From a virus: 32,303 nt of DNA. Positions 1 through 32,303 of this stretch are shown here, piece by piece. Under the pieces are notes generated by a model, which was not told where the DNA came from, did no database searches, and saw nothing but the letters and a program-made list of their open reading frames with translations. Position numbers and translations under genes: made by a program. Numbering within the stretch: position 1 is the stretch's first letter; every line of letters begins with the position of its first letter. The stretch covers positions 1 to 32,303 of IMG/VR virus record IMGVR_UViG_3300042294_001077; one strand, written 5' to 3'.

Positions 1-13
1 GGCAGACATCCAA

Positions 14-20
14 AAGGAGG
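14..20 (+). promoter_or_regulatory. Strong Shine-Dalgarno before the first small gene
   Basis: AAGGAGG lies four bases upstream of the ATG at 25. This is one of the few strong ribosome binding sites in the window and supports translation starting at 25, even though that frame does not give a convincing full-length protein. Confidence 0.7.
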
Positions 21-24
21 CGAA

Positions 25-221
25 ATGACCAGCGCAGAAATCAACATCGCCATCGCGCAAGCGTGTGGGTGGACGGAGGATCGTTTATTGCCAAGCAATT
101 CCCTCAGAAACCTGACTGGAAGGTATTCAGCCAAGAGTTTAGCTGCGAGCATGTCGGTAGCCGATGGGTCAGCGAAAGCGAGGAGGAACTATGGTTCTAC
201 GACTTCAAAGAGCAGGGATAG
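25..221 (+). pseudogene. Small phage protein apparently split between two reading frames
   Basis: Translation from the ATG at 25, behind a strong Shine-Dalgarno, begins MTSAEINIAIAQACGW. This resembles the N-terminus of a widespread small phage protein family of unknown function. In that frame (25-315) the sequence after about residue 17 looks like non-coding translation. The -1 frame from about 63-72 to the stop at 219-221 looks like real protein: it contains GGSFIAKQFPQKPDW and ends ELWFYDFKEQG. A single -1 shift near 70-72 would join the two halves into a protein of about 65 residues. No classical slippery heptamer is visible, so an indel, a sequencing error or a decayed gene is more likely than programmed frameshifting. 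The end overlaps the start of the lipoprotein gene at 191. Confidence 0.4.
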
Positions 222-430
222 GATTAGCATTACTTATTGCAAGTGGGTGTGTTTCCTATCCAAGACCCTATCCATGGAACTTCCCACCAGAAGAAGAGTG
301 GAACCAGCCTTTTGAAACAAGCTGGCAAAATGCCGTAGATACCTACAAAAGGATTACCTCTCCGAAAGGGAAGGTATGGGATCCTGTGATGCAGAACTAT
401 CAGCAAGACCTATCTTATGAACGTCGATAA
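191..430 (+). CDS. Small lipoprotein (possible outer spanin-like or surface lipoprotein)
   Basis: The product is 79 residues when started at the ATG at 191, which has AGGAGG four bases upstream (181-186); the longer frame from 164 has no such site. The N-terminus has Arg residues, a hydrophobic run (GIGLALLIAS) and a lipobox-like LIASGC with Cys at residue 20, so the protein is probably lipidated and membrane-anchored. The mature part is rich in Pro and aromatic residues just after the Cys (SYPRPYPW), then charged. Proline-rich small lipoproteins occur as outer spanins (Rz1-like), but no matching inner spanin is embedded here and the lysis cassette lies far away. A superinfection-exclusion or other surface role is equally possible. 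The 3' part overlaps the reverse-strand HNH gene. Confidence 0.7.
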   Translation: MVLRLQRAGIGLALLIASGCVSYPRPYPWNFPPEEEWNQPFETSWQNAVDTYKRITSPKGKVWDPVMQNYQQDLSYERR

Positions 431-725
431 TCCAACCAGCTTTGCGGGCCTCCTTGCCGTTGGCGTGGAGCCAATCGTGACACTGGCGGCAAAGAGCCGC
501 GAAGTATTCGTAACGGCACAGCCATTGACCAACCCTGCCCGCCTTGTGGTGGAGATCGGTTGCTTTTTTACTCTTGCAGCGTTCACACTGTGGGTGGAGG
601 GCAAGGTACGCCTTTTTCTCCTTTGCATACTGATTGTATTCACCTTGGCGTTTTTTCGATGCAGCCCGCAACCAGTTGCCGCGCTTCAAGGGAGTTTTTG
701 AACGAAGTGGAGTTTTTCTTGTCAT
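354..725 (-). CDS. HNH endonuclease-like protein
   Basis: The product is 123 residues on the reverse strand. The N-terminus (MTRKTPLRSKTPLKRG) is the basic leader common in small phage HNH proteins. The metal and catalytic signature is a CERC pair near residue 47, then DLHHK near residue 57, and a second pair CRQCH about 22 residues later, followed by DWLHANG. This is the CxxC-HH-CxxCH layout of phage HNH nucleases. Such proteins nick or cut DNA and act in packaging, recombination or as free-standing homing elements. It is the only reverse-strand gene among forward genes at this end. It overlaps the lipoprotein gene by about 77 bases in antisense, which suggests an inserted cargo gene. Start at the ATG whose complement is 723-725. 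Confidence 0.8.
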   Translation of the reverse strand: MTRKTPLRSKTPLKRGNWLRAASKKRQGEYNQYAKEKKAYLALHPQCERCKSKKATDLHHKAGRVGQWLCRYEYFAALCRQCHDWLHANGKEARKAGWIIDVHKIGLADSSASQDPIPSLSER

Positions 726-732
726 ACCTACT

Positions 733-921
733 ATGATTACTTGGAACGATTACAACCAGATGAAGCCCGATACAGAGGGAATCTATCTTATCAAAAACGA
801 CGAGTCAAACCCTCCTTTGAAGTGGGCCTGCCACTACCATCCCCACCATGGATGGAGCGGGATTGGACATATCCTTGAGCGCGTGATTAAGTATTGGAGT
901 CCATGGCCCGATTCAAAGTAG
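733..921 (+). CDS. Hypothetical small phage protein
   Basis: The product is 62 residues starting at the ATG at 733; the frame is open further upstream, but that part is only the antisense of the HNH gene. The sequence begins MITWNDYNQMKPDTEGIYLI and has an aromatic- and His-rich middle (CHYHPHHGWSGIGH). I do not recognise a family. The His/Cys cluster could bind metal but forms no standard finger. The start lies just 7 bases after the divergent HNH start, so the two genes share a very short divergent promoter region. It is followed without a gap by the next gene, whose start overlaps its end. Confidence 0.6.
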   Translation: MITWNDYNQMKPDTEGIYLIKNDESNPPLKWACHYHPHHGWSGIGHILERVIKYWSPWPDSK

Positions 922-1130
922 TCTTAACTGTCATCAATGAAGATTCCGTTACCCCATTCGTGGTTGGCCCCAGATTTCGTAGAGGAACCCCTATGCCAAT
1001 GGAGGCGTTGTTCGCTGAACGTGGCGGTTATTTCTTCGACCCAGAATCTGAAGTCGAGATGGCCAGAACATGCGCTGAACAGTTTGCCAAATACATCAAC
1101 CAAGCAGAAACCAAGAAAAAGAAAAAATGA
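903..1130 (+). CDS. Hypothetical small phage protein with poly-lysine tail
   Basis: The product is 75 residues from the ATG at 903, preceded by TTGGAG at 895-899; a TTG at 894 is an alternative but would hide this ribosome site. It begins MARFKVVLTVINEDSV, has a mixed alpha/beta character and ends in a run of five lysines. No family recognised. The start overlaps the previous gene by 19 bases and the end overlaps the next as ATGA, so it sits inside a tightly coupled operon of small early genes. Confidence 0.65.
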   Translation: MARFKVVLTVINEDSVTPFVVGPRFRRGTPMPMEALFAERGGYFFDPESEVEMARTCAEQFAKYINQAETKKKKK

Positions 1131-1318
1131 GCGATAATAATAAAACATACATTGTGTGCCATGGAGACAAAATTGTGGAGCTTCACAAACACGGACTTAG
1201 CAAAGAAGAGGCCGAAATGGAAGCCAGCAAGCTTATGGGACAGGGGTACAAAAACGTGCGCGTCCGAATGGAAGATCCAGTCCATCCAAGCTGGCCGCTC
1301 AACTTCGACGCACAATGA
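1127..1318 (+). CDS. Hypothetical small phage protein
   Basis: The product is 63 residues. It begins MSDNNKTYIVCHGDKIVEL and has a central charged helix (LSKEEAEMEASKLM) followed by GYKNVRVRM, giving a beta-alpha-beta look. No family recognised. The start shares ATGA with the preceding gene and its own stop shares ATGA with the glycosyltransferase-like gene, so translation is probably coupled along the series. Confidence 0.65.
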   Translation: MSDNNKTYIVCHGDKIVELHKHGLSKEEAEMEASKLMGQGYKNVRVRMEDPVHPSWPLNFDAQ

Positions 1319-2358
1319 ACATTGTCTTTGCCTACCACAACGGAGACGCCGAACTGGCCATGGAGTCTGCCAAGGCTATTACAGCCATGGGACTCAATAT
1401 GCGTCACAAAGCCTATGTCTGTACCAAACAAGGCACTAAAGATTGCAACGCTATTATCCAAGAACTGAAAAAGTCTTTTCAAGAAGTGGATCAGATGTTT
1501 GTCCAAGACGGGTTTGACGGATGGCCGCTTGGCCCGAACCAAATGTTTGCTGATGCGGCTGCTGCCATGTACGCCACTGGCGTACCATTTTATTTCTGGG
1601 AGCCAGATTGTGTTCCGATGAAAGAAGGGTGGGTGGATGACTTGGACACTGAATACCATAAAAAGATCGGCATCATGGGTCATCTCTATGAAGGAGGCAT
1701 GGCGTCCAATGGGAAAAATATCTACAAGATGATTGTGGGCAGCGCCGTCTATCCCCCTAACTTCTTAGACTTTTGCCCATCCGCACAGTCCTTGTCCACT
1801 TACAACTTGGCTTACAAGAATGCAGGAACGATCCCAGAACCTTGGGACGTTCGTTGCCGCTGGGACTTTATGGCCATTGGTTACAATACTCCGCTTATCC
1901 GCACTTATTGGAAAAGTGTCAACTACCAGTGGAAGGACGGGAAAATTGTTTTCTACGCCGAAGACCCCGAAGCCCAAGCAGTTCAAGGAGTCACTTGCCC
2001 AGACCGAATTATCTCCAGCCAAGCCGTTGTCATCCACGGATGTAAAGACGGATCTCTCCATAAAATGGCGCAAGAGAGATTTCCAATGCCGTCAGATTCC
2101 ACGGGATTAAATACCCCATCGAATTCGATGGGTTTAGAAGTCACAGATGGCGACTTAGCGCCCTACCCAATCCAAGTCCTATGCGAGGCCGTTGGTGTGA
2201 CTACGAAGGAAAAAAGATTGCGGGCGGTCAAGCAAGCCCCGCTCAAAAAAGCGAAAAAAAAGCGGGTTATCTCTGAAGAAGAGCGCGAACGCCGCAGGCA
2301 ATCTATGTTGGTGATTTTGCAAAGAAAGCGTGAACGAAAGGCCCAATCGGCTGTCTAA
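1315..2358 (+). CDS. Glycosyltransferase-like protein (GT-A fold) with basic C-terminal tail
   Basis: The product is 347 residues. The first 250 look like a small nucleotide-sugar transferase of GT-A type: MNIVFAYHNGD at the N-terminus, then FYFWEPDCVPMKEGW around residues 92-106, where an acidic EPD takes the place of the metal-binding DxD, then RWDFMAIGY near 182-190 and VVIHGCKDG near 238-246. Related proteins occur in phages of environmental bacteria, where they may decorate DNA, capsid or host surface; the acceptor here is unknown. Residues about 300-347 form a separate Lys/Arg-rich tail (KKAKKKR, ERERRRQ), likely nucleic acid- or membrane-binding. The linker carries a perfect 18-base palindrome. 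The gene starts with an ATGA overlap and is followed after 8 bases by the helicase. Confidence 0.65.
   Translation: MNIVFAYHNGDAELAMESAKAITAMGLNMRHKAYVCTKQGTKDCNAIIQELKKSFQEVDQMFVQDGFDGWPLGPNQMFADAAAAMYATGVPFYFWEPDCVPMKEGWVDDLDTEYHKKIGIMGHLYEGGMASNGKNIYKMIVGSAVYPPNFLDFCPSAQSLSTYNLAYKNAGTIPEPWDVRCRWDFMAIGYNTPLIRTYWKSVNYQWKDGKIVFYAEDPEAQAVQGVTCPDRIISSQAVVIHGCKDGSLHKMAQERFPMPSDSTGLNTPSNSMGLEVTDGDLAPYPIQVLCEAVGVTTKEKRLRAVKQAPLKKAKKKRVISEEERERRRQSMLVILQRKRERKAQSAV
2115..2132. repeat. Perfect 18-base palindrome inside the glycosyltransferase-like gene
   Basis: CCCATCGAATTCGATGGG reads identically on both strands. It falls in the codons of the low-complexity linker (residues about 267-273) between the catalytic domain and the basic tail, where sequence is free to vary. 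It could be a binding site, a cruciform or hairpin element, or chance. Confidence 0.6.
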
Positions 2359-2366
2359 CGCTTCCT

Positions 2367-3671
2367 ATGCACGAAGTCATTCACGAACCATCGGCTGAAA
2401 CAGCAATCCTTTCCTGCCTCTGTCATGCACCGACAGAGGATCAACGCGAGATTCTTTTATCAATCAAGGAGGATCATTTTTACCTACAGGAGAACAAGAT
2501 CATCTTTCGGGCGATCATGCGCTGTATTGCCAAGGGGATGCAGGCCGACATCATCAATGTCAAAGGAGAGATCGAAGCTGCCAACGAATACGATATCGTT
2601 GGGGGTGAGCAAAAGATTGCCGAAGTGGCAACTTCGTGTGTAGCCCACAATAACTGGAAACGCTATTATCCCAAGCTGGAGGAAGCCCGATACAGAAGAT
2701 CATTGGAATACTTAGCCAACGATATGGTTCACAAGGCCAGAGACCGCGAACTAAAGATCGAAGAACTCAAGAACTGGTCTGAAACCACAGTGATGCGGGC
2801 TGACTACGAAATCGATGACGGCAACAAGCTTTCTATCGTCAATGCCCTAGATCGCGCTGCTCAGAATATCGAATCTACAATTGCTGGAAAACCATGTATT
2901 GGCATTCGCACAGGGATAACCCCATTGGACGATCTGCTAATGTTTGGCTTGCGCGGAGGAGATATGGTTGTCTTGGCGGCAAGACCAGCAGTAGGCAAGA
3001 CAGCAAGCGCCCTTCAGATTGCCGAAAACGTAGCCCTCAATCAGAAAAAGCGGGTGCTTATCTTCTCATTGGAGATGACAAGCGTTGCTTTGATGGAACG
3101 CATGATCCGCTCGCGGGCGCGTGTGGGTGCTGCCGATATTCTCTCTGGTCGAGTAACCCCGCATCAAAAGCAATCTCTAGGACGGGCTGTTCAAGAAATC
3201 CAAGGCTCGGAGATTATTTGCGATGATAGCTCGGCAAAGTCTATCGGCTATCTCAAGGCTGTAGCCCGCCGCGCCCACCAAAGAACACCCCTAGACCTCA
3301 TCATCATTGACTACCTTCAATTGGTCAAAGGCGACAGCAAGCGCGGTAAAGACAATCGCGTGTGTGAAGTTGAGGAGATTAGCGGGGGCATCAAAGATAT
3401 GGCAAAGACTTTAAAAGTACCAGTTTTGGTACTGGCTCAACTTAATCGCGATCCCGACAAGCGCGGAGGACGCCCAAGCCTTTCAGATCTCAAGGGTTCT
3501 GGAGCTATTGAACAAGACTCTGATATTGTTATCATGCTCCATAGTGAAGAATCCCAAGATCACGGACAAATGCCCACCATGGAATTCATTGTTGGCAAGC
3601 ATCGTGACGGCCCTACTGGTGTGGCCAATATGTATTTCAACAAAGCGATTACTCGCTTTGAGCCTGCTTAG
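2367..3671 (+). CDS. DnaB-type replicative DNA helicase
   Basis: The product is 434 residues, close to the usual DnaB length. The N-terminal domain (about 1-110) shows the typical EPSAETAILSCLC start. After a linker, the RecA-like motor has Walker A ARPAVGKT at 205-212, LIFSLEMTS at 231-239 (motif H1a), Walker B LIIIDYLQL at 311-319, LAQLNR at 356-361 and KHRDGPTG at 411-418, holding the arginine-finger region. It would unwind DNA 5' to 3' as a hexamer at the phage replication fork. No primase domain is fused, so priming must come from elsewhere. The 3' end overlaps the convergent reverse-strand zinc protein by 23 bases. Confidence 0.95.
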   Translation: MHEVIHEPSAETAILSCLCHAPTEDQREILLSIKEDHFYLQENKIIFRAIMRCIAKGMQADIINVKGEIEAANEYDIVGGEQKIAEVATSCVAHNNWKRYYPKLEEARYRRSLEYLANDMVHKARDRELKIEELKNWSETTVMRADYEIDDGNKLSIVNALDRAAQNIESTIAGKPCIGIRTGITPLDDLLMFGLRGGDMVVLAARPAVGKTASALQIAENVALNQKKRVLIFSLEMTSVALMERMIRSRARVGAADILSGRVTPHQKQSLGRAVQEIQGSEIICDDSSAKSIGYLKAVARRAHQRTPLDLIIIDYLQLVKGDSKRGKDNRVCEVEEISGGIKDMAKTLKVPVLVLAQLNRDPDKRGGRPSLSDLKGSGAIEQDSDIVIMLHSEESQDHGQMPTMEFIVGKHRDGPTGVANMYFNKAITRFEPA

Positions 3672-4248
3672 ACTTCCAGCAGAAATCTGGGAAGTCCAAC
3701 CCTTCCCCGCCCTGTACATCAACTGGTAGGTGGACGCTCACAGCGTTATAGCATCCACAAATCCCACAAGCCTTGAGTTGCATGTCGTAAGAAGTTTTTC
3801 TGGCTCCTGCAATGTGTGGAAGCATTCCAGCTATACCCTTGCATCCCCAACATCCAGAAGTAGCTATTTGATGGGGACAGGCTGCACAGATTTTGGCCCT
3901 GCGCTCTGCCTCTTCTTGGGAAACAAGCTCAAATTTGCCATTGATAGCAAATTGATACATTGCTTTGACCCATCGAACAATTTGCGGAAATCCAAGGGTT
4001 TGTTTTTCTTGGGTACACGGGACGCAGTTGGAATCGCCAGCAAGTCTTTCGCAAAGATTGTTTTCTATTTGTGAAACAAAATCTATTGGAGGAGTGATTC
4101 CTTTTGAGATTAGAAGTTTCTCACAGTTGTTAACCATGTCACTCCAGTCTCCTCCACGAACTGGTTCATTGATAACTGGACAATTAACCAACCAGCCGCC
4201 TGCTGGAACACTGCTCTTTTTTTGATAGCAAAATCTTGGACTATTCAT
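3649..4248 (-). CDS. Cysteine-rich zinc-ribbon protein
   Basis: The product is 199 residues on the reverse strand. The C-terminal half carries paired cysteines at about C121/C124, C133/C136 and C161/C164/C166, with C190 near the end and an earlier pair C75/C78. This matches the two-ribbon layout found in uncharacterised phage proteins near replication or packaging genes. Zinc binding is likely; the function is unknown. Its start overlaps the end of the upstream small-terminase-like gene by 8 bases (ATGAATAG), so the two are translationally coupled. Its end overlaps the helicase tail-to-tail, and no terminator separates them. Confidence 0.7.
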   Translation of the reverse strand: MNSPRFCYQKKSSVPAGGWLVNCPVINEPVRGGDWSDMVNNCEKLLISKGITPPIDFVSQIENNLCERLAGDSNCVPCTQEKQTLGFPQIVRWVKAMYQFAINGKFELVSQEEAERRAKICAACPHQIATSGCWGCKGIAGMLPHIAGARKTSYDMQLKACGICGCYNAVSVHLPVDVQGGEGLDFPDFCWKSKQAQSE

Positions 4249-5011
4249 TGATTACAAGTTCCGCTTCGTAGGTTGAGTCTTCGGGAATCTTCATTGATTC
4301 CAGTTTGGTTGCAATATTAATCTGAATGGCATTCTGTTGATTCGGGCCTTCTGAAAAGTTGATAGATGCAGCTTCAGCAAGCTGTTTGATGTTTCGCATC
4401 ATGCCAAGAGCCTCCATGCCGTCTAGGTCTTGCGCGGCATCAGCTGCTTTAACCAACACTTTGCCAGTTAGAAACTTGATCGATTTTTTCATAGTCTCTA
4501 GTGATGCCGTGATTTCCGACATCAAGGTAGGCACACCATCGTCTTCCCAAGGGGCTGGAGATTGCTCGTTGGTAAGACGCTCACGGCACTGAATCCAGCG
4601 TTGAGTATCGCGCCATAAACAAACAGTTGATTCACTGACCTTTAGTTCTTCGGCAATATCTTTCAGCGTCCGCCCCGAACAATACATGGAAAATCCCTTG
4701 ATGCATTCAAGCCTGCGTCTCTTGTCCATCTCTTCCATTTTGGCTGGAGGCGGAACCAAGGCTATAGGTCTTTCAATATCCCAAGGATAAAGGTTTTCTT
4801 TTTCGGAATTATCTTTCCAAATTTTGACATGGTCATCCCATTTCTCACTATAGATCAACTTTTCTAGCGTAGCTTTGTGCTTGGTTTCCAAAGCCTTCAT
4901 CACTTCTGGCATGTCCCTGCCAGCGGCATAAAGCCTAAATGCGTTTTGTTTTTTAAGTCGGTTTTCTGGAGCATCCCAATCACGCTCTCCGCTCTTGCGC
5001 TTTTTCTGCAT
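4241..5011 (-). CDS. Probable small terminase subunit with two tandem helix-turn-helix units
   Basis: The product is 256 residues on the reverse strand. A helix-turn-helix is visible at about 107-140: FSMYCSGRTLKDIAEEL, then KVSESTVCLW. An earlier copy at about 25-60 has the same pattern (FRLYAAGRDMPEVMKAL), so the DNA-binding unit seems to be duplicated. The C-terminal part is helical and would suit oligomerisation. Small terminases bind the packaging site and hand DNA to the large subunit. The call rests on the HTH, the size and the position head-to-head with the large terminase, only 28 bases away. Opposite orientation of the two subunits is unusual. A transcription regulator is the main alternative. 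Confidence 0.6.
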   Translation of the reverse strand: MQKKRKSGERDWDAPENRLKKQNAFRLYAAGRDMPEVMKALETKHKATLEKLIYSEKWDDHVKIWKDNSEKENLYPWDIERPIALVPPPAKMEEMDKRRRLECIKGFSMYCSGRTLKDIAEELKVSESTVCLWRDTQRWIQCRERLTNEQSPAPWEDDGVPTLMSEITASLETMKKSIKFLTGKVLVKAADAAQDLDGMEALGMMRNIKQLAEAASINFSEGPNQQNAIQINIATKLESMKIPEDSTYEAELVINE

Positions 5012-5039
5012 CCAGATTAGTTTAGTAGAAATTTCTCAA

Positions 5040-6881
5040 ATGGCAACAGTTGATCAGGGGATAGAAAAATACGGTAGGTTGTGGTTACCCAAAGACGGAC
5101 AGGCAATTACGCCGATCCGTATTGAGATGGACGCTTTCTTACAAGGTTTGACCCCAGAAGGGGGAGGATTAGGTAAGGCCCGACATTACAGGAATATTGT
5201 TTCAGCTATTTGGCCAACTTTTCAATGGCATAGATGGGCAGAATTGAGCGCACAAGCATTTTGTAACCAGACTTATGAGGTTGATGAAACTACGGGCAAT
5301 AGATTTGTCAGAAGCGTGACGGGTCTGGCTGGCGGAACGGACTCAGGAAAGTCTTATGGAATGGCCGCATTTGCGCTTGTCAATTGGTTCTGCGATCCAA
5401 TCAACACGATGACCATTGTGGTTTCTACGAGTAAAATAGATGCCAAGCAGCGTATTTGGGCAGCACTGGTCAAGATGTACCGCGAAGCCCGAAACATGGG
5501 ATTAGCCTCTGGCAGGCTCATTGAGTCCATGGACATCATCAAGCTATCAGACGAAGAGGGGGCTATTATCGACCCCGAAACGGGGGTAAGTGACGCATCC
5601 TCCATCATGCTCCTAGCGGCTGGCGACGAATACAAGGATGATGCCCAGAAACGGCTTCAAGGTAAAAAAAATCGTCGTATCGTGTTGATAATAGACGAGT
5701 TACAAGACTGCTCTGCATCCGTAATCAACGAAGCCGTCTGGGGGTTCAAGGGCGCACAAGAACTCTATATCGTCGGCGCTGGGAACCCGTCTTCCATCTT
5801 CGATCCACACGGAAAATTTTGCGAACCTATCAAGGGCTGGATGAGCGTGGATGAGGAAACCCCCAACTGGAAGATACGGGTGGCTGGTATTGAGGGCGTG
5901 TGCATCCGATTTGACTCTGAAAAAGACAACCCTAACCAGCAATCCTTCGATGCTGGCAAGGGACTGCGCTATCCATTCCTTCCAAAACCCAATGATGTGG
6001 CTTTGGCCCGAAAAGAGCTTGGAGAGCTTAATCCTCAATATTGGAGAAAGTTTAGAGGATTCTGGCCTCCAGCAGATGCCGATGATTCCACGATTGTCTC
6101 TGATATTCTACTGGCTCGTCATGGGGCTTTGGACAAGCCAATATGGGACGGAACCCCGAAAGATATCGCGGGTATCGACCCAAGCTACACAGAGGGAGGC
6201 GACAGGTTTGTCTTCACTCATCTCAAGTATGGGCGACTAATCTCTGGGAAGTGGGCAATAGCTGTTGAAAAACAGTATGTCCTGAACCGAAGGGCTGGGT
6301 CTCAGGAAGACTTTCAATACGAGATGATCCAGCAAATCCATGACCTGTCTCTGAAATTGGGTATACCAAATCAATGGATGGGCGTTGACGCTTCGGCTGG
6401 TGGTATTTTTTGGTCTATTGGAGAACGAGAACTTCTAAAAGGTTGGCATGCAGTAAGTTTTGCGGGAGCGGCGTCAGATCTCCCTGTCAGCGCCCAATAC
6501 GCCATGAGAAACGAGGCTACTGGAAAACCCCAAGTCGGCAAGGAATTGTTCCACAACATGGCTTCCGAACTCTGTTTTGCTGCTCGTTATTTCTTGGAAT
6601 GCGAGCAACTTAAGGGGATTACGCCCGATTTGGCTTGGGAGATGACTCAGAGAAAATATGTGCGCCGAACCCGAAAGATCATCATTGAGTCCAAGACCGA
6701 CATGAAAAAGAGGATTGGAAAGTCTCCCGATTTATTTGACTCATTTGCAGTAGGATTGTTTGTTGCCCGCAAGGTATTCGGGGCCATGGCTGGAAGTGAG
6801 GCGATTGAAGAAAAGAATCGGCTCAACAAAGAATCATTCAAGAAACTCAAACAGTCCTTGACTCTAAAGAAGAATTGGTAG
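5040..6881 (+). CDS. terL: Terminase large subunit (packaging ATPase and nuclease)
   Basis: The product is 613 residues from the ATG at 5040; an upstream TTG at 4995 would run into the divergent gene and has no support. The ATPase shows Walker A GGTDSGKS at 98-105, Walker B IVLIIDE at 214-220 and the coupling motif VGAGNPSS at 245-252. The RNase H-like nuclease has GIDPSY (Asp 380), GVDASAGG (Asp 450) and DLFDSFA (Asp 567) as its three acidic positions. It pumps DNA through the portal into proheads and cuts the concatemer. No clear Shine-Dalgarno precedes it. In most phages the portal follows; here a 7.7 kb fibre cassette intervenes. Confidence 0.95.
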   Translation: MATVDQGIEKYGRLWLPKDGQAITPIRIEMDAFLQGLTPEGGGLGKARHYRNIVSAIWPTFQWHRWAELSAQAFCNQTYEVDETTGNRFVRSVTGLAGGTDSGKSYGMAAFALVNWFCDPINTMTIVVSTSKIDAKQRIWAALVKMYREARNMGLASGRLIESMDIIKLSDEEGAIIDPETGVSDASSIMLLAAGDEYKDDAQKRLQGKKNRRIVLIIDELQDCSASVINEAVWGFKGAQELYIVGAGNPSSIFDPHGKFCEPIKGWMSVDEETPNWKIRVAGIEGVCIRFDSEKDNPNQQSFDAGKGLRYPFLPKPNDVALARKELGELNPQYWRKFRGFWPPADADDSTIVSDILLARHGALDKPIWDGTPKDIAGIDPSYTEGGDRFVFTHLKYGRLISGKWAIAVEKQYVLNRRAGSQEDFQYEMIQQIHDLSLKLGIPNQWMGVDASAGGIFWSIGERELLKGWHAVSFAGAASDLPVSAQYAMRNEATGKPQVGKELFHNMASELCFAARYFLECEQLKGITPDLAWEMTQRKYVRRTRKIIIESKTDMKKRIGKSPDLFDSFAVGLFVARKVFGAMAGSEAIEEKNRLNKESFKKLKQSLTLKKNW

Positions 6882-6897
6882 ATTCTATTTAGCATTT

Positions 6898-7260
6898 ATG
6901 GCTCAACTACCGATTGCCGAAGCTGATATCTGTATTTTTCAGGGGGCAACATTTAATCAAACTTTGTTTTATGAGACTGGAGAACCTTCGGCTCCAGTCA
7001 ATCTTTCTGGCTATACAGCCAAGATGCATATTCGGTCAAAGCCTGAATCAAAAGCACTAATCCTTGAACTATCTACGAGTAATGATAGAATCGTCTTGAA
7101 TGAATCTACGGGATCTATTAGGTTGTTTATTTCGGCGTCTGACTCGGCCCTCCTCTCGGTCTGTGATAAAGCCGTATATGACCTTGAGCTTACAACAGGG
7201 GCCGTCACAACCCGCATTCTACAAGGCAACGTAATTATTTCTCCAGAGGTAACCCGATGA
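6898..7260 (+). CDS. Fibre-associated accessory protein, copy 1 of a paralogous pair
   Basis: The product is 120 residues and rich in beta strands. The order FQGATFNQTLFY, VNLSGYTAKMHIRSK, a middle with TGSIRLFIS, then YDLELTTGAVTTRILQGNV and a final PEVTR matches a family of small phage proteins found beside tail fibres, probably baseplate or fibre-attachment components. The gene at 9987-10355 is a diverged second copy, and both share an identical 17-base stretch at the VNLSG codons. No Shine-Dalgarno is seen. It couples to the next gene through ATGA. Confidence 0.65.
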   Translation: MAQLPIAEADICIFQGATFNQTLFYETGEPSAPVNLSGYTAKMHIRSKPESKALILELSTSNDRIVLNESTGSIRLFISASDSALLSVCDKAVYDLELTTGAVTTRILQGNVIISPEVTR

Positions 7261-7580
7261 GCAAGATTTGTATACCCATTCCTTCCAGCAGCGTTATTGG
7301 CGTTTCCTCAACTCCAATCAATACTCCAAGCATTAATATTCTTCGTGTTGAGCCATCAATCACGGGTCTTACTGGAGGCGCGGCCACAGACCTTGACTCT
7401 CTAAATACGGTCAGCGGAACATACGCTGTTGGTATTGTGGTATTTGTGGTAATTGCAGGAGTTCCAGCCATCTATCAACTAACCAATGGCACTGACGCCG
7501 AAAACGAACCATTTGTCATTCGTCCCAACGACTATGATAGCCAGACTGGAACAAAGCGTGTTTGGAAACGATTAATGTAA
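7257..7580 (+). CDS. Small structural protein, probably fibre-associated
   Basis: The product is 107 residues. The N-terminal half is Ser/Thr/Ile-rich and low in charge. A hydrophobic stretch (YAVGIVVFVVIAGVPAIY) spans residues about 55-73, and the C-terminus reads LTNGTDAENEPFVIRPNDYD and ends KRVWKRL, a pattern seen at the ends of phage virion proteins. The hydrophobic stretch may be a buried strand rather than a membrane segment. The gene starts by ATGA overlap, with GAGG upstream, and ends one base before the signal-peptide fibre gene. Confidence 0.6.
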   Translation: MSKICIPIPSSSVIGVSSTPINTPSINILRVEPSITGLTGGAATDLDSLNTVSGTYAVGIVVFVVIAGVPAIYQLTNGTDAENEPFVIRPNDYDSQTGTKRVWKRLM

Positions 7581-7581
7581 A

Positions 7582-9990
7582 ATGAAAATCATTCTCTCAC
7601 TTATTATCAGTGGAGCCTTGGTTGTTTCTGGCTTCGGACAAACCCGCAATGTGTTGGTTGGAACAAATAATACTGTTGTTCAGCCAACCAATTTTTGGAG
7701 CGCCGATGCCTCTAATGCTCGTTCTGGCCTTGGGCTTGGTAGCGCGGCCACAAATCCCGCATCCGCATTTCAGCCTTCTTCTTCCGCCCTTTCAAATATT
7801 GTCAGTGGAGATGGTTCTTCTCTGAGCAATTTGGCGGCATCCAATATTGTTGGAGTACTGACTCTTAGCCGTGGAGGAACATCAGCCACAAACGCAGAAT
7901 CAGCAAGGTCTAGTCTCGGCCTTTCATTCTCCGCTCTTACAAACACCAACTCATCTACATTTCGCAGCGCGATTGGGCTTTCTGCTGCTTGGTTAACCAA
8001 TACTAGCATTACAAATTTTAGGTCAGATATTGGACTTGGCTTGAGCGCACTCACAAATACCAATATTGTTAATTTTAGAAGCGCAATTCTTCCAAGTTAT
8101 TCTGGAAATACCAATAAGGTTCTAGCAGTAAACTCCAACGGAACTGACATCGAATGGGTTACCCAGACTGGTGGAGGATCAATAACTTCTGGAATTATCG
8201 CTATTACAAATGGCGGAACAGGAGCAACCAATGCCGCCCAAGCAAGAACCAACTTGGGATTAGGCGCAACAAATATTGTTCAGTTTCGCAGATTAGAAGT
8301 TTTGTCTGGAACTAATGCAAGTATTTGGCTGCAAGATGAAAGTCGAATTGAGGGCGATGGTGTTTTGTATTTAAATGCTGGAGAATTATTTTTAGAAGTT
8401 GCTCCTGAATTTGGTGGAACAAACGCCAATTTCTTACAAGCTACTACTCGCACCAATCTTGGCCTCGGAGCCACATGGCTTACCAACACCAACGTCACAA
8501 ATTTCCGCACGGCGATTGGGTTGGGTTCATCCGATTCGGTTCAATTTGACGAAGTGTTTTCGCAAAGTTTTGAAGCTACGGCGGGCGGCACTAATTATAT
8601 CCGATTTAATAGTGAGTCAATAAGTTTTGGAACCCCCTCACTGGCAGCCACCACCCGCACCAACGTCGGACTCCCGCTCGCCGCCCTCACCAACACAAAC
8701 AATGCCAGCTTCATACAGGCCGTTCTTCCGTCCTATACTGGAAATCAAAGCAAGGTTCTTGCCTTAAATTCCAGCGCCAATGGCCTTGAGTGGGTTGCTG
8801 GAGGATCTGGACTTGCTATTCCGATTGCTATTGTAAACGGGGGCACTGGGGCAACCAACGCCGAAACCGCAAGAACAAATCTTGGATTGGGCGCTGCTTG
8901 GTTGACTAATACGGTTTTGACAAGTTTTAGAACTGATATAGGGCTTGGAGCCGCAAATGCCGTTACATTTGGTTCTGCCAATATTTTGGGAGCACTATCT
9001 GTTACTGGTGCTGTTACTTTTGGAGAGCCAGCACAAACTAGAACAAATCTTGGGTTGGGCGCAACATGGTTAACTAACACTAACACTACAAATTTTCTAA
9101 CAGCAATTAAAGCAGAATCAATGTGGAACACTGCGCTAACTACTTTTAATTCCTCAAATGAAACAAATTATATAACTGGAGGAGGAAAAAAATTAATTGC
9201 AAGTGTTTTTATTAATACATTACTTACAAACTTAACATTATGGTTGCCAAATACAAATGAATCTAATTTTGGAGATATTGTAACTATTAATATTAACTCC
9301 GCATACAGCGCAGCGTTTGATCTTCAAATAAAAGCAATAGTTCCAAACTTTGGAACTACTAACTCACTAGAGACAATCACAAACTCTGACACATCAAGGC
9401 ATTATGAATATCAACCACTAACTGGTTGGACAGAAATATTTCCAGAAGTGGTTTATGATAACGGAGCAACAATGAAAATTAATAAAAGATCTTCCCCAAC
9501 AGTTGCTGGTTTAACAATAAATGGAACATTATATGGATTAAAAACCAATGTTGGCCCATTTGAAGGTGTTGGTAATTTCTTTGCTTCAAACAATACAACA
9601 CTAAGTAACGAAACTCTTTTCCGTGTTGGCTTGGCCGAAGCAACAAATCGTTCGGCTCAATTTGGATTCCGTGTGGCCCGCACTAACAATGGAGGTGAAG
9701 GATTCGCTGTGTTCAGCGTTTTTGGATACAATGCCCTTATGATGATCGGGCCATCCGATCGCTCGCGCACAAACACCGCAACCAATGCAGGTATTGAGGC
9801 TGATATTTTTTCTATTTCACCGACCAACAAAGTAATGACTCTCATTACCACCAACACAGGAGCCATGCAAATGCATCGTCCGATTGGGTTTAATACCAAT
9901 GCTTCCGCTCCAACAAATACAACCAACGTTGTTGGATGGATTGAATTTTATGTCGGAACCAATTCTGTAAGAGTTCCCTACTATCAATGA
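7582..9990 (+). CDS. Large repetitive fibre/adhesin protein with Sec signal peptide
   Basis: The product is 802 residues. The N-terminus is a textbook signal peptide: MK, a hydrophobic core (IILSLIISGALVVSGF), then G-Q-T with likely cleavage after Gly. The rest is built of fibre repeats: ARTNLGLGA, then LTNTN..NFR.AIGLG units, GGTGATNA motifs, and two copies of a LPSYxGNxxKVLAxNSxxxxxEWV segment. Such repeats are typical of trimeric phage tail fibres. From about residue 500 (nucleotide 9080) to 680 the composition turns very AT-rich, suggesting a separately acquired domain. A signal peptide is not expected on a virion fibre, so the protein may instead be exported and displayed or trapped in the periplasm; its role is open. 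It overlaps the next gene by ATGA. Confidence 0.75.
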   Translation: MKIILSLIISGALVVSGFGQTRNVLVGTNNTVVQPTNFWSADASNARSGLGLGSAATNPASAFQPSSSALSNIVSGDGSSLSNLAASNIVGVLTLSRGGTSATNAESARSSLGLSFSALTNTNSSTFRSAIGLSAAWLTNTSITNFRSDIGLGLSALTNTNIVNFRSAILPSYSGNTNKVLAVNSNGTDIEWVTQTGGGSITSGIIAITNGGTGATNAAQARTNLGLGATNIVQFRRLEVLSGTNASIWLQDESRIEGDGVLYLNAGELFLEVAPEFGGTNANFLQATTRTNLGLGATWLTNTNVTNFRTAIGLGSSDSVQFDEVFSQSFEATAGGTNYIRFNSESISFGTPSLAATTRTNVGLPLAALTNTNNASFIQAVLPSYTGNQSKVLALNSSANGLEWVAGGSGLAIPIAIVNGGTGATNAETARTNLGLGAAWLTNTVLTSFRTDIGLGAANAVTFGSANILGALSVTGAVTFGEPAQTRTNLGLGATWLTNTNTTNFLTAIKAESMWNTALTTFNSSNETNYITGGGKKLIASVFINTLLTNLTLWLPNTNESNFGDIVTININSAYSAAFDLQIKAIVPNFGTTNSLETITNSDTSRHYEYQPLTGWTEIFPEVVYDNGATMKINKRSSPTVAGLTINGTLYGLKTNVGPFEGVGNFFASNNTTLSNETLFRVGLAEATNRSAQFGFRVARTNNGGEGFAVFSVFGYNALMMIGPSDRSRTNTATNAGIEADIFSISPTNKVMTLITTNTGAMQMHRPIGFNTNASAPTNTTNVVGWIEFYVGTNSVRVPYYQ
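7717..9085 (+). repeat. Degenerate tandem coding repeats of the fibre (NLGLG / LTNTN units)
   Basis: At least seven copies of a unit containing a (S/T)NLGLG-like core, most followed by WLTNT or ALTNT and FRxxIGLG, occur across this stretch. The same unit occurs once in the second signal-peptide fibre (about 14206-14290). Shared repeats provide homology for recombination between the two genes. Confidence 0.7.
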
Positions 9991-10355
9991 CCAATTACTG
10001 GAGACTTGAGAGAGATATTGACATCGTCCAAGGAAAAACATGGACGGCAAAATTTCGTTATCTAACAAAGTCATGCAAGGGTAAGTCTACTGTCCCAGTC
10101 AATCTTTCTGGATACGGGGCAAACATGGTTATTCGTGAGTGCGCCAAGGATAGTGCTACATTGCTCACGTTGACTTCTGGAAACGGGATTACGCTTGGAG
10201 GAACCGCTGGCACTATCGAAATTGAAATCACCGCCACACAGGCTGCAAATCTTACAGCAGGAGACAACGTCTACGAAATCGAACTATACCAAGGCTATAC
10301 CTATATTGCATTCGCCACTGGTAAGGCCAAGGTCTATCAGGAGATTGCCCGATGA
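9987..10355 (+). CDS. Fibre-associated accessory protein, copy 2 of a paralogous pair
   Basis: The product is 122 residues and paralogous to the protein at 6898-7260. Shared order: [56 protein letters not shown] and a final [11 protein letters not shown]. Each copy directly precedes a fibre block (copy 1 the signal-peptide fibre, copy 2 the YadA-like fibre), which suggests an adaptor dedicated to each fibre. It is coupled by ATGA to both the upstream fibre and the downstream fibre. Confidence 0.65.
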
Positions 10356-13171
10356 GCCAAGAAGTCATTGAGGTAACAGAGAGGGAGATTGAGGTTATAG
10401 AGATTGTGGAGCGCGGCCCCGCTGGGCCTACTGGCCCGCAACCCGATATCAACTATGAGGTAGTTTCAAGCGCCCGAACCCTAGAAGCAGCAGACCTTAT
10501 AGCTGCCGATACATCTGGAGAGGCGTTTACTCTTACTTTGCCAGCAAACCCAAGTAATGGTGATGCGGTAGATATCTTCGACTTTTCTGATACTTTCGAC
10601 ACCAACAATCTGACCATCGCCCGAAACGGAACAAAGATTGAGGGAATTGAAGAGAATTTAGTATGTAACGTCGAAGGAGCTTACTTCACGATGATCTACA
10701 CGGGGGCTACCCGTGGATGGCAGATTCTTCCGCGCTATGGCACTTCTGGCGGTGCTGGAGAATCCACGCTTACCACAACTGGTGATATGCTCTATCGGGC
10801 TACAGGCGTCAATGCCAGACTCCCAATCGGAACCGCAGGACAAATTCTCAAGGTTAACTCTGGAGCCACTGCCCCCGAATGGGGAACCATTTCTACTGCA
10901 CCCAGCGGCCCCGCAGGAGGAGACCTCACAGGAACCTATCCTAATCCGACTTTAACTACTTCAGGTGTCGGCGCGGGAACCTACACCAAAGTTACTGTTG
11001 ACACCAAAGGACGAGTTACTACTGGAGCTACAGCCACTCCAGCAGATATTGGAGCGGCGGCGTCAACCCATGCATCAACCCACGCAGATGGTGGATCGGA
11101 TTCTATCCAACCATTTACTGGAGTAAGATTTGATACAGTCAGCCCCGATGGAACTCCTTCGGTTGGTCAGATGGTCTGGAACGATAATGACGGAACGGTT
11201 GACATGCTCCTCAAGGGAGGAAATGTCAATATGCAGATTGGGCAATCCTCCATCCATCGCGTCTACAACGATTCAGGCGCGTCTATAGCAAAAGGTAAGG
11301 TTGTTTATATCTACGGATCTCAGGGCCAAAGAACGACTGTTCGTTTGGCCGACAATGACGGCGACACAACTTCTGCCAGAACATTCGGATTCACCGCTGA
11401 AGCTATTGCCGATGGTCAGTCTGGTTTCGTTATTTCTGAAGGTGTTTTGAATAACATCTCTACAAGCGGTTTTGCTGATGGAACCATACTTTGGCTTGGA
11501 GATGATGGAAACTATGTCGGAACTAGGCCAACCCAACCAGAGCATGGAGTATTTTTGGGTGTGGTAGTCAAGGGCAACAGCGTTGGGGCAGGATCTATCT
11601 TTGTCAAAGTTCAAAACGGACAAGAACTTGATGAACTCCACGATGTGTTGATTACAAGCGCGTCTGCTGGACAGGTGCTGGCCCGAAACACAGGAAATAC
11701 TCTTTGGGTCAACAAAACTTTGGCAGCGGCGGATGTAGGTGCAGCAGCCTCTTCCCACACCCACGTTGTCGCAGACGTAACAGGCGCAGCCGCCTCTGGC
11801 TCCATCACCACATCGGGCCTAACCCAAGCCACCGCGAGAATTTTGGGAAGGACGACAGCCAGCACAGGCTCCATCGAGGAGATCCAAATCGGATCGGGCC
11901 TTTCGCTGTCGGCGGGGGAGTTGTCGGCTACGGGCGGAAGCGGCGTCACCGATGGCGACAAAGGCGACATCACCGTCAGCGCATCGGGCGCGACATGGAC
12001 GATTGATTCGGGCGCAGTCGGAACGGCCAAGCTCGGCGGCGACATTACGACAGCGGGCAAAGCCCTGCTCGATGACGCGGACGCAGCGGCACAGCGGACG
12101 ACCTTGGGCCTCGCTGCCTCGGCCACGACCGACACGACCAACGCCAGCAACATTTCCAGTGGGACGCTTGCTGTGGCGCGTATGGGCAGCGGGACGCCGA
12201 GTGCGTCGAACTTTTTGAGGGGAGATGGTAGCTGGCAGACGGTAAGCGGCGGCGTTTCGGCCATAGCCTCCAGCGCCTCACAAGTCCTTGCCGTCAGCGG
12301 CTCCGACTTGGCGGGCGTGGACGGCAACACCATCGACTCGGCAGACCCTTTCATCAAGTGGAACGACACCGCTGCGCGTTTGGAATACGCCAACCCGCTC
12401 TCGCGGCCCAGCGGGGCAATGTATGTCGGGCTGGCTCCGACTACTACGGCGCTGGGAAGTGATGCCGTAAATTTACAAGGCTCAAGATTAGCGGCAACGT
12501 CAGTGGCCTCTGGCGCTAATTCTGTTGCTATTGGCAACAGCTCAAGGGCTGGCAACGGCCAAGCGGTTGCCATTGGTTCTGTGGCGGCGGTCACTGGAAA
12601 CAATGGAATTGCAATAGGTCGAGATTCGGGCGCGGCGGGCAACGATTCTTGCGCGCTTGGTCGAGGCGCAAGCTCAAGTCAGGCGAGCAGCGTGGCTATT
12701 GGTTTCAATGCGACTGCATCTGGCGTTAATTCATCTGCTGTCGGAACGCTTGCTACCGCAGACCTTCGCGCACAGTTTGCCACGTTGCCGTTCAACGCGG
12801 TCTATTGGGGCGGCAGCACAACAAACGCGACCGCCACCATCCTCAACTTAGACACCACCGCCACCTCGCGCTTCACCATCGCCGCCTCCACCGCGCTCGC
12901 CGTAGACATCCTCTTGGTCGCCCGCCGCTCGGACACGCAGGACAAATGGCTTGTCGCCCGCCGCTTCCTTGGCATCCGCCGCGATGGCAGCAACAACACC
13001 GCGCTCATCGGCAGTGTGCAGACCCTCGGCGTTGATCAAAGCGCAGGCTCGCCAACATGGACTTTCGCGCTGACCGCCGACGATACCAACGAAGCCTTGC
13101 AACTGGAAGTCACGGGCGCGGCCTCCGAAACCGTTCAATGGCGGGCCACAGCAATCTATCGCGTTGCTTAA
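10352..13171 (+). CDS. Mosaic tail fibre with YadA-like head repeats
   Basis: The product is 939 residues. The N-terminus ([20 protein letters not shown]) leads to a short collagen-like GPAGPTGPQ, then beta-rich modules including [18 protein letters not shown] (about 186-203) and repeated [10 protein letters not shown] segments. Residues about 715-805 carry YadA-type left-handed roll repeats (SVAIG, AVAIG, GIAIG, CALG, SVAIG, SAVG) as in trimeric autotransporter heads. The last 135 residues form a separate terminal domain ([31 protein letters not shown]). From about 11740 onward the DNA is far richer in G+C than upstream, so the distal half looks imported. It is probably the receptor-binding fibre and has no signal peptide. 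Confidence 0.8.
12495..12765 (+). repeat. YadA-like head repeat block
   Basis: Six consecutive coding units of roughly 14 residues share the core xVAIGxxxxAxG, encoding the left-handed beta-roll known from YadA-like adhesins. Base composition in this block is lower in G+C than on either side, marking it as a module of its own. Confidence 0.75.
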
Positions 13172-13172
13172 T

Positions 13173-13715
13173 ATGAACACCGAAACCATCTACAACGTCC
13201 TCCTCGACCAGCCTCGCCAGATTGACGGCAGGACATGGCACGGCTTCAGCTACCAGATAACCCGCGATGATAGCGGCAAGATCGAAGTGCGCGAGCATGG
13301 CTGGCCGACGAAGCTGACCATTTACGAAGCGGACGGCCCCGAACTCGATGCGCTGGACGAGGCTACGGTTAAGGCCGCTATTGAGGCCGCGCTGCCCGCG
13401 GATGAGAGCTATGTGATTCCGCCGCCGCCTGTGCCGTTTGTGGAGACTTTTACGGCAGAGCAAGTGGTCGCCAAGTATTTCTCCGCCTACCAGATCGCCG
13501 CCCTGCAACGCTTGGAAATGGCCCTCATGCAAGCAGGCAAGCCCCTCGGCGTGAAGATGACCGCCGCGAAGACATGGCTTGAAGGCGTCATGCTTTCTTG
13601 GGCCGCGAACCCAACACCCGCACCAGCGGAGTCTTTCGGCGTGCCGCAGGCGACCTTTGCGGAGGCCAGTGCGGAGGCTGTGGCTGACCTCAATACCCCA
13701 AACCCCGAATCATAA
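13173..13715 (+). CDS. Fibre-linked small protein (possible fibre chaperone or tip partner)
   Basis: The product is 180 residues from the ATG at 13173, two bases after the fibre stop; a TTG at 13164 is the alternative. The N-terminal half is beta-like (MNTETIYNVLLDQPRQIDG, KIEVREHGWPTKLTIYEADG). A proline hinge PPPPVPF follows near residue 90, then a helical C-terminal part (AYQIAALQRLEMALMQAG, KTWLEGVMLSW). It has the same high G+C as the distal half of the upstream fibre and probably travelled with it, as tail-fibre assembly genes often do. No family assigned with certainty. Confidence 0.6.
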   Translation: MNTETIYNVLLDQPRQIDGRTWHGFSYQITRDDSGKIEVREHGWPTKLTIYEADGPELDALDEATVKAAIEAALPADESYVIPPPPVPFVETFTAEQVVAKYFSAYQIAALQRLEMALMQAGKPLGVKMTAAKTWLEGVMLSWAANPTPAPAESFGVPQATFAEASAEAVADLNTPNPES

Positions 13716-13930
13716 TGGCATTCCTATCCGCATATTATCCCCAGCCCGTAGTGGCAGGAACCACCGCAGGAACCTATGCGGAGGGAGACGATGCTGCCTT
13801 CAAGGTGGGATCGGATGACATTGAGATCACTAGTGCGGCCAAGGGGATTATCTTTCGGGATTCCAATGGGGTCAGACGCCGACTCAGAGTAGACACAGAC
13901 GGAACCCCGCTAACAGAGGTATTACCATGA
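13715..13930 (+). CDS. Small hypothetical virion protein
   Basis: The product is 71 residues, starting within the previous stop (TAATG). It begins MAFLSAYYPQPVVAG and contains a beta-hairpin-like end IIFRDSNGVRRRLRVDTDGT. It is probably a small structural component associated with the fibres. No family recognised. It ends by ATGA overlap with the second signal-peptide fibre. Confidence 0.6.
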   Translation: MAFLSAYYPQPVVAGTTAGTYAEGDDAAFKVGSDDIEITSAAKGIIFRDSNGVRRRLRVDTDGTPLTEVLP

Positions 13931-14634
13931 TGAAGAAACTAGCACTTACACTTGTATTCGGGATTCTGGGAGTCGGGGTCTATGGCCAGACAATCAAGAG
14001 TCTGGGGTACAACACGACCAATGGGCAGGTGGTTTATAGCGGAACGAATTTGCTGGAGTTTGCTGACAATGTTCAATTTCAGAATGTTTGGGCGCGAGGC
14101 AACTTTGCTGTTAGGAGCGGCACGAATGATCCGATAGTTTATATAGGGGACGATTTGATTGAAACATCTGTTCCCATTGAATTTTTAACTAACGCGGCGT
14201 CATTAACCCGCACCAATCTCGGTCTCGGATGGAGCGCGTTGACTAATACCAACGCTTCAAATTTCCGAAATGCTATTGACCTCGGAACAAACGATTCTCC
14301 TAGGTTTGGAGCAGTAAACGTGATTGACACTATATTTTCTTTTGGACAGACCTTAATCAGTGGAGGTTCAATTTCGGTTAATAATTCTAACAGCCAAGGC
14401 GTTTCAATGAATCCTGCTGGTTATACGGCTGGAAGTATCAATATTGTGAGTGGTGTAGGAGGTAATACAAATGCGATTACTTTTAGTGCTGCCGCAGCCG
14501 CAGCAACCCGCACGAATCTTGGAATCGGCAATGGCATCACCACCAACCGCACTTTTGTCTCCTACAACGGAACTAACTACACCACGAACTCCGTGACCAT
14601 ATCCAACGGGATCATAACTGGCTGGACACAATAG
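13927..14634 (+). CDS. Second fibre-like protein with Sec signal peptide
   Basis: The product is 235 residues. The N-terminus MMKK, a hydrophobic core (LALTLVFGILGVGVY) and GQT form a signal peptide ending in the same GQT as the 802-residue fibre. The body has the shared fibre unit TRTNLGLGWSALTNTN and NFRNAIDLG, and the C-terminus (GITTNRTFVSYNGTNYTTN, ending GIITGWTQ) is a compact beta motif seen at the ends of phage fibre-like proteins. It looks like a shorter relative of the first fibre. Finding the signal peptide twice argues against a chance hydrophobic start. It lies 27 bases before the portal gene. Confidence 0.7.
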   Translation: MMKKLALTLVFGILGVGVYGQTIKSLGYNTTNGQVVYSGTNLLEFADNVQFQNVWARGNFAVRSGTNDPIVYIGDDLIETSVPIEFLTNAASLTRTNLGLGWSALTNTNASNFRNAIDLGTNDSPRFGAVNVIDTIFSFGQTLISGGSISVNNSNSQGVSMNPAGYTAGSINIVSGVGGNTNAITFSAAAAAATRTNLGIGNGITTNRTFVSYNGTNYTTNSVTISNGIITGWTQ

Positions 14635-14661
14635 ACATAATAACCTAAACTCTTTAATTCA

Positions 14662-16932
14662 ATGGCTTCTAACGGTAACGCAGAATTGGAAAATCTACCA
14701 GAAAGTGGTAGTCCCCCGAAAAAACGCATCAAATCATCTGATAGCCTTGTCTCTATTGCAGACAAGTATATCGAACAAGACGAGGATGCGGCATATCTTC
14801 GGGCGCGGGCGCAAGCCCTAGTCAATGGAGAAGCCCCCTACGATGCCGAAGAATTAAAATCCAAAGGACTGACCCATGTGGTCAATGCTAATTTTGGGGA
14901 AGCAAATGCCATCATGGAAGCCGCTTTGGCTCCGTATATCGAACTACAGAACGGGGTTCCTCGTATTGCTAATGTCGTTATGGATTCTTATCAGGGCGAC
15001 TCCAATGAGGACTCCGAAATCATCTCTGAAGAGTTTGACTGGATGCTTAAAGAATGGAGCGATCATGCCTACAACATGCAACTTCTTTCCCGTGAGTTTG
15101 TGGGTGACGGGGTTGGTGTTGCTATGTGGCCCGACGAACGCTCCATCTTCTGGGAGCCTTGCGGCCTTAAAGACTTCAAGGTGGCCCGCGATACCAAGGT
15201 ATCAGATGAATCTATTGAGGTCGCCATCGTCCAACGCTCCATGAGCGTGAGCGAACTTTACCGCTATATCCGTAACCCAAAAGCCGCAAAAGAATTGGGA
15301 TGGAATCTCAATGCAGTTAAACAAGCTATTTGGAAAGCTTCCACCAAGCGGGATCAATGGAAGAACTACACCGCCCACTGGGAAGATTTTGAGCGCGAAA
15401 TCAAAGAGAATGATCTTTACGCTGGAGAGTCGGCATACCATCGCGCTCAATTGATTTACGGATACAACCGCGAATTCGACGGCAAATTCACCCAGCTTAT
15501 CGGTTCCCGCGACTCTTCGGATTTCCTCTATGAGCGTTACAGCCGTTATGGAAATGTAAACCAGTGCTTTGTTATTTTTACCTATGGAGTCGGACAAGGA
15601 ACCTTCCACACGATTCGTGGACTGAAGCAAAAGATCTATAACCAGATCCAGATTTCCAATCGTGTTCTTTGCCAGTCTGCCCAAGCTGCTATTACAGCAG
15701 GACTCATTCAGTTACAGGGTGACGCCGAAGCTATCCAAGACTTTCAATATATTGAGGTTGGGCCTTATACGTTCATCCCTAGTGGGTTGACCCCGATCCA
15801 ACTTCAACCTCCTTCTATTGCAACTCAGGGTCTCCCTGTTTACAACCTAATGAGCCAAGTGTTGCAGAACAACACAGGCAGCTATCGCTCACGCCAAACA
15901 GGATCAGATGGTCAGGCCCGTTCTGCTACAGAGGTTGTACAGCAGGCCCGCCAAGAATCGACATTGAACGCCGCAGCATTAGAGCTTTTTTACACTCCGT
16001 ATAACAAGCTGCTTACCGAGCAATACCGTAGGGCTGTAAATCCTCTTCTTACCGCCAATGACAAGGGCGGGCAACTTGCTCTTGAGTTTCGCAGGCGTTG
16101 TGCTCGCAGGGGAGTAAGCGTCGAGCGTATGCGCCAGTTCCTTAAAGTCACAGCCTTCCGTGCCATGGGTGACGGAAGCCCCGTAATGACCGAAATGGCA
16201 TCCAAACAACTTATGGAGCTTTATTCCTTGATGGATGAAAAGGGCAAAGAAAACACTCTTCGTTCTGTCATCGCTGGCATCTCTGGTGTGGGTTGGCAAA
16301 AAGTTAATCTATTCGTCTCCGATAAAGGCCCGCGCCGTACCATCGATTACGATATTGCTAATCTTGAGAATGGAAACCTCCGTCAAGGTATCCAGCAAAT
16401 GGTTCACGATAGCCAGAACCATGCTGTGCATATTGAGGCTCATATCCCGATGATTGCCGAGATTATTGAAGCACATCGTCAGCAGCAGATGGCCGATGAG
16501 CAGGCAATGCAGATCCTTCGTCCCGCCGCAGACCACGTTACAGAACATCTTGTCTTGTTTTCTAATAACAGCTTCAGGGCGCAGGAAGTTCGCGAACTCA
16601 AGCGCCAACTCCAGAATCTTACGGCTTACATCGATGAACTTGAGCAACAGGTCATCAACCGTATGATGGCTCAACAAAGCCAAGCGCAAGAACAGGCCAT
16701 GCAGCAAGCGCCTCAAGGACAGATTGATCCACGTTCCGAAATGGAACTTCAAAAAGCGCAACTCAAGTTAGCCGAAATGCAGGAAAAGCGGATGATGAAC
16801 CAAGAGACCCATCAGCAAAAGATGGAAACAATCCGCCAACAGATGGCTCTGAATGATCTTAAAACCCGCAGTTCTATTCTGGAGAAAACCGCCAGACCCG
16901 CAGGCCGACCCCCGATGGCTACAACGGCGTAA
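14662..16932 (+). CDS. Portal protein (head-tail connector)
   Basis: The product is 756 residues, in the size range of P22-like portals. It has an N-terminal helical section (SDSLVSIADKYIEQDEDAAY), the clip/wing body with EFDWMLKEWSDHAYNMQLL and GVAMWPDERSIFWEPCG, a crown region, and a Gln-rich coiled-coil C-terminus from about residue 640 (RELKRQLQNLTAYIDELEQQ). The portal forms the dodecameric ring at one vertex, docks the terminase and carries the tail. The call rests on this layout and on the scaffold and capsid genes downstream. No Shine-Dalgarno is visible. Confidence 0.85.
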   Translation: MASNGNAELENLPESGSPPKKRIKSSDSLVSIADKYIEQDEDAAYLRARAQALVNGEAPYDAEELKSKGLTHVVNANFGEANAIMEAALAPYIELQNGVPRIANVVMDSYQGDSNEDSEIISEEFDWMLKEWSDHAYNMQLLSREFVGDGVGVAMWPDERSIFWEPCGLKDFKVARDTKVSDESIEVAIVQRSMSVSELYRYIRNPKAAKELGWNLNAVKQAIWKASTKRDQWKNYTAHWEDFEREIKENDLYAGESAYHRAQLIYGYNREFDGKFTQLIGSRDSSDFLYERYSRYGNVNQCFVIFTYGVGQGTFHTIRGLKQKIYNQIQISNRVLCQSAQAAITAGLIQLQGDAEAIQDFQYIEVGPYTFIPSGLTPIQLQPPSIATQGLPVYNLMSQVLQNNTGSYRSRQTGSDGQARSATEVVQQARQESTLNAAALELFYTPYNKLLTEQYRRAVNPLLTANDKGGQLALEFRRRCARRGVSVERMRQFLKVTAFRAMGDGSPVMTEMASKQLMELYSLMDEKGKENTLRSVIAGISGVGWQKVNLFVSDKGPRRTIDYDIANLENGNLRQGIQQMVHDSQNHAVHIEAHIPMIAEIIEAHRQQQMADEQAMQILRPAADHVTEHLVLFSNNSFRAQEVRELKRQLQNLTAYIDELEQQVINRMMAQQSQAQEQAMQQAPQGQIDPRSEMELQKAQLKLAEMQEKRMMNQETHQQKMETIRQQMALNDLKTRSSILEKTARPAGRPPMATTA

Positions 16933-16941
16933 TATTTATAC

Positions 16942-16968
16942 TAGACAAATTTAAAATCTGCGTATAGT
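16942..16968 (+). promoter_or_regulatory. Putative sigma70-type promoter
   Basis: TAGACA and TATAGT are separated by 15 bases, in the 48-base gap after the portal gene, 12 bases before the ATG at 16981. The gap is AT-rich. The spacing equals that of the better promoter at 29683. Confidence 0.4.
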
Positions 16969-16980
16969 TAGATCTTATTA

Positions 16981-17268
16981 ATGGATTGGACAGATCAAGA
17001 TGCTGGTGAATGGGCGAGGGCATGGTCGTTGCCCATTATGCAGAAGGGGCTTAAATTCATCTCCAAGCGGGTTCGTCCGAAGCGGAGCAGTAGTCCTGTG
17101 GCACAAGGTTTCGATTTGTCGCCAGTGTTCATTAAGAGCGCGGGTTTTTACGAGGGCAGTCAAGAGGTTATGGATCTCATTGAAACTCTTGGTTATGGAC
17201 AGGTAAATAAACCTAAATTTGACTTGCCAGAACCCTTTTCCCATATAACTTCAGAAGAAACCAAATAA
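16981..17268 (+). CDS. Small hypothetical head-region protein
   Basis: The product is 95 residues. It begins MDWTDQDAGEWARAWSL, has a basic patch (ISKRVRPKRSS) near residues 27-38 and an acidic end. Its position between portal and scaffold suggests a head-assembly or minor virion role, but no family is recognised. It is preceded by a likely promoter rather than by coupling to the portal gene, which hints at separate expression. Confidence 0.6.
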   Translation: MDWTDQDAGEWARAWSLPIMQKGLKFISKRVRPKRSSSPVAQGFDLSPVFIKSAGFYEGSQEVMDLIETLGYGQVNKPKFDLPEPFSHITSEETK

Positions 17269-17276
17269 TATAACTT

Positions 17277-18611
17277 ATGGCTAATATCCTTAATTCCGCC
17301 CTTACGGGTGACGCAGACTTTGCTGGAACCATTTTTGGAGGCGCTAATGCCGAACCAGCCCCCGAAGCTCAACCCAATGAAACTCCAGCGCCCGAAACCC
17401 AAGAGCCAGATGTCAAGCCCGCAGCCGAAACCCCGAAAGAGGAAGCTTCTAAAGAAGAGAAAAAAGCTCCCATCAAAGCGGAACCCAAGACCGAAAAGAA
17501 ACCCAAGGCCACCAAGGAAGAAGCGGAGAAGGTAGTTTCAGATATTACCAAAGAAGTGTCTTCGGAGGCCACTACAGAGAAATCAAATGAAAATACTTCA
17601 GAGGACGATCTCCCTGTCAACCCCCACTTTGCCGATAAGCCCGTAGCGGACAAGCCCGAAGGTGATGATTCCGAGAAGGGAATCTCAAGCTGGAAGGAGA
17701 TCAAAGGCGAAATGAAAAAAGCCCGTGAAGAGCGGGATCGTCTCAAGGCCGAATTGGAAGCCACCAAAGAGAAGGTGGGTAAGTATGAAGGAGAGACCGT
17801 TAAAACCCTTCAAGAAGAGCTTGAGGCTTACAAAACTCGCATGGCAGAGCTTAATCGCGAGCTAAAGACCGCAAACTTTGAAAGAAGTCCCGAATACGTT
17901 GAGACTATCAAAAAGCCTCTAAGCGGCCTCCAAGGCGATTTGAAAGCCATTGCAGAAGCCAATGACGCCGACTTCTCCAAGCTGTGGCAAGCACTGACTG
18001 AGCCAGACGCCCGTAAGCGTATCGATTCTCTGGAAGACCTTACCTCCGACTTCAAGCGCATGGAACAACTTTCCATCGTCAAAATGGCCGATAAATACCA
18101 TGAGTTGGCCCAATACCATCAAAGGTTCCAACAAGAAGCCGAGACCCTTGCAGAGGCAGAAGCTGCCCGTAAGGCCCAATCTGAACAGGAGTTTATTGAG
18201 AACGACCTACGACTCCAGAAGGCTTTTACAGCCAAGACTTGGACTAATCTGGAAGACCGATACAATTTCCTCCAAGAAATCGACGGACAGGATGATTGGA
18301 ATAGCCATATCCGCAATGCCAAGAAAAACGCCGCAGAGACTAATTTGGATCGCTTGAGCGTCGAAGACCGAAGCGCCATCCTCGCACGGGCTGCTGTTGT
18401 CCCCTTCCTAGAATCGGCCATCAACCACTATACAACCCAGATGGAGCGGGTGAATGCCGAAAAAGACAGCAAAATCAAAGAACTCCAGACTCAACTAGAA
18501 GGTCTGGTTGGCGCTACGCCGTCCCTTGGCAAGGCCACCGAGACCGAAGCGGATTCCGATGATGAAGATGCTGACAGTCTGATGAACTTCGGAAAATCTA
18601 TATTCCGTTAA
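17277..18611 (+). CDS. Scaffolding protein (probable)
   Basis: The product is 444 residues. Residues 1-130 are disordered, rich in Pro, Glu, Lys and Ala (repeats of the type PAPETQEP, EKKPKATKEE). Residues about 140-210 form a long charged coiled coil (KGEMKKAREERDRLKAELEA), with more helices to about 415, and the C-terminus is short and acidic then basic (DSDDEDADSLMNFGKSIFR). Disorder plus coiled coil, with a basic tip at the C-terminus, is the typical scaffold layout; scaffolds guide capsid assembly and then leave. It sits between portal and capsid genes, as expected. Start at ATG 17277, no Shine-Dalgarno. Confidence 0.8.
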   Translation: MANILNSALTGDADFAGTIFGGANAEPAPEAQPNETPAPETQEPDVKPAAETPKEEASKEEKKAPIKAEPKTEKKPKATKEEAEKVVSDITKEVSSEATTEKSNENTSEDDLPVNPHFADKPVADKPEGDDSEKGISSWKEIKGEMKKAREERDRLKAELEATKEKVGKYEGETVKTLQEELEAYKTRMAELNRELKTANFERSPEYVETIKKPLSGLQGDLKAIAEANDADFSKLWQALTEPDARKRIDSLEDLTSDFKRMEQLSIVKMADKYHELAQYHQRFQQEAETLAEAEAARKAQSEQEFIENDLRLQKAFTAKTWTNLEDRYNFLQEIDGQDDWNSHIRNAKKNAAETNLDRLSVEDRSAILARAAVVPFLESAINHYTTQMERVNAEKDSKIKELQTQLEGLVGATPSLGKATETEADSDDEDADSLMNFGKSIFR

Positions 18612-18615
18612 AGTC

Positions 18616-18642
18616 TTGACTCAAATTTGATTATTTGATAAA
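18616..18642 (+). promoter_or_regulatory. Weak putative promoter before the 72-residue gene
   Basis: TTGACT and GATAAA are separated by 15 bases in the AT-rich 39-base gap, ending 8 bases before the ATG at 18651. The -10 matches the consensus at only four positions, so this is a tentative call supported mainly by the repeated 15-base spacing. Confidence 0.3.
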
Positions 18643-18650
18643 AGTCTAAG

Positions 18651-18869
18651 ATGCAACCTTGGGATACATTTATTAAGGGATCTACCAATGCGCTTGGAGG
18701 ATCTAGTGTTGCAGCCGTAGATCCATCAACTGGTGGAAAAAATGTTCCAAGAAAATTTACAGACAAAGAAGTTTTACAAGTTCGTAGACAGATTGATAAT
18801 AAATTAAGATATGGACAACCCGTATCTGACGAAGAAAAAGCTTTTGCTAGAAAAATTGGCGCTATCTAA
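18651..18869 (+). CDS. Small hypothetical protein before the capsid gene
   Basis: The product is 72 residues. It begins MQPWDTFIKGSTNALGG and ends with a basic helical segment (DKEVLQVRRQIDNKLRYG, then SDEEKAFARKIGAI). The codon composition is AT-rich compared with the capsid gene that follows. No family recognised; its position suggests a minor head protein or assembly factor. Confidence 0.6.
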   Translation: MQPWDTFIKGSTNALGGSSVAAVDPSTGGKNVPRKFTDKEVLQVRRQIDNKLRYGQPVSDEEKAFARKIGAI

Positions 18870-18878
18870 ATTTCGCTA

Positions 18879-18905
18879 TTGACAATTTTGGAAATATATA
18901 ATAAT
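18879..18905 (+). promoter_or_regulatory. Promoter for the major capsid gene
   Basis: A perfect TTGACA at 18879-18884 is followed by an AT-rich run; AATAAT at 18900-18905 is 15 bases away, and TATAAT at 18897-18902 overlaps it at a too-short 12 bases. Transcription would start near 18912, giving a leader of about 170 bases before the capsid ATG at 19081. Confidence 0.5.
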
Positions 18906-18911
18906 TTCCCA

Positions 18912-19080
18912 CTAAGACTGAAGTCTGAGTTGGTCGCAGACACCTCGCTGGCGGGTTAGCGCCTTCAAAATTTGTAGCCGTAAATCTCTGGTCGCGGCCC
19001 AGAAACTCAACCGATAAACGGGCATCCTATGCCTTGATATCAAAACTAACCCTAAAACCAAATAGAAATAAACAACTAAT
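18912..19080 (+). ncRNA. Structured 5' leader of the major capsid mRNA
   Basis: This non-coding stretch contains several short stems: AGAC/GTCT around 18915-18926, GTCTG/CAGAC at 18923-18941 (sharing bases with the first, so mutually exclusive), GGCG/CGCC at 18950-18963, TCTGG/CCAGA at 18987-19003 and GGCAT/ATGCC at 19021-19033. The last 40 bases before the ATG are A-rich, unstructured and lack a Shine-Dalgarno. The layout suits an mRNA-stabilising or translation-controlling leader. No tRNA or known riboswitch pattern is seen. Confidence 0.45.
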
Positions 19081-20310
19081 ATGTCAGCACAAACTGCTAC
19101 TACTTGCGAGGCTATCAATGATAATTTCCAGCGCGAGACTGGACGTATCGCCCTTGGTACTCATCGCTTGGGTCTGTATAAAGACCCCTATCTGCGTTTT
19201 GTCACCCAGTCGGCTTTCCCCGACAACATGGGCAAAACGATCACCAACACCATCGCCCAGCGCACGGTTGCCACTGGCAGCGGCTGGGAAGTCATCGGCG
19301 TCACTGGCGAAGCTGGTCAGGACAACTCCTGCTTGGCTCCCGTCAAGAAAGTCGGCTACGCCTTCGATCAGAAGACCTTTTCGCTCCGCCATCAGGCGAT
19401 TGAGTCGGATTGGATCTGCTTGGAAGACGTTCGCACTTCGGCTTTCCCGATTGATGATGTCAACAACTACATCAAAATCCTTGCCGACAACGTCAACAAG
19501 GAGTGGATTGAGCGTTACGACAACGACTACTATGAGGCTGTTACCAAGGTTTCCGTCGAGGCTGGCCTCGCTGAGACCGCTGGTTCCACCTTTGGCTCCT
19601 TGCCGAACCCCACCTCCGTCCTTACGGTTGGTGTCCTTCGCGAACTCTATGACCGCCTCTACCAGAACAACGCTGGTGATGACGGTGATGCGGTGACCGA
19701 TGACGGCTCGCCTGTGTTCAACGTGTTTGCCGAACGCGCCACGATTGAAAACCTGATCAAACTCAACGAAGATGTCCGTCAGGATATCCGTTACAGTGAT
19801 CGCGTTAACGATCTGCTTGGTGCCAACGGCTCCTCGCTCCTGCCCAAGAAGGCTTACGGTGGATTCGTCTTCCATAGCCGCCCGTTCCCGAAGCGTTTCA
19901 ACGATGACGGCGCTGGTGGTTATACCGAAGTTGCCCCGTATATCGCTGCCTCTGGCGCGGTTAAGGGAACGAAGTATATCATCAACCCCGCCTACAAGGC
20001 TGCGAAGTATACCTCCACGGTGATCTTCCATCCGAAGGCTGTTGAGTGGCTCGTCCCGAACCCTAACCTCAAGGTTGGCAAGCTTGTCTATGATGCTCAG
20101 AACTATCGCGGAGACTTCCGCTGGATCAACGAGTACGACAAGAACTGCAACCCTGACAAAAACAGTGGTTACTGGCGCGCTAAGATGGCCTGTGCGGCGA
20201 AACAGATCTTCCCTGAGTTTGGGTATTATCTGCTTCACTTGCGCTGCAATCTGGCTGGCGACCTCGTCGCTTGCCCTAGCGGCTCTGGCTACGGTTACCT
20301 CGCGGGCTAA
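19081..20310 (+). CDS. Major capsid protein
   Basis: The product is 409 residues. The sequence resembles capsid proteins of podoviruses with HK97-like folds: an N-terminal segment, a central domain with WICLEDVRTSAFPIDDVNNY and KILADNVNKEWIERYDNDYY, and a C-terminal part with VIFHPKAVEWLVPNPN and YRGDFRWINEYD. The call rests on size, on position after portal and scaffold, and on a codon use visibly more biased and richer in G+C than neighbouring genes, as expected for the most abundant virion protein. It has its own promoter and long leader, and a 9-base-pair hairpin just downstream. Confidence 0.85.
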   Translation: MSAQTATTCEAINDNFQRETGRIALGTHRLGLYKDPYLRFVTQSAFPDNMGKTITNTIAQRTVATGSGWEVIGVTGEAGQDNSCLAPVKKVGYAFDQKTFSLRHQAIESDWICLEDVRTSAFPIDDVNNYIKILADNVNKEWIERYDNDYYEAVTKVSVEAGLAETAGSTFGSLPNPTSVLTVGVLRELYDRLYQNNAGDDGDAVTDDGSPVFNVFAERATIENLIKLNEDVRQDIRYSDRVNDLLGANGSSLLPKKAYGGFVFHSRPFPKRFNDDGAGGYTEVAPYIAASGAVKGTKYIINPAYKAAKYTSTVIFHPKAVEWLVPNPNLKVGKLVYDAQNYRGDFRWINEYDKNCNPDKNSGYWRAKMACAAKQIFPEFGYYLLHLRCNLAGDLVACPSGSGYGYLAG

Positions 20311-20333
20311 TTAGTTAGTCTCTATTCATCAAG

Positions 20334-20363
20334 GCTTGCCTTGGAGTAAAATCTAAGGCAAGC
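20334..20363 (+). terminator. Hairpin after the capsid gene (attenuator or mRNA-stabilising stem)
   Basis: GCTTGCCTT and AAGGCAAGC form a perfect 9-base-pair stem with a 12-base loop. No T-run follows, so it is not a standard intrinsic terminator; it may protect the 3' end of capsid mRNA or reduce read-through into the next gene. Confidence 0.6.
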
Positions 20364-20386
20364 TCTATGAGGAGAGAATAACTATT

Positions 20387-20629
20387 ATGAAAATCGAAAT
20401 ACCTGAAGGCTATACCCTACCCGAAGACGTTCAAGATGGCGGGACTCTAGAAGAACTCGTCACCTTTAAAGTCGAAGGCGAATACCTTGTTCCTACCATG
20501 ATTGCTGGCGTCGAGATCGCGGCTGAAGAGGCCGAAGACGAAGATGAGATGGAGGATGAGGCCGCTGACGAGATGGAAGCTGCCGCTCCGATGGCTGGCA
20601 TGGGTGAGCGCATCATGGGCATGGCTTAA
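20387..20629 (+). CDS. Small acidic protein downstream of the capsid gene
   Basis: The product is 80 residues. It begins MKIEIPEGYTLPEDVQDGG, followed by a short beta segment (LVTFKVEGEYLVPTMIAG), then a strongly acidic run (EEAEDEDEMEDEAADEMEA) and a Met/Gly-rich end. GAGGAGAG lies about ten bases before the ATG, so translation does not depend on the capsid gene. It is probably a capsid-associated or decoration protein, or an assembly factor; no family assigned. Confidence 0.65.
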   Translation: MKIEIPEGYTLPEDVQDGGTLEELVTFKVEGEYLVPTMIAGVEIAAEEAEDEDEMEDEAADEMEAAAPMAGMGERIMGMA

Positions 20630-20648
20630 AGGACGGAGACCATAGGCT

Positions 20649-22292
20649 ATGGCTCTCCCTACTTTAGATGCGGTGTTTGCTTCGGCGGCGGATCAGCCCC
20701 GAAGGTATATGCTTGCCAAGTGGCTAGTAGGTGAAAAAGGAGAAGTTGCTGGGCCATCTAGTGTTTTGGTTTCGGGTGCTGGCTCAAGTTCCATAAATGG
20801 AACCTATACTGAACGTGGAACATATAACGGAAAACCATATTACAATATAATTGGAGAGCCAGACGATTTTAGTAATTTAGCAATATTTTTTGATGGTTTA
20901 GTTTGGAAAATAAGAGATGAAACTCAAACGAATCGTTATATATCAGAAGAAAACGTTGCATTTCCTTGGCTTGATTTAGAGTGGGATGCTGAGGAGGGAC
21001 TTTTTCCAGCCCCAACCGTCACCGAGATTCCCGCATCCAATCCTATTGCCAATTATATCACCCTCCCAGAACGCTATCTCTGGGCCAAAATTGCCGTAGC
21101 CGCAGGCGCACCTAGAAGCGAAGCAGACTACATCTCTCTTCCCAAACAGTATGCGTGGAGTGATATCTATAACTCTGTTGCGGGGTTGATTCCTCCATCT
21201 AGTGTTTTGGTTTCGGGCGCGGGCACTACCTCATCTAATGGCACTTACACCTTGAGCGGCCAAGAAAATGGTAAGAATAGATATGTTTCTGGATCAAACG
21301 TCATTAATTGGGACGGATCTAATTGGCTAATTTATGAATTTGTTGAATTGGAAGACGTTGCATACATCTCTTCAGATGATGTAGAGTTTCCTTGGCAAGT
21401 AACAACTTGGTCTGAAGCTAATGGTTCTGTCCCAAATCCTACTGTCACCAAAATCCCGCAACCAACCCCGAACCATACCGACTGGAGTGAGAAACAAGCC
21501 TTGGGGCATATTGCCGCCGCCTATCGTGGGGACACGGCTAACCCCGCAAACCTAGCCACCTATATTGACTGGCCTTGGCGCTATCAAGTGGCTTCCATCA
21601 TTGATGGTTTTTATTTTTCTTTCTCTAAGGTTTCTCTTTTGTTGCACATGGATGGTGAAGAAGACTCGCAAGCCTTTATTGATTCCTCCTTAAATAATCT
21701 TGATTTGACAGCTTATGGAAATGCCAAGATTAATACAACTACTAAGAAGTTTGGAAGCGGATCTGCTTCTTTTGATGGTGATGGGGATTATATTTTGGTT
21801 TCACAAGACCCCTCTCTTGATATGGGAACCGAAGATTTTACAATAGAATATTGGGCTTATTTAACCGAAAATACTAAACAGTATCCAGTTCACATAGCAA
21901 CAACATCATCTTATCAACAAGGAGTATTTGGTATGGGGTTTAATAGATCCGATTATCTAAATAAAATATGGGTGTTTTATGATGCAGCAGAAGCTGACTT
22001 TTTCCATCAATCAGAAGAGCTTAGTCTTAATCAATGGTATCATATTGCAGTAACCAGAAAAAAAACAATCTGGAGAGCGTTTGTCAACGGCATTCAATTT
22101 GGATATACTGAAATAAACCAAACCAATACTGTAAATTTAGCGTTAGGTGGAGCAATGGGTATTGGTGGCAGTTCATGGGATGGTGAAGAATCATTTACCA
22201 ATGATTATATTGATGAACTAAGAATAATTAAAGGTATTGCCATATATACTGGAAACTTCACCCCATCAACAGAGGCCTTTCCCAATCAATGA
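20649..22292 (+). CDS. Surface protein with duplicated beta module and LamG/concanavalin-like domain
   Basis: The product is 547 residues. A short helix-like unit (ERYLWAKIAVAAGA; KQYAWSDIYNSVAG) repeats and alternates with two copies of a beta module beginning PSSVLVSGAG and continuing NGTYT, Asn-Gly and W-rich strands (about 36-110 and 182-260). Residues about 325-545 form a LamG-type jellyroll: LLLHMDGE, KFGSGSASFDGDGDYI, DFTIEYWAYL, WYHIAVTRK, AFVNGIQFG and DELRIIKG, a fold that often binds carbohydrate. It is likely a virion decoration or host-binding protein. The LamG part is visibly AT-richer than the rest. ATGA overlap with the next gene. Confidence 0.75.
   Translation: MALPTLDAVFASAADQPRRYMLAKWLVGEKGEVAGPSSVLVSGAGSSSINGTYTERGTYNGKPYYNIIGEPDDFSNLAIFFDGLVWKIRDETQTNRYISEENVAFPWLDLEWDAEEGLFPAPTVTEIPASNPIANYITLPERYLWAKIAVAAGAPRSEADYISLPKQYAWSDIYNSVAGLIPPSSVLVSGAGTTSSNGTYTLSGQENGKNRYVSGSNVINWDGSNWLIYEFVELEDVAYISSDDVEFPWQVTTWSEANGSVPNPTVTKIPQPTPNHTDWSEKQALGHIAAAYRGDTANPANLATYIDWPWRYQVASIIDGFYFSFSKVSLLLHMDGEEDSQAFIDSSLNNLDLTAYGNAKINTTTKKFGSGSASFDGDGDYILVSQDPSLDMGTEDFTIEYWAYLTENTKQYPVHIATTSSYQQGVFGMGFNRSDYLNKIWVFYDAAEADFFHQSEELSLNQWYHIAVTRKKTIWRAFVNGIQFGYTEINQTNTVNLALGGAMGIGGSSWDGEESFTNDYIDELRIIKGIAIYTGNFTPSTEAFPNQ
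20754..21217 (+). repeat. Direct repeat bounding the duplicated module
   Basis: A 23-base sequence encoding PSSVLVSG is identical at 20754-20776 and 21195-21217, while the rest of the two modules has diverged in sequence. This suggests an old duplication with recent local conversion, or selection. Confidence 0.8.
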
Positions 22293-22573
22293 GCATTGAA
22301 GATATTCCAAGGCGTAGAGGCATGGAGCGTGGAGTAAAGCTCACGATGAGCGAGTTGATTGCGGGCATTGCCCTGATGGTCACCTTGTTTTCGGCGCTTA
22401 ATGGATGGGTTGTCCTGCCAGAGCAGATGCGGTCTATCCAAGCCAATGATGCCAAACAGGATGCGCGGATTGAAATGATCAACAAGGAAAACCAAGAGAG
22501 ATCTGAGACCTTGGCGCGAATTGACGAACGCACAAAAAGAATCGAAGATTACTTGAAATCCAAGGGATTCTAG
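22289..22573 (+). CDS. Membrane-anchored coiled-coil protein of the lysis cassette
   Basis: The product is 94 residues. One membrane segment spans about residues 21-43 (LIAGIALMVTLFSALNGWVV), preceded by a basic N-terminus (DIPRRRGMERGVK) and followed by a charged coiled coil (ARIEMINKENQERSETLARI) to the end. The layout resembles accessory holin or XhlA-like proteins with the order reversed, or a single-pass spanin-like component. It starts by ATGA overlap with the LamG gene and precedes the holin, so a role in membrane disruption is inferred from context. Confidence 0.6.
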   Translation: MSIEDIPRRRGMERGVKLTMSELIAGIALMVTLFSALNGWVVLPEQMRSIQANDAKQDARIEMINKENQERSETLARIDERTKRIEDYLKSKGF

Positions 22574-22589
22574 TCTAGCTTTAAAACTT

Positions 22590-22874
22590 ATGAAATCATT
22601 CTTCACTTATCTATTCGGGGTTCCCGCCAAAATTTGGAGCTTCTATGCTCCGATCCTTCGTGAACTCTTTGTGGATGCCGCCGCATCCCTATTACCTCTC
22701 GCTCTGGATATTGTTCGCGAGTTGGCTGATTCCAGCAAAACTGGTTCACAAAAACGCGAAGCTGCCGTAAAAAAGCTTACCCAAGCTGCTCTTCGCAATG
22801 GTATTGATGCTTCCGAGTCCCTGATCCGCTTTACCATTGAATCAGCGGTTCAGCGCGTGAAGGTGGAGGAATAA
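22590..22874 (+). CDS. Phage holin, LLH-like
   Basis: The product is 94 residues. The N-terminal hydrophobic region (FFTYLFGVPAKIWSFYAPIL) leads into DAAASLLPLALDIV, then SSKTGSQKREAAVKKL and a final helix GIDASESLIRFTIESAVQRV. The order hydrophobic helix, GSQKRE-type linker, then a helix ending in IExAV matches the LLH family of phage holins, though that family usually has a clearer membrane segment. It would time lysis by opening the inner membrane. It sits 4 bases before another membrane protein and upstream of the endolysin. Confidence 0.6.
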   Translation: MKSFFTYLFGVPAKIWSFYAPILRELFVDAAASLLPLALDIVRELADSSKTGSQKREAAVKKLTQAALRNGIDASESLIRFTIESAVQRVKVEE

Positions 22875-22878
22875 TCAA

Positions 22879-23238
22879 ATGAAAGATAAAATCCTAGCAT
22901 TTTTGGTCTCTAAATCTGGCGGCATCATCACCCCGCTTATCGCCATGGCTGTGGCGGCGGTTGTTTCTAAGCTCGCCATGATTGATCCCAAGTTGGCTGA
23001 ATCCGTAGACCAAACAACCCTCACAGGATTTGTTGTAGCCCTCTTGATCTCCATGGTTAATTACTTCACCAATGAAGTGAATGTCAGGGGCGTTAAGAAG
23101 ATTCAAGCCTTGGTCAATACAGATATGGATGGCGTGGCTGGGCCTGTAACCTACACCGAAGTCCGCAGGGCTATTGAGGTGCCTGCTGCCCGCAAGCCAG
23201 CCCGCAAGCCCGCCTGTAGCCGCAAGAAACGTCTGTGA
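22879..23238 (+). CDS. Two-pass membrane protein with peptidoglycan-binding-like motif
   Basis: The product is 119 residues with GGAGGA nine bases before the ATG. Two hydrophobic segments lie at about 14-32 and 48-64. Residues 71-99 (GVKKIQALVNTDMDGVAGPV and TYTEVRRAI) match the core of a PG_binding_1-type motif, where a Gln-Ala-Leu helix is followed by DGVAGPxT. The last 16 residues are basic with an ARKPARKPA repeat. Fusing a wall-binding unit to a holin-like membrane domain is unusual and would bridge membrane and wall. It is probably a second holin or lysis regulator. It shares GTGA with the next small gene. Confidence 0.65.
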   Translation: MKDKILAFLVSKSGGIITPLIAMAVAAVVSKLAMIDPKLAESVDQTTLTGFVVALLISMVNYFTNEVNVRGVKKIQALVNTDMDGVAGPVTYTEVRRAIEVPAARKPARKPACSRKKRL

Positions 23239-23414
23239 AACCTCTTTCCCATGAAGTCCTCAAAGCAATACTCGTCCCAGTCCCGCCCAAAGAAGATCGC
23301 AGAAGTTTCTTTGTCCGTCTATTCGGTTCCCTCCGATTCTTTACCAAAGTCAAGCGGAGCGATGCTGGAAAGGCAGGCATCACCATCGGAGTCCGAGGTG
23401 GAGCGGATTTCTAG
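23235..23414 (+). CDS. Small basic protein, GTG start
   Basis: The product is 59 residues starting at a GTG that overlaps the previous stop (GTGA), and ends at TAG 23412-23414. It reads KPLSHEVLKAILVPVPPKED, followed by RRSFFVRLFGSLRFFTKVKR and a final GKAGITIGVRGGADF. The composition is protein-like and it fills what would otherwise be a gap between the membrane protein and the endolysin. The amphipathic basic and aromatic middle could be membrane-active. No family recognised; the competing frame at 23251-23451 looks less protein-like. Confidence 0.5.
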   Translation: MKPLSHEVLKAILVPVPPKEDRRSFFVRLFGSLRFFTKVKRSDAGKAGITIGVRGGADF

Positions 23415-23417
23415 GAA

Positions 23418-24131
23418 TTGGGACATTGGACGCAGAGTCTGCAAATGGTAGATTGGAGAAGTGCCGCCGTGTGGCAATTGATCCTGAAACTACTTGGGCT
23501 AGAATTAAAAGATGGCCCAGCGCCGTCCTTGCCGAACTTGCCATCCGAATCCAAGGCGAACTCAGCGCCAGAGCCGAGCGTTCCCGTAGCGCCGAAAAAG
23601 AAAGAACGCCCCGCAATCGAAAAGCTCGTTGAGATTGCATTGTCTCAAGTCGGAGTTAAGGAAGTTGGGGGCAACAATAAAGGAGCCAAGATTCGGGAAT
23701 ACCAAACTGCAACCAGCTTAAAACCAGCAGCTTGGCCATGGTGCGCTGCCTTTACATCGTGGATAATTCGCGAATGGCTCAAAGATCCAGAAGTTGTCAA
23801 ATGGTTGAATCTCAAACTTCTCACTCCAGAGAAATGGAGACCCAAGACGGCAGCGGCATTTGGATATATTGAATGGGCTAAATCCCGCCCTGCAACTACC
23901 AAGATTTTAACCGAGAAAGCCAAGCCACAAGTTGGAGATTTGGTGGTTTTTGATTTCTCGCATATTGGCATTGTGGTTAAGGTTGGTGAGAAAAACTTCC
24001 AGTGTGTAGAGGGAAATACAAACGGCAGAGGAACCCGCGATTCAAAATCTGGGGATGGTGTTTGGCTAAAGACTAGAACATCCTCATTGGTAAGGAATTA
24101 CATCAGAATTAATCCATCGAAAGTTCAATGA
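23418..24131 (+). CDS. CHAP-domain endolysin
   Basis: The product is 237 residues from TTG 23418, or 228 from ATG 23445; neither start has a convincing ribosome site, so the start is uncertain. Numbering from 23445, an N-terminal segment with Trp and Leu residues and a Pro-rich linker (24-50) precede the CHAP fold (about 57-225). Catalytic Cys100 lies in AWPWCAAFTSWI, His173 in DFSHIGIVV and Asn191 in VEGNTNG. CHAP enzymes cut peptidoglycan as amidases or endopeptidases and lyse the cell at the end of infection. The membrane genes upstream would let it reach the wall. Confidence 0.85.
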   Translation: MGHWTQSLQMVDWRSAAVWQLILKLLGLELKDGPAPSLPNLPSESKANSAPEPSVPVAPKKKERPAIEKLVEIALSQVGVKEVGGNNKGAKIREYQTATSLKPAAWPWCAAFTSWIIREWLKDPEVVKWLNLKLLTPEKWRPKTAAAFGYIEWAKSRPATTKILTEKAKPQVGDLVVFDFSHIGIVVKVGEKNFQCVEGNTNGRGTRDSKSGDGVWLKTRTSSLVRNYIRINPSKVQ

Positions 24132-24283
24132 AGGACGAGGCAAAACCCCGCAAGAAAAAAGTCTACCGCAAGCCCGAAGTAAAATCTTGCTACTATTGCG
24201 GATCAAATAATATTGAACAAATCCACGTTGCCCATGTCGGAATAATCAAGACATGCCGCAACTGCAAAGAACAAATCGATTAA
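24128..24283 (+). CDS. Small zinc-ribbon protein
   Basis: The product is 51 residues, sharing ATGA with the endolysin stop. A basic N-terminus (KPRKKKVYRKPEVK) leads to CYYCGSNN, then CRNCKEQ near the end, so four cysteines in two CxxC pairs can bind one zinc. It is probably a nucleic-acid-binding ribbon, perhaps a small regulator. The next gene begins 4 bases later. Confidence 0.6.
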   Translation: MKDEAKPRKKKVYRKPEVKSCYYCGSNNIEQIHVAHVGIIKTCRNCKEQID

Positions 24284-24287
24284 GTCT

Positions 24288-24551
24288 ATGGCCGTCCACG
24301 ACGAAAGACTCCAAAAGGTCTTGGACAAGCTATCGAAAGATCTGGTTGAATATTTCGATTCTGGGTTTATTGTGGCCACATTTGAAGAGGGACAGGAAAC
24401 AAAGAATGCCTTTATCAAGTTTGGCAATGACTACGCCATTGAAGGACTCGTCTCCAACATCCATGATATCCTTTACGGGCAAGCAGAAGAAGATGACGAT
24501 GATGACGATTTGGATGACGGTGATTTGAAGAAGATCATCAAAGACTCTTAA
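24288..24551 (+). CDS. Small hypothetical protein with acidic tail
   Basis: The product is 87 residues. Helices at the N-terminus (DERLQKVLDKLSKDLVEYF) are followed by a strand segment (FIVATFEEG, AFIKFGNDYAIEGLV), then an Asp run (EEDDDDDDLDDGD) near the end. No family recognised. The acidic tail could mimic DNA or bind a basic partner. It lies in the overlapping operon that follows the endolysin. Confidence 0.6.
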   Translation: MAVHDERLQKVLDKLSKDLVEYFDSGFIVATFEEGQETKNAFIKFGNDYAIEGLVSNIHDILYGQAEEDDDDDDLDDGDLKKIIKDS

Positions 24552-24552
24552 T

Positions 24553-24774
24553 ATGGCCAATGGATTACTATCCTTCAGCTTGCCCGAAGAACAGGTTGAG
24601 TTTGAGCAAGCAGTTAAGGCGGGTGATATGTATTGCGTTCTTAATGACCTTGATAACGAGCTACGCAATCATCTCAAGCACAATGCTTATCCTCATTGGA
24701 ATAACGCTACTGTTGAAGAGATTCGCCAAATTTTGAACGATTTGATGGATAGTAGGTCTATCCATTTTAACTAA
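24553..24774 (+). CDS. Conserved small phage protein
   Basis: The product is 73 residues. FSLPEEQVEFEQAVKAGDMY followed by DLDNELRNHLKHN and a final EEIRQILNDLMDSR is a pattern I recognise from small conserved proteins of many unrelated phages, whose function is unknown. It is all-helical. The gene starts two bases after the previous stop and no Shine-Dalgarno is seen. Confidence 0.6.
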   Translation: MANGLLSFSLPEEQVEFEQAVKAGDMYCVLNDLDNELRNHLKHNAYPHWNNATVEEIRQILNDLMDSRSIHFN

Positions 24775-24784
24775 ACCACAATAC

Positions 24785-25387
24785 ATGACTACATTCTATA
24801 TCTGTGGCCCCATGAGGGGCTATCCAAAACTCAACCATCCTGCATTTTTTGAAGCCGAAGAAACATTGCTTAAAGCTGGACATCAAACCATCAATCCAGC
24901 AAGGATGGATCAGCAGCTAGGGCTAGATCCCCACAACTCCCAAATGGACAGCAAGTTCATTGAGGACTGTGCCCGAAGGGACATTGATGCGGTCTTTGAA
25001 TGCGACGAGCTTGTATTGCTTCCCAAGTGGGAGAAGTCCAAAGGAGCCAGAGCGGAGGTCGCCGTAGCCCAATGGCTAGAAAAACCCTTGCGTCTCTACC
25101 CATCTATGGTTAGATTGGACAAAGAAGATGTGTGCGACATTGCCAAGCGCCTTACTTCCTATGATCGCCAAACCGACTACGGAAGTCCGATTGAAGACTT
25201 TACCAAACAAGCTAAAATGTGGGGAGCTATCCTTGGAACCAATGTGACCCCGCAACAAATCGCCATGTGCATGATTGCGGTAAAACTTTCCAGACTTACC
25301 AACTCACCCCGTCATAGGGATAGCGTGGCTGATATCTGCGGATATGCGCGGTGTTTAGATCTCTGCAACCAAGCAACCTCTCTATGA
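24785..25387 (+). CDS. DUF4406 (deoxyribosyltransferase-like) fused to a DUF6378-type domain
   Basis: The product is 200 residues. The N-terminal part (1-107) has YICGPMRG at 5-12, NHPAFFEAE, INPAR at 36-40 and KSKGARAEVAVA near 84-95, matching DUF4406, a Rossmann-like relative of nucleoside 2-deoxyribosyltransferases. The C-terminal part (about 120-195) has DYGSPIEDF, KMWGAILG, IAMCMIAVKLSR and DSVADICGYARC, matching the small helical DUF6378 family found in phages. It probably binds or processes a nucleotide or nucleoside; no activity can be assigned. ATGA overlap couples it to the metallophosphoesterase. Confidence 0.75.
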   Translation: MTTFYICGPMRGYPKLNHPAFFEAEETLLKAGHQTINPARMDQQLGLDPHNSQMDSKFIEDCARRDIDAVFECDELVLLPKWEKSKGARAEVAVAQWLEKPLRLYPSMVRLDKEDVCDIAKRLTSYDRQTDYGSPIEDFTKQAKMWGAILGTNVTPQQIAMCMIAVKLSRLTNSPRHRDSVADICGYARCLDLCNQATSL

Positions 25388-26172
25388 GCAAAAACATCGC
25401 AATCCTTTCGGATTTTCATTGCGGCCACAAGGCTGGACTGACCCCGAAAGGCTACCTTCCAGAAGAGCCTGCTGAAGAACGTGCTCGCTGGATCAACGCA
25501 AACAAAGCCTACTACAACTGGTATAACCATCATATCAGGAAGCATGGCCCATACGACATTATCTTCCTCAATGGAGATCTGTTGGACGGGACTGGTAAGA
25601 AGTCTGGCGGAACGGAACAAATCACTACCGACATGGAAGAGCAGTGCGACATGGCGGTTAAGATCATTCGTGAAATCCCGAAGACTAAGAAGTGCGAAAT
25701 AGTTATCACTAGGGGAACGCCCTACCATACTGGTGATGCCGAAGACTGGGAAGACATTGTGGCAGATCGCGTAAGCGCGGCTATTGGAGAACATGAATGG
25801 GTGGAAGTAGAGGGGGTCGTATTTGACCTTAAACACCACCCAGCAGGCTCTAGCGGCCTTCCCCATGGTCGGCATACTGGCGTGGCCAGAGACCGCCTCT
25901 GGAACATCATGTGGGCCGAAAGAGAGTTACAGCCGAAGGCCGACATCTTCATCCGATCCCACGTTCACTACCACAACTTTGCTGGAGGCCCAGAATGGTT
26001 GGGTATGACTACTCCAGCCCTACAGGGGTTTGGTAGCCGCTACGGGGCCAGACGCTGTACTGGTCTGGTGGACTTCGGATTCGTCACATTTCAAGTAAAC
26101 AAAGGAACATACACATGGCAACCCATCATAGCAAAACTAGAAGAGCAAAAAGCTCCAATGATAAAATTGTAG
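25384..26172 (+). CDS. Calcineurin-like metallophosphoesterase
   Basis: The product is 262 residues from ATG 25384, which overlaps the previous stop; an upstream GTG at 25351 has no support. Metal-binding motifs: SDFHCGH (Asp10, His12), LNGDLLDG (Asp65), a variant of the GNH motif at RGTPYHTG (His115), His151/His152, and SHVHYH (His193, His195). These enzymes hydrolyse phosphomono- or diesters with two metal ions; the substrate here is unknown, and nuclease, nucleotidase or signalling-nucleotide phosphodiesterase are all possible. Its pairing with the DUF4406 fusion suggests nucleotide metabolism or anti-defence. The last 58 bases overlap the next gene. Confidence 0.85.
   Translation: MSKNIAILSDFHCGHKAGLTPKGYLPEEPAEERARWINANKAYYNWYNHHIRKHGPYDIIFLNGDLLDGTGKKSGGTEQITTDMEEQCDMAVKIIREIPKTKKCEIVITRGTPYHTGDAEDWEDIVADRVSAAIGEHEWVEVEGVVFDLKHHPAGSSGLPHGRHTGVARDRLWNIMWAERELQPKADIFIRSHVHYHNFAGGPEWLGMTTPALQGFGSRYGARRCTGLVDFGFVTFQVNKGTYTWQPIIAKLEEQKAPMIKL
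26101..26106 (+). promoter_or_regulatory. Shine-Dalgarno inside the metallophosphoesterase gene
   Basis: AAAGGA lies eight bases before the ATG at 26115 and decides that start, although it makes the gene overlap its neighbour by 58 bases. Confidence 0.6.
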
Positions 26173-26405
26173 TCCCGTCATGGGATAGCGTTTGGAAGTC
26201 CCTTGAAAGGGATAACACGTTTACCACCATTGAGGCCATGAATGCCGAAGGATGGAAAACAGTGGATCAAGTAATGAAGATTACTGGACTGTCAAGCTCC
26301 CGAATTCGCAACATGATCAGCGAAGAGAAGTTTGATCGCGACAAGAAAAGGGTAAGAGACGGTGGTACAATCAAAACCATGAACTTCGTTAGGCCGAAAG
26401 TTTAA
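26115..26405 (+). CDS. Helix-turn-helix DNA-binding protein
   Basis: The product is 96 residues. A basic N-terminus (HHSKTRRAKSSNDK) is followed by a helix-turn-helix at about residues 46-73 (WKTVDQVMKITGLSSSRIRN, then MISEEKFD), and a basic C-terminal strand (RDKKRVRDGGTIKTMNFVRP). It is probably a regulator or DNA-organising protein, possibly controlling the convergent virion operon or late genes. It ends 4 bases into the convergent reverse-strand gene, and no terminator separates the two. Confidence 0.65.
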   Translation: MATHHSKTRRAKSSNDKIVVPSWDSVWKSLERDNTFTTIEAMNAEGWKTVDQVMKITGLSSSRIRNMISEEKFDRDKKRVRDGGTIKTMNFVRPKV

Positions 26406-27076
26406 TTTGGAAATTCGCGTAATTGTTCTCCTGTTTGACTATCATAAATTGGCCCGCCTCCGTCATTTGGGTTGTATTCCCAATATTCTGTTACAGCAAG
26501 AGACGGAACATATAGCCCTCCGTCATCAATTCCATCGTTAAATAATTCGCAATGGAATTGAAAAATAACACCATTTGCCATAGCCAAATCTGCTTTAACG
26601 TAATAAACTCCTTCATCAGTTGATTCAAAAGAGCTTAAAATCCATCCCGCTCTATATGATATCTCGGTGTAACTAATAAACGCTTCCCAATAGATTTTTT
26701 GGTTTGCTGGATCAGAATTATTAAACCACGATGGAGATAACGCGAGAATTTGGACGGCTCCTGTATCGTGCGTGTCTTCAATATTCCAGTTTTGCGCCTC
26801 AGTCCCACCACTTATTAATCCGCAAACTAAATATTTTTCATTTGGTTCATTGCGCTCAAACGTAGTGGTTACTTCTTTTTCTGGTAGGATAGTTTCTCCT
26901 CCGTCAAATATCCTTTCTGGAAGCGTAAAGGTTGCTGTCCACTTTTTCACGCGCCAATAAAACATTAAAGAAGCATCAACACTGTTGATGGTTTTAAGAT
27001 CTCGATTTAGTGATGCAAACGGATTTTCTAATGGCAAGCACTTTGGAAACAGGCCAAGATGTCTAACTGTAGCCAT
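26402..27076 (-). CDS. Probable virion protein, third gene of the reverse operon
   Basis: The product is 224 residues, predicted mostly beta. It begins MATVRHLGLFPKCLP and contains YWRVKKWTATFTLPE near residue 40, IYWEAFISYTEISYRAGWIL in the middle and an end rich in Gly/Asp (YNPNDGGGPIYDSQ). The style fits tail or surface proteins. No family recognised. Its start is preceded by an A/T-rich stretch without Shine-Dalgarno. It lies last of three leftward genes and ends against the forward HTH gene. Confidence 0.6.
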   Translation of the reverse strand: MATVRHLGLFPKCLPLENPFASLNRDLKTINSVDASLMFYWRVKKWTATFTLPERIFDGGETILPEKEVTTTFERNEPNEKYLVCGLISGGTEAQNWNIEDTHDTGAVQILALSPSWFNNSDPANQKIYWEAFISYTEISYRAGWILSSFESTDEGVYYVKADLAMANGVIFQFHCELFNDGIDDGGLYVPSLAVTEYWEYNPNDGGGPIYDSQTGEQLREFPN

Positions 27077-27079
27077 TTA

Positions 27080-27412
27080 TTATTTTATTTCTTCAACTAA
27101 AAATAAATAGTTTTTAGGCTGTCCGTTTTCACAAACATCAAATACCTTCCATTCTAAATTGTTTTCTGGTTGAGGGTTTTCAAGAATAACCCATTCTCCA
27201 TTTTCGCCAGACGATGGATCCCAATAAATAATATCTCCAAGATTTGTTCCCTGTGGAAGCGGATCAATCTTTTTCCATTCCAAAAATTTGCTTGGATTGG
27301 TTTGCGGAACAACCTGCGCGTCATCAGAAAAACTTAATGCATAGACATCATCTGGATTTTCCTTCTCGACAACTGGAGGAATTTTATAAGGAACCCAAGG
27401 TGTTCTGCTCAT
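27080..27412 (-). CDS. Small probable virion protein, second gene of the reverse operon
   Basis: The product is 110 residues, acidic, rich in Pro, Asn and Trp (TPWVPYKIPPVVEKENPDD; LEWKKIDPLPQGTNLGD; IIYWDPSSGENGEWVI). The WxxxD and EWK patterns repeat, suggesting small beta units. Genes on both sides are separated from it by only a few bases, so the three form one operon. No family recognised. Confidence 0.55.
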   Translation of the reverse strand: MSRTPWVPYKIPPVVEKENPDDVYALSFSDDAQVVPQTNPSKFLEWKKIDPLPQGTNLGDIIYWDPSSGENGEWVILENPQPENNLEWKVFDVCENGQPKNYLFLVEEIK

Positions 27413-29515
27413 TTAAACGTAATCGTTGGTGATATCGACAAGCAGCGCATCGATCCTAACATAGCTGAACCTATAAGGAGATGCGTTGATTCTGTAAACA
27501 AAAAGACCAGTAGGGAATGTTGAGTATTCCGTTGCCGAAAGAGAAGAAGGGGTTATTGAAACGGTTCCAGCTTCGGATGGAAATCCAGTAATATCAATAT
27601 CAAGATCGCCATGAATGGTTGCTGGGACATTGGCTATGTTTGTCGTAACGCTGCCCATTGTTGAGGTTGACGTAGCCGCAGAATCAAACGAAACAGATTC
27701 TGATGTTTCTTCTGATTGGCTTGTTTCAACAATTGCGATTTGATAAGCCCTCGGTCTTACATTCGGCCAAAATTGTATCGATTGATTTTCTTTTTCGTTC
27801 CTGACTTTCTGCAAAACTTGATTTGGCGAAGCTGCCCCTTTAGGCAAAAAGAAGACGGCCCTAATGGTCGGAACAACGCCCCTGAACCCCTCTTCGATAT
27901 CATATCTCAATGTGGCCCCAACGGAGTTTCTTTTCATTTGTGTATAGCTATAGGTGTCTCCGTTTACTGTCGGAGCTTCGCTCTGTGCCTGAACTCCGTT
28001 GGCCGCTGCACTTATCGACATGAGTTTGTCTGGAAGCGCGACCTCAATCATGTCTGGGATTTCCCAGTAATATTCATCAAGGGATTGTTGCGCGTCTTCA
28101 ACATCGTAGCGGATGACCTCGCTATAAACCACATCCCTCGGAGTTACCCTCTTTCTGTTTCCTTCGGTAAACCTTGAAGATGTGGCGCTGGCAAAAACTC
28201 TCTTATACGGGATTACTATATCAAGCTCTTCATCGTAGTCCTGCCCACGAAGGATTGGCATGAGGTTTTCGGACGGGATGTTTCCGTCTTCGTCGGCCTC
28301 TTCTGGGAACTGTTGATTTATTGGTTGAAGTTTGACCTTACGCCTTAATTTGTAGTTTCCCCCAACATTGGTAAGTTCATCGGAAACTGTTCCGTATTCT
28401 GGAATCCCGAAAATATCACTGGACGGAAATTCTTCTGTTACAGTGGCAAGCCCGCCGCCAAGCTCAGATGTATAGACCTTACCCTCAAGTGAAGAATTTG
28501 ATTGAAGACCCCTGTAGGTTTTGCGGATTCTTTTTACAAATTCCGTAACCTGTTGTTCGCTCTTTGACAACTGATATTGTCCATCAACCACATCGAATGT
28601 GATATTGTCGGGAACTATACCAGCTTCTAGGATTTCTTCTGAACGAAGACCAGAAAACACCCTAAACTTTTCGGGGGTAATATCAATTGTTTCAAGAGAC
28701 CTTGTTTTTCCAGCGAAGACGGCGGGAATCTCAACTTTTCTTTCGACCAACGATTCTTTGTCTTCGGCGTTTGCCTCGACAGTAAGAAGCGCGGTTAACT
28801 CTGGGGGAACATATCCATTAGCAGCCTTTCGTTGTGCGGTGATGGTGGCAAGTTGTCCTTCGTTATTGGTAACCTTGCTAACGAGTTGCGGGCCAGCAAC
28901 AGAGTAAGTTTGGACTACCTTATAGGACAAAAATTCATTGTATGGCTCGTAAGAGATTTGGGTAATAACCCCGTTTTCATTTTCAAGACTGGCGGTCTCC
29001 TCTCCAGTCGGGACAATGAGTTGGCGGCGTTCCTTGACTGGCCCACGGGACGGATCATAAAAATCCCGATCCTTGATGGGGAAAAGAGAATTGCCATCTT
29101 CGTCGGTCTTGATTGACCAAGTCTCTTCAATCTCTAGAGAGACAATGGCAGAACCATCGCGTCCTTCGTAAGATATCTTTCTATCGGAAGCCAAGTCGGC
29201 CTGTTGGCCCTCATTCTTGACGGCCCTGCGTCTTCCTTGAATCGGGCCTAGATCATCATCATAGCGGGTAAAAGGAACCCAAGGGGCGGGCAGGATCTCG
29301 TAAACGTGGGTGACAATCTGATCTCCAGAGGCTGGTTGCGCCCCCGTGAACACATGGTTGGGATAGCGTTTACTGTCGGGGTGCGGACTAAGATCCTCTG
29401 GGACTTTGTAGCCAGCGGTTCTTGGATCTCGCTTAATTCCAATTACGGGATAGTCACGATCACTTGCCGCATAGGAAACAACATATGATCTGTCGATAGG
29501 AGGATAATCAGCCAT
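27413..29515 (-). CDS. Large probable structural (tail) protein, first gene of the reverse operon
   Basis: The product is 700 residues with no signal peptide or membrane segment, predicted almost entirely beta with many Glu/Asp/Arg. The N-terminus reads MADYPPIDRSYVVSYAASDR, there is a central charged region (KVKLQPINQQFPEEADEDGN), and the C-terminus is Ser/Thr-rich (SVSFDSAATSTSTMGSVTTN) then YRFSYVRIDALLV. It looks like a tail or baseplate component, perhaps exposed on the virion. No family recognised. Its leftward promoter must lie in the divergent gap; a weak pair TTGCCG/TAGGTT on the reverse strand is a candidate. Confidence 0.6.
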   Translation of the reverse strand: MADYPPIDRSYVVSYAASDRDYPVIGIKRDPRTAGYKVPEDLSPHPDSKRYPNHVFTGAQPASGDQIVTHVYEILPAPWVPFTRYDDDLGPIQGRRRAVKNEGQQADLASDRKISYEGRDGSAIVSLEIEETWSIKTDEDGNSLFPIKDRDFYDPSRGPVKERRQLIVPTGEETASLENENGVITQISYEPYNEFLSYKVVQTYSVAGPQLVSKVTNNEGQLATITAQRKAANGYVPPELTALLTVEANAEDKESLVERKVEIPAVFAGKTRSLETIDITPEKFRVFSGLRSEEILEAGIVPDNITFDVVDGQYQLSKSEQQVTEFVKRIRKTYRGLQSNSSLEGKVYTSELGGGLATVTEEFPSSDIFGIPEYGTVSDELTNVGGNYKLRRKVKLQPINQQFPEEADEDGNIPSENLMPILRGQDYDEELDIVIPYKRVFASATSSRFTEGNRKRVTPRDVVYSEVIRYDVEDAQQSLDEYYWEIPDMIEVALPDKLMSISAAANGVQAQSEAPTVNGDTYSYTQMKRNSVGATLRYDIEEGFRGVVPTIRAVFFLPKGAASPNQVLQKVRNEKENQSIQFWPNVRPRAYQIAIVETSQSEETSESVSFDSAATSTSTMGSVTTNIANVPATIHGDLDIDITGFPSEAGTVSITPSSLSATEYSTFPTGLFVYRINASPYRFSYVRIDALLVDITNDYV

Positions 29516-29570
29516 GGAGAATCCCGAAAACCTACTCTAAAAAGAAGGTGGCGGCAAGATGATTTTCCTC

Positions 29571-29598
29571 TTGCATCATTCCGTATCTTTGCTAAATT
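29571..29598 (+). promoter_or_regulatory. Putative promoter of an intergenic small RNA
   Basis: TTGCAT and TAAATT are separated by 16 bases. A transcript from here would start near 29605 and cross the two hairpins to the terminator at 29641-29676. The -35 has four consensus matches. Confidence 0.35.
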
Positions 29599-29600
29599 TC

Positions 29601-29676
29601 ACAGTGGAAGACATTCGTCTTCCTGTTTTCATGTGTGTGGGCGGGGTCGGGCTAAAAACTCGGCCCCGCTTTTTTT
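29601..29676 (+). ncRNA. Candidate small RNA (two hairpins, about 70 bases)
   Basis: The first stem pairs GGAAGAC with GTCTTCC around an ATTC loop, extended by ACA/TGT with a two-base bulge (29601-29626). A single-stranded TG-repeat linker follows, then the GC-rich terminator stem at 29641-29669 with seven T. No forward gene lies upstream, because the neighbouring gene runs leftward, so the terminator serves no protein-coding forward gene. Size and layout resemble bacterial and phage small RNAs. Confidence 0.5.
29641..29676 (+). terminator. Strong intrinsic terminator, rightward
   Basis: GCGGGG pairs with CCCCGC, continued inward by TCGGG/CTCGG with two wobble pairs, around a CTAAAAA-type loop, followed by seven T (29670-29676). 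The reverse strand has no T-run after the stem, so it works only rightward. It insulates the following promoter at 29683. Confidence 0.85.
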
Positions 29677-29682
29677 GAACAC

Positions 29683-29709
29683 TTGACAAGTTGGGTTGTC
29701 GGATATAAC
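29683..29709 (+). promoter_or_regulatory. Promoter for the rightward DNA-metabolism module
   Basis: A perfect TTGACA and TATAAC are separated by 15 bases. Transcription would start near 29716, only about 8 bases before the ATG at 29724, so the message is nearly leaderless and no Shine-Dalgarno is present. Confidence 0.7.
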
Positions 29710-29723
29710 GAACATCTACCTAT

Positions 29724-30350
29724 ATGGCATATCAATCCAACCAACCCAAAGCACCAGTCCTCTCACATTTCACGCTCGCGAAAAACGGGCCAAAGCTCGT
29801 AGTCATCAAATCAGCCCCCAAGTGGGTGAAGAATAACAGCCTATGCGTTATCGAATTGATCGTTGACGGCGTGGCTCATGTGTATTTTACTGAGAATAAG
29901 GATATTGCGTCGAAGTTTCAGCAATATGTTGGTAAGTCTGTAGTGCTTATTGCCTCTGGCAATTCCAAGCAGAAGACCGATTCCATGGAGATCCAGCCTG
30001 CTGGGGTTCCTGCTTCCAGCCTGCCCGCCGCCCAGAGTGGGCCACAATCGCCCCAGAAGCCCGCAGAAACAGTTATTACGGCCCCACCCCACAAAGACAA
30101 AGAAGCCAAGCAATTCCTCTGTCAGGCGGCAAATCTGATGCGCTTGTGTGTCAAGAAGGCCAATGATATTGCGGTGGAACTAGATTTGCCTAATGAACAC
30201 AGGCAGGGTATTGCCAGCAGCCTCTTTATCAATGCCGACCGCCATGGGTTTGTTTCTTCAATGCCAATCACTCCGTATAAACCAGATCAATATGGCTGGG
30301 GTTCAAGCAAAGAAACATCCCTAAAAGTCCCAATTCCAAATGAAGAATAA
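29724..30350 (+). CDS. OB-fold-like protein, possible single-strand DNA-binding protein
   Basis: The product is 208 residues. Residues about 35-90 look like an OB-type beta barrel (NSLCVIELIVDGVAHVYFTE; YVGKSVVLIASGNSKQKTD). A Pro/Ser/Gln-rich linker spans about 90-128, followed by a helical C-terminal domain (KQFLCQAANLMRLCVKKAND; HRQGIASSLFINADRHGF). A barrel plus disordered linker suits an SSB-like protein, but the usual acidic tip is reduced to a terminal NEE. As the first gene after the main promoter it is likely an early gene for replication or recombination. Overlaps the HNH gene by 11 bases. Confidence 0.5.
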   Translation: MAYQSNQPKAPVLSHFTLAKNGPKLVVIKSAPKWVKNNSLCVIELIVDGVAHVYFTENKDIASKFQQYVGKSVVLIASGNSKQKTDSMEIQPAGVPASSLPAAQSGPQSPQKPAETVITAPPHKDKEAKQFLCQAANLMRLCVKKANDIAVELDLPNEHRQGIASSLFINADRHGFVSSMPITPYKPDQYGWGSSKETSLKVPIPNEE

Positions 30351-30843
30351 AGAATCAATAGATTTTTTAGAAGCATCTAAATGTTTGGAATACTGTCCGA
30401 ACACTGGAGTTTTTCATTGGAAAGTTTATCGCTCGCGTAATGCAAAAGCAGGACAAATTGCTGGAACTGGGCACATTGCTGGCTATACCCAAATAGGATA
30501 TAAACAAAAAATATACTTAGCCCACAGACTGGCGTGGTTTATGTTTTACAAAAAGTGGCCATCAGAACATATAGACCATATCAATGGGAACAGAAAAGAT
30601 AACAGGATTTGCAATCTAAGAGAATGCACTCATTCACAAAATCTTTTAAATAGGACAAAACAAATCAATAACAAAACTGGACACAAAAATATTTTTCTGG
30701 AAGGCCGAAGCAAAAAATACATAGTAAAAATAAATAAGAACAAAAAGGTTCACTATGTTGGTAAATTCTTAAAACTTGAAAACGCAATCAAAGCAAGAGA
30801 CCGCGCCCACAAAAACATCTGTGGCGAGTTCTCTAAAATCTAA
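30340..30843 (+). CDS. HNH homing endonuclease with AP2-like C-terminal domain
   Basis: The product is 167 residues. The HNH core has YLAHRLAWFMFY (His62), EHIDHINGNRKDNR (His77, Asp79, His80, Asn82) and NLRECTHSQNLLNR. The region from about residue 110 (TGHKNIFLEG, KYIVKINKNKKVHYVGKFL) resembles the AP2-type DNA-binding domain common at the C-terminus of these enzymes. The gene is much richer in A+T and Lys codons than its neighbours, a sign of recent arrival as a selfish element. It would cut a homologous intron-less or gene-less site in rival phages. It overlaps both neighbours only slightly. Confidence 0.85.
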   Translation: MKNKESIDFLEASKCLEYCPNTGVFHWKVYRSRNAKAGQIAGTGHIAGYTQIGYKQKIYLAHRLAWFMFYKKWPSEHIDHINGNRKDNRICNLRECTHSQNLLNRTKQINNKTGHKNIFLEGRSKKYIVKINKNKKVHYVGKFLKLENAIKARDRAHKNICGEFSKI

Positions 30844-31118
30844 TGACTGATGAACGAGAGCGCGGAGATTCCAGCCGAAACCACGGCATCGAAATTCTGT
30901 CGCATGATAAGGGATCATTCCTCGTTCAAAGTCGGTCTCATCGCGAGGACTACTACTTGGTGGAGTTCACTACCGATGAAGCGGGAGACATCACAGGATG
31001 TTCCTGCACTTGTTCAGGCTATCACTTCCGCAAAGAGTGCTTCCACATCCGATACCTCTGCAAACTCTTGGGCGTCGAAACGCCGAAGCCAACAAACAAC
31101 CAACTAATAGCAGCATAA
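30843..31118 (+). CDS. SWIM zinc-finger protein
   Basis: The product is 91 residues. Residues 53-68 carry CSCTCSGYHFRKECFH, the CxCx(n)CxH pattern of SWIM zinc fingers, which bind DNA or proteins. An N-terminal beta part (IEILSHDKGSFLVQS, DYYLVEFTTDEAG) completes the usual single-domain layout. It is probably a small DNA-binding factor in phage DNA metabolism. Start overlaps the previous stop by one base (TAATG). Confidence 0.75.
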   Translation: MTDERERGDSSRNHGIEILSHDKGSFLVQSRSHREDYYLVEFTTDEAGDITGCSCTCSGYHFRKECFHIRYLCKLLGVETPKPTNNQLIAA

Positions 31119-31122
31119 CAAT

Positions 31123-31284
31123 ATGAAGAGATCCAAAGGACAGAAAAAAGTGGCAACCGTAATGCGTGAATTTTCCAAGGGGAAACTCAAAAGCAGTTCG
31201 GGCCAGAAAGTGACTAACCGTAAAATGGCCCAAGCAATCGCTCTTTCGGAAGCTGGCATGAGCAAAAAGAAGAAGGGCAAATAA
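31123..31284 (+). CDS. DUF6496-type small basic protein
   Basis: The product is 53 residues: KVATVMREFSKGKLKSSSGQ followed by KVTNRKMAQAIALSEAGMSK and a lysine tail. This is the DUF6496 signature, common in phages and some bacterial genomes and of unknown function; the charge and helices suggest nucleic-acid binding. The gene lies 4 bases after the SWIM gene. The following 115 bases contain no clear gene. Confidence 0.8.
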   Translation: MKRSKGQKKVATVMREFSKGKLKSSSGQKVTNRKMAQAIALSEAGMSKKKKGK

Positions 31285-31399
31285 TACTTTGGCAACGTCA
31301 GCCAGCATTACGGGTCGCAACCGTGGGCTACAATGGCGTGACAGCAGGAGAGACTGCACATCTTTTGAACGCCGAAACAAAACCACGGTCTAAACCCAC

Positions 31400-32272
31400 A
31401 TGTCCATCATCAGTAATATCTACAATCTCCCGCAACCCTTCGTAGACCTCGTCAGCGAGGATACCTACAGTAAGGGCGAGTCCGACATCACTACTACGGG
31501 GCTGGCTCAACCTCCTAAGATTTCTGAACTATGGAGACGCCATGGCAATGAGATCACCATAGACTGTTCTGAGAAAGTGTGGACAATGCTTGGAACGGCC
31601 AATCATTACGTTCTGGAGCAAGTGGCGAAACGCAATCCTGAACGCTACGTTTGCGAGCAACGATTCTACGTCTCAATTGATGGCGTCAAGCTTGGAGGAC
31701 AGATCGATCTCTATGACCGCGAGACTGAAACCCTATGGGACTACAAGGTTAGTAGCGTCTACAAAGCCATGAGCGATGACAGGCTTGAGTGGACAAAGCA
31801 AGCCAACGTCAATAAACTCCTCTGCGAACACAACGGCATCCATCCCAAGAAACTGGCCATCCTGCTTGTTTGTAAGGATTGGAAGCGCAAGGACGCCGAA
31901 TTCAAGGCCGACTATCCCAAGTGCGCCATCCAAGAAATTCCGCTCCAGATTTGGCATGAGGCCGAAACAATGGCTTACATTCGTTCCCGTATCGCCTTGC
32001 ACAATGCCGCAAAGCTGGTAGAAAAAGAGGATGACATCCCCGTCTGCACCGAGGAAGAGCGTTGGAGTAAACCCACAACGTGGGCCGTCCTCAAAGAAAA
32101 AGGAGCGAAACGTGCCGTTAATGGTGGCGTTTACGGATCTGAGGCTGAAGCTTTGTTACACTCAAAAAGAATCGGTGGTCATGTTGAGAAACGGGAGGGT
32201 GAAGAAACAAGATGTCTTAGCTATTGCCAAGTCAGGCAATGGTGTAACTTTGGAAGAAAACTAACAAAATAA
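31400..32272 (+). CDS. PD-(D/E)XK nuclease of the RecB/Cas4-like family
   Basis: The product is 290 residues. The nuclease core has CEQRF at 85-89 (Glu86), GGQIDLYD at 99-106 (Asp103), LWDYKVSS at 112-119 (Asp114, Lys116) and QANVNKLL at 134-141 (Gln134), the order expected of RecB-like exonucleases. Four cysteines (C216 in VCTEEERW, and C272, C276, C282 in RCLSYCQVRQWC) could hold an iron-sulphur cluster or zinc. It probably processes DNA ends for recombination. No Shine-Dalgarno is evident. It is unlikely to be a Cas4, as no CRISPR genes or array occur here. Confidence 0.8.
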   Translation: MSIISNIYNLPQPFVDLVSEDTYSKGESDITTTGLAQPPKISELWRRHGNEITIDCSEKVWTMLGTANHYVLEQVAKRNPERYVCEQRFYVSIDGVKLGGQIDLYDRETETLWDYKVSSVYKAMSDDRLEWTKQANVNKLLCEHNGIHPKKLAILLVCKDWKRKDAEFKADYPKCAIQEIPLQIWHEAETMAYIRSRIALHNAAKLVEKEDDIPVCTEEERWSKPTTWAVLKEKGAKRAVNGGVYGSEAEALLHSKRIGGHVEKREGEETRCLSYCQVRQWCNFGRKLTK

Positions 32273-32276
32273 AACT

Positions 32277-32303
32277 ATGAGCATAGAATACAGAGGAGAA
32301 AAG
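32277..32303 (+). CDS. Start of a further gene (cut by the window edge)
   Basis: An ATG at 32277 opens a frame MSIEYRGEK that runs to the edge without a stop. It begins four bases after the nuclease stop, in the same orientation, as expected for the next operon gene. Nothing more can be said of its product. Confidence 0.4.

Follow-up and report, generated by a model that had tools for sequence, protein, structure and literature searches.

To our knowledge, few trans-acting small RNAs (sRNAs) encoded by phages are known, and many of these come from lambdoid phages. Hfq-class sRNAs share a general layout of a hairpin, an open pairing stretch, and a U-tailed terminator. The late leader (6S RNA) of phage lambda is terminated before the late operon and follows the cis-leader logic of Q antitermination. 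Several other phage RNAs act by antisense or trans pairing: sar of P22 and c4 of P1/P7 are antisense RNAs acting on the mRNA of ant (antirepressor), OOP RNA of lambda is antisense in cis to the overlapping cII, and PreS of lambda (target dnaN) and VpdS of VP882 are trans-acting, Hfq-binding RNAs with targets among host RNAs (PMC12197685).

Here we describe a locus in a metagenomic phage that, judged from sequence comparison, is very probably a dedicated sRNA gene. It lies at positions 29571-29676 of the window, by which we mean the whole 32,303-nt record IMGVR_UViG_3300042294_001077, a 32-kb IMG/VR entry. The flanking genes diverge, with 27413-29515 (-) at the left and 29724-30350 (+) at the right, and the gap between them reads on the + strand as a promoter, a 5' hairpin, an open linker, and a terminator with a run of seven T (Table 1). 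The original prediction had noted the rightward terminator, the promoter-like pair, and the GGAAGAC/GTCTTCC hairpin in this gap, and all are present where it had placed them. Its statement that the terminator ends no coding transcript is incomplete, having overlooked that gene 29724 begins 48 nt downstream on the same strand, so that the terminator could in principle end a 29724 leader. The whole window had no match in Rfam at or above family threshold.

Table 1. Coordinates of the sRNA unit, the divergent promoter, and the predicted target sites in the window.
Feature	Position	Strand	Description
sRNA promoter	29571..29598	+	-35 TTGCAT 29571-29576, 16-nt spacer ending TGC (extended -10), -10 TAAATT 29593-29598
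Small RNA, ~68-73 nt	29604..29676	+	Predicted; start 29603-29606 deduced from the -10; end in T run
5' hairpin GGAAGAC-AUUC-GUCUUCC	29606..29623	+	7-bp stem, AUUC loop
Single-stranded linker UGUUUUCAUGUGUGU, 15 nt, presumed pairing seed	29624..29638	+	
Intrinsic terminator	29639..29676	+	13-bp GC-rich stem (29639-29671), 7-nt loop, T7
Divergent promoter of the leftward operon	29529..29557	-	-35 TTGCCG, 17-nt spacer, -10 TAGGTT
Predicted target site, start region of gene 24785 (CUAAACCACAAUACAUGACUACAU)	24771..24794	+	
Predicted target gene 24785, 200 aa	24785..25387	+	Nucleoside 2'-deoxyribosyltransferase fold (DUF4406), N-terminal, plus DUF6378
Second candidate target site, start of gene 26115 (ACAUACACAUGGCAACC)	26101..26124	+	Complementarity to linker

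A search with protein 29724 yielded 66 viral loci with upstream DNA, from which 42 distinct cases were compared. The sRNA unit lies directly upstream of the 29724 homologue in 64 of the 66 loci, and the two loci that seemed to lack it, L061 and L080, have it elsewhere on their contigs, away from the query gene. On the contig of L061 (L017), 29724 is displaced by an endonuclease-VII-like gene that begins 8 nt past the T run, with the unit intact, and on the contig of L080 (G010) a covariance model locates the sRNA at L382:6326-6414. The same model finds one strong copy per related genome, with E values from 8e-5 to 3e-23. Similarly, an HNH-like ORF replaces the left flank as far as the -35 box in L050 and L042, where the unit is again intact. 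Insertions on both flanks therefore bound the functional unit from the -35 box to the T run. The endonuclease VII/HNH-like genes (L017:772-1356 (-) and L050:4130-4858 (+)) mark repeated insertion on either side of the unit, as in a homing hotspot, and an HNH gene is also present in the window, at 30340-30843.

The sRNA family belongs to uncultured phages of ~70 kb that have no cultured relative. Near-identical DNA was not found in cultured phages, tblastn with protein 29724, protein 27413, and the terminase returned no matches, and the 29724 family had no match in the bacterial and archaeal genomes scanned; a helicase search gave just distant matches (<60% identity) from many genera. When viral contigs were searched for exact matches to the linker alone, numerous unrelated contigs came up, in many cases antisense to the start of a gene; by itself, the linker is thus not diagnostic. 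In the related record G001 (IMGVR_UViG_3300032322_001107, 72,849 bases), the homologue of gene 24785 is split over both record ends, with an overlap, which suggests a circular or circularly permuted genome of ~72 kb; if this size applies, the window is likely about half of a genome.

The sRNA promoter matches the consensus at 8 of 12 positions and, being under the cut-off, was not listed by a generic promoter scan of the window; its support is therefore comparative. The family pattern is TTGCA-N17-TARRTT with TG before the -10. TTGCA is invariant across the 42 distinct relatives, and its distance to the -10 is fixed in 40 of them. In group A, the relatives that share the hairpin type of the window, the TG is also invariant, and the promoter boxes stay constant while 13 letters of the spacer are just 48% identical. 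All 16 sites of the strict motif TTGCA-N14-TGN-TARRTT in 20 related records fall at the sRNA element. The divergent leftward promoter keeps its 17-nt spacing in 40/42 distinct relatives, the two exceptions having an endonuclease-like gene inserted there. The two -35 boxes stand back to back and form a conserved inverted block, GCAAG-N11-CTTGC (29554-29574), which may be a regulator site common to both promoters; this arrangement suggests joint control of the sRNA and the leftward operon. A conserved ATTTTCC stretch lies within the block, between the boxes.

The RNA of the window folds with -33.8 kcal/mol (z = -4.9; none of 200 shuffles was as good), and z ranges from -4.3 to -6.1 across four family members. 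The predicted fold gives both hairpins as described and leaves the 15-nt linker unpaired. Between group A (5' stem GGAAG/CUUCC) and group B (GAGGG/CCCUC), both arms of the stem differ, and the pairing is kept. The next pair of this stem is A-U in the window, G-U in most relatives, and G-C in L058, and L055 has an extra C-G pair. The terminator stem also varies in sequence among relatives with its pairing preserved. MAFFT slid the alignment of the two hairpin types by one base, so the between-group count of compensatory pairs depends on the alignment, whereas pairing within groups is kept regardless. In the group A comparison, hairpin and linker are ~90% identical, against 48% for the promoter spacer. 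The linker, UUUUCAUGUGUGUG, recurs in relatives and is conserved in group A and partly beyond. The most distant relatives (L074, L066, and L078) have no 5' hairpin but retain CAU-N0-2-GUGUGUG and the terminator; linker and terminator are thus the conserved core. The U7-U9 tail and a UUUU in the linker are compatible with Hfq binding.

Read as its reverse complement, the linker gives CACACACAUGAAAAC, the context of a start codon. We scored every ATG start by its duplex energy with each genome's own linker, and the start of gene 24785 was the best of 42 in the window (-18.4 kcal/mol). The start of its homologue ranks first in G006 (89 starts), G012 (47), and G009 (87), and between second and sixth in G002, G003, G004, and G007. 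Over 13 records, the 24785 family is first among the 84 gene families found in at least four records. With 160 shuffled linkers in which CAT was held in place, none matched the real score for this family (mean log percentile -3.82, against -1.88 +/- 0.59 for shuffled linkers); when families present in few genomes are included, 7/160 shuffled linkers give some family an equal or better score.

The complementarity is conserved on the target side as well. All 38 distinct 24785 leaders contain CACA or ACAC, at a mutual identity of 48%, and CACAC or ACACA occurs within 15 nt of the AUG in 32 of them, against 7.7 +/- 2.5 in shuffles. Their mean duplex energy is -16.2, compared with -13.1 +/- 0.4 for shuffled leaders (0/200 shuffled sets as good). 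In G009, where the 24785 protein is 45% identical, the pairing spans CACACACAUGAAAA over the start codon with one bulge. CAU-N0-2-GUGUGUG occurs 22 times in 19 records (4.1 expected); 14 occurrences are the sRNA, and six of the other eight fall on the antisense strand precisely at the start of a 24785 homologue. CA-GU pairing forms easily here because the 24785 leader is almost pure A/C and the linker G/U-rich, and when linkers and leaders, both of low complexity, were swapped among nine lineages to test whether the members of each pair are tuned to one another, the permutation fraction was 0.17, which is not significant. Taken together, the comparisons make 24785 a probable target of the linker. 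Its protein matches Pfam DUF4406 and DUF6378 and PHROG 355 (nucleoside 2-deoxyribosyltransferase), and the predicted structure of its N-terminal half (pLDDT 76, moderate) matches nucleoside 2'-deoxyribosyltransferase structures in Foldseek with probability 1.0; it is a probable nucleotide-recycling enzyme.

Gene 26115 lies two genes downstream of 24785 in the same operon, and its family ranks second of the 84, with one of 160 shuffled linkers as good. It encodes a 96-aa product with weak helix-turn-helix matches, below the cut-off. In group B (e.g., L072, L216, L220, L248, and L260-L264), 24785 is cleanly missing between the intact neighbours 24553 and 25351. Group B without 24785 retains the sRNA, and most of its linkers have a shortened GU tract, yet most keep UUUUCAUGUGU or a close form that still matches the 26115 start. 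G010, which combines the group B hairpin type with gene 24785, has kept the GU tract, and G005, in which 24785 is reduced to its DUF6378 half, still has a long one. Because group B keeps the RNA without 24785, and G005 its long GU tract, 24785 cannot be the sole target, and the sRNA probably has more than one. The GU tract may have been lost just once in the evolution of group B.

We propose that a sigma70-like, extended -10 promoter, standing back to back with that of the leftward operon, would drive synthesis of an RNA of ~70 nt that ends at its own intrinsic terminator. The 5' hairpin and the terminator would protect this RNA and hold the linker open for pairing in trans with mRNAs that carry CACAC(N)AUGA at the start codon. 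Its chief partner would be the phage's own 24785 and probably also 26115. Pairing over the AUG would block ribosome binding and repress translation. Most genes of the window have no obvious Shine-Dalgarno sequence, which makes masking of the AUG a plausible block to initiation. Expression of 24785 would fall as the leftward operon turns on, and a chaperone such as Hfq may take part. We put the probability of this whole account, a stand-alone sRNA gene that pairs in trans at the 24785 start and represses it, at roughly 0.6; we infer transcription, pairing in the cell, the repressive sign, and the timing from the comparisons above. More tentatively, the seed could read the CACAC-AUGA start signature of a few of the phage's own genes that have no Shine-Dalgarno sequence, and so form a compact post-transcriptional switch between two operons, kept throughout a widespread family of uncultured phages. 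It is likewise a tentative idea that these would be the operon of the nucleoside-recycling enzyme and the helix-turn-helix-like protein on one side and the operon with the back-to-back promoter on the other.

The original prediction of an RNA of about 70 bases fits the single copy per genome, the variation pattern of promoter and fold, and the survival of the unit when either flank is replaced, and the start that it proposed, near 29605, agrees with the conserved promoter. The covariation among relatives that it called for is seen in the 5' hairpin and the terminator, which keep their pairing through sequence change. It had suggested action on host or phage mRNAs or sequestration of a protein, and target prediction for the TG-rich linker, and had named no target; the top family is now 24785, with a conserved complementarity at the start that exceeds that of shuffles, so that among these functions the evidence favours pairing with a phage mRNA.

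A second promoter-like class, TTGAAC-N15/16-[GT]GTC[TG]G, has a layout resembling ECF sigma promoters and occurs 40 times in 19 related records (2.9 expected). The window has two such sites, 29675-29702 upstream of 29724 and 24213-24240 upstream of the stretch with 24785 and 26115; sites of the latter type lie within a short ORF, where coding constraint may contribute. In group B, the motif also overlaps the sRNA promoter. A search for a phage sigma factor that would serve this class found no Sigma70 r2 or r4 domain above the cut-off, and weak Sigma70 r4 matches were set aside, as they sit in a protein that reads by eye as a small-terminase-type HTH. The product of gene 29724 (208 aa) has no Pfam or PHROG family; its predicted fold is an OB-like barrel with helices, with weak PDB matches that include SSB proteins, and it is possibly a single-strand binding protein.

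The position of the RNA, on the strand of 29724 and in an order kept in nearly all relatives, would also suit an arrangement in which 29724 is served by the promoter at 29571 and the terminator works as an attenuator under control, with a protein or small molecule letting RNA polymerase through. We disfavour this reading as quite unlikely. The linkage is not obligatory, since the endonuclease-like gene in L017 parts the terminator from 29724 and leaves the unit intact, and 29724 has its own conserved promoter-like motif past the terminator (TTGAAC-N15-[GT]TGTC). Moreover, the fold shows no antiterminator pairing with the terminator stem, and an attenuator gives no reason for a linker that matches start codons elsewhere. 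The original prediction had allowed for another alternative, in which the element is a mere terminator that halts antisense (rightward) transcription arriving from the leftward operon. A strong rightward terminator would have such an effect, but the fixed spacing of the conserved promoter, the co-changing arms of the 5' hairpin, and the conserved linker are left unexplained, and we regard this alternative as very improbable.

The start-like context of the linker, the reverse complement of which reads CACACACATGAAAACAGG, could instead belong to a tiny leftward gene on the opposite strand (CACACACATGAAAAC...). This is hardly credible, as the frame is ~18 codons long in the window but 10 in L033 and differs in group B, and the 5' hairpin preserves pairing and not codons. 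It is also unlikely, if less so, that the sRNA acts on host RNAs or binds a protein through its GU-rich linker, with the match to 24785 secondary or accidental. Group B has kept the RNA in genomes that lack 24785, a GU repeat could be a site for protein binding, and host RNAs are the targets of phage sRNAs already described, among them PreS of lambda and VpdS of VP882 (PMC12197685). Against this, the 24785 leader keeps its complementarity despite sequence drift, and the family ranking and the shuffle controls argue that the match is selected.

As a putative trans-acting RNA pairing at the 24785 start, the element resembles described systems in several respects and departs from each. Its own promoter and terminator (by sequence and conservation), its conserved open seed, and a complementarity to a separately encoded mRNA (24785) that is conserved and better than controls are features of phage trans-acting base-pairing sRNAs, and the Hfq-class layout is common to it. 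The family was found by comparison in phages without a cultured relative and comes with a specific, testable target; sRNA genes and their targets can thus be read from metagenomic phages alone, and the case suggests that a phage can turn down its own enzyme by masking a start codon with an sRNA. Like the lambda late leader, it is a short terminated RNA just upstream of a same-strand phage gene; unlike it, the RNA stays the same when the downstream gene, 29724, is displaced, and that gene carries a promoter-like motif of its own. Like OOP, it is short, has a promoter and a terminator to itself, and is predicted to lower expression of a phage gene, but OOP acts in cis, whereas this RNA does not overlap the coding sequence of the gene that it is predicted to target. 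As with sar and c4, a phage RNA would keep a phage mRNA from being translated by acting at or near its initiation site; compared by description, the differences are that the predicted target is 4.8 kb away and is a nucleotide-metabolism-like gene, and that the pairing is partial and in trans. PreS and VpdS are likewise phage-encoded trans-acting sRNAs, with host RNAs as targets, whereas the best-supported target here is a phage gene. On this comparative evidence, the sRNA appears to be a new family within the known phage-encoded base-pairing sRNAs.
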